Assembly (NCBI GenBank): GCA_000231825.2
Contig: JH720295.1
Span: 1,088,027-1,152,026 of the forward strand
Origin: Tetrahymena elliotti 4EA
Taxonomy: Eukaryota > Ciliophora > Oligohymenophorea > Hymenostomatida > Tetrahymenidae
Reading direction: 5' to 3'
Length of the DNA stretch: 64,000 nucleotides
Positions 1 through 64,000 of the stretch are shown here, one piece after another. Position 1 is the first letter of the stretch; every line of letters starts with the position of its first letter. The position numbers and the translations under genes were made by a program. A model generated the notes under the pieces. It was not told the DNA's origin. It worked only from the letters and a program-made list of their open reading frames with translations, and ran no database searches.

Positions 1-758
1 CATTTGCAATATCCTACTGAAGTTGTAAAGTAATTATATGTGTATTGAGGACAAGCTTAACATTATGCTGCATTACCAGTTGTCGGAAGAGCTGTCATGT
101 AATAGTTATCTAAGCATCCAATACACTAAGAAGCATCTCCCACTGAAGTAGCTGCTGTAATATTTCCGGAACCACTTGGACAACTTACACAAGTTGCTGC
201 TGAATTTCCACTAGCTGCAGCAGTCATATAAAAGTTAGGTTGACAAATATTGCATTAAGATGCATTACCTGAGGAGCTAACTCCACTGTTTCCACTTCCA
301 CCAGTACATGCAGAACAAGCTGCAGCTGTAGCGCCAGAGGCAGCTGCTGTCATATAGTAATTAGCTTGACAAGTATTGCATTAACCAGCATTTCCAGCTG
401 AACTTTGATTAGTAGTATTTCCAGAACCACCAGTACATTAAGTACATTAAGCAGAAGTTGCAGGATTTGCTCCTGCTGCAGCAGCTGCAGCTTAAGTCAT
501 AAAATAGTTAAGTTAGCATATTTTACAAACACTTACATCAGTATTGCTATTAGTGTTTCCTCCTGCTCCACTTGATGGAGCAGCTGTTGTGGAATTATTT
601 GGACATTAATCACATTTTCCTCCATCCTCAGCATTTGTACCATAATAGCCTTTATTACATAAGCAACTACCCATGATACCAGAAGCATTTTTGGCACAAA
701 CAGCATTTGCTTGCTTAACTATTACAAGAATTACTAAAAGTAGAATGAATTTATTCAT
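1..758 (-). CDS. Cysteine-repeat surface (immobilization) antigen-like protein, 3' part outside window
   Basis: The reading frame opens at ATG 756-758 and runs off the left edge without a TGA; internal TAA/TAG codons are read as Gln. The first ~20 residues (MNKFILLLVILVIVKQANA) are a clear signal peptide. After it comes a Cys-rich start, then repeat units of about 55-60 residues. Each has paired Cys (CxxC), an NYYMT/NFYMT block, an Ala/Ser/Gly/Thr-rich linker and a GGSGN-type segment. At least four units are visible. This is the layout of ciliate surface immobilization antigens, which are secreted and usually GPI-anchored through a hydrophobic C-terminus. The C-terminus lies outside the window, so anchoring cannot be checked. 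It could also be a secreted or two-pass Cys-rich protein of the same style. Local G+C is higher than in the flanking spacer. Family-level confidence is good; the exact subfamily is unknown. Confidence 0.8.
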
Positions 759-2322
759 TTTTTTATTGATTGATTTCTTGAGATAACTATTGTTACTTTT
801 TTATTATTTTGTAAATTCTTTCTTTTCTTAATTTGATTAAATCTCTACAAAAAAATTTATTACCTAACCTATTTTTAATATTCTTATTTCACTTTTTATA
901 CTAAAATAATCGACTATCACAATATTTTTTATTTTTTTATTAGCATATTGAACATATCAGCTTAACGCAAATTATCTATAACTCTAATTCCTAAATAAAT
1001 ACACCTCACCAAAGGTTCTTAAATTTTTTTACTTCTCCTTTGACCATAAAAAATTTGAATAAATTGTCCCTGAAGCCTATTTATATTATGTAATAAATTA
1101 AAGTAGTTTTTCCAACAACAGTATAAAAAATAGTAAAAATAATAAAAAAAGATAATAAATAATTTGAAAGCTAAATGATTAACATTAGCTAATTTAGTCA
1201 ATAATCTAAATTACTATTAATAATTGATCCTTTTTTGTAAATTTGAAAAATAAATTTTAGAATATTTATTATTGAGTAATAAAGTATTTTGTAAGTTATT
1301 TAAAAGTTGAATTAAATAATTAATACAATTTATATTTTCTATTATTTTCACATTAAATAGATTTTTTCTAGCCTTTCTGGTTATATCATCTCAAGCTTAT
1401 TTCAATAAAAAATTGCTTTGATTAATTTTCTAATCAACTTATTACCTAATAATAATTAAATAGCTTCAATTTGATTGGTCATAATTAGAATTTTTAAAAT
1501 TTTAAAAAACAAAAAACAATTACTGAAGAGAAAATTAGTTTAAAATTTATTTGAATTTATATTGTTTCTACACCACATCACCTAATATGCAATTAATTGT
1601 AAATGACATTTTTAAATTTCAATCTCTGTTGATAAATAATTGCTTTTAAATAAATTTGCTCATATTTTAAGATAGAAATTAATCTAATTCACAAAAAAAA
1701 AAATTTTTAATTATCAATTTTCATTTTATTTTAATCTTTGTTATTTATATCTTAAATTTCAAAATTTATATGTAAATAAGAGTTTTCTATTCTGAAAAAA
1801 TCAAATATAGTTTTGTAATTGTTAGAACAAAAAATACTAAAATATGTCACTAAATTTAAAATATCTATCAGATTCAATAACATTTTTAATATTTTAAAAA
1901 ATATAATTTTGATGGCTTCAGATTGATTTAAATAAGATAAAAAAGTAAAAATAAATAAAAAATGATCAAAATGCTACTATTAAATAACCTAAAATGTGTG
2001 ATTAAAATTTATATGAACTATTAAATAATTAATTTCTGTGTTAGTAATATATATATATAGCCAATATAATAACATTTTTAAACTGATTCTAACTACTCCT
2101 ATTTAATCATACCCCATTTTTTCTGGGATTAGATAAAAAATAGTTTTATGAAAAAATTAAAATATTAAACAATGTGATAAACAATATATAAAGAGGTGAA
2201 TATTTTTTTAAAAGTATTTAGTAAAAATTTAAGTTGAATTATGAATCAATCATTCAAATTATATTAAATTTTTTATTATTTTCATTTAAATTCAAATATT
2301 AAAGCATTTTTATTATTAAACT
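759..2322. other. A+T-rich spacer, no gene seen
   Basis: This is upstream DNA of the surface-antigen gene, dominated by A/T runs. Open stretches on either strand have spacer-like composition. A (TA)n tract lies near 2050. I see no RNA gene or repeat array. Confidence 0.5.
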
Positions 2323-2529
2323 ATGTAAAAAAATATTGAAGGTAGTAGAAAAAAGGATTTATTTAAGTTTCTTGACATGCCCCTTCAGAAGAACAGTGAG
2401 CAAACTAAGCAAAAAGCAATTAATAGAGAAGTAAAAGAGGAAAAACCACAGAAAGAAAAAGAAATCTTAAAAAATATTGAAAATTTTGATGGTAGAAATT
2501 TAATTTAATCATAATCAGATATTAAATGA
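2323..2529 (+). CDS. Small hypothetical ORF, 68 aa, Lys/Glu-rich
   Basis: ATG at 2323, TGA at 2527-2529, with three TAA codons read as Gln. The predicted 68-residue protein is highly charged (Lys, Glu, Asn, Gln) with no hydrophobic segment and no motif I recognise. The body uses CCC, CAG, GAC and GAG codons and is clearly richer in G+C than the DNA on both sides. That is why I list it although chance ORFs of this size are common with one stop codon. It may be a complete small protein, the first exon of a longer gene whose later exons I cannot find, or a gene remnant. It stands alone between two long spacers. Confidence 0.4.
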
Positions 2530-3776
2530 ATATTTTTTAATTAATGATAGAGTTTTGCTCAGAGTTTGTTTAATTCGAAGTAAAATTTCATTGAATTTCT
2601 TTAAAATGGCTTGCTTAAACATCAAACTGTTTTAACTTTACTTATTCCTTCTTTTATCTGAGTACTTATTCTTTATAATATCAGAAATAAATGAGTGCCA
2701 AATATAATAGCTGGAAGTAAATTCAAAAGCAGATTTCTGTAAAATAATCAGAGTAACAAGAGAATTGTGAAAATTAGCCTCAAATTTTACCCTCAAAAAA
2801 TGAAAGTGTAGATTTTAAAAGAATATAAATATAATAAAAATGAATGAAACTCATTCATTGCATAAATGATATAAAAAAGAAAGGTAAAGTGGTTATAAAA
2901 CCATATTGAATGCATAAATAATTATTCTACTAACAAAAAAATAAAAAATCAATACAAAAACGTTACCAAATAATTTAAATTATCTAAAACTAAAAATAAT
3001 AAGTCAATTCTAATTAAAATTAAAATGTATTTAATACTGTAAAATATTTCAATTATTGTTTTATTTCTAATCTTGTAAATAAATTCAATCTTAAAGTTAT
3101 TATTATTATATTTATTTATCTTAAATTCTATTCAAATCAATTTAATACATAAAACTGATTTTTGTATCTCCTATAAAAAATAGAGTTTCTTTGAAAAATA
3201 ATCATATTATTCTCAATATTTTTGCTTCTTAATAAATAGATAGAGAGAAAGCATAGGAATTAAATTTATCTTTAATCAAATCTTCACTGAATTATAAAAC
3301 ATTTACAAAAAAAAAAAGCAAAATATCTTTGAACACTAAATGATTATATTTTTAATAATTCATTTAAAAATATTAGAATCATAAATTATTATTTAAATTA
3401 TGAATATAGACCTCTATCAAAAACTAACAAAAGTAAATAGTTTAAATTATAAATGAATTACATTTATTTATTTTAAATTTTAAAATCAATAAATCTATTG
3501 TTCTTTATAAATTTGAATATATAGTAAAAGGGGGGAACGAGAGCAAATTAATATACAAGTCTAAAACACAAGAACAAAACCAATAATTCGTTATTATTCT
3601 TGTATGTAGCCTTGAAAAAGGCAGTAAGTACCTTAGGGTACTCATATATATATATATAAAAGCAGTTTGGATAAACAAAATAATAAATAAATAAACAAAT
3701 AAATCAATTAATTAATCACTAAATCAATCAATCAAAGAATTTATAATTATTCAATAGGAAGAGATAGCAAAGCAAA
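2530..3776. other. Spacer and presumed 5' flank of the TOG gene
   Basis: A/T-rich DNA without a supported gene. A short G-rich patch (around 3530-3545) and a (TA)n tract near 3645 lie 130-250 bp before the next ATG and may belong to its promoter or leader. No other signal is seen. Confidence 0.4.
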
Positions 3777-4694
3777 ATGGAATAGCAAGTTAAGGAAGAG
3801 TTGAATATAGATCTTAAGATGACTTAAAATGTATCTTCAAACACAATGAATGATGGAAGTAGTTCTAATTCTGCTTCTTAGGTTTATATATCCTTTGAAG
3901 GTTTGGCTTAGAGCGATTCTATTGTTTATGAGCTGATTGATGAAGTTAATGAATAAAATAAGGATAGAGTTTACGATATAAAAGGAGAATTGAGTAATTC
4001 AAATAATTGGAAAGCTTAATTCACTGCTCTTGATTAGTTACGTGTATTAAATAAGTTCCGTAGTGAAGATTTTATCACAAAGGTTTTCCCTAAGACTTTT
4101 GAATTTATTATTGCTTTGATAGACTCAATTCGTTCTAATTTAAGCAAAAATGCTCTCTTATTAGTTAAGGAGATATTCTTAGTCAACAAGTTATCAGCAT
4201 TAGAGCCAGAAGCTGTTCCAATTATTCTAAGAAAGCTCTTTGATAAGGCAATTAGTGATAAGATGTTTTTGAAATAAGAAGCAAAGAATGCCATTCTCCA
4301 AATGGAGAAAAACGATGAGGCTCTTTTTGATTGTAATTTAGCTGGATTAAGCGAATTGTGTTTTGATAAAAATGCTAGCATTTGTGAATTAGCATGTTAA
4401 TCTTTGCACAATATTATCATTTAAAATAAGCACAACGTTGATAAATTAAGTGCAGATGCTTATAATAATTTAATTGCCATTTTATCTAAGTGTCTTGAAG
4501 GAAAAAGAGCACTTATTAAAAAACTTGCTAAAGAAATGTGCTAAGCAATTCATCAATAAAAGGGAGATAATGCTTTCTCATCTTTAAGCCAACCTGAATA
4601 ATAGCACATAATTCAAGCAATTTCTCAACCCAAAAATGATTCCAAACCCTCCTTCAGAGATTTCTTAGCATAAAAAAAGAAAGACCAAATTTGA
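3777..4694 (+). CDS. TOG/HEAT-repeat (CLASP/TOGARAM-type) protein
   Basis: Single-exon frame of 305 aa. An acidic, Ser/Asn-rich N-terminus (about residues 1-80) is followed by an alpha-helical array: WKAQFTALDQLRVLNK, then ALIDSIRSNLSKNALLLVKE, then VPIILRKLFDK...LKQEAKNAI. The W/F-x-x-ALdxLR start and the paired helices with a conserved N-A-L-x-x-x-x-E segment are typical of TOG domains in CLASP and crescerin/TOGARAM proteins, which bind tubulin and act on cytoplasmic or ciliary microtubules. Later helices (CELACQSLHNIIIQ, LAKEMCQAIHQQ) complete one domain. The tail is Lys-rich. One TOG unit only, so it is shorter than animal multi-TOG proteins. Codon composition is clearly coding. The TOG call rests on pattern, not on alignment. 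Confidence 0.7.
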
Positions 4695-5586
4695 ATTTAG
4701 ATAAAAAGAATAAAAATGTGACTTGATCTTGTGAATATCAGTCAGAAATATTAAGAAAAAAAACTAAAAATTAAAAATTTATAATATCAACCTATATTCA
4801 AAAATTCATTTATTAATTAATTAACTACTCAATTAATTTAAAAAAAAATCAAATTATCAAATAAGAAAAAAATTAAACACGAACGAGAAATCATTAGTAT
4901 AGATCTATCTATATATCTATTAAAAATATATTAGCTAGCTAATCTCCTTCAAAATCAAAAAAAAAAAGAATTGAACAAATAATAAAAATAATACAAAACA
5001 ATATCTTTTTAAGAAAAATGTCTTTCATAATGTATCAGTCTTTTAATTTATTATAAAATCTGCAAAATGAATGATTATGTAGGAAGTAAGCACCAAAAAT
5101 TTAAAAAGTATTCAGATAAGTTAGAAGGATGAAGGAATGGATGGTGAATTTTAAAGAATGAATAAATAATGAAAATAAATATATAAAACAATAATTAAAT
5201 ATTTAGATTAATTCCAAAAAAGAGCATTCAATATCTACCAACAAATTAATAATTATATTAATTAACTAATTCTCAATAGATATTTTTTATTTAACTCAAT
5301 TAAATTTTTCATTAATTAGCTTGTTTGTCTTTCTGTCTGTCTATCTAACTGTTTGATAGCTTGCTACTTTATTGAAATTTGAATCAATTCTACTTTTTAA
5401 ACTTTTATTTATTATTTTACTTTGCTGTTTAATAATTATTTTTTATATTAATTATATTCATACCTACATAATATACAATTTTTTAAAATAAAATATTACT
5501 ATAATTTCTTAATTACTTGGATTTTAGAGAGTCGGAATCCATTGATCAGGGAGTGAATCTTTAATTATATTGACTTAAATTTAAAA
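4695..5586. other. Spacer, no gene seen
   Basis: A/T-rich DNA between two plus-strand genes, presumably 3' flank of the TOG gene and promoter of the next. I find no motif worth naming. Confidence 0.4.
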
Positions 5587-7120
5587 ATGGATCAGCAAGA
5601 AGATTTAGTCAAGGAAATAGGGTAAGTATACTGTACAATGGCTTGAAGCAAAAAATATCAATATAAATTAACTTTTTTTCCTTGTTTTTTGTTTTCAAAT
5701 ATTTTTATTTTTTATTTAAATATTAATTAAAAATTAAAGTTTAGGGTTTAGTAAAAATATACAAAGCTCTTTCAACTTATTGAGTGCTATAGCAAACTGG
5801 AGCAATCTTAAAACAATGACATTTTATCATTGGTAATTAAATATTTTTGTTCTATTTTAAAATTTAAAAATTATAAATGAAGAGTATTTAACTTTCTTCC
5901 AACCAACTTCCTCAAATTACTGAATATATTTCACCTTTATTTTAAATTTTTTATTAAAATTCTTTCTTGCAAATATTTTTAATTAATGTTATAAAAAGGT
6001 ATCATGTTTCTAATTACTACCTTTCTGATAAGGAGAAATTAGAATTAGTTTCTTGTATTACCAAATTATCTTAAATTTCATATTTAAATCTTTGATTCTC
6101 GTAATATACTTTATTTATGATACTTCATTTACATTTTTTATTTCAAAATTTATTTAAATAGTTTTTTATCCTATTTGATTTGAAATAATAATAATTTTTT
6201 TTTGTTTAAATTTTATTCTAAATCTTATAAATAAAAAATATAGTTATAATCAACCATAACAATAAAGAGAGTAAGTTAAAAGAAAAATTATTCATATGAA
6301 GAGATTAGTTATGTTAGATTTACATTGAAATTAACTTATTTCTTTCTAAGTTGCTCTGAGTTTTTCCAATTAAAGATTAAGAAAGTAAGTATTTGATACA
6401 ACTTTATTTAGGTTATTTATTTTTTTAATATTAATTTAAAGAATAAACAAGATACCATTCAATACAAGCATTTATATATTTGTAATTGTTAATTGAATTT
6501 AAAGCATAAAATGTTAGATTAAGTAAATTATTTAATTTAAAATTGTGACATCACAAAGGAGATTTTGCTCTTAAAATAAATTAAAATTTAATAATTATTC
6601 ATTAAATTCTTTAAAAAAAATATTTATTTCAATTTTGATTGTTTATTTATGAATATTCGTTCCATTAAAAAAAAGAGTAATCACAAATCACTAGAATTTT
6701 GAATGGGATTTGGCTATTTTATTTCAAGCAATTATTGATTTAAATATTTTAAACTTTTTGAGTTTGAGTAAAATTTATGAGATAGATGCAAGTATTATAT
6801 CTTAAAATATTTTCTTAAAATTAAACTGTATCTTTAATTATTTTTTTGATAAGATTATTTATTTTTTGAATAAAAAGTACAATATAAAAATAAAACAGAG
6901 CAAAATTGATGGACAGACAGACAGAATTTATTTTTAGTTAATTTAATTTAAATTACTTGTAAATTATTTTGATTTTTTAAAATGTATTTTTTGTTTGTTG
7001 AATAGTTAGTTGAAGCTTTTATCATTTGTTAGTTATATTGCAACAACTATTTATGATGGATAATTAAGGCATCATTTAGATTAAGATGAGGAGAAACTGT
7101 TAGAATTGGAAGCACTTTGA
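5587..7120 (+). CDS. Multi-exon hypothetical protein
   Basis: Exon 1 is 5587-5621 (MDQQEDLVKEI...), followed by a perfect GTAAGTAT donor. Exon 2 is 5745-5832, helical and Gln-rich (KLFQLIECYSKLEQSQ). Near the 3' end, a 34-nt exon 6351-6384 (CSEFFQLKIKK, flanked by TTCTAAG and GTAAGTATT) splices in phase to the last exon 7010-7120, which ends DQDEEKLLELEAL and TGA. Middle exons are uncertain: a coding-looking stretch near 6001-6060 (YLSDKEKLELVS) and a short one near 6243-6270 are candidates, but I could not close the frame. The predicted product is small, helical and acidic at its C-terminus. I do not recognise the family. The last 49 bp overlap the 3' end of the convergent gene on the other strand. 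Confidence 0.5.
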
Positions 7121-7908
7121 GTGGAATCAGATTATTTTTTAACTTCATTTAAGATGCTTTCTAATTTAATTTGCTACTTTTCTTCTAAAAGTGGATTTTT
7201 AGTTTTATTTTCAACGATTTCCATATTATATTCAACACCTTTTAATTGAGCTTTCATATACTTTTTGTTTCTATCAATACCTAAAATTTCATCAGAAGAA
7301 TAGAAAACTTTAAATATAAGGACATCGCAAACAAACCAACTAGCAAAAATAAAGGAGTAAGCCATAATCATCATATAAGGGAATAAATCTTTTTCGTCAA
7401 CTCTGCCTGGCTAGAATAAAAGTTACTTTATGTATTCCTTTAAGTTAATTTTTTCAATATCATAAACATATTCTTTGTCATCAGGCTAATCTAAATCATA
7501 TTTGTGATAATAATATTTATTAAAAAATGGAAATATGGAGCTTAAATATTCCATTCTTTTAATGAATCTATCTCTTGTCTCATTTTCATCTAACTCTCTA
7601 ATTTAAGCTCTTGTGTGAATTCTTCTCAGCATGTTCATCTATATAGGATCTGTATAAGAAACAGTTTCGTCTTCCTAATTTTCTCTCACTTATTTAATAA
7701 ATGGAGGAATATCATTTCTAGATTAAATTATCTTCACTTGTTAAACAATTTCATTGTTTTTCTAATTCTAAACACCATTTTAACTGTTTAAATTCTATTA
7801 TGGAGTCTAATTTATTTTCTAATCACTTTTTTTGCTTGCAAAAGTTAGTCTAATCTGCTATTGCAAAGTATTTTTAAACACTGCTTTTTAAAGAAAATTC
7901 GTGAACAT
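7072..7908 (-). CDS. Hypothetical one-TM protein, possibly mitochondrial inner membrane
   Basis: Intronless frame of 278 aa from ATG 7906-7908 to TGA 7072-7074. The N-terminus (MFTNFLQKAVFKNTLQQQIR) is basic and hydrophobic without acids, as in a mitochondrial presequence. A Gln/Asn-rich linker and a charged helical region follow (RIHTRAQIRELDENETRDR). Then comes an aromatic block (FPFFNKYYYHKYDL) and one hydrophobic segment at about residues 179-203 (MMIMAYSFIFASWFVCDVL). The tail is Lys- then Ser-rich. The layout fits a single-pass respiratory-complex or mitoribosome accessory protein, but no family is recognised. The frame stays open upstream to another ATG at 8005-8007 except for one TGA (7972-7974), so I chose the first ATG downstream of that TGA. 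Confidence 0.65.
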
Positions 7909-8454
7909 ATCCTTTGAAAAGTATTATATATTATCTGCTTATTTCAAATAATAAAGTAGATCTTAATAACATCATCCTTGTTTCCTTTCTTAATCAATAT
8001 AATCCATATTAAATAAAACTTTTTACTCATTAATACTAATTAACTAAAATATCCTATTGAGAAATATTTAATTCTAATTCAAAATTACTTTATGCTTTAA
8101 ATATCATTTGTTATTTTCATTCAATTTTCATTCTTAAAAAATAACCAAAAAGTATTGTTAAATAATAAACAAACCATTAATTTATGATAAAAACAACATA
8201 GAAAATATAATTAATTTTACCATAGTATACCAAATTAGTAGCAAAAAGTTAATTTTGATTTTGCTTAAAAAATTTTGCTATTACTTTATTTTTGTTAATA
8301 TTTTAATTTTTAAAAAAATAATGTAAATAGAAAATTTTAAGGTGCATATTTTATTTTAATTTCCTTGCCCGTCACAAATTAATAATTAAAAATCAATATT
8401 AAAAATAATAATATAAATATTAACTCTTTTAAACATAAAATAGGTAGGTAACAG

Positions 8455-9320
8455 ATGGGAAAAGACAAAGAATTCAAGCAGACGAACAGAATGCTTAAGC
8501 CTTCCTATGCAAAAGGTAAAAGCACTTAGTTCCTTTAAGGAGATTTGTGAACAAATAAATTTAAATTAGAAAAATTTTAAATGCTAATGATTTAGCATAT
8601 TTAAATTTTATGTGAGATCCTACTAAAAGGTATATTTTTAGAATTAAATTACAGACATTATGAAATAATTTTTAATGTTAATTTTAAAGATCAAAAAAAG
8701 TATCTAAATCTTTTCATTTTAATATTTTTCTGATTGAAATAAAAAAATAATTTAAATAGCAAAAAAAATTACAAAATAAATAAGTGATAAAAACATGATT
8801 AAAAAAATAATAATAATAAAAGCTAAAAATAATGAAATAAAAAATTAATAAATTAGTAAGTAAGAAAGTAAATTTTATTTATATATCATCCAAATAGAAA
8901 AATCAAAACTTTTTCTCATTGATTAAATTTTTTAATTCTGAGTTTCTATATTTTTTTGATAATTTCGTAAAAAAAAAATATTTTTTGGTATTTTATTAAA
9001 AAATTTGAAAGAAATATTTCAAGTTTCTAAAATTCATGTAAATAAAAAATTTGATGATTTCTGTTAAGCATTTTTCAAACCAATAAAGCTTGATGATATT
9101 TTAATTTTCGAAATCATAAGAAAAAACTTTTGATTAGAATATTAACCTTATTTTATTTTTAGAAGAAAAGATAGCAAATGATCAAACAAGAGGAAAAGAA
9201 ATTGATAAATTACTAATTTGTTAACTTTGTAATTTATTAGCAGGAATAGTGAGATACAATTTAAATTTTTAAATTCAGGAACAAAAGAGGATAAATAAAT
9301 ATAAGAAGCAAATAAATTGA
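8455..9320 (+). CDS. Small two-exon hypothetical protein, ~72 aa
   Basis: Exon 1 (8455-8515) encodes MGKDKEFKQTNRMLKPSYAK in unusually G+C-rich codons and ends at a GTAAAAG donor in phase 1. The first good acceptor with matching phase is TTTTTAG at 9157-9162, giving exon 2 (9163-9320) that continues with EEKIANDQTRGKEIDKLL and ends at TGA 9318-9320. The product is basic with a short hydrophobic stretch (LLICQLCNLLAGIV). The ~650-nt intron is long for this genome. An extra exon inside it, or two unrelated fragments, cannot be excluded. If exon 1 is not spliced it ends at TGA 8548 as a 31-codon ORF. I do not recognise the family. Confidence 0.4.
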
Positions 9321-10196
9321 GAGAGATAGAAAGAAAAGAAATGTTTGAGAAGAGAATCGAAAAATTGAAATAGTAGCAAGTGAAGATATATATTGGGAAT
9401 ATCTATCTATCAATCAATAAGAATTTATGAATCGATTTGTCTATTAATATTAGCTTATTAATTATATTGTTTTATAATAATTATAAAATTAAGCGGTGAA
9501 GGCAATTAGATTAAATACTAGCTAGCTAACTAATAAAAAAATCGAATAATTAAATTAAAAATAAAAGAAATTTACAAATTTTTGGAGCAACAAAAAAAAA
9601 ACAAGCTAAGCTAGAAAAGCGAAAGAATAAGAAAGTTTAAAAATTTGAATTTTTTACCAAAAAATAGCTAAAAAAAGGCAGACTGCAAAAGAGCTTAGTT
9701 GATTAATAAAGAATAGTCATAGCTTCGTGATTTATATACCTTTTATAATAAATATTAATCTTAAATTGCATATTTTAGTAAACCAAAAAAGTATTTCTAC
9801 AACAAACAATTCTTTTCAAACAAACTAAACAATCAAACAATAAAAAAAACAAATAAACAACACAATATCCAAATTCAAACAACAACTAAAACACACGTTA
9901 TTTAGTTTGAAGAGTGAATCCAGTCTACCTAATTACTTACTTACTTATTGCCTCATCTGATTAGATTTAATTGTTTAGAGCTTATTTATATTTCTAGAGT
10001 TATTCCTACAACAAAAAAACAAACAAATTATTTTGTATTAGAAAGATCAAGTTAGAACAATCGAAACCTTCTGAAAACCTTAATAAAGAAAGTTATTTGA
10101 CAAGCCAAGCAGCAAATAATAAATAACCTAATAAAAAGATAATATCAAAGATATCTGAAAAAGTAGTTTAATTGTTAATAGAAAGTAAAAGCGAAG
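9321..10196. other. Spacer and presumed promoter/leader of the BAH-PHD gene
   Basis: A/T-rich, strongly A-biased on the plus strand over the last 400 bp, as often seen in leaders of highly expressed ciliate genes. No ORF or repeat is supported. Confidence 0.4.
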
Positions 10197-13100
10197 ATGA
10201 GCATTAGTGATTACCAAGTCGGTGATAATGTTTTAATAAATTCCGAAGAACACAAAAAGAAAGTAGTTGGTTGCATAGAAGAAATAGACGAGACTGATAG
10301 GACATTCACTTATGGCCTTTATGTATACAGCAAGGATATCCCATTAAAATAATATTATCATGGTAACTTTGAGCTTTTCAAAACAAGCAGCACATTCAGC
10401 GATAAGTTGGCAAACATAGAAAGGTGTGTTGAAGTATTAAAATTCAAGGATTATGTTATGAGAGAATAACCCACTCAAGAAAGACCTTTCTATGTCATTA
10501 GATAATATTACGACATGCAAGAAAACACTTTAACTCCTGAAGAACTTAAGCCTTGTAAATGTGATAAAGTAGTCAATCCAGATGAAAATATTGTCATGTG
10601 CTTAAACTGTAACGACCTATTCTACCATGATTTCTGTCTCTCAAGCGGTGCTAAGTGCCAAGGTTGTTCAAGTCTCCTTAAAGATGAAACTCTCCTAGGA
10701 AAAAGAAGTTCCATTTCCAGTCTTAACCAACCAGAACTCCCTACTCTTTAGTAGTCCAAATCCAATGTGAGCCGTAAGTCAATTTACCCATTAAAAATCT
10801 TTCTTTCCTTTCAAATTCAAATTATTTAAATATCCGCCAAATTCATTTTAGACACACACAAATCAATCTACCAATCACCTCTATTTCACCAAATCAAACA
10901 GAAAATATGAAGCCTCAAAAGAGCAAGCAAATCATTTATTTTTGAATTACAAACCTATTCAAAAAACATTTCCTAATTCAATCTCAAAAAAAATTGATTT
11001 TTTTACTCCAAACATTTTCCATTTTTGATGAAATTTAAATTAAAAATTTTATTTAAATTAGAAATATTCATTTTTTGGGAATTTAATTTTAAAGGAAATA
11101 GGGAAACTCACCATTTTTCCAATTTTTTCTTAAACTTCTTTTACCTTCAACTTAGCAGAAAACACGAAATTAAAAGCATAAGTATCTTTTCAAGGATATT
11201 CAGCATTTTTTTATTTCTATTTAATATTTTATCAAAGTTTTACTCTAAGTATGTGAAATTAAATAAAGTGCTTAAATTCCTTTTCTTGAAAGAAAATCTA
11301 AGCTTTTGATGGATATTTGTTGATTTTTAAATTATCATTCTAAACAAATATTTTGATCATACATACAAACTTAGCTAAGTATTTTTAAGGCTCTTTATAA
11401 TTTGAAGAAGTTTATTAGAATTAATTAATTATTTTCCCTCTAAAGATTTTTCAAGATTTTAAGTTGAGAAATCTTCAAAAAACTAATTTTTGAAAGTAAT
11501 ATAGGGTATTTGTCACATTTTTACTCTTCCAATTTATAAGCGATTAATTATATAATTATTCCTTCAAAATAAACATTTTTTCAATAAAATTTGAGATTGC
11601 AAAATGCTTTTCTTTTGATTTCTTTCAAAGTTGTTGAAAAACCCTTTCTTTTGTTGTCAATGTTTGTTTAAAAAGAAGAAATAAAGCATGTTTTATAATA
11701 GAGAGACTTTCTGAATCAAAAACTAAGATAATATGAATCCTACAAAACTATTGGAAACAATAGGAGTTTTTGTTTTTATATAAAGCATCTATCTATTTAT
11801 CTTCATTTATTTAAGTTTAGATTAATTTTTAGTTTTGGAAAACTTTTTCTCATATTTAGGTTTAATTTACAAAATTATGAGAATAGTTCGGAATATATTT
11901 GATAGAGGGTGTTTGTTAGATTTGTTAAATGAATAATTTATTAAAAAAATTTGAGATTTTAAAATGGATAATTAAGTGATATTATTTATAATTAAAAATA
12001 AAGATATTAATATTTATAAAACCAAAAAGATTATGAGATTTAACTTTTTATATTTAGAAAAAATAGAAATTGAAGAAGATTTTAATGAGGAGATAGAACC
12101 TGCTAAGTTAAATATAGATACATCTTAAATGAAGGAATTCTTTAACAAGGCTAAGCGTGATAGAGAACTTAAGAAGAAGTAAGAAGAACTCAAAAAGTAA
12201 TAGATAAAACAATAAAAATTGTAGAGTGATAAATAGCAACAACAATAGAATGTCAATAAAGTTTAACCTCTTGCCAAGAAAGATTCAAGCCAAACACTTG
12301 AGTTTTCTAACTTGGGAATTACTTAGAATGAAAAAATATAAAGCTTAGTTAACAGATACAAAAAATTCAACCCGATTGGAAACTCATCAGGACCTGAAAA
12401 GAAAAGAATGGAAGTCAGAGAAAAGTTTTTCGAGTATTTGATTTATGGATTGGTAGAATTTGAGGAAAATGAGAGCAGTTTAAATGAAGAAGAAAGGAAG
12501 ATTCTTTTATAAGATTCATATGAAATAGCACGTAAATTGGCAGTTGAAATTGAATCAAATATTTTCAATGTTAACAATCAACACAACAAATACGCCTTGA
12601 AAGAAGGATACAAGAACAGATGCAAAATCTTGTTTGTCCACATGAAAGACAGCTAAAATTTTAATTTCAGAAGAAAAATTATCAATAAATCTCTTAAACC
12701 TATTCAACTATGTTCAATGAATGAATAAGAAATGATGAATCCTTTCAAACTTTAAGAAATTGAAAACCAAAAAATAAAATTGCTTAATAGAGACACTATT
12801 TAGTTGTAAGATAAAATCATTATTTTAAAAACTAATAAAGGAGAAGAATATATCAACATTCATGATAAAGATTAAGTTGAATAAGAAGAACAAAAAATTT
12901 AAGGAGAATCAAACTTGATTTCTACCACCACTTCTAATATAAAATCTATTAATGGAAATAATTTTAGCATTAACTCTAATAATAACATCAACAACAATCA
13001 TAACAGCATTAACATTGAAAGTATGGAAATCCAAAGCCAAGATTAATTACTCAGTGAAAGTAGCTTTGAATAAAAAACTATTAAAAACCCTTACTTTGAT

Positions 13101-13226
13101 CAATCCCTTGTTGACTCTCTCTCTAACTTAGTCGGACAACCTGCCTTGAAAAAAATATAAGATCGTCTTTATGCTGATTTACCTGAAAAAGAAGCCAAGT
13201 ACCTCGCTGATAGACTTGTCTCTTGA
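10197..13226 (+). CDS. BAH + PHD finger + TFIIS central domain protein (chromatin/transcription)
   Basis: Exon 1 (10197-10773) starts at MSISDYQVGDNVLINS. A BAH-like fold covers about residues 1-115 (YGLYVYSKDIPLKQYYHGNFELF), and a PHD finger follows with a complete C4HC3 set: C120, C122, C135, C138, H144, C147, C154, C157. The donor GTAAGTC at 10774 is in phase 1. Exon 2 (12058-13226, acceptor TATTTAG) gives a 581-aa product with a TFIIS_M-type helical domain at about 310-430 (MEVREKFFEYL, KYALKEGYKNRCKILF). PHD plus TFIIS_M is the core of the Bye1/PHF3/DIDO family, which binds Pol II and H3K4me3; BAH adds a chromatin reader. Two caveats. The 1,284-nt intron is long, and exon 1 can instead splice via an acceptor ending at 10851 to a TGA near 10908. 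Exon 2 also has an in-frame ATG at 12033. Two adjacent genes are therefore possible. Confidence 0.65.
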
Positions 13227-13857
13227 GTCTTATTTAGCATATTGAATAGACATGCCTACTAAAAATAAAAAATATCATAATTTATTATAATTTTATATAA
13301 AATCAAATCAAACTATATAAACCTACCTAAAGTAGTCAAAAAAATTATCAATAAATAAATAAATAAATACCAATCTCAATCAAAAGCATCAAAAATAAAA
13401 GGGAAATATTTTTTTAGGATAAATCTGAAATTTAATTATAAATTTTTATTGCAAAAGATAATTCATTTTAAATAAATAATTTATATCCATTTACCAAGAA
13501 ATTTATTTTATGTTTATAAATATATATGTAACTCTTTCTAAATATTTTTAAATACCCTTTTTACTTTTTTCATTTAAATCTAAGATAATTGAATACAAAA
13601 TTTTTATTAATCTACCAAATTACTTTATATTTATAGCTTTGTGATCTTTCCAATATTTTTTTAGATTTACTGTGATCCCTCAACAAGGAATCAGCAAATT
13701 TAAAAAGGTTGGTTAGGATCTTTTTTCAAATTAATAATAAAAATAAATTGTTTTTAAAAAGAAAAAAATTCAAAAATAAAATAAAATTACAATTTATAAA
13801 AGAGAAATTAATAAATAAACACATAATGTGTGTTATTTAAAATAATAATTTAATTTT
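13227..13857. other. Spacer between convergent genes
   Basis: A/T-rich DNA downstream of the BAH-PHD gene and of the minus-strand microexon gene. No gene or repeat is seen. Confidence 0.4.
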
Positions 13858-15796
13858 TCAATATTTTAGAAAACAAGCAAGTAATAAGAAAGCAAGGACA
13901 AATATATTTATCTCTTCTTGTAAACTAGCTAAGATTTTTGATTTGGCTTTTTTTGTAATTTATTTTCAACAATTTTACTTGCTATTTTTATAATGTTAAT
14001 TGAGTCTGAGAAGAATAATTAATATAGATAGTTTACATTCCTTTAAATATTATTTTTTATTAAGAGATTCTTTCTATGCCATAATTATGAATAAATATCT
14101 ACTTTTTTTCTTTGTTTTAAATAAAAATGATTACTTTATTTTAATTAAAGTTAAAAATATTTACCACACCAGCTAATTCAAATTTATTTTAAACCAAAAT
14201 TATTTCTGATTTTAGTTAAAAATATATATATGTGTGATCTTTAAAATTACTTTCTGTTTTTCATCAAAATTAATTTGGTTCGTTAGTTTATTTAAAGTAT
14301 CAATTTAAATGTTTTACTATCTTTTTATTTATTCAACTTTAATTGATCTTAATGTCATCTATTGAAATGTTTTACTCTCTTTATTAATATAAAATATGTT
14401 ATCGTAATTATCTCTTAATTAATCTAAATATTGTTTTACATCCTATATTTGTTAAGTTCTCATAAATCACATTTTTTCCTATTTAACTTTACGAGCTAAT
14501 AAATTTAAAATTTAGTATTTTAAAAAATTTTCTCTCTCAAAATAGTATTTTACTAGCTATTGAATAATTAATTTATTTAATTTTAATCAACTATTCTAAA
14601 ATTTCAATTTCTACTAATAATTATGAAAATAATTTAGGAAGTCTTTTGCATCTATCTATCTTCTGAACAAAATTCATTTAAAATATTGTTTACATCCTAA
14701 TTAAAAAGTCAAATTAATTGATTTATTTATTAAGTTATAATTTAAATATCTCTACATTATCAAAATATTAAAAATTTTTTAATTACCTCTCACTATTTTA
14801 TTCAGGGGTTAAGTTAGTTAATTAATCAGATCATATATTATAAAAGGATCATTCAAAAATTGAAATTACTATTCTCTGTTTGTTATTACAAGGAAGTGAG
14901 TGAATTATGGAATACATACATTATCTTCTTGTAGTTAAAATTCTTTCCAGAATATTAATTACTCTTGACTTTTAATAATGGAGTGAGTTAATTTATAAGG
15001 ATCTATCTATGAACCAAATAGTATTCTGAAATAATAATTACTAGAATCTATTCATTTAATTGTCAAATGGTGGTATTTAATTGTAATCATTAGTTACTTA
15101 GATATATTTTTAATATAGAAGCGATTTAATTAAAATCTTAAATAAAAATTGTTACAGTCTATTATAAAAAAGAATTTAAACTCTTCTTGATCTTGAAGTA
15201 AAAGAAATATTTCTTTATTACGTGCTATTATAATAAATAACAAATTAATTAAGATTTGTTTGGAATGTAGTCAGAATAAAATTAATATATTCTATATTTT
15301 AGAGATGTTACTTATCAAAAATATTACTTTCTGTTTTCCAAATTTAAATAGTAAATTCAAATGGCTTTCCTTCACTTAATATTAATTATAATACTCAATA
15401 CTGTTCATAGTTAGACATTAAAAATTAACATATTAAAGATTCTTCAAGAAATATCATTTACTTTTCACTATTAAAAAAAATATTATATCTCGAAACTAAC
15501 TAATAAAAACTTTACTATCTATTCAATTTGTTTGATTTTGAAAAAGAATTTTTAAGTAGAAGATCATCAAACAATTTACAATCTTTTTAGAATTAAAGAA
15601 TATTATTTATTTTTTTTTTTTGGTTGAATATTATTTTTATTATTATGGTCTGGGTGTTTATTTAGTTTTAAATACTTAATTTAAGCTTATTCATTCTTAA
15701 AAATTTACTATCTTTTTAATTCAAGGTAAAATAAATATTACAATCAAATCAGTTTTATTAGTCAATCAATAAATCAAAAGTGCAATTAATTACGTC
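13858..15796 (-). CDS. Candidate microexon-array gene with hydrophobic C-terminal tail
   Basis: On the minus strand, AG-(N)-GTA units recur. In plus coordinates the 3-nt cores are 15794, 15709, 15580, 15516, 15328, 15222, 15156, 14694, 14554, 14493, 14440, 14376, 14318 and 14251. The 6-nt cores start at 15462, 15395, 15042, 14963, 14870 and 14787. Intervening 'introns' are about 50-140 nt and share nothing beyond splice ends. An 8-nt core (14165-14172) and a 4-nt core (14037-14040) follow. Because 8+4=12, phase 1 is preserved into a final exon 13858-13946 that reads KILASLQEEINIFVLAFLLL and ends KY-TGA, a plausible tail anchor or TM segment. Phase 1 has no TGA anywhere in the chain; phase 0 has two. 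The first exon is not established: an ATG at 15970-15972 opens a frame through the 26-bp repeat, but in the wrong phase. It is inference without RNA, but the regularity is far beyond chance. Confidence 0.5.
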
Positions 15797-15860
15797 CTTT
15801 TAGTATTTTTATTTTAATATCAAATATTTATACCAAATTATATTGTAATTTTATTAACTA

Positions 15861-15964
15861 GAATGGTATTTAACTTATTTCTATTTGAATGGTATTTAAC
15901 TTATTTCTATTTGAATGGTATTTAACTTATTTCTATTTGAATGGTATTTAACTTATTTCTATTT
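15861..15964. repeat. 26-bp tandem repeat, 4 perfect copies
   Basis: The unit GAATGGTATTTAACTTATTT plus CTATTT is repeated four times without a mismatch. On the minus strand each copy carries ATAG-AAATAA-GTTAAAT, the same acceptor/6-nt/donor arrangement as the adjacent microexon array. The 20-nt distance between copies is too short for a normal intron. Confidence 0.9.
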
Positions 15965-15972
15965 TCAATCAT

Positions 15973-16973
15973 ATTCAATAAATTATTTACTTAATTTATG
16001 AGAAATACTAAAGGAATCTACTAATCTTTCAAATCAATAAATCATCAGAAAGCTAAATATATATACAAATTTATTTATTGCAAATTCATTAAAATTAAGT
16101 ATATCTTTCTCACATATTATAAAAATACTTCTTTCAACAATTTTGTAAAAAGATTTAATTTAACTTTCTTACATTTCATTTAAACAATTTAGTAAAATAT
16201 GTTGGAAAAAAACACAAAATAATTAGGCCCTAAAAAAATAATTAAATTAATGTGTAAGAATTAATAAATGCATAATGTATCTATCTATTATTTTAGTTTT
16301 CACATAAGCCGATAATAAATTGATAACCATTTTATAATTATGTATGAAATCAGTTTTAATTGATGAAGTAGAACATTAGCAGAGATAATTATTAATTTTC
16401 AATGTCATACAGATACAAAAAAATGTTTTTTAATTATCAAATTTTTTTAATGTTTTTCTTTTTCAATGAACATCTGAACAAACTAACACATTTTTTTTGT
16501 TTTTAAATATTTATTTTTTTCTTGCTCCAAATCAATTGTATATTTATTCATCATTCATTCATTAATAAGAATTAATTTACCAAATGGAAGTTTTTTTAAC
16601 CTATCTTGTACATGTTAAATTTCTCTAGGTATTCATAAAACAATACAATGATAAGTGTAAATTAGTTTACTATTTGTTAATATTTTGTATTTTAATAATA
16701 TTTGAAGGAGTTTGTTTATTAATTTTTCCCTTCAAATTTATTGATGATTCATTCATAATCAATAAGTAGAATTTTAATAAAGATTATTTTAAGATTTCAA
16801 GTTTCTAAATGAATGAAAATAGACATGATAAGAGTATTATTATATGAAAATCATCCTTCTTACTCTCTTAGTATTTAAATATAACTTTGTCTAAAATACT
16901 GTTTGTTATAAAAATAATCGATTTAATAATTTTGGAAGAGTAAAAATAGTTTTGAGAACAACTAGATAAAAAG
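15973..16973. other. Spacer between divergent genes
   Basis: A/T-rich DNA between the start of the minus-strand microexon array and the LRR gene. One isolated AG-AGA-GTAAGA on the minus strand (core 16864-16866) resembles the array but stands alone. Promoters of both genes presumably lie here. Confidence 0.35.
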
Positions 16974-19900
16974 ATGTTAATTTAAAAATAATATTTTGAC
17001 AGTTTAGAAAAAGTAAAATAAAATATTTTGAGAATTCATTTGATTAATTTTATTATTCTAAAAACTAAAGTTTATCAATTCTGAATTAAGATATCATTTA
17101 GGCCTTCATATAAACTTAGAGTAAGCTTATATAATCATAATTAGTTTAATTAATATACAATCAATAACATAATTTTATAAATAATTTTTTTAAAAACTAA
17201 AAAAGTTCAAAGGCGTTTGGATCTTTTGTCCTATAAGATCTATGCTCTACTCTAGAAAAATGTACAAATCTCTTAGAATTAAATCTTAGCCTTTAGTAAA
17301 AATAATTCAATAAAATATAAATATTAATTAAAAGAAAATATAAACAAATACCTGTATTCTTCTTAAGAATCTAGTTAATTTTATTTCTTAGTTCAAATAA
17401 TGCTGGGGAGTGTGGTTTGCTTAAATTAAGTTCTGCTTTAAAAAATTGCACAAAACTAACTTCTTTAAAATTGGATCTTGGGTAAACAGATTATATTTTT
17501 TTCAGTACTGAGATATTTTAATTACTTTTTAAAAGTTAAATTGATCTTCAATTTGACTTTTTTAAGAACTTTTATTCTAAAATAGATCTAACAAAATTGG
17601 CTCAAAATGTATTTCTCAATTGATTCCTGCTTTTGAAAATTTAACAGAACTCTCCATTTTATCTCTCAATCTCTAGTAAAATAAAAGTTTAATATCCAAA
17701 ACAAAAACAACAGATACATCTACATACACTCATTATTTTTAATTAGATGATCACAACTCAAAAGAATATCTATTTCAACTAGATTTTTTTATTTTAACAA
17801 AACTTTTTATGATGTTTTATGATATCGTTTTATGTCATATGTAAATCTTCAAAATAGGTGTGATATTTTTTTCTGATGGCCCTAGACTTGTTATTTTTCT
17901 ATAAAATGTTCTAAAAATTCAAATCTCATTTTTGTTTTTGATAAAAAAGTTTTTTATCTGAATAAAGAAAAAAACAAATAGAACGTTTACTGACTTTTTT
18001 AATTAAAAACACTAAAATATCTAGTTAAATTAACTTTGATTATTTTTTTAATCTTAATATGTAAAGCAACAATTATATTGGTGAGTCAGGTTTACAAGAT
18101 TTATTTTCTATCTGGGAAAATTGCTAAAATCTGAAATTCTTAAATCTTAATTTGATGTAGTTAATTTTATTTTGTTTAGTTTTTATTTTCTAAATTTTTT
18201 AAATTGTTTTTCCTTGTTTTAAATAAAAATTAACAAATTTTAAGAATTGAATTAAATATTGATACTATTATTTCAATACCTTACTTTATTAATAAAAAAA
18301 ATATTTATTTCATATCAATAATTTAATAATTTATATTTTATTCTCTAATTATTATAGGTAAAATAAAATTGGTGACCAAGGGGCTTCTGATCTTGGATTT
18401 GCTTTATAACTATGTTCAGATTTATAAAGTTTAACACTTGAATTAGGGTAAATATTTACATTATTTAATTTAGTACTTACTTAACAATTTTTAGATACAA
18501 TAATATTAGTGATGAGGGAATATCTGTGATTAGTGAAGCCTTAAAGAACCAAACAAATTTAAAATAACTCTCTCTTGATTTAACGTATTAAATTATTTCA
18601 TTTTAAAATGGCTATTTCAGAAAAATAATAAAATTTATTTTAATTTATAATTCATCAAAATTATTTGGGCAAATATTAATTATTAATTTCTATTTTATTA
18701 ATTAACAAATATCTTATGAAAATTGTTCAATTTTTTTAAGTAATTAAATTTTATTTTGATATTATTAAAAAATCAAAAAAAGTTAGAATTACATTAGCCC
18801 TTTAGGTATATCTAAATTAGCAGAAGCTTTATCAAATTGCATTAAATTGATTAATTTAAGGTTAGAGATTTCGTAAAAAATTTTTGGTTTTCTTCAAGAA
18901 TTTTTAAGACTTAAAATTATTAATAAATAAAAAATTATTATTCAAATACTCTAAATCCTTTTTCTTTAAGGACACTTTCAAAATCACTTTTTCCTTGAAA
19001 AGTTGGGTGTGAAAAAAGGATGTTAATTACTTTTTTTTAATTTGAAAAAAAAGTGTCTTCATTAATGAGGATTTAAAGTTTTTGAAAATTATTTGACTAA
19101 AACAATTCATTAAATCAATCAATTTTTGATGTTCAGTAAATAAATAAAATTTTTAATTAAATTATTAAAAGCTATAATAATATTTGTGATCAAGGGACAT
19201 CTAAATTAATGTTTGCTTTAACAAGTTGTATTAATCTTTCGAGTTTGAAACTAAATCTTAAGTAAAAATATTATGAATTAAATATTAAGATTTATTTCTT
19301 CCAAATTAGTATTTGAAATAAATTAAATTCTTTTTTTTCAAATTTAAATAGTTCAAATAATATTGTAGAATTTTTTTAAATCAACTTTGGTTTTAATCTG
19401 GCTAAATGTACCAATCTCACTTATATATCAATACAATTATCGTAAATTTAATTTTCTTTGTTTTTCAATTTAAAAATAGCTTCAAAAAATGTATTTTAAA
19501 TTTGAAAATGATAAAATAATAAGTTTAATTGAATTGAATTAAAATTAATAAATAAAAGATACAATGGTATAATAGAAACATTTGATTTAGGTTCTTATTT
19601 GACTAAATTTAAGCTTCTTAAATCTTTGGAATTAAAATTTCAGTAAATCTTTATTTTAATTAGAATTCAATAAAAAATTCATTTTTTTAATTAATAAAAA
19701 TTTCTATAAACAGAAGTTGCTATTTCGTTGATTAAACAATTGAAAATTTTTGTGCTAGCTTTGAAAAAAACTTTGATGCTTCTTAAGAGTAAAATTGCTT
19801 TCAATAAAACATTTGTTAACAAAGAACTTAAATAGATATTTTTAATTTAAAAATGAATTTTAATCAAAAAAAAAATCATAAATTTTACTTTTAATTTGCT

Positions 19901-21167
19901 AATTAAATGTTGATAATATTTCTTTTTTTAATGAAGTTATAATTACCTTCCAGATTCTGATGTTTCTTATTTGGAATAAACTTTAGAAAATTGCCAATAA
20001 CTAACTACTTTCTTGATTGATTTAAGGTAGGTATATTTTGCAAAATTTAGATTGAATATAATTTAAACAAATTTACCTGAATCTTTAAGGATTTATTTTA
20101 TAAAAAATAGCTCAAATAAAATAAGCTAAAATAGATTAAATTAACTGTGCAGTGTTTTATCAAAATTCATCAATCTTTAAAATCTAACAATAAATCTAGC
20201 GTAATTATTTTAATTTTACATTTATACATTTTTACTAAAACATTCTCAAAACACTTAAATTATAAATAATTAAATTAATCTTTACGAATTGTTTATTATT
20301 AAGACTTTTTAGCTAAATTACAGTATATTTATTGATTGATTGATAATTTACAATTAATTTAATGAAATAAGTTCAAATGATTTTAACACTTAATCGACAA
20401 ATGAATTCTCAACATTTTTGAAAAATTTCAAAAATCTGAAGGTTTTATTTTTAGATCTGAGGTAATTAAATAATTATTTTTTATTGATTTAATTTAAAAG
20501 ATAAAATCAGAAATTTAATTTACTTTTTTTATTAATTAATTTAATTTTTAACTATTAAAATTTCCATTTTGCCAATATTCTCATTTAAAATATATAGCAA
20601 TAATAAAATGAATGACCTTAAAATCTAATAATTAAGCAAAGGGATTATTGATTCTCCTAATATTACATCTTTAAAGCTATATCTAGGGTAATAATTAAGA
20701 TTAAATTAAAATTCAATTTACAAATTTTCTTTCTCACAATGTAAATATGTTTGCCAAAACAATAAAAAAACAATGAATTTTTAACATTTTAATTTAATCT
20801 ATTAAATTAAAGACAAAACTTGATTACACTTAAAGGGTTTGTTTAATTAAGTAAGATTATTGAAGCTAAAAAAGATCATCTTCAAATTTTAGAACTCAAT
20901 CTTTACTAGAAGTAATAATTAAATGTCAATTTCTTTTAAAAAATGTTTTATTTATTTCAAAAAATATTCTTTTTTTAAAACTTTGAAAACAGTATGAATC
21001 TTTCAGGGCTTGAATCTATCATTTAAAATTTAACCTTATCTTTGAAAAAATGCTCATTACTTTAATCTCTAAAGATTTTAGTTTTCGAAACTTAAACTAA
21101 ATTGTATGCATAAAATAAAATCCTTAAGGCTAAAAGATTAGTTTCTCATTATATTTCACTTGTTTGA
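16974..21167 (+). CDS. Leucine-rich repeat protein A, ~19 exons, one repeat per exon
   Basis: Model: exons 16974-17012, 17071-17120, then LRR exons at 17206, 17392, 17586, 18067, 18358, 18495, 18783, 19172, 19352 (each exactly 90 nt), 19559 (84), 19714 (75), 19937, 20111, 20372, 20598 (90 each), 20813 (99) and the last exon 20993-21167. Every intron after exon 2 is phase 2. Total 563 aa. Each LRR exon reads S/Y-N-x-I-x-x-x-G/...-L-x-x-AL-x-x-C-x-x-L-x-x-L-x-L-x-L, a ribonuclease-inhibitor-like repeat. The C-terminus KILKAKRLVSHYISLV with TGA parallels that of the neighbouring gene. An in-frame TGA lies just before the chosen ATG. A degraded repeat may sit in the long intron after 17675. Function is unknown; LRRs of this type mediate protein binding. 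The two genes are probably a tandem duplication. Confidence 0.75.
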
Positions 21168-21860
21168 ATCAACAAATACTTTATGTTTGTATGTATGTTT
21201 AAATATTCTAAACAATTAATAATAATAAAATAGATAACTATTATACTTACTTTTGCAAATAATCAATCATGCTCTTACTTTTTTAAAATTATTTTAACAT
21301 TAACCTATTAAATAAATAAAAAATTAATAAACAAATATTGAGATAAGTTGCACAAAAATAGATAAACTACTAAAAATAATAAAGAAATAACAAACAAAGA
21401 TATAAAGATATAATTTGCAAGATCAAAGAATCTACTAAAAATTATTTTAGAACAATCATAGGTACTCTTGATACTAATCTCATTAGTACTCATATTTTCT
21501 AAAAAATAAATTTTAAAATAAGACAAAAAAAATATACTTATTCTTTTGAATTCTAAAGATCTTTGAATATTTATCAAGGGGGAAACTTTAGTACTACTCT
21601 AACTATCTCATTTTCATATAAAAAAATCATTAAGTTACTCTGCCAATTCACTTAAAAACATAGAAAAAACACTCTAAAATTAAAAATTTATATCCAAAAC
21701 TTAATAGATTGTAATAAAGATTGTTAAAAAAATAATATAAATAAGAGAGTAGAGAAGATAGCATGCTCTTTAGTTAAAAAATTCCTATAACTTTACAAGG
21801 GATAAAGAATATTAATAAATTAATTGATCTAATGATTCTTAGGATGAAAATTTAATTAAA
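21168..21860. other. Spacer between tandem LRR genes
   Basis: A/T-rich DNA. A minus-strand open stretch (21308-21577) is hydrophobic, of spacer composition, and is not accepted as a gene. Confidence 0.4.
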
Positions 21861-24800
21861 ATGTTTGAGAATAATAAAAATACAAGTATTATTCTCAAAT
21901 TAAATTTAAAGATTTGGAGGAGGTATTGTTTTTTTGAAAAAAAAATAAATTATTTAAATGAAACAATCTCAAGCGAATTGTTGAAATTCAAATTTTCTTA
22001 TGGAAAATGTTATTTGTATGAGTTAGAGATTAAGGAGTAGTTTGATATTTACTCTATAGATGATCTTAATAAGAGAGAGAATTAGAAGTGGAAACCATTT
22101 TAAATTATAGGGTAGGAAAAGAAACAACCATAAATATAAATGGAGAATAAAATGGTATTTTTAAATAAATAATGACAAATATTAAAAAAATAAATAATTT
22201 CAAGAAAGCTACAAATTATAAAAAATATGTAGATAGAACTCGATGGAAATGATGAAAGAGAGCTTTCTTTTGAAGAAGAAAGAAAATTGAAAATAAACAT
22301 TGAAACCCTACAAGATTAAAATAGCAATTTAATATAATTTGAATCATCTGAACAAAACGAAATGGATTTGGAAGATGTGAATCCAAAATCATCACTAACC
22401 GTTTAGTTTATTTTGTCCATTTTAAAAAGCTATGAAAATTTAATCTACAACAAATTGCTAGAGATAGAATTTGAATCAAGAATAATAAATCCATTTAAAA
22501 TAAACTTTAATAAGCTCTAAAACATTTATTTAGATACTTTAAATACTTGTTTTAGTTTAAGTTCAACTTGCATAAAAAGAATATAAATTAAATCTAATAT
22601 TTAAGAACTATTTCTCTTAAAGAAAGACTTACCAAGCATTTCAATTGAAATATTTTATCTTTAAATTAATATCTTTAGGATTTATGATCACATTTGCAAA
22701 TCAGACTACTGTTGTGGATGTATTGCTTTGACTCCTAAATATTAGAAGAAGAAATTTATTTTAGATTTAAATTCTTACTTTTCTAAAGTGATCAATATTG
22801 AAATAAATGACCCATAAAATAGATTTATACATTAATGGATAAACTGATTTGTTACAATTATAAAATGAAGAAGGTGCTCATTAATTAATTTTTAGACTGA
22901 CATAAAGTAATTACCTAATATCTTAAACAAAGGTCATATAATATTTTTTGCTTTTAGTATTTTTTTAAAAATGCAAAAAAATTAAAGAATATTAAGTAAC
23001 TTGGCTGAATAATTAAGATAAAAAAATATTCTGTGTCTGATGATAAAGAATTTATCAAAGTAAATATGTAATATTCCATATAATTAATTTTAATTAAAGG
23101 AAATTAGTAATCTACAAAAAAAAAAAGAAAAATAGAAGAGCTCAAAAAAAAAAATGTAATAAGTATACTTTTTCGGTTTATCTTAAGTAATTTAAAATGA
23201 TTTTACTTCTTGATAAATTATTTATTTATCTCTTAAAAAAAGTTAAAAAATTCAAACTTTTTATCACTAACGAATATAGTGATTGATTTAAGGTAAAATT
23301 AATTATTACAAATTCAAATTAAATTAATTTAAAAAAAATATTTTCATTCATTTTTTACTTTTTATCATTGTTTTTCTTACCTTAAGTCTTAAAAAGTAAA
23401 TTAATTTTTTTTCATCATTAAAAAAGTTTAAGTACTTTTAAAAATGAAGAAAATATGGAATTATTATGCTCTATTATTAAATAATGTATTAATCTTACTA
23501 GCTTAAGAGTAAATTTTAGGTAAAAATGTTTCATTGATTTATTTATTTATAGAATTTTTACATTTTTTATGAGAATAAATTATAATATTATTAATAAAAA
23601 AACTATTCTTGTAATTTTTATGGATTAAATTAAAATTTAATATTAAAATAATTAGTTCATTTGATCTAGTTAAAAAAGAAGATTTACCTAATGCTTATGC
23701 TGCAATCAAAAATTGTACTATTCTTAGAGAACTAGATCTTGAAATTGGGTATTTAAGTTAAATTTTAACATTTTGATTTATTAAAACAAAAAAACAGAGT
23801 TCTTAATAAATTATTATATATTTTTTTCAATAATTAAATTAATAATTGTTCTTGTTTGATCTATAAATAGAAACTTATCTATTGGAGATAAAGGACTGTC
23901 GATTCTATGCTCAAATTTAGCAAATTATGCTAATCTATCCTCTTTAAGACTTTGTCTTTCGTAAAAATTTAACGTCTTTTAATTTTCTAAATGAAACAAA
24001 CATGTTAAAAATTATTTAATCTTAATACTTATCATTTTTATTATTTTACTTGTTTAATTATTGCTCATCTCATTCACATTAAATTAAAAATAGAAAAAAT
24101 TCTATTGGATATTAAGCAGCCTGTGATTTATTTACAGTTTTGGCAAGACACACTAATCTCTCTGATCTAACTCTTGATTTAAGGTATTTCAAATTTATTC
24201 TTATTTTAAATTTAATCAAATAGGAAAATTTCTCAAAATGAAATAAAAAACATACATAGCATAACATAACATACACAATTAATATCTCAGATCTGAAAAG
24301 AATAATTCCATTTTTTTTTTTAGAAATTTCGAATAAGAATTTTTATTTTTGGGATTTTTATACTAACTTATAATTTTCAAAAGAAATTAAAGTATATTTT
24401 AAATAAATTATTTCAGTTACAATTAAATTGGATCTACTTGTATTCTAGGCCTAGGTTAGTAATTAGCAAAAATAATTAATCTTTCAAGTTTGAATCTTTA
24501 TCTTAGGTAATTAATTATTCATTTACCTCAATTAATTATTTATGACAAATTTTAAGTGAAAATGGAATTACAGATGAAAATGTTCAAGTTCTAGGCTTAT
24601 CATTAGCAACTTGCACTAAACTTTCTCATTTAGAGCTCTATTTAAGGTATAAATAAATAAACATTTATTTTAAATTAGTTTCTACGATTTGTTTTAGAAA
24701 TATATCATAAACTATTTGTTAAATTCGATCAAATCAATTCAATTAAAATATTGTAAAAGATAAAATAAAACAAGTGTTTATTGTGTTCCAACTTTAAGCT

Positions 24801-25874
24801 CAAGTTTGTCTCATATTTCTAATCTTACAAGTTTAGCAATTAATCTTGGGTAATAGATTTTATTTATTTTATCTTTATTAATTTTTCATTTTTAAATTAA
24901 TTATGAAAGCCTTAGTAAAGTTGATGAATTACCTGAAACAGAATTTCTCTCAGGCTTGAATAATTTAAAAAATCTTACTGAACTTTAATTATATCTAAGG
25001 TAAAATTTTAATTTTAGATTTAGTAAAATTAGATAAAATTAATTTACTTTATAAGATGATAGTATTAATCCTTATTTTTTTAATTAAGTAATAGAGAAAA
25101 AGAAAGTTAATTAAATTCAGAGATACTATCTAGCATAGGAAATACTTTAGCAGGCTGTACTAATTTGTCAATTTTACATCTCTGTTTTAGGTATTGATAA
25201 ATTTAAATAAATTTTGTAAAATTATTAATTAATTTTTAAAATTAATTTTGATAGAGACAACTTAATTAACGATGAAGGAGCAAAAATAATAGGAGAATCA
25301 CTAGTTAATTGCTTTAATTTATAAAAATTGAATATTGATTTTCCGTAAAAATAAATAAAAATTTCAAACTATTTTTGAATTGGTTTTTCAGTTAAATCAA
25401 AATTTTTAAAATAAATTAAAAGTGCAAATAAGATTAGTTCAACAGGCGCTTTACATTTATGCTCTTTTATTGCAAAGTGTCCTCTAATTTATGATTTATT
25501 CATTAATTTTATGTAAAAATTATTAATTTATTTAAGATATTTTTTAGATAGTTTGAGAAATTAATGAATCATTTGTTTTGTTTTGATAGATTCACATATT
25601 TTTTTCTACAAACAAAGGTCAAATTCTATTGATAATAAGGGAGCTTTAGATTTGAGTTAAGCTTTAATGGACTGTCCTAGACTTTCTATTTTTTATATTA
25701 ACTTCAAGTAAAACTTTAAATCTTGTTAATTAATTAAAACTAACTAAATAACTAATTTTATTTAATAAATAAATCCAAACAAATAGTTGGAATTCTGTTG
25801 AGAGAGCACAAATGCCTAAGATAATATCTAAAATTAGTAAAATAAAAAGATTAGTAGACAAGAATGTCTGGTGA
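21861..25874 (+). CDS. Leucine-rich repeat protein B with long non-LRR N-terminal region
   Basis: Exons: 21861-22154, 22233-22787, 22896-23059, a doubtful 23188-23292, then LRR exons starting 23427, 23656 (93 nt each), 23871, 24094, 24417, 24557 (90), 24775 (75), 24910 (90), 25089 (102), 25255, 25423, 25618 (90) and the final 25787-25874. All junctions from exon 3 on are phase 2. The N-terminal ~335 residues are a non-repeat region with a Cys pair block (SDYCCGC) that I do not recognise, ending in PNILNKGHIIFFAF and RILSNLAEQLR. Repeats follow the pattern of gene A and the C-terminus has the same K-x-KRLV end. Exon 23188-23292 fits length and phase but contains one TGA and may be skipped or dead; skipping it keeps the frame. 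About 728 aa without it. Confidence 0.7.
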
Positions 25875-26373
25875 AGAAAATAAAAAATATTATTATTGAC
25901 CTAATCTTTTATGAAAATTAATATTTTTTTTCATAATTTTAACTATTGATAATGTTCTCTTATCTTGTTTTAAGCTTTATATTGCATATTTTTAATATAT
26001 TTAAATATACTAACATTATTTTTAATAATAATTATCAAAGAAAGTAAGTAAATAGTAAGGTTTATCTTATTTTTGAAACTGATAATTTAAAAAGTTTTTC
26101 TGATTATTCTAAAAAAATACAAAATTTACTCCAAAAATTTAAAATTCGTAAACCCCACCACATCAGAAAAAATTTAATAAATTATTTTTTTTTATATTTA
26201 TTAAATCATACTATTATAAAATTTATATTTTTAATTATTTTTTAATTTTTAAAATTATCTATTTCAAAAGTAATGGTATCCAAACAATAGGATTTTTAAA
26301 TAGCATATTACTATTTTTCAGCTTTTAAATAAAAACAGAAAAAATAAAGATGATTTAATAAATATGAAAATAT
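25875..26373. other. Spacer between convergent genes
   Basis: A/T-rich 3' flanking DNA of LRR gene B and of the minus-strand degraded gene. Nothing else is seen. Confidence 0.4.
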
Positions 26374-26545
26374 TCAAAATTATGTAGTTTTTAAGATTGA
26401 AGAATATATTCTTTAGTCTATTTAATTTAAATTTCCACTTTATTAGCATTTCTAGATAAACTTTTTGATATATTTTGTTTATAATTCTTTTGAGTCTAGG
26501 ATATCCAATCTCAAAGAAATTCTTTGACACTTATTTGTTTTCTAT

Positions 26546-26576
<31 letters not shown>

Positions 26577-28110
26577 TTTTAATATCATATTAATGCAATT
26601 TAACACTATATTAATAAAATGACTTGAAACTATTCTGAAAAAGTATTTCTTTTCTCTTTGAATTATACTGCTTTGAGAGAGTCCCACAAGCTGCAATTTA
26701 ATCTTTCTTAAGAAGAAGAATTATCGATTTTTTAAAAATATCAAATCCTTGTAAAGCTCTAAAATTTACATGCTTTTAACTACTTATCTTTCCATGCCTC
26801 TTTTTTGCCAAATTTTATTTCATATTGAAGTTTTTATCAATTATTGTTTGTTGTCTTTTTAAACAATCTTCTTTAGATCAATTTTTTACTAAAAGCTTAA
26901 TTTTCTAAAAATATTTATTAATTTTAATAATGGGAGTGAATAATAATAACAAAAATAAGGAAATAATTTATTTTTTTAAACTATTGAATTAATTTAAAAT
27001 TTTTAATTATTAAAAGAAATTTACTTTTTTTAGAATCAAAACTATTTTGCATGGTTTAATATTTATTCATCTTTAATAGTATTCAGTTTTTAAACATAGT
27101 AATCATTATTTTTACTGTTGTTTTAGAATGTTATTTTCCTTATTTATTTTTGAAAAAAACAGTGAGTCGAGTTTTATTTTAGTTTTAAAGTGGAGTGCGA
27201 CAAAGCTAAGTTTCTAAATTAATGCTTACCTCTTTCTCTTTTAAGGGATTTTGATTTTTAAGTTTGTAAATTGATTTCGGTTTTTTCTAGTTAATAGCAT
27301 CATTATTTAATTTACTTGTATTAAATAGGTCGTCCTTTATATTCATTTTTTGATTGAAATAGAAAACCTTTGTCAACTTTTGTAACTTAATTTTAGATAT
27401 TTTATGTTATAAACAAAAATTGATCAGATTCAGAGTATACGAAAGATTTCCTAAAGTTTACTTGGTTTTTCTATGAATTTATATTATATTAAGAAGTATA
27501 TAGTCTTAGATTTAGTCCTACATAATCACTATTGACCAAATCTTCAATGTCTTTTTTATCTGCACAATCTGAAGGAATAGTTGTTTTTAGATAATCAGTT
27601 GCATAACATCCATAAACAAGTAATTATATCTAACTGTAGGCATCTTCTTTATTGTTCACGATAAGTTTTTTATCAGTTATTTTAGAAAAATCTATGCAAT
27701 TAAAGCCTATTAATTCTGAATGCTAGCATTTAATAATATCTAATTTAGTTGCGTTGTAAGTATTATGATTGAAATCAACATAATAAGCCAAAGTTACAAG
27801 GTATGTTTTATTTAACTTAGCTTCATATGACTCAATACTTAAATTATGATCATAATCAAATCTAAAAGCCATAAGATTTTCCTAAAAGTTTATTTAAGTT
27901 AAGTCGCTTGTAACGAATGTTTATGATCTAAAAGTAGGATCAAATTTATTATTCACAAACTATATTGTAAGGTTAATGAAGTAAGATATAGCAATCACTA
28001 TTCTTCCTAATGAAAAAAAAAACTCCTATAAATGAGCCTTTTTTGAGTTAGTTATCATTAAAGTAAAAGTTAAATGGTGATGAAAATAAATCAAATTTCA
28101 GAAAATTCAT
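26374..28110 (-). pseudogene. Degraded two-TM 'transmembrane protein' family member
   Basis: The 5' block (ATG 28108-28110) encodes KFDLFSSPFNFYFNDNQLKK. After a run of ten A on the plus strand (28013-28022) the frame is off by one. The continuation has a TM helix (FSLGRIVIAISYFINL), a block NNKFDPTFRSQTFV, and an extracellular-type domain ending SDQFLFITQNIQNQ and GFLFQSKNEY. The next coding-looking piece is in a different frame (KLNNDAINQKKPKSIYKL, then a GTAAGC donor). A last block holds GFDIFKKSIILLLKKDQIAA and ends QTKYIKKFIQKC, IDQRIYSSILK, TGA 26374-26376. From memory, ciliate families of this shape carry a second TM region between the FQS block and the cytoplasmic tail. That region is absent here. 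Frame breaks plus a missing core point to a pseudogene, though unrecognised introns or a homopolymer error could explain part of it. Confidence 0.55.
26543..26579. repeat. (TATT)n microsatellite
   Basis: About nine TATT units lie in the 3' part of the degraded minus-strand gene. Read on the minus strand they stay open in the frame used there. Confidence 0.9.
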
Positions 28111-29281
28111 TTTAACTAATAAATTTATAAATTAATTACTAACTTACTTCTACTTAATTGTTTTTTTAACTATTTAACATCTATCTACACTTTAAGCATA
28201 AAAGCTAATTTTTGAATTAAAATATAGCAAAATTTTGCATTTATACTAAATAATTATTTGTAAACAAACATTCTGCTTTCATTCATTTTATGAAGATAAA
28301 GATAGCTTGATTTAAATTAGTTTAAATCAATAATTTGTAACATTCTATTTTACATACTAAAATAATTAAAATAAATTATTTGACTATTTCTACATTAACA
28401 TATCTGACAATAATAGAAATTAAGTAAAGTATGTGTAAATTTCTCACAGATTCTCCAACAATATTTTATTATCATTTCTTTAAAATTTTTAATCCAAAAA
28501 TAAGCTTAAATTTCAAGTTTTCTGACAATAACTCACTCTGCTTGATATTTTCTTTTTTTTGAGGTAACATCTTCAATTTTTAATAAAATTTGAGGGAAAA
28601 TGGTAGTTTACTCAATAATTAACAACTCACTTAAAAAAAATTTTTTTGTTTGAAATAGTTAAATTGTTTTTTAATTGTCATAACTGTCTAACGCCTCTCA
28701 GATGACTTAATGGTGGAATTAAGTAAATCTTCTTTGATTAAATTAGCTGAATATTATTTCTTTTTGAATTAGTTAGAATTTAATAAGATCAGCAAACAAT
28801 TTTAATACAAATTAAATGACAAAAGAATAAGGGAGAAGAATAACCTGAATTATTATGATAATTAAGTCAGGTTTTAATTATTAGTATAACTAATTTAATT
28901 AAAAATTTAATACCTGATTTATTTATAAATTTTAATGAGTAATTTAGAACGAAATAGAATTCTTTTTTAATTTTTTTTCATCATCTCTTCATAAAAACAA
29001 TCATTAATTATTTAATATATCTTCTTCTTTTTAACATCAAACATTGATTAAGTATAATGTAAATTTAATGCTTTTTTTAGAAGATGTTATAAATTTTTTC
29101 AAATTAAAATTTAAATATTATTTTTTCTATCTTTTTTTGAGTTGAAAACATAGCATAATTACTAACAAAAATAAGAAATAAAAGAGAACAACTTTCCTTT
29201 CTAAAATTATTAATCAATTTATTTGACTAGATAATGTGGTTGAATCTTATAGTAATTTATAGTAATGCAGTTGAAAATTAG
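28111..29281. other. Spacer, no gene seen
   Basis: A/T-rich DNA upstream of the minus-strand degraded gene. Open frames have spacer composition. Confidence 0.4.
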
Positions 29282-30790
29282 ATGAATAAATCTAAAAATA
29301 AATCTTCAAAAGATCAATAGCAATATCTGTAATCGAATTAGAGCAGCATAAGATTGTTTAATTGTAGTGAAGAAAGAAATAATCTTAATAAAGAATACTG
29401 AATCAATATTAGCAAATATTACTAATAATTCAAGCTAAAGAAAGCACTTAAAAAATCTTATGGTAATTAAATTAAAAGTTCTTATTCAAGTATTTAGCTG
29501 CATTAGCTGGTGCTATTATTTCTTTTAGTAAAAGAGAATAAAATGCATTTTATTTTTTTATTATAAAAAATCAATGGCAATTAAAACAAAAAAAGGAAGA
29601 AGAAGAAGTTACTTTTTTGAATTCGACTAAATTATACTTTTGTTTATCAAAGCTAACTAAATTCGTAAGTAAGTAAGGGAAACAAATAATTTAGTTACTG
29701 GGTAAAAGAAGGAAAGTAAAGCTAAATGAGTGAGTTAGTTCATTTTTTGGATTGTATCCATAAATAGAACCAGTCTAGTTATTAATGAGTCTGTGGTTAT
29801 AAAAAGAACAAAAAAAGTAACAAGATTTATAATACCACAAAAGAAAATATAATCATTGAGTTACAAAACGGAGAGTTTTGTGATTAAATAAATAATACCT
29901 CAGCAGAAATTGATGCTGATATTACTAAAAGATATTTGGAGTATTTTATTCAAGAAACAAAAGGTTTTAAATTATGGTTCAAATAAATAACAAATTCATT
30001 ATAAAAAATTATCAAAACAAGTATTTATATGCTAAATTAATTTCTAATTTTATTTATTCATTTGCTTGTTTGCTTGCTTGATTGATTGTTCCTTAGGACT
30101 TTTATTTTGATGATTGGATTGATTGATTGATTTATTAATTGATAGATTGATAAATAATTTGAGAAAGGGAAAGACTACACAAATAATTAATTATTAATTT
30201 ATTATTATTGGATGAATATATAGGCTGATGATAAGATAGAAAGATAATTAGATTATTATTATTATGATAAAGACATAGGTAGGTTAAAGTTGTTGTATGT
30301 AAAGAGGTCATTTATATTTTTTGGTTGTTTGTTTATTTTATTGTTTTTTATTGTAAACATCATTTATTTTTTCTAAGATACTTTTATCACACTTAATCAA
30401 TACTCGCTTGAATGAATTAATCTTATTTTATTTAAAGATACTTTTATCTATTTCAATACTCGAATTAATATTTTCTATTTATCTTTTATAAAATCCTACA
30501 ATAAAAGCTGTTGATATATAGATTTATTTGCTAGCATGAGATAAAAGTGATAGAAAAAAAAGAAGAAGTAATTAACTCAGTTTAAATACCAAATGTTGGC
30601 AAGAAAGATAAAAAAGATCTTGTTTATAATTTTAGCAATCTCCCCTTTGAATAGATAGATATATATAATAAATATATTAAATCATTTTTTGCTAAAAGCC
30701 AGTAAAAAGACCTTTTCTATATTAATCTTTCTTTTTGCATGTATTGGAAATGTCAAACGCAATATTTGAGTTAGTTTTTTTTTATGAAAT
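29282..30790 (+). other. Coding-like islands, possible unresolved spliced gene or gene remnants
   Basis: Three plus-strand segments have coding-type composition but cannot be joined confidently. (a) 29282-29401: Lys/Ser/Gln-rich ORF (MNKSKNKSSKDQQQYLQS) ending at TGA. (b) 29726-30085: MSELVHFLDCIHKQNQSSYQ, an in-frame TGA at 29786-29788, then VCGYKK... and NIIIELQNGEFCDQINN, SAEIDADITKRYLEYFIQ. (c) about 30550-30770: VINSVQIPNVGKKDKKDL, YNFSNLPFEQIDIYNKYIK, in codons that include CCC and GGC. They could be exons of one gene, decayed pieces, or chance. I recognise no domain. Low confidence. Confidence 0.3.
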
Positions 30791-31016
30791 TCTTAGTGGT
30801 TATAAAATAGTTTTAAATATAAGATTTTTTTATTACTTGTGAGTTGATTTATAATGATTTATTTGTATGCGTGTTTATTATTATTATTTTGTTGCAGATT
30901 TATTCATTCATTCATTCATTTATTTATTTATTTTGTTAGTTTCTATGCATTTATTAATTAAAACAAGGATAATGGAAAAGTTCATTTAGGTCTACTATTG
31001 ATTTGAAATAGGTTTT

Positions 31017-31919
31017 TCAATTGGCGTGGAGGTTGCTGTGTTTGAATTTGTTGTATTTTTCTTCAAAGAAGGGGAGATAGTCTGCTATGTCTCCTCTTTT
31101 GTCAGGGTTCAGATTGAGCATTTGGATGATTTTAGAGGTAATATTTTGGTCCATTTCGCTTAGGGATTTAGGATATTCGTCTGTGCTGAGAGAATATTTA
31201 ATTCTTTCTAGTTCTTCGTTGGAAGAGAGGGCGCTGGCATATTTAAATCCGAATAGTTCTGCTATAATGACACCGATTGCCCAGATGTCAGTTTGCTTAG
31301 ATTGCTGATAATAAATAGATTCAGTTTTTTAGTTGATTTCTGGTGCTAAATACCACTTATCTGATAGACTGGAGGTTTCTTGCTTTTTTTTATGTATGTC
31401 TGAGTCGAATTCAAGTCCAAATTCGCAGATAATAATACGATCATCAGGAGAAATCATAATATTTTATGTTTTTAATTCACGATGAGTATGGCCTTGACTA
31501 TGGACAAAGTTAATACCTTGAAGGAGCTCTAAAGCGTAGCGATATCTTTGCTCTTAAGTGATTGATTTATTCTCATAGAGTAGTGAACGAAGTGTGACAG
31601 GATAATAGTCCATCAAGAAGAAGAACATGTGGTTGCGAATAAAATGTCTTTAAAAGTGAACAAAATTGGGATGCTTTAAATCGCAAAGGATTCCTACTTG
31701 AGCAGAAATGCCCTAATTATCCAACTCGTTCTGGAAATAGCGGATTTTGAATGCATATTTTTTATTGTCCTTGGAAACTATAACAACCTTGTTTGGGATT
31801 ATTTTGTCAGTTGTTTTTCCATCCTTGATTTCAAGGATAGTGTAGCCTTCCTTTTCAATAGCACGCTTTGCCTTTTCGACAAGCTTTGAATTCTTAGATT
31901 GAGAAGTGCAAGCTCCCAT
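31017..31919 (-). CDS. Probable N-myristoylated pseudokinase
   Basis: Intronless, 300 aa. The N-terminus MGACTSQS fits N-myristoylation at Gly2, with Cys4 as a possible palmitoylation site, so membrane attachment is likely. The kinase fold is recognisable: the VAIK-like lysine K58 (YAFKIRY), a helix with HPNFVHFQ, hinge MDYYPVTLRSLL, and a catalytic loop in which HRD is H146-R147-E148 with Asn153 kept. The DFG position is E166-F167-G168, followed by APE (A192-P193-E194) and a C-lobe ending PFFEEKYNKF. Both catalytic aspartates are therefore Glu, and no glycine-rich loop is visible near residues 26-45. Established kinase biochemistry predicts loss of normal Mg-ATP phosphotransfer, so a scaffolding or allosteric role is more likely. 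Codon use is strongly coding and relatively G+C-rich, arguing against a pseudogene. Confidence 0.8.
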
Positions 31920-34900
31920 TTATATTAAGGTGGGTGTATGTGTATATTATTTTACTTTTTAAGTTAATTTAGATAATTTTTAACACTAAAATCTATGTTC
32001 TGAAGATGTTTAATAAATATATATTTAAGCTTATTATTCCTTTAAATACTAACTTAATTAATCACAAATCAGCTGCTGCTTCTTCTTTCTTGCTGCTAAC
32101 TTTCTTTCCTTTCAACGAGTTTTTTTTGCTTGTTTGCTTCAAACCTAATTTATTTTTAATTGCTAACTTTGCTTGGGGTTTAACTAAAAATGTATCTAGC
32201 TTGTTTGTTTTTTTGGTGTTGTTCAATTTAAGCTTGCTTGATGAGTGGTTGGGTGGGTGGTTGGCTTGTGAGTAAAAATCTTTGTGAAAAATATTTAGTT
32301 GTTTTTTTTGATGGAACTTTGTGTGTAGAAAATTAAATTAATTTATTGATTATTTTTTAATTAATTTTTTTTAATTGTATTTTTTTTGTTATAATTATAT
32401 AAAAAGTTTGTTGCTTGCTCTTTTTGTGTTTGCCAGTCAGTCACTTTAATAAACAAACAAATAAACAATCAAAGAAAGAATAAATATCCTTTTGATTTCT
32501 TTTTATGATTTTTGTTAATAAATAAATAACTTGAAAAACTTTTTGATTTATTTTTTTGTTAATTTTTGACATTAATTTTTGGTGTTTTATTTCCTTTTTG
32601 TTTTAAATTGATTGATTATATGAATTTGATTGAATGACTTCTATTCTATGTAAGTTACTTCTATCAAATTGTAATATTAGCATCGAAGCTCGCATACAAA
32701 CTCATACTATTTTTAAACAAACATTGATATGCAAATAAATACCTTCATTTATTTATACTTGATCAACTATAAATAAGCTCATTTAATTTTTGATAATACC
32801 TATGCTTGCAATAATAATTAATATATTTTTAAAACATACAGATGCTCTATTTTAACTAACTCACTATATAACTAAATAAATAAATAATTCTTTGATTCTA
32901 CTAATAAAAAGCATAATGCTTCTCCTTCTTTTATTGTAATTTACCATAGATTTTAATATACATTAATTTTTAATTTTTTAATTTGTTACTTTTGTTTCTT
33001 ATTACTTTCCCCTTAACCTTACTTACTCATCTATTTTATGCAAACCCCCTAATTAACAATATAAATTAAAAATATTCCCTTCAAATTTATAATCATTTTT
33101 TTTACAATTTCTCATTCTTTTTTTTGTGTGCATTTCTCACCCTAAATAATTCAAAACAGGCAAAAAAGAAGCAAGCAAGAAAAGAAATAAACAAAAATAA
33201 GATAAAAGGAAAGTTTTTGTCCTGGTTGATCTATGAACAAACAAAATAACAAAAATCTCATTTGGCTATAGAGATGCGCAGCATATTAATTTTAATCTAT
33301 AGAAATGCAATTATTGATTTATTTATTACTTATTTATAGTCTTTAATAAATTTAGTTAGATCAAAAAGAGATTTTTGTTATGCTAAATAATTATTTTCAA
33401 GTTAAGTAAATAGAAGCTTAAGTATTTATATTTTTAGATATCTATTTTTCATTTGATTTTATTTATTTATTATTTGATTTATTTTCAAAAATAGGATAGA
33501 ATGACTGGATAGAATTCATATCTTATTAGTTCTATCAGAATCAAAATCTGTAAAAAAAAAGAAAAAGAAACTAGTTAACTAAGAAGATTTGATTAACAAA
33601 TATCCTATTTATTTATTCTTACTTATTTGCATGTCTAAAATAAATTAAAAGATTGATATTTTCGTTTAGTTCTATTAAGTCCCGTTTGATAAAATTAGAT
33701 TAACATACCATAAAATTTGATACATATGGCACTTTATTACTAGCTGAAAAACTCAAATCTTAAAAATTAATTCCTACCAATCAAACAAACAAACAAAAAA
33801 TAACGTCTTTGAAATTATGCCAAGCTGATTTACTTTTCTAAGAAATAGTACGAAGAACGTATGAATAAATGTTTATTTTATATAGTTAGGTATATATTAC
33901 TTTTCGAAAGGAATTTAACAGATTAATTAATCTAGAATAAATAAAAACCAATTTTTAAGATTAGAGTACAGATTCACTTATTATAATTTAGCCACATGTT
34001 TTATTCTGTTTATGAAGGAGTTATTATGCTAGTTATCAGGTGGTTTATGGGAGATTCCTACTCTAATTATGAGAAAAATAAGATTTTATTGTTATTTCTG
34101 GCCTTCTTACACTAATTTTTTAGAAATTAAGCAAAAATAGATTTGTTAAGGATTAAAAGTAACTAAATATTTGCATTTTTTCAATTATTAGTTATAGCTT
34201 GCTTCCTAATATCAATAAATTTGAAAACTAAAATCAAAATTATCTTGAGTTGTTTCTAACTTCCCTGTTTCTTCCTCATATTTTGTCATTTCTTGCTACT
34301 GATCTTAATAAAACTGCAAGATTATTCTACCTACAAAGAACCCTTTTTAGACAAAAAAAGATAAATATTTGATGGTATTTGATTGAGATTCTAAATTATT
34401 AAATTATTTATTTTTTTTAACTTACACCTTAGTTCTCCAATCCATTCATGTAAAAAGTAAACTAAACTCCTCTTTTTTCTATCTTATAACTTTTTTTATG
34501 TAAATTAATTACCTCCCATACATACCACTCTTTTTAATCACCAAATGTTATAATAGTTGATTCATATGTTTAATATTCAATTTATTATTCTTTTTCTCAA
34601 CTCTTAATAACTCCATCAACTTTTGTAAAAGAAATTTATCTTAAAGTACTTCCCTTCAACTAATCTCTAATAATAAATACTAGGAACCCCTTCAACCTTT
34701 TAATTAATTTTTATGAAAAAACCTTCATACCTACCTACCCTTTCCTTCAAATTAATCAAAAGACACTTCTTAATTATTTACCTATCTATTCCAATTTTAC
34801 TAATTTGCCTTTTAGAATACAGTTTTCTCTCAAGCTATCTCTTTACAAATCAATAATTAATTTCATTCGCTTTAAGAATAATTTCTTTCATAACATTTTT

Positions 34901-37900
34901 CTACTAAATTTAAAATTAAAATATAGGATTTTGATCTAATCGCATCTTACTAATTTGCAATTAGAATTGACTTACTTACATTAACAATTGATTATTTATT
35001 TGTAACATAATTTATAATAAAAACTGTTGTTTTTTTGAAATTGCAATAGATGTTAGTTAGAAGACGAAGATACTTAGAAAATATTATTGATTTTTAATAG
35101 AAAAAGATTTCAATCATTTGATATTTATTTAAGGTAATTTTTTCTTCATGAATTTTCTAATTCAACGCAAAGATAAATAAAAAAATTGATTATTTACCTG
35201 AAATTTTAGATTTCTCTTTTTTAAAAAAATTTATGTAAATAACGAGCTATTGTAACTAATTACTAGAAGTTCCTTTCTACTTTCCGTAAAAATACAAATT
35301 TTTGAAAATAAAAATCTTTCGTAATTAGTGTAAATAATGCAATTTACTTTTTTTTAAAAATTTAACTTTCTGATACATTTTTTTGTTATCATCCATCATC
35401 TTTCCAACTAAATCAACTAAATGATTAATTTGATTGATTGATTGTTTATTAATATCTTTAATTTAAATGCAAAATTTTTAAATTTAAGCCTTGATTGATT
35501 TATATTCTTTTAAATAACTGCTTTGTTTTGATAATCTTTATTTGCTTCAACTTCTTAAATTAATAATAATTACTGTGGATTCTCATATATCAAGGTACTT
35601 TTCAAAATTTTTGGTCCTTAATCCTTAAATAATCAAATTCATTCCTTATTTGAAAATAGTCCTGAATTTATGAGAATTCACTGTATAAATAAATTTACCA
35701 TGAAATTTTCAGGTTTACTAAAATGAATTTTAACTACAAACATAAAACTCATTTAAAAATAAATTTTTTTGTATTGGATTAGTTTTTTAATTGATAATAA
35801 ATAATGATTTATCCATCATTAATTATTAATTTACTAGAAAAATTTGTCTTTCTTTTAAATGTAGCTTTCTATAAATTGAATCTTTTTACAAATTAAAATT
35901 TACATTCATTAAATGTTAATTTAATAAAAGGAAGATTTACCAAAAAGTTCTCTTTTACTAGTAAATTTTCATATTTATTTGAAATTACTTGTTTATTCAT
36001 ATTAAAATTTCTTCAATAGTGATTTCTTAAATAAATTAAGTAATCTTATATATTATTTAAATGATTATCCTTTGGTAATTAAAATATCATCTATCTATCT
36101 ATCTAGTTGGAAGCGAAATCAAAATAATTATGATAAAATATTGAGTGCTCCCATTTTAAAATATTAAATTTTGATATAAAATAGGTTTATGGGTATATTT
36201 TCAATCCAAAAAACTAAAAATTCATAAATGGGTGAAGAATCAGCATCAAAAAATAATATTTAATTCTTGTTTATGAAAAAATTTCACAGATAATTTGTAA
36301 TAAAATAAATTGTAGTTTTCCTTATGTATGCTTGTTTAATTCATATCAATCTCACTATTAAAATTTTGTAGATACCACTTTGATTGGTACAAATAATCAA
36401 TTTGTTAGTTAGTTAGTCAGTTAATTGGTTTTCTATAATTGATAGTTCTTATTAAAATTTCGATTCTTTAAAGTTTTAAAGGCAGTTTTATCTTATCAAT
36501 TTAATTAAAAGAGATAAGTCATTTGTTCGTACTCAAGTCTTCAACTTAAAAGCTTGTTTTTGCAATTTATGCTGGCTGATGTACAAAATTGTTTAGAGTT
36601 TTTTGATAGAAATTGACTATAAATGATGCTATTTTTATTTAACTTATCTATTTACTTTAAAATTTTACCATTTAACTTTTCAATTAAAGTTTTATTTTTG
36701 CAAGAATAAATGACGAGTTTTATGTAATAGACTTTCAAAAAATTAATAAAGTAAAGTTGACTCTTATTGAAATACTCTCACTCATATGAATGATTAATTG
36801 TTGTCTGTTTACTAATTTACCTTTTAGAAGAAATACAGATTTAATTAATTGTTTTTGTTTCAAAATTAAATTGCTAAAGGTAAATGCTATTCATTTATTT
36901 ATCCACATCATTAGCTAATTTTACTTTTCATTTTAAATTTTACATTTGGAATATCTAATATTAAATGTAGATTTTAGTGAAATTTAGATTTTTTAACCGA
37001 AAAATTAAAAGTGCTCTCTTTCTTTCTTTTAAATACTTTGAAAATAAATAATAGTTCATTTGTCATAAATTATTTGTTTGTTTTTGTTTTTTGCTTTTTA
37101 TAAATCGCTTTCTTTAATTCAGTAAAAGCTTACTTGAAAAATCTAATTTTAGTTTTTTTAACTGTTGTTTTACTTGCTAAGATCATTATAAAAATTAAAT
37201 TTTATAATTATAGCCCATTTCAAACCAAATGAGCAAATTATTTAAAGGAAATTTATTTATTATTTAAAATGAAAAGATGTAAAAAAAAGTATTGTTTAGT
37301 TTGAGAGACCTTCAAATCTAACATATATTAAGAGCTGTTTACTATTTATTCTTTGTTTATGTAGAAATTTGTCTTCTTTTAGAAAAGAGCTTTTATTTAA
37401 TATTTTAATTTAAAAATAAAAATAAATGATGTTGCTTTTATTTTTATTATTTGTTTTTTAGGATAAACTCATTTTATTTTGGAAATAAATCATAACTTTT
37501 GGTTTTAGATAAAAGAAAAAAGACTAATTGAATACTTTTCTAATGAGAACATTTATAAAATAAAGCTAGCTCTCTCTTACAGAAATGCATGCTTTCCATT
37601 CTAAATTTAAGATAGAAATTGTGTTTGTGTGCTTAATTGAATGTTTAGTTGGCAGTGGAGGGGGTCAATTTGTGGAGTGATTTAATATTATTTTTTTTAA
37701 TTTACAACTAAATTTTGACTATTTTGAAAAAACCAGTTAATAATGTGTCCCATCCCACCCCTCATTTATTTTTTTTATTTTTTAATTTTCCTTTTGAAAT
37801 AAAATTGGAAGTTTATCTCCAATTAAAATGAAGGAAGGCAAAAAATTAGTTTCCTGTTATTGAGATGTTTTCTTTCAATTGAACATTTGTAAAGAACTAT

Positions 37901-39631
37901 TATAATTTATTGTTTATCAGTTAAGTAAATAACCTTTAAGAATAAAATTTTGGTTGAGTAAACTGATATAAAATTTAATCTTAAGGATATATGTTTGGTA
38001 AAAAATATAGATTTACTTTGACTAAGTATGAAGTGTTTATTGATATTTTTTAGACTTTAAATCTTTAATTTTACATAATGTATATCAACTTATGGAAGTA
38101 ACAAATAATATTGCATAATATTAATTAATTTTCTGATGATTTTAAGGTAAAATTAAATAAAGTTGATTAGCTAGCTATCTAGTCTATTCTAAATCTTAAT
38201 AGTGAATCTATAATAATTTATGACAATTTTAAGAAAGCAAGAATTATATATAAAAAAACCACGAATTCCAAAAATTAATTGAATTATTGGCTTATATTCA
38301 TGTATTACAACAATTTTGATCTTCTATTAAATAATTTACATTTCATTTGCTATATATAAAACTCTCTAAAAAATTAGCAATATTATTGTATTCTCAAATA
38401 TTTATTCAATGTACTTTTAATGAAATTGTTATGATCATTTTTCTCCAATCTAATTTTCAAAAATCAATAAAAAGAAACTTAATCCTTCATGACTCTATTT
38501 AAGGAGGCTTTAAGTGAATTTCACAAAGTAATTTAAAATGATGTTTATAAATTGAAGTCAATCAAAAATATAAATGTTTATTTGAGCATCAAAATATTTT
38601 GTTACTTATTTGATTATCAAAATATTCTATCTTTCTAATCATTAAATTACTATCAATCTATTTTTAAATATTTGCTCATTTTTATATTAAAAAATACTCA
38701 AAAAAAAAACATTCAAATTTACTTTTATAAACAACAAGATTTTTTCTTAAAATAAAAATTTATTTTTGGGATAATATTTACTATCAGTCAATATCTTTGA
38801 TAGTAAAATTCATTTTAGATAAATAGAAAATTGTGTAAAAAATAATAAAAAACAAATAGTCATTTTATGTTTCAGGTATTATTTCTAAATCTCATTTTTA
38901 CTATAATTTAATTGGCATATTTTTAAGTACTCTTAGACCTTTCTCTTATTTAATTAATTAGCTAATGTTTGTTAACTACCATGAGTTATAAGAAGCAAAA
39001 TAATTTACAAAGTTTAAAATCAATAATGAACAAATCAATTCAATATTTATTAAAAATATCATTTTATTTTCTTTCATTTTTCAAATAATTTCTTTAAAAA
39101 TTTTAATAAAAATTTAATTTACTTTTTTTATTAAGAAAGAATTTAAACAGCTTTGATAACTAGAATGGCTATGTTAATTATTAAATTCCCTTTAGAAAAA
39201 TTTATAAAATAAAAAAATTTAATTTTTCAAAGTAGCATTTTAAATTATGTTAGAAAAATAATGAAAGAAATTTTAATTTTTTACTACTTGTAAACTAATC
39301 TTATAATAATTTAAGATTCGAAATATGTTTAGATTTATTTTATTATAAATGAATGATTTGTGGTTATTTTTATTGAAGAGAATAGGAATAGAAGAAGTTA
39401 ATTAAAAGCTAAATATAAATTTTGTTTTAATTAAATATAGATATAATTTAATATCATTCAATACATTTTCAATTGCAAAAAAGATTTAAAAAAAGCAAGT
39501 ATACAAATGCTAAATTTATTTTTATTAAATTTTTTTTAACTTAATGATCAAAATATATTTTAAGCTACTAGACAAAATACTGCACAGGGAGTTATTGCAA
39601 GTTTAACATGTTTTTTTGTATGCTCGTATTT

Positions 39632-39713
39632 AGAAATTTTAGAGATCATTTTTTTTAGTCATGGAATAATTAAGGATTGTGAAGTATGACGATCGAAATT
39701 AATTTCCAGAAAA
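39632..39713 (+). repeat. Diverged ~80-bp direct repeat, copy 1
   Basis: It begins AGAAATTTTAGAGATCATTT, contains a TATGACGAT core and ends TTTCCAGAAA. Copy 2 lies about 190 bp downstream with the same ends and a GAAATGACGATGAT core. Confidence 0.7.
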
Positions 39714-39900
39714 ACAACAATTGTACAATTAAATTGCTAATTAGTAATTATCTGATGCAAATAAATAACTCAAATTATAAACCAATTTTCAATTCCATTT
39801 TTTTTCTTTTTTTTAATGTTTAAAATGTTTCTTTAAAATAAAATCTTTCAAAAAAAAAAAATTTTTTTTATTGGATTGCTTTGTTTGAATTGTTTTATGA

Positions 39901-39981
39901 AGAAATTTTAGAGATCATTTTTTAAGGTCAACTTTGATTTTGGATGACTTTGAAATGACGATGATATTTAGTTTCCAGAAA
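39901..39981 (+). repeat. Diverged ~80-bp direct repeat, copy 2
   Basis: Same start (AGAAATTTTAGAGATCATTT) and end (TTTCCAGAAA) as copy 1 with a diverged middle. Both lie within 550 bp of the next gene's start, so a regulatory role is possible but unproven. Confidence 0.7.
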
Positions 39982-40173
39982 CAGGTTATTATAATATAAA
40001 AAGCTTAGAAAATAGCCTTATAATTAATAAATATATAATAAATAAATTAATATTAATAGCTTTCATTATTTCTATTAAATAAAATCAGTATTAACTCCAA
40101 ATTTATCTTTTTATCAGATAAACAAACAAATAAATAAACAAAGGAATCAATCAATAAAATTAGTTAACATAAA

Positions 40174-41989
40174 ATGATCCAAAAGTTTAATTTCTTAAAG
40201 AATACTGCATTGTTAAAGCAATTAGCTAGCAAACTTGAAAAATCAATGTGTACTAGAAACATGAAATACTTAAGATTACTTAGCAATACAAACAAGCTTA
40301 ATTTCTAATACAATCCTTCATTTTTCTTCTCTACTCAATCTGCATGCACTGCAAATCCTAAGTAAGCTCCTAAATCCAACGAAAGTCAAAATACAACCAC
40401 AGTTATTGAACACAAAGACTTCTACGTTGAGCAACTTTTCACTGGCTGTCTTGCCTCATACACTTACTACATTGAATCCAATGGTGAAGCTGCTATGTAA
40501 GATATTTATTTATTTTCATTTTAAATAGAAATAGTAGAAATTAACATATAATTAACTTTTATTTATTTATTAATAAAGTATTGATCCTTTGAGAGAAACT
40601 AAGCCATACACTGATTTAGCTGCTAAAAGAGGAGCTAAAATCAAATACATCTTAGAATCTCACTTCCATGCTGATTTCGTCTCTGGTCACATTAGTTTGG
40701 CTAAAAAAACTGGTGCTAAAATTGTTTATGGACCTGGTGCATAAGCTCAATACGATATTTATGTTGCTAAAGATGGTGAAGATCTCTAATTAGGAAACAT
40801 TAAACTTCAAGTAAACTATTTATTTACTATTTAAATCTATTTTAAACTCTATTTTTAAAAGAGAAAAATCATTTTTTTCTTATTTATTTTGTTATTTGTT
40901 ATTAATTTTTGAATTTTTAAAATAAAGGTTTTGCACACTCCTGGTCACACTACTGAAAGCTCCTGCTTTTTGCTTAAAGATAGCAAGAATTAACCTCATT
41001 CTGTCTATACTGGTGATACTCTCTTCTTAGGTGAAGTTGGCAGACCTGATTTAGCTGTTAAATCTGGATAGATTACTGAAAAAGATCTTGCTGGTATGCT
41101 TTTTGATAGCATTAAGAATAAATTATTACCTTTACCTGATGATGTAATTGTCTTCCCTTCTCATGGCGCTGGCTCTGCTTGTGGTAAAAATATTGGCAAA
41201 GGTCATATGTGTGACATAGGAAATTAAAAAAAGAAAAATTATGCTTTATAACCCATGAGTCGTGATTAATTCATTCAAGTAGTCACTCACGAGTTACCTA
41301 AACCACCTTAATATTTCTTCTATGATGCTGGTTTGAATAAAACTGGTTATGCTAACTTAGAAGATGCAACAATTGCCAATTTCAATGCAATTAAACCTGA
41401 AAATTTATCTTAAATTCAAGCTCAAACTAAGGGACTTGTCTTAGATTGCAGAAACTCAATCAATGAAGGCTATATTGAAGGATCAATCAATATTGGTTTA
41501 AACACTCCTTTTGCAGTCTGGGTAGGTACTTTAATTGACCCTAAAACCCCTCTTATTCTCTTGACTGAACCCGGTCATGAAGAAGAAGCTGCTAAGAGAT
41601 TAATGAGAATTGGTTTCGATCACATTATTGGTTACGTTGATGGAGGTTTCTAAGCTATCAAAAACAGTGGAAGTGTACAAATCAACAAAAGCAAAATTTT
41701 AAATTCTGAATAGTTCATAAAAATTGCTAACAATCCTTAAAACTTTGTTGTTGATGTTAGAAATAAAAGTGAAACTGACCAAGGTAAAGGACACAATGCT
41801 AAAACTATCCCTCTTGGAGAATTAGCATCTAGAGTTAGAGAATTACCCAAGGATTAAGAAGTTTATATCTACTGTTAGAGTGGAGCTAGATCTAAAATGG
41901 CCATCACCTTACTTAATACTCTTGGAGTTAAAAACATTACTATTGCTAATGATGGATATAAAATTTTACACGAACATGGATTAAAATGA
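40174..41989 (+). CDS. Persulfide dioxygenase (ETHE1/CstB-like) with two rhodanese domains
   Basis: Exons 40174-40496, 40579-40810 and 40928-41989; 538 aa. Residues 1-~80 are basic with Ser/Arg/Leu (MIQKFNFLKNTALLKQLASK), a likely mitochondrial presequence. The metallo-beta-lactamase fold runs from ~82: H136-F-H138-A-D140-FVSGH, H192 in HTPGHTT, D215 in TGDTLF and H264 in SHGAG. ETHE1-type enzymes hold one Fe(II) with the equivalents of H136, H192 and D215, and oxidise glutathione persulfide to sulfite and GSH. The first rhodanese domain (~345-440, LDCRNSINEGYIEGSINIG) lacks a Cys in its loop (LLTEPGHEE). The second (~445-535) has the active loop C501-QSGARS. MBL-rhodanese-rhodanese is the bacterial CstB layout, coupling persulfide oxidation with thiosulfate sulfurtransfer. 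A role in mitochondrial sulfide detoxification is inferred. Confidence 0.9.
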
Positions 41990-42405
41990 TCAAAATATTT
42001 ATTTAAATAAAATTAATTTCTTGTATCTATTTCTATTTAGTAGCATATACTCTTATTCATTAATAAACTAACTTTCCACAAATTTCATTCAAATACACTC
42101 ATCTGTTTAAGTCTATAATATATGGTTTACAAAAATTATTAAATAAATACCTTAATCTATCTTTCTTATTTTTTCTTTAAGTTTTATTTCTTTCCTATAT
42201 TTATAAATATACAAAATATAAAAGAATTTATGAAGGTAAAATGAATACATTTGTGAAAAGAAATCATACAATATATTGGTTTGTCTTGAAACAATATTAA
42301 AAGTTATATTTTAAAAGATTTTAAGGATGGTTGAAAAAACAAAGATTTGAAAAACAAATAAGATATATGATAAATTGAAAAAATATTTTATTTATATTGA
42401 ATTGA
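41990..42405. other. Spacer between convergent genes
   Basis: 3' flanks of the persulfide dioxygenase and RTCA genes; nothing else is seen. Confidence 0.5.
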
Positions 42406-44199
42406 TCATTCATTTTTAAGTCCAACTCCTACTATTTTAATAATTTTAGATTGATGTCCTGCAACTTCATCATCAACTACATCTATTTTAAGTTCTGGTA
42501 GGAATTCTTTAAGAACATAAAAACTGGCTAAAGAGTGACCTGTGATACTAGAATTAACTCTAAGTTAAGATTCTCCATTAGCTAAGGCCATGTAGAGCAA
42601 TAACTTTTAAATTATAAATTACTAACTAAAATATTAAACAAAATTTATAGAATTTACTTGATCTTAATGGTATTCATCAAGGCATCCTCCTTCAGAAAGT
42701 TCTTTTTCAAAGTTTTCATAAACTTTTTAAGCTGCATCCTAAAAAAGAAAAGAAAATATAAATTAAAAATAGAATCAACAAAGATAAATTAAAAATAGAA
42801 TCAATAAAGATAAATTAAAAATAGAATCAATAAAGATAAATTAAAAATAGAATCAATAAAGATAAATTAATTAATTACTTCAACATCAAGATCAACATCG
42901 TTATAATAAGAAAATGCAAAATAATTATCATCTGATCCATAAGCATGTGCAATAATTGCATAACACTCTTTGTATTTTTTATTTTTGATTTACTTAATGT
43001 CTACTTCAAATTCCACATCATCTTCTTTAACTCCTTCTTGCTTATTGACTAAGAAACTTAAAATATCTTTTTCTATTATAAAAATAAATAAATCTTATCA
43101 TAAATTTCTAAAAATATTTTTTTAGAATTAAAATGAATGAAATATTTCTTACTCAAAGGTCTGAAGTAATCTTTTTATGCTTTTTCACAAGTATCAGTTA
43201 GAATGAATTGAATATAAATTTTATTTATAATTGAACGTTTAGTAATATTAATAGGCTTTATGTAATCTGCTATTGGCTAGATTTCTAATTGAATTTGTCC
43301 ACCACCTCTTGGATAATAACCTTCATGGATTAAGTTAAATTAGAAATGAACACCCATTTTTAAAAGTAGAGGTTTAAGAATTCTTTGAATTGTTTCATAA
43401 GGAGGAGATTTATTAACATCAGTTCCACCCTAAAATAATTTTAACAAATGATAAATAATCTTTCAAAAAAAAATTTTTTATTCATTCAAAGTCTTTATCG
43501 TTTTTCATTTTTTTTGGATTGTATTACATTCTTTTCTTATTAAAGAGTCTATAAAAAAATAGAAAATTTGATTTTCACATAAATAAATATCTTTGAAAGA
43601 AATAGAAAGTTAACTTATTATTAAATAGTCTACCGATAGCTTAATGCTAGATGGGTTTTTACCAAAAATCATTGTAGGAATAATTGATTAAACCATTAGA
43701 CTGATAGCAGCAGCACTTTAAGATCCTCCTGCATAATTTCCTATTTAATAATTGCTTTTAAATTATTTATTCTTTTTTAAAGTTTAATTTTTACCGCTTT
43801 TGATTTTCATTTATGGCTCATATGTTATATTTAATGATTTTTATTTATCACCAACTACTTCAGCTTTTGTGATTTCTCTCATCAATTTAATCTAAAATTT
43901 AACATTTTCTTTAACATATTAAAAATACTTCTTTATAAATTTTACTGCTCCAATTAGTTAGTTATTCAAACCAGGATTTGGTCTGTTAATTCTGATATTT
44001 TTCAATTTAATAGACTTTTGCAAAATATTACTTAGAGCCATACTTGATCTGATAATCTAATTTAAGTTTAAAATAATAATGCTAAGTAACCTTCATCTAT
44101 TTATTATAGCTATTTTATTTATTTTTTTGTTTGTTTTATTACTTGACCTCCTCCTTCATGAAGAGAACCATCTATTTCTAGATAAGCTACGTCTACCAT
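42406..44199 (-). CDS. RTCA: RNA 3'-terminal phosphate cyclase
   Basis: Seven exons, minus strand: 44143-44199, 43795-44056, 43634-43740, 43153-43429, 42879-43072, 42658-42738 and 42406-42603. All junctions are GT..AG and phases close to 391 aa. The start LEIDGSLHEGGGQ followed by IIRSSMALS is the RTC signature (EGGGQ-x-x-R-x-S-x-x-LS). Next come RPNPGLNNQL, the glycine loop AGGSQSAAAISLMVQ, GGTDVNKSPPYETI and a C-terminal block DQLLLYMALANGESQLRV with GHSLASFYVLKEF. The His of that block aligns by eye with the catalytic His that is adenylylated in RtcA and is missing in the ribosome-biogenesis homologue RCL1, so a true cyclase is favoured. The enzyme converts 3'-phosphate RNA ends to 2',3'-cyclic phosphate using ATP. 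Intron 5 carries a tandem repeat. Confidence 0.88.
42760..42863. repeat. 26-bp tandem repeat in RTCA intron, 4 copies
   Basis: The unit AAATTAAAAATAGAATCAAT plus AAAGAT occurs four times; one substitution in the first copy (C for T). It lies entirely within the intron 42739-42878. Confidence 0.9.
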
Positions 44200-45581
44200 T
44201 TTTATTAACTACTTACAAATTTAGTATCTTTTAATTCTTTAATAATTCTTATCAAAATGTTTAATTAATTTGTTATTTTTTATATTTCTAATAACTAATT
44301 CTTTCATGTATGTACATAATTGGCCAGAAAAGTAAAAAGAGTCTACCACTTTTTTTAAGTTTTACACATGAAATTTCAAAAAAAAAAATTTTTTATCATT
44401 AAATCTACTTGAAAAAGAATTAAAAAAAGATATATTATCAAATTAATTGATTAAAAGCTAACAAAATTTAATTTAGTGGATCAAAAATTTGATTCAAAAC
44501 TGTTTCTTTCCATTATTAAAAATTTAACTAAATAAAACCATAAGATATCTTGAGTAATTAATTGCTTTATATCAAAAAATATATTTCTTAGTGGTCATTT
44601 TAAACAAATAAAATCAATTTCAATAATTTTATTTTAGAAAGGAAAAAATATCTTTTTTAATTAATTTAAAATAAAAATTAATATTAATCGAAATAAATTA
44701 GAAGGATTCTTTATAAATTATGAAAAATTATACTATTTATTTGATCAAATAAATATTTTTTAATATAGTTATTCTGTCAATATTTTTTTATTGTTGAGCC
44801 TTCAAATTAGTAAAATGTTTATATATAAGAATAAGTATGATTCTTAATTTATGCATCTAATTATAATCATTAAATTTAAAAATTATATGTATGCCTCTAA
44901 TTATAAAAATTAAGGTAAGTCAATAAAACGATTCCTGAATTAAGATCTTATTTTGATTCAAAAATACAATAAAATAAATAATTAGCAACTACATGTGTTT
45001 ATTATATTTTGATGGAGAGAGTGAGCAAAAAATAAGACAATTATTGGTTGATAATCAATTAATTTAAAGAAGGAGCTAAAAATAGTAATTTACATAAGAA
45101 ATTAACAAGTAAATAAATTATTTAGAGAGCTAATGAATATTTATATCAAAATATTAGTAAGTAGTAAATCAGTCAATAAAGAAATTATATTTTGATTAAT
45201 TAAAGACCATCTTACTTTTACTTTAAGAAATTTAGAATCACATTCATCCGTATTCATTCATATTAACAGAGAAGCTAGCTAACAAGCAAGCTAAAAGGTG
45301 CCTAACACAACAGAAATTTGTTAGTAAATTAAACAAATTAAAAGATCGATAGGAAATAGAAATAACAATTAAAGTTAATAATTAAAGGATTATAATTTCA
45401 TTCAATCAAACAAACAATTATAACAAGAAGAACAAGAAGAAGATATTTGTTAGAAAAAATATAATTTTCATAAGCAAAAGATTAAAAAGGTGATTAAGAA
45501 AACAAATCTCTGGATCAATAAAAATAGTTTTCAAGAAAAGTAAGGAATAATAAAGATATTTGGTTGGTAAATCGTTAAGAC
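44200..45581. other. Spacer between divergent genes
   Basis: A/T-rich DNA between RTCA and the two-TM gene. The last ~350 bp before 45582 are A-rich on the plus strand, consistent with a leader. No gene is supported. Confidence 0.4.
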
Positions 45582-46328
45582 ATGGAGGAACTTTTGAAGG
45601 ATAAAGGATATTTTAAATTCATAATTGGACGCAGTAGAGTAAAAGGATAGTTCAACAGGGAAATTATTTAGAGAAAGTATTAGGAGAAGGATTGGGTTAA
45701 AGAGAAAATACAAATCAAATAGATCATAGAAGTCATTGATGAGATTGAAGATATATGTAATTGTTTCATGGTCAATAGGATCATATTTGCTCTTTAATTA
45801 TTTTGTGCAATGATGGCATTTGCTCTTTTTGTAATCGGAATTATTATTAATGTGTAAGTGACTAAATCTGACAGCTCAGTCAAATTGTACAATTTTTGGG
45901 ATTTGAGCTGGCCATATTTCTCTTGTTTTTTCTTCATCCCTCTCATTTCATTAGGCTTGTTTTTTATTAACAAGCACTACCTCAATAAATACGAAAGAAT
46001 GATATCTTAGTACTTTGCTGAAATCAACATTAACATATTTGAAAAACAACAAATTATTTGGAAAATTGGGGAACAATGCTCTTATGTGGACTTAAGTCAA
46101 GTTTCTAAATTGAGATCAAACAGCTAAGAAATGAGTATAGCTTCACCCTAAAGCATCAAAACAAGCAAGAAAGCTGACATCGAAAATAAAAATATTTCTA
46201 TTGAAACTGAGTCTAACTAGCATAATATCTCAAGCAGTTTTAATCCTATTTAAATTAACTCAAATGTAAACTATCAGAAAGAATACTTTGGTGGAAACCC
46301 TGAAACTATGGATAATTCTGCTCTTTGA
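45582..46328 (+). CDS. Two-TM hypothetical membrane protein
   Basis: Single exon, 248 aa, TGA 46326-46328. A basic, helical N-terminal region (~1-62, many Lys/Arg/Glu) leads into TM1 at ~66-91 (NRIIFALQLFCAMMAFALFV) and a short polar loop (TKSDSSVKLYN). TM2 lies at ~110-130 (WPYFSCFFFIPLISLGLFF). The C-terminal ~115 residues are cytoplasmic-type, rich in Ser, Asn, Gln and Ile, ending in an acidic/aromatic tail. Both termini would be on the same side. G+C and codon choice (AGC, GAC, CTC) are clearly coding. An in-frame extension upstream of the ATG without another ATG was not used. No family is recognised; such two-TM proteins are common in ciliates. Confidence 0.75.
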
Positions 46329-46622
46329 TCTACCAAAACAAACACAAATACACTACAATTAAACTGTATTAATATTAAATTTATATACATATACTCGTAT
46401 TTATTGATACTTTATATAGTGCATCTAAAGATTTCATTTGAAATGTGAGTATATTTATCTATTTTAATTAATAATTCCATCTAATTAAAATAGAATTATA
46501 TCACTTCATCTTATTTACTATCCAATATTTTTTAATTATTTTTCTCAATCTACTTTTAAGCTAAATTTACTTTACTTCTAATCTGAATATTTCTACTTAA
46601 AATACCAAAGAAAAGATAGATA

Positions 46623-48988
46623 ATGCATTATACTTTATTATATTGTCATTAATCTTGAATCATCTTAGGATATTATCTATAAAATTTTAATTTGAATCTA
46701 ATAGTATGTAAATACTTTTATAAAAAATAAATAGTCAGTAAATTAGAATTTGAAAATAGCTCGTAAGATTTGGAATTGATTGAGAAGAAATAAATTGGAT
46801 TTTTTTTACATACAACTAACTGCTAATTAACAGATTGTAACCAAATTAAATTTGAAGATATTATTTAAGTTTTCTAATAAATCTTAATCAGAATGTCACT
46901 TTAGCTATTCATGAAGTTCCATTACAAAAAAAAATCTAAAATGTCTATTTAACTAAAAGATTGTAATAATTTGAGACTACTCTTTTTAATACATAACAAC
47001 AACTTTTATATTAAACAAGTGGGTAATAAATAAATATCTTAAAATTAATCTTGACAGAATTATTTCATCAACAATGAGTTCACAAAAAACAGCAAGTAAA
47101 AATTATTCTAGCCTTAAAGAATAAAGATTGAATTAATTGATTTTCTTAATATAATAGGGAGTAATTCAGATTATTAAAATACTTAATCAGTTTTAACTTT
47201 GATTTATTATTGATTCTTATTTTTCAAAATAGAATGTAAATTACATTTCAAATCTTATTCAAACAACTGACTTTGAGATTCAAACAGCATGTAATTTTAC
47301 TTATTATTTCAAATTAAAATATCTAATATTCTTTTTCAAAATAAAACTAACAATGGTAAGTAATATATTTGATCATTTTAGACTTGGAAAGTATTCAATA
47401 AAATCATATTTACCATGAAACCAAATAGATTCAAGTATTATTTTTAGAAATTTTTTATTAAACATAAATTTTTATTTAAATCACTAACTTAAAATAGCAA
47501 CAAGTAATATCTTTAAACAATCTAGAGTCAAAAGAGATTTAATTTTGAAATAAATATAGCTTGGAGTAAAATTTTTATAATTTTAAATGAAAAAGTAATA
47601 TAGTAACTTTAAAAAAAATATAAATAACAAAGAGTAATCTAATTTATTTAAATAACTAATTAAGAATAGCTAAAAGTAATTTCTTTAAATAATTTTAAAT
47701 TTAAATAGATTAAATTTATTTATTAAATAAAAATAGGAAGAAGTATCTTTTATAAGTTTAAATTGAAAAATAATAAAATAACTTTCAAAATAAAAATAGC
47801 GAATAGTCATATTTTAGAATTAAATAAATTTTAAAGAGGCAAATCTATATTTTAAATTTAAAATAGAGCAAATTAATTAATATTAAAAAATGCATTTAAA
47901 TTCAAATATTTCTAATTAAACTTATAAAATATAAAAAGCGTCAAGTAATACACTAATAATTAAATTTTTGTAGATACTTAAAACAATTTCAAAAAAACAG
48001 ATTGTAAAATAAAGAATTGTTAAAAATCTTAAGTGAGATTTGTCCTAATTTTAAATCTAGATGGAAGTAATATTTTAAATTATTAAAAAAAAGATTTTAA
48101 CTGATTTATTCAAATAAAAAAGAGAGTAATTCTAACTTTTGAAAAATTTAAAGTTAAAAGTAAATGATATGGATTGAGTCATATTAAATTTATTAAAAGA
48201 CCATAATTTAAATGATTTTATATGAGAAATAAATGAATAATGTAATATTATTTGATGAAAAACAGAAAGTAAAATGTTAAATTCAAAAATATGTCAGACT
48301 AATTAAAATTAAATCTTATTAGCATGTAATTAATACTAAAACATCTCATAAAGTTTTATTAATTTTAATTTATTTAGTAAAATAAAAGCAAGTAAGATAT
48401 AATTGAAATTTTTAGAAATTTTAATTGCTTAAATTTGTATTTAAAAGAATGTAAATTTGTCTTGAAAGAACCTGGTTTAAAATTAATTTCTAAAATATTA
48501 ATCATTTAGAGAGTAGATTTTTATTTTATTCAAAATAATTAAGAGATTTATTAATTTTAAATTGTAATATTTGCATTTTGAATTAAACTTTATTACAAAT
48601 CAAAAATAAAAATAGATTGTAATAGATTTGATATTTATTGATGTGGAATTTGTTAAATAATTTATTATCATTTAAAAGCTGGTAATGACTATTAATTCAA
48701 AATCATAAATATGAGAAATATAATATTTTATTTAATTATTTTGAATATTATTAAGGTAAAATAATAACTAGGCAAATGATTGAGCTGAGTTTTCTTCATA
48801 AAATAATTATTTTAATAAATAGAGAGTAAAATTATTTTTAAACATTTTTTTAAAAAAATTAAAATTTTTAATTTAAAGCTCTGATGAAAGACTAAAAGTG
48901 TCTTTAGACTTAAGGCATCCTTGAAAAATAAAATAACTAACTGAATTAAAGACACAGTCATTTCTATTCTAAAGAAATTAAAACTTGA
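46623..48988 (+). CDS. Candidate microexon-array gene
   Basis: A proposed first coding exon (ATG 46623, MHYTLLY, ends 46644 in phase 1) is followed by AG-(N3 or N6)-GTA units. The 3-nt cores start at 46705, 46760, 46834, 46892, 46960, 47020, 47093, 47158, 47233, 47288, 48001, 48123, 48266, 48323, 48389, 48448, 48510, 48616, 48679 and 48823. The 6-nt cores start at 47429, 47498, 47560, 47670, 47737, 47800, 47939 and 48061. A possible 9-nt core is at 47382 and a 30-nt exon at 47604-47633. Most spacers are 52-72 nt and unlike each other. The last exon starts at 48879; in phase 1 it reads LMKDQKCLQTQGILEKQNNQ and ends EIKT-TGA (48986-48988). Phase 0 would stop at once there and phase 2 hits TGA inside the array. 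The product would be Ser/Thr/Lys/Gln-rich. No family is recognised and there is no RNA support. Confidence 0.5.
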
Positions 48989-49698
48989 ACAAAAATAAAT
49001 AAGTTATGATATGTTAAATATGTAAATAATTTATGTAATTAGTTTATGTGTTTTTATATGTTATAAACTTAATTTATTAATTTTTTTTTTTAAACAATAA
49101 AAAACAAATGATATTTTGAAAGAAAAATGAAAAAAAAAATAATGTTTTTATTAAATAAATTATCTATTTTATCTTATAAAAAATTTAATTTTAATAGAAT
49201 TTTAAAAGATTTTAATTAATTGATAATCAAATTGGTTTATTAGATAAAATGTTATTAATTAATTAGAAATAAAATTTAAAATTAATAAAAAATATTTGAT
49301 TTTTTAATATACACCATATTCAGAAAGCTATAGAAAAAATTTTTATATGTTCAAATACACTATTTTATTGCATTTTATATAGAAGAAAAAACAAACCCGA
49401 GCTAACTTGTTTTAACTTAAAAAAAGTCTAGGTTATTAATTTAAATTTTTTTATTAAATTTCTATTTTAAATTTTTGATTAAATTAAATCTAATATATGA
49501 TTTTAAATATTTTAGATCAATTAATTAGGATTTTTCTAATTATAAATTGATTAAATTAAATCTAAATGATTGTTTGAAAAAATAAGTTTTTAAAAATTAA
49601 ATTAAGAATCAAATTTCTAAAAAATTTGGAAAAACAAAGAAAATTGAAAGGAAGAATAAAAAACTTAATATATATTTTGAATAATGTGATGAAGTTTT
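48989..49698. other. Spacer between convergent genes
   Basis: Very A/T-rich 3' flank; no ORF, repeat or RNA gene is supported. Confidence 0.4.
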
Positions 49699-52600
49699 TC
49701 AGCTTTTTTTTTAGAGTGTAGGTTTTTATATGAAAGGTTTTTTATTTTTTGTTTCTACAGCTGATTGTTCAAGTAGATCACGAAGACACTCAAGCTGAGG
49801 TGAGATTTAACTTGTTATTTATTCGAATGATTTACAGGAATCGTTGACAGTTTTAATCATTTGACCTTTTACGAAGGTGTTTTCTTCTTGGGCAAAATCA
49901 AGATCATAAAGAAGAGTTTAAAGTTTGTTAGAATATTTTTATTGGAAAGCAGAAACTTTTCTCATATGGTCTTTTAATAATATAAGAGGGGACTTAGAAG
50001 AGTAAAAAGTAGTAAGCTAATTAGATTTTTAATTTTAGCTGAGACTTGTTGCATTATAAAACTAAGAACTATGTGTGGGAGTTTCAGATAGAGATTATGA
50101 GTTATTTACAACTTTCTATTTGAGTTGACTATATTAATTCTGAATTTGCTTATTTCTTTTATCAACTGCTGTACAAAATGATTAATGACTTTAATAAAAT
50201 GTGTCTTCTAGATTAAGAAAGCTTTTTTATCTGTAAAAATCAAGTTAAGGAAAAAACTCTTTTTCTTTGATCAAAGGCATTTAGGTTCTATCTTGTTTTT
50301 TAAAAATTTGATTTATAAGAGATTTAGCTTTGCTTAATTAAGGTGAATATTTAATATAATTTTATTATTTATATTAAGCAGCTAATTCTTTGGAAAAATT
50401 GCTTGTTTTAGGTGAGTTATTATTTTCTTAGAAGTGGACAGTGTTGATTCTTTTCATTTTTCTTTGTAATTAAGTAGGACTAGAAACAACAACAGTTTTA
50501 TGTTGAACTGTACTTCTTCTTCTTAGTTATTAAATATTGTTATCATCATCATTTTATTTTATATTTTCTATTTAACGCGATTGAATGGGTTAACTGAAAG
50601 AGCTAATTAATGGCATGCTTTCTTCATTGATTTTGACATTTTTTGGACTTTGTTAATTACTGAATTAGCTTTGTGTTGATGTTTATTTTTTATTCTGTGA
50701 AAAGACATTCATAATTGTATTTCTTCTTTGATGATCTTTATTTATATTCAAAGATGACGAATAATTCATATTCTAAAAGTTAACTTGCCTTTAATTTTGA
50801 TTTGTTGGAGAAGAGTTTACAGTGAAGCTGTTCAGCTTTTTAAGTTTATTTTTTTTATTAAATGGAGAGAAATTATGTGGAAAACTTCTCATGTGAGATT
50901 AGTGAGTTGAATTAAAAGTTGGGGAAATATTTGATGATAAAACAATATTCTTTTAAGAAGATTCTAAATGATCACTTAATTGAATACTTTTGTTAGAATT
51001 TCTTTTTCCTTTTGAGAATGGACTTTATGTTTTGATTTAAATACTCTTATTGCTATTACTAGTAATAATAGAATCTTATTTATATTACTAATTAATCAAA
51101 CTCATGTCTAAAGAAACTACTTTTTTCTTCATCTAATCTGACTATTTTCTTTATTACTCTTCTAGGTTTATATTTTATTCTGTTATATATATTTCTTAAA
51201 TGCTTTTTTAGACTATTTTACTTGTATTATTTGATTCTATTGATTATCTTGAATTTCTAGGACTCTATTTCTAATCTTTAAATCCAATCGTTTTTCTTGG
51301 ATTTTATTTAATAGAAAATTAACTGCTTAATTTGCTTTAATTGCTTGTTAAACTTGATTTTCTCATATCAATTAAAGGGATGTTTTCTTTATTCAGCTAA
51401 AAGCCTCCCTCATTTCTCTAAAATTGAACGTTTTCTGAAGAATTGTGAATGGATTTACTAACATTTTATGTAAAACTTTTATTTAAACTCTAAGATGTAC
51501 TTTTTGCTTTTTCACTGTAAGGCAAAGAGGAACAAACAATGCTTTTTCTATTTTTCGACAGGAATTCTTACATCATTCTATCTGCAACAAAGTTTTTCTT
51601 CTTTTTAACTTCTACTTAATTATCTAAAACAGCTGAAATTTATTTCTAAGAATGAATCGATCTATGCGAGAAATGCTGATGATGCATTGGTTTATATTTG
51701 ATTTTCTTATCAAATTACTCAAACCTTTAAATAGTTTCCAAAATATGCCTATTAATCTTCTCTTCCTCTTCAATTTATTTTAATTTAGATTTGTAAATCT
51801 TGTATCCTCCCTTTTTCAACAATTTCAATGCTTGATCTGATTTCTTTTTAAACTCCAAATATTTATTCTCAATCAAACTCTAATCATGGATGTTTCTCAA
51901 GTCCCCAATCTTTCTATTCTACTCATGGGCTTTTTTAATCTAAAAATTAATCGTTTCAAGCTCTCTCTCCTGCCAAAAATTCAATTTGTTGCTTGTTTTC
52001 TCATAGTTCGGCTCTTCAGAGATTGCTTTCATCAGCTATTTATGCAAACTATCATAAAAAATATTATCTTAATTCTCTTCTTCATCTTCCTTCACTTTTA
52101 TCTATTCAATTTAATAAGAATCTTACAAATTCTCTAACAATCTGATTAAATTTTCTGTATTCATTTCCTCTAAATTTATTTTTTTCTATACTTTCTACTA
52201 AGCAAATTTCGATTCCTAAATACTTTTCACATTACCTTAAAGCAATTAATTGCTATTCTTCTAAAACAATTTCTTCAATAAAGAGATTCCTTTAGGTTTT
52301 TACCCACTAGATTAATTCTATTAAAAGTCATTCATTTTAACATCTTCATCACTAGAACTTCCTTTATCTTCTTCATTGTCATCCCTTTCTTAATTATCAA
52401 CTTAGCTTCGAATGTCTTCATTTATCTTATTCTAATAAACATTATTCTTAACATCCTTTTTCTCAATTAAATCATCTAACCTCTTAACTATTTAAGGATT
52501 AGGATTATTAAGAGGATTAAGTTATTAAAACACTTATTTAACATTGAAATAAGTATCAACATTCTCATATTCTTTGATATATCTATTAAAGAACACAGTA

Positions 52601-53220
52601 TCTTTATCTTTCTTTTTAATTTTCATCTTCTTATTCATCATAGTAATTACTCTGAATATGTTCTGTAACTTTTTTGTCTTTCTACTTTTTATTTCCTACT
52701 TATTATTTCCCAAAGAATTAGTTGATAAAATGGAATCTCTCTCCTCTTCAATTGTATTAGTTTAATTCTTAGGTTGAGAGAAAATGCCAAGCTTGAATGA
52801 AGAAGGACTATTCTTTGAGCTTTAGGAATTACTCATTGATGCTAAGTTTCTAAATGCGCTCTCAAATTTTAAATTATATGCTGAATTTTATGGACTTATT
52901 TATTTATCATTTCCAACCACCTATTAAGATGATTTTAAGATCTAGTTAGACGAAGTTATCTTTTTGTGCTCTTCGATGCTTTCTATAACTTTCTGCTGTC
53001 TTTTTTAGATTTGCTCTCTCAACATCTTCAAAGGCTGCAATAACCCTACCTTTTTGCTAGTATTGTCTAAGGGAGAACTACTTACTTCATCTTAATCAAA
53101 ACAAGATGCTCTCCTTTTCCTAGGAGAAATATCTAACATAACTTATCTATTCTGCTCTGTAAAATTAGCTAAACCATTCGATAAGTCTCTCTTTTCATTA
53201 GAATTCTTTCTACTTCGCAT
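49699..53220 (-). CDS. Large low-complexity hypothetical protein, 1173 aa
   Basis: One uninterrupted TGA-free frame of 1174 codons, including the stop, on the minus strand, from ATG 53218-53220 (an in-frame TGA lies shortly upstream) to TGA 49699-49701. Chance openness over this length is negligible. The protein is dominated by Ser, Asn, Gln and Lys. The N-terminal third is charged (SPRKRRASCFDQDEV; later acidic DDNEEDKGSSSDEDV). The middle has likely coiled coils (NLIRLLENLQDSYQIEQIKV, HEQNRKIGDLRNIHDQSLIE). The last half is Ser/Lys/Gln-rich with SP and TP motifs typical of phosphorylated disordered regions. No signal peptide, TM segment or known domain is visible. It may be a cytoskeletal, cortical or nuclear scaffold, but I do not recognise it. 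Many glutamines come from TAA/TAG. Confidence 0.8.
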
Positions 53221-53809
53221 ATCTTCCCTATATATCTCTTTGTTCCCTTATAATTTTCCTCAAGAAAATCAAAAAAATCTGCCTAAATATTTTGAAATTA
53301 TAATCAAAGTAAAGGTAAAAGTAGGAGTAGTCAATCAGTCAGTTATTCTATTTAAATCTTTAATTAAATATATGTGAAATAAGCTATTATGATGTAAATT
53401 ATTAATTCCCTCTTCAATTATAAAAAAGACTGTTCATTAATCTAATAATTCTACTTAAAATAAACTTATCAATAAATGTGTAAATTAATTTATCAGCATA
53501 TTTATTAGATGGAAAACATTCCTTCAAATATCCTATTTTTATTTAATTCCATACACAATCATTATTCATTCTTTCATTTCTTTTAACATGATAACAAATA
53601 AAGAATAGAATAGTAGTAAATTCTTTTTAAATTCAACATATTCATTAAAATAATTAAAAATTAAACATATTTATTTTTCTAAAACACTTTTCTTATCACC
53701 TAAATAACTTTAAATTTAAATTAAACTCTCTTCACCATTTCTATAAAATAAAAATATTTCATTTTAAAAGCATTCAATAAAAAATATTTTAAATCTTCAG
53801 TAAAAAATA
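53221..53809. other. Spacer, presumed promoter of the large minus-strand gene
   Basis: A/T-rich DNA with no supported gene. Confidence 0.4.
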
Positions 53810-54150
53810 CCATAAAACCTCATTTTAGGTGTGCGAACGAATCAGAGGGCTACAACTATATTTTAAGAATTTGTAAAAAGTGAGAAAACCTCCAGGGTCG
53901 CATGAAAAAAATGTGCGAAAAATGAGGGTGCTTAATAAAATTAAAATTTTAAGTATGCTACCAATAAGTAGAATAAATAAAACTATAATATTATTAAAGA
54001 AGAATAATAATTTTATTTGAAAAGTTATTTTTTCATCAAAATTATGCTTAGGTTTCATATGAGCGATATTTTTAAATTTGTGCTCTCACCTCATACTCGT
54101 TCGTTCGATCGTTTACTTAAAACAAGGGACGAGGGAATGAGGTTTTATGG
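53810..54150. mobile_element. MITE-like element with terminal inverted repeats
   Basis: The left end begins CCATAAAACCTCATT (from 53810) and the right end is its exact inverse (AATGAGGTTTTATGG, ending 54150). Inside, both ends have CGAACGAA-type sequence in inverted orientation (left GCGAACGAATC, right GTTCGTTCG). G+C is well above the flanks. Length is ~341 bp. A minus-strand ORF inside (77 codons) is hydrophobic and not transposase-like. No clear target-site duplication is visible. A non-autonomous DNA element is the simplest reading; a hairpin-forming regulatory block is an alternative. Confidence 0.5.
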
Positions 54151-54838
54151 AACTTACTCCCTCTCTTTTATCACTATTAATGCACTTAAATAGTTTGCTA
54201 ACTATGAATTATTTTAAAGATGGTCATCTAAAAATTGTCAAAGTTAATTTTTAAAAAAATATCTACCCCATTTGTAATCTGATATTTCACTTAAATAAAT
54301 TAAATGCAATACTTAGAATCTAATGATCTTAGTTAAAAGATTTATTTGTTGTTTTAGTTTATCAATTTAGACTCTTTAGATTAGTAATAGATTTTTCAGG
54401 ATATTTCATTTGTTATGATTGCCTTTTATCTTTATGATATTTATTTTCATAAAACCAAATTAGTAAAAAAATATTTTATCAAACTTCTTAACTTCAATTT
54501 AAAATGCAATTTTTTAATTTTGTAAAGAGGAATTAATAAATGATCATTACTTGTTTTGTTTTTGTTATATTAATTACTATCATAAAAAAATGAATGTTTA
54601 AATTAAATGTCGATAGATAGATAGATGCTAACTCTTTTTATTGTTGAAAAACCTAAAATTAAAATAGAAAAATACTATTTTATTTTGAAGAAAACAACAG
54701 ATTACTGCTAAGTAAGACACTTTTAGTGTCTCTATCAATTATCTCTTTTTTATAACAATTTCTCTGTTAATATTATTATCAATTAAGTAAATAAAAATAA
54801 CAAGATATTAAAATAGATATAATTATTATACAAATAGA
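54151..54838. other. Spacer upstream of membrane-protein gene
   Basis: A/T-rich; no gene or repeat beyond short homopolymers. Confidence 0.4.
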
Positions 54839-56353
54839 ATGGAAGAAGCTGATCCTATAACTTAGTTAGACAAACATAAAATGTATTGTGTTCCTCCTAT
54901 GATTTTAACATATTTTTTTGATATATTAAACATTCTTTTAAGTATAAAATTCTATTATTGTGGAGAGATTTCATACGCAATAACTATTTGGGTTTTATTT
55001 TCATTAGATAAATTAATCATAATTTTCTCAAGCCTATCTAATAGAAGTACAATGAAAACAATTTTTACTCTTCTAGATTTGCTAAACTTAGGTTGGATTT
55101 ATATAATATTTGCTGATAGAATCTATTAATCCAGTTTATACTGCTTATGCTTTAGATCTATTGTATCTAGAGGAATTATTCAAAATATTATTTAATTTAT
55201 ATTCTTTTTCTATATAAAATTGCTTGAGAATGAGAAGATAGGATATTTCTACATTCAATTGGCTTATTGTCTTTATTTAGCCTAAGTTATATTCTACTTC
55301 TGTTAGATATCATATCTTTCAATATAGATCAAGTCTTAAATAACATTTAAGTTAATTCAAAATCTTATTGCTTTATTCACTTGTCATATGACATATGCCT
55401 CCCTCTCATATTTAGAAGATTAGCATGGCAACAGATTAATATACTATAACTTTATCATTATAGCTGCTTAATACATTTTTGTTCTTTACTATTTCTAAAA
55501 ATATTAAACTGGATATAACCCATTAGCAGTATTTATTAACGTTTTACATAATATAATAATTTTTAAAGAAACCAAATACAGAGATAAATATATGTTGATT
55601 TCGAATTTTCTGGGCTCATTTATTAGATTTGTTCTTTTTATGATTTTTGGTGGAATCAAAACTTTAAGAGAAATACAAACCAATGATAACCTAAACCAAA
55701 AGATATTTTCTGTAAATAATTTGATAGTAACTCTTTGCAATTCTGTTTATTTTGTCTTGTTCTTGTACTTAATCATCAAAAATTCCATTACTCTCAAAGT
55801 TATCATTTTAAAAAACAATTAATCTTTTGAAACTGTAAACGAATAATTATCTAAAATTGATCTAGAATTGACTAAAGATATTGAAATAGTATTAAACGAT
55901 GGCCTTCATTGTGTTCAAATAAATCAATAATAAGATGATATTTGCTAAAATAAATCTTGTGCTGAATATTATGAAATGTATAAGAATATTTAAAAAATAC
56001 ATGATAAAAGGGATATTTCATTAAATTTCACTAGTAACTTTTACATTTAATGCAATTATCACCTTGAAGAGTTATTTACAAAATAAGCTGAAATTCATCA
56101 TACCCTTATATTTAATATTAGATTTTATTCTAAAAATTTAAATTTAGCCAAATTACTTATGAAACGAATATTCAAGGGATTTCTATTCAATACAGCTAAC
56201 ACTTAATTAATTGCTCACCTAACAGACGATGAATAAACCTTACTAAGAAGAATCCAAGCTTTTGTTCTTTCCTTAAAAGCTCTAGATATTTGCTTCAAGG
56301 ATTACTCTTTAAACTATCTTCCTCAAATTATGTATGATCTCCACGATGCTTGA
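54839..56353 (+). CDS. Multi-pass membrane protein, hypothetical, 504 aa
   Basis: Single exon, ATG 54839, TGA 56351-56353. The first ~325 residues form roughly eight or nine hydrophobic helices (for example MILTYFFDILNILLSIKFYY, LLDLLNLGWIYIIF, IQNIIQFIFFFYIKLL, IIIAAQYIFVLYYF, LVTLCNSVYFVLFLY-like). Short charged loops separate them. The last ~175 residues are soluble, with acidic and helical segments (SKIDLELTKDIEIVLNDG) and a Cys-containing end (ALDICFKDYSLNYLPQIMYD). No signal peptide beyond the first TM segment. The layout resembles a channel, scramblase or transporter-like polytopic protein, but I see no diagnostic motif and assign no function. Chance openness is excluded by length and by the TM/soluble organisation. 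Confidence 0.75.
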
Positions 56354-57268
56354 AATATATTTAAAAATAGATAGTATTCTTTTCATAAAAATAATAATTA
56401 TGACATTTTTAAAATTATTTTCTCTTGTTTTTGTTTATCTCTAATTTAATTTTGGTATAAAATATGATATCACAAATTAAATGATTCTTGAACTTTATGT
56501 TCATAATATTTCCTCTTATTTATTTTTAAATTTTATAATACAATTTTTAGCACGCCATAAACCTCAATTCTAAATCCAAATGGTAAATTTGAAAATCCAA
56601 ATTTTCAAAAAGCAAAATTTCATTCATATTTTTTAAAGGAAGAAAAATGAACATAATATTTTTTAAAGGTAATTTAATTTTTCAAATTATGAAATTTCAA
56701 AAAAATATTATCCTATTTATGGAAAAACTTATTTGAAAAAAATAATTGAAAGAATTTTAATTACTTCTCCTCTGTTCAAATATGAAAAGAATTATTGTAA
56801 AATGTAGGTAGAAAATCTATCAGGATTAAATTTAAAACTTCTCATAAACCATAAAGATCTTTGGATGAATGTAAATAAATTTTTTAGTATTTTTAGGACT
56901 CAATTTATTTTCTCTTCTTATTTCATATGAGTTATTTTTGAATCTGCAAAAAAAGTAAAATATTTTAAACAGATGTTAGAAAATTTTGATGAAAAAAAAA
57001 ACATAAAATAGATTAATTAAGTCATTTATTTATTCTTTTAATTATTTATTGGTCAAATTTCAAAACAAGAGAAAAATTACTAAATTGTCTATTTTTTTCT
57101 TATTTTTTTCAATTAAGATGGAAATATGTTTTTAATAATAATATTTCATGTTTTAATTGGATATTCAAATTAATTAATTTACCATTCAAAAAAATATAAT
57201 AAATAAACAAAACAAATAATTAAGGATTAATAAAATTTAAGAAAATTAGATTTGTTTTTTTGTCTGAA
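56354..57268. other. Spacer between plus-strand genes
   Basis: A/T-rich, with no supported gene or repeat. Confidence 0.4.
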
Positions 57269-60163
57269 ATGTTTAGACCTAATAAACTAAAATCTGGTGA
57301 TTTTTAGCTTTTTTCAAATTAAGTTATTGCTGACCTTTAGAGTGTGGAATATAAATGTTAAATAATTAACAATATTCTAAATATAAATATGCACTAATGC
57401 TTTATTAGTGAATCTGTTAACGAATACTCTGAAGCTATTTATAGCTTTCCAATATCTGAAGGGATTTGCTTAGAATAATTTGAAGCTAAATATGACAAAA
57501 ATATTATAAGAGGAATCGTTAGGACAATTGATGAAGCTAAAAAAGAATATTAAAAAAATAAAAGTAAAGGTAACTTAGTATGCTATGCTTAAATGTTAAA
57601 AAAAAATGATTAAGACTATTGTGAGATTTAATTAGGAAATATACCTCCTAACAAATAAGTAGAAATCACTCTCAGATTTTCTCAATAGCTATATACAATT
57701 TTTAATAAATATTTAGTTGCTACAATCCCTTTATAATTTTATTAAGATCATTCTTAATTATAAAAGAATATTCTCACATTAGATTTATTTTGTACAGGCA
57801 CAATAACTTATGCAGAATCTAAAGGATATAATGTAGAAAAAGCAATGCTTGATGATAAATCAGCAAGGTTTAATTTAACTCTTTCAACTTTAAAGAAAGG
57901 AAAAGATTTCTAATTAATATTCTAATTTGAAGGCATGTTTGAACCTCAAGTAATTCTAGGTTCAAGTGAGATATTTCATGAAGATTCAGTGAAAAAAGCT
58001 TTATTTCCAATAAGTCACTCAGCTATGATTTCATTTGTTCCTAATTTTAATGAAGATTTTACTGAGGAGATAAATGATTCAATAATAGCAGCAATTAAGA
58101 ATGAAGAAGATATTTTTTTTGATGAATTCTAATAAAAATTAAACTAAGAATATATTGATCATTTGAATTCTTCAAGAAGTGAATTTATTTTCTTGCTAGA
58201 CAGAAGCGGGTCTATGAAAGATTAACCAATAAATAATGCCATTCAAGCTCTTATCTTATTTTTAAAAAGTCTACCCAAAGATAGCTATTTTAATGTAATC
58301 AGTTTTGGTAGCAATTTTTAATATCTTTTTCCTAGCTCAACTAAATACAATAGTGAAAGTCTAGAAGAAGCTATAAATATAATCAAGAATTACACTGCTG
58401 ATTTAGGCGGAACTGAAATTTTTAATCCATTAAATTCTTTATTTAAATAAAATAGAATTCATGGATACAACAAACAAATATTTATATTGACAGATGGGAA
58501 AGTAAATTCTACATAATAAGTTGTAAGTTTAATTAAGTAAAACAACAAATTTAACAGAGTATTTTCAATTGGTTTTGGCTCTAAAGCTGATAAGTAACTC
58601 ATTGAGCGGATTGCTGTTGCTGGAAAAGGTATATCATAAATTGTTAGCCTAAAAGCTGATTTATCTGAAATTGTTATTAACATGCTTTCAATGTGCATAA
58701 CACCAACTTTTGATAACTTCAAAATAACATATGATAATACTGCTTTTGATTAGATATTTCCTAAGATAAATGATTTTCCTTGCGTTTTTAAAGATGAAAT
58801 AATGAACATCCATTTATTTTTAAAACATTCTTTAGATTTTTCTCGTTTGACAGATGAATAAAAGAAAATACAAATAGAATATTTTGATTCACATAAGAAT
58901 ATGCTAATCTAAAAAAACATCAAACTAGAAATGCAAGATAACTTTTCATGTAATTAATAATTGTAATAATCAGTCTTTAAAATAGGAAAATAGATGTTCT
59001 TGAATGAAAATCTGTCTCAAGAAAATACAGATTTAATTTAAGAAGCTATTTATTATTAGCTTTTAACAAAAAAGACTGCTTTGGTTTGTGTCTTTGAAAC
59101 TTTAAATGATGAACAAAGAGTCATTTTTTAAAATTTAAATATAAAATAATCGAAAAAAGATTTTAATTTAAACAAAAATTAATAGATAAAAGATTATAAT
59201 TTAAATCAAATTGAAGATATCTATTAAAAAAAGCTTTAATAAGAAAAATAATAAATTTAGAAAAAATAAGGCAAATATGAAAGTTCTAAAATTTAAGAAT
59301 AAAATAGAAAGAGATTGCAATTATTACAAGCTTTAAATGTTTAGAAGCAATTCGAAGTGGAAGAGTCAACTTATAATAAATTTGATGATGATCTTAAAAG
59401 ACAACGTTTGGAGAGAGAATAATAAGTTAAAGAAATGGAAATGATAAAGAAGTGTTATAGTAAATAAAAATCTGAAAATTAACAATAGGCTTAAAAAAAG
59501 TATTAGGATTTATTGTCATAATGTGCAGAAAAAGACTATGATGTTTTTGTTTAATAATTTAGGTAAAATCAGATAAACAAATAACGAAGATAAAAAGAAT
59601 TAAATAATGATGAAAAGATGAGCTTAGAGACATAAAAGCCTGTCCTTGGAGTAAATAAATAAACTAAAACTGAAGAATAAATGCAAAAAGAAATAAAGAA
59701 ACAAAAACAATTAAAAAACTCAGAACAAATTGGTTTTAGCACTCAATAAGATTGTTTAGAAGTTGAAGAAAAGTAGAAAATTGTGTCTAAATATAAATAG
59801 GATTCTTAATTATAAATTTAAAAGTAAACTAATAAAGATAAAAAAATTAACAATAAATTAGGACTAGATGAAATACTTAATTTAGTTGATTCTGATGGAA
59901 TTTGGAAGTATGATGAAACAATTATTCTGATGTTTTTACAAGCAGATAAAGCTGATATTGATATACTTTGCTAGTATTTTGTAAGCTGTAATGGCTTTAT
60001 GACTCTTTTTATGATAATAATTTTAGAAACATATTTTAAAGACCATAAACCTAAATGGACTCTTATTTCAAAAAAATCAATCAATTATATAAAAACTTCA
60101 ATAAAAAATGGAGCAAACTTCAATTCAATTAAATAAAATATTTAATCATTAATTTTAAATTGA
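57269..60163 (+). CDS. VIT + von Willebrand factor A domain protein
   Basis: Single exon, 964 aa. A VIT (vault/inter-alpha-trypsin) domain occupies about residues 20-150: [20 protein letters not shown], then ARTI-like [17 protein letters not shown] and [16 protein letters not shown]. The VWA domain (~302-480) has a full MIDAS: D-x-S-x-S in [11 protein letters not shown], the Thr in GGTEIF and the Asp in FILTDGKV, so metal-dependent ligand binding is likely. The middle (~600-830) is a Lys/Gln/Glu-rich coiled coil. The C-terminus (~865-964, [20 protein letters not shown]) resembles the C-terminal segment seen after VIT-VWA in VWA5A/PARP4-type proteins. No signal peptide, so it is cytoplasmic. 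PARP4 binds vault particles; no PARP domain is present here. A vault link is inference only. Confidence 0.85.
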
Positions 60164-60242
60164 GATAATTCAATTTTTTAAGCTTTAATAATTAATTGTA
60201 AAATAAATATTTAAATCCTTATATATAATAAACTATGCTCGC

Positions 60243-63206
60243 TCACTAGCTGTTCAGTTTTCCTTTAGATAGACAATTTTAGATATATTTTTATAAATCA
60301 AAGTAGAATTACAAATATGGTAAATTTGTTTTGTTCTTATCAGATGATTTTTGTTGATTTAATTGAAAATTGATTTCATGTAATTTAATAAAATAAATTA
60401 TACTTTTATTTAGTTTTCCCAGTTTTTAACAACACAGAGAGATACTTTACAAACAAGTGGTAATGTGAGGGTGATTTTTTTAAAGTATATTTTTTGCCAT
60501 AAAGAAAGATTCTTGAAAGTATTTTAGGGCTATTTTATAATCTTGAAGATCTAAATAAAATTCTCCAATTTTATTAAGGGAAATAGATATGTGAAATTAA
60601 TTTCCAAGTTACTTGCTTTTTCTCATATTGAGAGACTGAATTAGATAATTAATTGCTGACTAATGATTACCTAGTTTTTATAGACAAATTCCTACACTAG
60701 TCAAAGATGTAGCAATAGTGCTGTGATTTCCTTTGTATAATTATTATCTTATTTTGAGAGAATCCAACTAATATTTTAAAGCTGTGTCGTAATCTTGTAA
60801 ATTAAAATAAGAATCTCCAAGATAGTTTTTATTAGTTGCAATAATTGAGTGAAATTCATTAAAGATTCTTTATCTTATTTTAAGAGCAACTAAAAGGTTC
60901 TATTGAGCACTTTTATAATCTCCAGTAAAATTATAAAGGTTACCTATGTTGCATGTTATCAGACTTATCTTAAAAAGATTGTTTTTATCTCTTATTTTTA
61001 AAATTTCATTAGCTCTTATTAGATTAGATAAAGCTTCTTCATATTATCCATTGTTTTGGTAAACAATAGCAAGACAATTCAGATAGTATGATGTATTTGG
61101 ATGAATATCTTAATAAATCTTTTCAGACATTTCTATTGCTTCTTTAATACAACATAGCGCTTCTTTATTATTTCCTAAATTTTAATAACGCATTCCTAAA
61201 TCATTTAGAGAAGAAGCAATATCAGGATGAATTGCACTTAAATTAGGATTTTCTCCACGAAAAAGCTCTTTTCTCATTAATAAAGCTTATTCTTAGTATT
61301 AATAGGCTTTTGAAAATTAACTTTTAGCATAATAGAACCAATCAATCCTAAAAAGAATATTAGCTATATTGATGTGATTAGAATTATAATATATCTCATT
61401 CATTAATTAGAGTGATTTTAGCAGATATTCTAATCCTTCTTATCTTCGTTATTAATAGTAACAGTCTCCAACTTTATAATAATATAAGGCAAGGGATGGT
61501 TTATTGAATGGTAAGTTTATGTTATTTATTTATTCATATATAGAAAGCTGTTATTTATTATAATAAACTTAAACATCTTGATAAAATTAAATGTCTTTAT
61601 TATCATCGTATGGATATAAAATTAAAAGCTGCTCTACTTTATTCATATAAAACTTAAAAAATTCATATTTCTCTATCACATTTAACTTTAGCACACAATT
61701 TACAAATTTCTCATGTATTTGTAAACAATCAGGTCTTTCGTTTGGATTCTCTTTTATCATTAGTTCAACTAAATCATCAAATTCTTTTATTTTACAATTT
61801 CTAACCATTTCATAAATTTTAAGAACCTTTTTAAAAGTCTTTCCCAAACAATAAGTGTCTGTCCAATTTCCAACTTTTGTTTCATCTTTGTTCTTTAATT
61901 CATTAGGAGCATAGAACTTTGTAAAACCTTTTATTTCTATAGGTTAATTTTCTTCAGTTTTGAGAAATGATTCTCCAAAATCTGAAATAACATGAATGTT
62001 TTGCTGATTAATTAAAATATTTCCTAGTTTAATATCAAAATGAAGAATCTAGAATGCCCTAAGCAGTATTAAACCATTTAAAAGATCAAATACAATATGT
62101 AAAAGATATAAGAATGTAAATTCATTTTTATTTTGTTTTTTTTTATCTTTTTCATTTTAGGTTGATAAAAAATATTTCAATTTTTATTAGAGACTGTATT
62201 TACATTTCTCTAACACAAGCACATAGTAGTTCTTTAACAGAATTTTATCAATATATTGCAAAAAAAATATATTTTTCTCAAATCTTTTCATGATTTTAAT
62301 TTCTTCTTCTATTTTATCTTGATCACTTTCATCTAATCTTATTATCTTAAATATGCACTCTCTTTCTTTTTAATTGTTTTCAGATAATATTTTCCCACTA
62401 TAAACTATAGAAAACCCGCCTTTTGCAATATATTTACATATTAAGTATTTCTTATTATGAATAAGCTATTCGTTTAATTCAGCCATCAGCTCTTCCTCTC
62501 CATTCATTTCCTCAATCTTATAATTGTTTTTCTCATTAGCTTATTCATTTACTGTATCAATTTATTCTTATTTGAACTATTCAGGTTAAAAATTGCTTAA
62601 ATCCTAATTTAAATAGCACTAATTTATAATTATATTTTCATTTTATTAACAAGATTTTGTTTAGCATACTTGCTATTTTTTATAAATTGTTTTCCAAAAT
62701 TTTGAATTTTCGTTTAAGATTTGCTAATCATTTTCACTAAATTCCTCGAAAGTATTTTCTTCGTTTTTGTTTTGTTTAAGATCGTTTTTCTTTTATACAA
62801 TATTGCTTTGTAATTCATCATTTTAGATGTTTTTAGTAATATTTTCAAAGTTATCTTTAATTAAAACAGAATAGTCTTTACTTTTATTATTACATTCTTT
62901 AGTTTCGTTTTCTTCTACTTTGATGAAATCTTTATCAGTATTCCTTTAACATTTTAATTTTTGTGAATAATTGTTAATCATCCCCATCTCACAATTAAAA
63001 GATACTTCATTCTGTATCTAGATGTTTTAACATTTTTTATTGTATTTTAAAATAGTTTTTTCTTGAGCATTTTAAGAATCTATTTGATTTAGTTCATCTA
63101 TATTTTGAAATGAGGTGCTTTTCATTTTACTTTAATCATTATTGTTTGCATTTTATTAAGTTTATCTTATTTCTATTTCTTTAAGCCCTTCATACCTCTC
63201 TTGCAT
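60243..63206 (-). CDS. Protein kinase with C-terminal kinesin-light-chain-like TPR array
   Basis: Intronless, 987 aa, with an in-frame TGA upstream of the chosen ATG (63204-63206). The N-terminal ~240 residues are Asn/Lys/Glu-rich and disordered. The kinase domain spans about 250-515: P-loop IAKGGFSIVYSG, Lys in CIFKIIRL, catalytic loop LHFDIKLGNILI (HFD in place of HRD, catalytic Asp and Asn kept) and DFG in ISDFGES. Then PNERPDCLQIHEKF closes the C-lobe. Residues ~565-930 hold TPR units of ~42 residues in the KLC/Nephrocystin-3 style: LNDLGMRYQNLGNNKEAL, NCLAIVYQNNGQYEEAL, CNIGNLYNFTGDYKSAQ, NYLGDSYFNLQDYDTAL, TSVGICLQKLGNHQSAI, NKIGEFYLDLQDYKIAL. The kinase is probably active. Kinase plus TPR arrays are an expanded ciliate architecture; partners are unknown. 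Confidence 0.88.
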
Positions 63207-63874
63207 ATCTCTTTAGAGTCTGTGGTAAGTTTATTTATTCACAATCAATCTCAATCAGAAAAAACTAATAGATTTGATTTTTATCAAAAAATGAAGCCAA
63301 AACAAGATTTTTAATGATAAATTTATTGCACGAAAGGATAGTATTAATTCTTTTCTATTTTGAAAAAGTTTTGTGGCTTAAAATAATAAAATAATTTGTA
63401 AAAATAAGATTTTCGAGTAAATTATATATCTTTCTTTGCTAAATACTGATAAGGTAATGATATTAATTTTTTTATTAATATTTATACTTGAGAATATTGA
63501 AGGTATTTCTTAATTTTTTTAATCATTGATTGATTCAAAATATTTATTTTCTAAGTATAATTAACTCTATTTACAATACTAAGCTAAGATTTAAATCTTC
63601 TTTTATTATGTCAATTTCATTAATTGAAATTTTTTGCCTTAGTGAATTGTATTTATTTATAATAAAATTTAATTCCTTCAATCTATCTAAATAATTATCA
63701 TTTATTATTAAAATTCATTTTTCTAATGAAATATTAGCACAATATTTTAAATTGGCATTTAAATTTTGATTTTCATGAGCTAAATTAATTTTTTTATTTG
63801 GTAAAGTATTTATGAAAATACATATTCTCTTAATTATTTTTTATTAAACTAAGAAATACTTTTAATTCACTTTT
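63207..63874. other. Spacer with a weak minus-strand coiled-coil-like ORF
   Basis: Divergent promoter region between the TPR kinase and the partial gene at the right edge. A minus-strand frame near 63560-63800 (YLDRLKELNFIINKYNSLRQ) looks helical but is broken by TGA and lacks context, so it is not called a gene. Confidence 0.3.
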
Positions 63875-64000
63875 ATGAAGAAGTTAAATTTTTTAAAAAG
63901 GTCGTTTTCTCAAAATTTATTTACTGTGTATAAAACATTTGAGAAAAAATATTCAGAAGCTGGGTGTAGGATGGAATACCGTACAACATAAATAGACAAA
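63875..64000 (+). CDS. 5' end of a gene cut by the window edge
   Basis: ATG 63875-63877 opens 42 codons to the edge: MKKLNFLKRSFSQNLFTVYK, then FEKKYSEAGCRMEYRTTQID. Composition changes sharply at this ATG from spacer to G+C-rich coding codons (GCT, GGG, TGT, AGG, TAC, CGT). The first ~20 residues are basic, hydroxylated and free of acids, which fits a mitochondrial presequence. Too short to identify. Confidence 0.6.

Follow-up and report, generated by a model that had tools for sequence, protein, structure and literature searches.

The DNA analysed here (the window) is a stretch of 64,000 nucleotides from Tetrahymena elliotti 4EA, C3:1088027-1152026 in the searched assembly, a 90-Mb genome in 134 contigs. 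The plus strand of the window was predicted to carry about 30 units of 3 and 6 nt at 46623-48988, and counts of splice-like motifs bear this out: 20 occurrences of AG-N3-GTA were found in this interval, where the density elsewhere in the window predicts 1.19 (Poisson P ~4e-18), in agreement with an earlier estimate of 1-2 expected and about 20 present, and 8 occurrences of AG-N6-GTA were found when 1.34 were expected (Poisson P 8e-5). For other core lengths in the interval, the motif occurred four times with N1, once each with N2, N7, N9 and N11, and never with N4, N5, N8, N10 or N12; the whole plus strand of the window holds 51 copies of AG-N3-GTA. The pattern AGNNNGTA matched 100 times on both strands of the whole window, compared with 64 +- 8 matches in shuffled sequence and a maximum of 84 among 100 shuffles. 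When the window was scanned for splice chains, this array and a weaker array on the minus strand stood out, and the remaining pieces scored at most 4.2. No Rfam match was obtained in the window at the gathering threshold, and an RNA gene was rejected as an explanation.

Table 1. Putative units of the microexon array in the window and the stretch that resembles the copy on C106.
Feature	Position	Strand	Basis or remark
Stretch alike to the C106 copy (L008, minus strand)	46656..49201	+	Global alignment from 46656; BLAST 46704-49201 at 77-80%. Array partly decayed and cut short at its 5' side, opposite the final 32 of 75 C106 microexons, with 3' part
Microexon TAT	46705..46707	+	AG-N3-GTA; misaligned in global alignment
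Microexon CTC	46760..46762	+	AG-N3-GTA and comparison of copies
Microexon ATT	46834..46836	+	AG-N3-GTA and comparison of copies
Microexon AAT	46892..46894	+	Donor GTC here, GTA in the C106 copy
Microexon ATT	46960..46962	+	Pattern and comparison of copies
Microexon TGG	47020..47022	+	Pattern and comparison of copies
Microexon CAA	47093..47095	+	Pattern and comparison of copies
Microexon GGA	47158..47160	+	Pattern and comparison of copies
Microexon AAT	47233..47235	+	Pattern and comparison of copies
Microexon CAT	47288..47290	+	Pattern and comparison of copies
Lost microexon (CAA in the C106 copy)	47357..47359	+	No AG acceptor
Microexon ATTCAA	47429..47434	+	Pattern and comparison of copies
Microexon CAACAA	47498..47503	+	Pattern and comparison of copies
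Microexon CTTGGA	47560..47565	+	Pattern and comparison of copies
Lost microexon (CTTCGA in the C106 copy)	47628..47633	+	No AG acceptor
Microexon CTAAAA	47670..47675	+	Pattern and comparison of copies
Microexon GAAGAA	47737..47742	+	Pattern and comparison of copies
Microexon CGAATA	47800..47805	+	Donor GTC
Lost microexon (TGCAAA in the C106 copy)	47867..47876	+	No GT donor
Microexon CGTCAA	47939..47944	+	Pattern and comparison of copies
Microexon ATT	48001..48003	+	Pattern and comparison of copies
Microexon ATGGAA	48061..48066	+	Pattern and comparison of copies
Microexon AGA	48123..48125	+	Pattern and comparison of copies
Lost microexon (GCC in the C106 copy)	48200..48202	+	No GT donor
Microexon AAA	48266..48268	+	Pattern and comparison of copies
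Microexon CAT	48323..48325	+	Pattern and comparison of copies
Microexon CAA	48389..48391	+	Pattern and comparison of copies
Microexon AAT	48448..48450	+	Pattern and comparison of copies
Microexon AGA	48510..48512	+	Pattern and comparison of copies
Lost microexon (GTT in the C106 copy)	48561..48563	+	No AG acceptor
Microexon ATT	48616..48618	+	Pattern and comparison of copies
Microexon CTG	48679..48681	+	Contributes TG to the stop codon TG|A; the A comes from the next unit
3-nt unit AGA	48823..48825	+	Its A completes the stop codon; rest untranslated

A DNA search with the window array revealed a near copy on C106 (79-81%; L008m), an incomplete match on C54 and others that were less alike. When the window copy was compared with the C106 copy, AG, GT and a core length divisible by three were kept in 26/31 units (26/32 if the misaligned first unit is counted), a splice site was lost in 5/31 units, and 2 further units had GTC donors. 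The nine consecutive 3-nt cores predicted at 46760-47290 (CTC ATT AAT ATT TGG CAA GGA AAT CAT) and the seven 6-nt cores were all found, except that one in each set, the AAT at 46892 and the CGAATA at 47800, is followed by GTC in place of GTA. The proposed first exon at 46623-46644 did not hold up; it precedes the stretch resembling the C106 copy, and the start of that stretch was put at 46656 by global alignment and at 46704 by BLAST. No kinase match was obtained in Pfam for the ORF at 44841-46328 upstream of the array, and a kinase-region piece used as query against the genome gave no match in the window. Because its kinase exons are absent and several of its splice sites are gone, the window copy is probably a relic, that is, a truncated and decaying relative of the fuller copies described below.

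From elsewhere in the genome, 17 stretches of 10 kb chosen by DNA similarity and 5 stretches of 3.5-5.5 kb were compared. Arrays were present in 11/17 of the 10-kb stretches, with 18-34 AG-N3-GTA and 4-10 AG-N6-GTA per 2.5 kb, and the other 6/17 were without a clear array (L034 was weak, with 6 units, and L038, L039, L040, L043 and L044 had none). Among the shorter stretches, L049-L052 contained 13-68 microexons and L053 only 5; two further DNA matches, L046 and L047, showed no clear array. The longest chains comprised 75 microexons (both L008m and L041), 71 (L012, at C40:350500) and 68 (the copy on C17). We take the matches found with two of the window array's relatives as queries to represent a second subfamily.

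The length of the exons was assessed with a model in which chains of acceptor, exon, donor and intron were scored by splice-site weight matrices trained on 3- and 6-nt units, and exon length was left free from 1 to 30 nt. Across 12 copies, the free-length chains contained 602 exons, of which 580 had a length of 3n, 8 of 3n+1 and 14 of 3n+2, and the poorest chain, that of L042, had only 18/23 exons of 3n. Chain scores were 26-150 on the forward strands, compared with 1-6 (1-2 exons) on the 12 reverse strands and 1-5 (1-4 exons) in 60 Markov resamplings. With a model weighted toward 3n, 17 copies yielded 792 microexons of 3-21 nt: 662 of 3 nt, 105 of 6, 9 of 9, 10 of 12, 4 of 15 and 2 of 21. The introns of 13 copies (n = 699) had a median length of 62 nt with quartiles of 58-68, and their lengths showed no 3n bias (234/221/244). 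For comparison, the available text of one study gives a background intron length of ~56 bp in T. thermophila (PMC6564038), and a table in another puts the shortest annotated exon at 2 bp in each of the two ciliate genomes it compares (PMC3341644). The arrays thus suggest a gene family in which one protein domain would be put together nearly one codon at a time, out of dozens of 3- and 6-base exons with short introns between them.

A diverged satellite that happens to contain AG-NNN-GT, neither coding nor spliced, is a rival explanation. One array in the family is partly a tandem repeat of ~96 bp, and in the window copy a few introns lying near one another are similar: 4/246 intron pairs at most 12 apart exceeded the 99% level of shuffles, all within introns 9-15, which comprise the 6-nt block plus the preceding intron, and permissive BLAST of the window array against itself gave off-diagonal likeness of 59-73% at 47451-48056. 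The prediction that the spacers are not alike thus stands for most of them and fails for these. Tandem Repeats Finder detected nothing at the unit period in the window array, and introns elsewhere are mostly unlike and free of 3n bias while the cores are 3n. An ordinary satellite was therefore rejected outside the 96-bp stretch, and two of the observations named in the original prediction as able to overturn it turned out otherwise: the relatives keep 3n cores, and the spacers are not copies of one ordinary satellite. Since the openness of the reading frame is specific to one phase, the protein is conserved and the arrays are associated with kinase exons, as set out below, we consider the probability of the satellite explanation to be practically negligible.

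The joined microexons were translated with the ciliate code (TGA as the sole stop; TAA and TAG as Q), and TGA was counted in each phase, leaving out the last four codons of each chain. In phase 2, only 2/888 codons were internal TGA, located in L041 and L042, compared with 49/905 in phase 0 and 31/888 in phase 1. A whole-codon reading is ruled out by the 49 TGA of phase 0, and the prediction of a gene body built codon by codon needs correction on this point: the units do behave as codon-sized exons, but the cores would not be whole codons, the first base of each belonging to one codon and the last two to the next, as expected of phase-2 introns. In both L012 and L041, the ordinary exons too close with an end in phase 2, as the frames were read for the final one. 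Nine copies (the window copy, L009, L010, L012, L013, L035, L036, L037 and L041) reach a common end, F followed by a stop codon TG|A that would be split by an intron; the chain of L008m reads EFD and ends at a unit with a final TG, and another unit, AGA, comes after it in the sequence. The best chain of the window copy, read in phase 2, gives ISLIFGKEIIFNNNLDQKKNEYVKLWKENIKIEF, then the stop.

Alignment of 7 copies delimited a predicted domain of ~80-90 residues with 7 invariant columns and the consensus IG.I...D....QNM.L......K.IGKVSLINGK.IY...N..LS.EEN...........EYELF. Pfam comparisons with three domain models yielded nothing above threshold (one match at E 0.14 for one model) and no LRR, and the best match among solved structures had E 0.31. 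Protein searches returned nothing at E<=1 among 964 candidates, or among 8 in a second search, with candidates limited to 0.55-1.75 times the query length. A copy of the domain in ordinary exons was sought in the species' own genome and none was found at E<=10, although an empty result by itself is no proof of absence.

Ordinary exons upstream of the fuller arrays encode parts of a protein kinase. PF00069 was matched with E 6.1e-11 on one ordinary exon upstream of the L041 array, the kinase motifs NDLKMDN, ADFGLAD and APECYD lie in ordinary exons upstream of the L012 array, and the stretch after the kinase exons resembles a coiled coil (sub-cut-off matches only). A search of the genome with 108 residues taken from the C-terminal part of the kinase region gave 39 matches at ~37 loci; beyond L012 and L041, membership in the kinase family was assigned by match to this C-terminal piece. 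At 12/13 loci with downstream DNA compared, an array lies behind the kinase match on the same strand, the thirteenth locus, C3:2303k, having only 5 units, and match coordinates place units behind kinase matches on C56 and C50 and array-like matches behind one on C18. No kinase match precedes the arrays of the window copy, L011, L036, L037 and gene T, the second gene in L010. The arrays would thus encode the C-terminal domain of a protein family, with kinase exons preceding the array in its fuller members, and the predicted gene body assembled codon by codon shrinks to this domain. Among proteins, a piece of the kinase region matched six kinase domain proteins of T. thermophila SB210 with 55-63% identity, a level that, together with TAA and TAG read as Q, points to a Tetrahymena other than SB210, and the annotated C-termini of these six showed no resemblance to the microexon-coded domain; from the annotated proteins we infer that gene prediction ran into introns at the kinase ends.

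The manner in which the arrays may grow was apparent in gene T (C24:42943-45371), in which eleven tandem units of ~96 bp each consist of an intron (the unit intron, 93 nt) and a 3-nt core. The introns of these units are 81% alike pairwise (90% in the last 20 nt and 85% in the first 30), whereas the cores are 25% alike, which is the chance level; of 63 ungapped intron columns, none was as low as 0.30, and no three columns in a row averaged below 0.59. The same unit intron was counted once in L012 (leaving out a neighbouring 60-nt intron with partial likeness), 4 times in L008m and ~12 times in gene T (one shortened), and the variable loop of the protein, from KKGYL to [LF]xxQQ, has 3, 6 and 14 residues in these copies, i.e., the number of unit introns + 2. 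Among the matches listed, consecutive units on C24 and C56 were separated by exactly 3 nt in 13/17 cases, the other gaps being 4, 8, 8 and 229. These gaps and the loop lengths argue that units are added whole, one residue each, and the unit introns in the variable loop would therefore show how the arrays grow.

Introners are mobile elements that leave near-identical introns flanked by unlike exons, and their insertion between all the codons of an older domain with ordinary coding has to be weighed here, since the variable loop combines near-identical introns with unlike flanking codons. In the C17 copy, too, introns are mutually alike beyond chance, 35/195 pairs at most 3 apart exceeding the 99% level of shuffles; hardly any alike introns beyond the shuffle level were found in L009, L012, L035 and L041. 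Insertion into existing codons would not lengthen the protein, however, and the protein is longer by one residue per unit in 3/3 copies measured. The genome search for the unit intron, which scores the best candidates only, listed 37 matches: 19 on C24, 4 on C106, 2 on C82 and 1 on C40 in the arrays examined, a further 8 on C56 and 1 on C50 that follow a kinase match of the family, and 2 unassigned on C35. With 35/37 of the listed matches in family arrays or behind a family kinase match, the unit introns are confined to one gene family as far as seen, unlike introners. The failure to find an ordinary-exon copy of the domain at E up to 10 points the same way, with the reservation given above, and introner insertion is judged to be highly improbable.

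Comparison of copies demonstrated that splice sites are kept while introns drift in the fuller copies. AG, GT and 3n were preserved in 43/43, 43/43, 53/53, 20/20, 59/62, 59/62, 57/61, 57/60 and 55/60 units in nine comparisons of copies other than that of the window, and splice-site nucleotides differed by 0-1.7% in 10/11 pairs and by 3.7% in the most distant pair (L012/L035), compared with 1-31% for introns. This bears on whether the arrays were once true microexons and all copies are now decaying, unexpressed relics, a view that draws on the clear decay of the window copy and on the existence of the five arrays with no kinase match before them. Nearly perfect splice sites amid drifting introns speak against it, as do a phase 2 that stays open and ordinary exons that keep pN below pS (0.026 and 0.064 for L012/L013, 219 codons); decay of the whole family is very unlikely.

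The microexons themselves diverge faster than the introns around them in 7/10 pairs of copies, and ~2-5 fold faster in six, although the copies are related and pairs share copies, so these counts are not independent, and gaps may hide change in introns. Microexon and intron divergence were 20.1% vs 4.1% in L012/L013 (Fisher 2e-12), 25.6% vs 12.1% in L035/L036, 29.6% vs 14.0% in L036/L037, 27.4% vs 13.2% in L035/L037, 21.0% vs 11.2% in L009/L011 (P 0.012; L009 lies at C24:62000), 29.1% vs 20.5% in L009/L012 (P 0.004) and 3.4% vs 1.3% in L009/L010 (P 0.025). No significant microexon excess was found in the other three pairs: the window copy and L008m (14.7 vs 13.0), L010/L013 (25.4 vs 20.9) and L012/L035 (32.8 vs 31.1). 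In L012/L013, pN of the microexons was 0.205 and pS 0.229 (51 codons), and both differ from the values for the ordinary exons (P 6e-11 for pN and P 0.017 for pS). The excess in pS means that selection on amino acids alone is not a sufficient explanation for this pair.

Short gene-conversion swaps or targeted change of exons could instead make the cores fast, which would be compatible with the arrays encoding a diversifying domain. Such a process fits the high pS, the three core positions of L012/L013, which change alike (0.208, 0.208, 0.189), and the core ATACAA, which is common to L013, L035 and L037 and yet different in L012, the near copy of L013. The cores of the window copy and L008m, on the other hand, show ordinary constraint (0.265 at the first base, 0.118 and 0.059 at the others), and the sequence flanking a core has the same likeness whether the core has changed or not (0.040 vs 0.033 mismatches), so that any swapped tract would need to end at the splice sites. 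Swaps or targeted change in place of selection on the protein are regarded as rather unlikely. As codons outpace the surrounding introns in several close pairs, selection and targeted change can be told apart by direct test.

Altogether, we consider it highly probable that the window array is what remains of a kinase-family C-terminal domain that is coded by codon-sized exons, grows by units and diversifies. A complete member of the family would comprise a protein kinase, a coiled-coil-like stretch and a fast-evolving domain of ~80-95 residues, the latter coded by an unbroken run of up to ~75 exons, each 3, 6 or slightly more nt long, with phase-2 introns of ~60 nt between them. After transcription, ordinary intron-defined splicing would remove the introns and the mRNA would gain one codon per step; removal probably proceeds intron by intron, because the two introns flanking a 3-nt exon can hardly be bound together. 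The arrays may lengthen or shorten as whole intron+codon units are duplicated in tandem or exchanged by unequal crossing-over, each unit gained or lost amounting to one residue with the frame unharmed. The domain would be under strong diversification, and its simplest role may be that of a variable recognition module or regulatory tail of the kinase.

Several known systems share parts of this design. The micro-exon genes of schistosomes resemble the arrays in their 3n exons, frame-keeping skips and variable proteins, but this animal parasite family has exons of 6-36 nt and is not known for runs of dozens of 3-nt exons. Within the genus, the Tetrahymena LRR genes have fixed 3n exon arrays with an extreme phase-2 bias, and their growth was proposed to occur through duplication of exon/intron units and ectopic recombination; according to the part of that article available, their tandem exons measure 90 bp and encode leucine-rich repeats, whereas the microexons measure 3-21 nt, mostly hold one codon and encode a non-repetitive protein (PMC6564038). 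The aphid bicycle genes, including megacycle, have many microexons and rapid protein change; almost all of their internal exons are phase 2, and one gene has >100 microexons (PMC9168663). Phase-2 internal microexons are likewise present in the Tetrahymena arrays; the bicycle genes are insect effectors with ~17 exons on average that, in the sections available, are not described as single codons (PMC9168663). Bicycle proteins carry CYC motifs, and the protein searches with the Tetrahymena domain gave no hit of any kind at E<=1 among candidates of fitting length. Splicing can handle exons of 1-3 nt, as single microexons of 1 and 3 nt in plants and animals demonstrate, and the accessible text describes these as single or paired, not as long arrays (PMC8831610, PMC7392893). 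No description of 3-nt exon arrays or microexon genes in Tetrahymena was found in the open-access literature, covered mainly by title and abstract and for part of the journals. If transcripts confirm the arrays, they would represent a limit case of exon size, in which a domain arises from runs of single-codon exons, as well as a test of how the spliceosome handles dozens of successive 3-nt exons and an example of protein growth by duplication of an intron and one codon; Tetrahymena gene annotation may then miss whole domains.

It is conceivable, though doubtful, that the codon-per-exon design is itself the function, i.e., a kinase-coupled recognition domain that could be edited residue by residue through unequal exchange in the germline and exon skipping in the soma. 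The design would then be a diversity generator, with splicing at single-codon resolution. In-frame skipping is possible in principle, because single skips keep the frame and TGA arises in 0-1 of 61-73 cases per copy: 1/69 in L012, 1/61 in L009, 0/73 in L008m, 1/62 in L035 and 1/66 in the C17 copy.

Besides the main plus-strand array, the window contains another one of this kind on its minus strand. Splice-chain scoring that favors exon lengths in multiples of three predicted 20 units between 15796 and 14251, and six consecutive 3-nt units (14556-14251) were also recovered when exons of any length from 1 to 30 nt were allowed; in this free-length chain, the six are followed by units of 8, 7, 4, and 3 nt. 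The minus-strand array gives 25 codons without a stop in phase 2. When the array was used as a query against the genome, three short DNA matches were obtained beyond the self-match, and several arrays were weakly similar to it in a permissive BLAST search that was run without a control. The start of this array is adjoined by four direct repeats.

Coordinates of the additional array, associated motifs, and gene T
Feature	Location	Strand	Sequence or basis
Second array	window 13979-15796	minus	splice-chain models
Direct repeats, four copies of ~26 bp	window about 15860-15961	minus	AAATAGAAATAAGTTAAATACCATTC
AG/GT, zero bases between	window 48754-48757		TTAAGGTAAAAT in window; TTAGGTAAAAT in copies
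3' motif	window 48898-48955; 3' ends of copies		AGTGTCTTTAGA, GACAC farther on
Gene T, intron+codon units arrayed in tandem	L010 7747-10000; L054 (C24:42250-45450)

The copies L013, L035, and L037 have ATACAA as a common core in the block of 6-nt exons; L012, which is the copy closest to L013, carries TTGGGA at this place instead. The introns of L012 and L035 differ by 31%. Past the stop codon, AG/GT with no intervening base is conserved in L009, L010, L011, L012, L013, L035, L036, and L037, and is followed by one more 3-nt unit. This site looks like a zero-length exon or a ratchet site. The motif that recurs at the 3' ends of the copies, together with the later GACAC, is possibly a hairpin in the 3' untranslated part.

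Among the annotated T. thermophila SB210 kinases of the family (P0001-P0004), the tails are mutually dissimilar, and in some of them the reading frame seems to run on into an intron. In gene T, approximately 1 kb separates the array from the preceding gene, and a search of the genome with a piece from the C-terminal part of the family kinase region did not find a kinase match belonging to gene T. Several copies or matches are located less than 100 kb from a contig end (contigs noted were C24, C33, C40, C56, C67, C95, and C122); others, e.g., C24:299k and C40:351k, are not within this distance.
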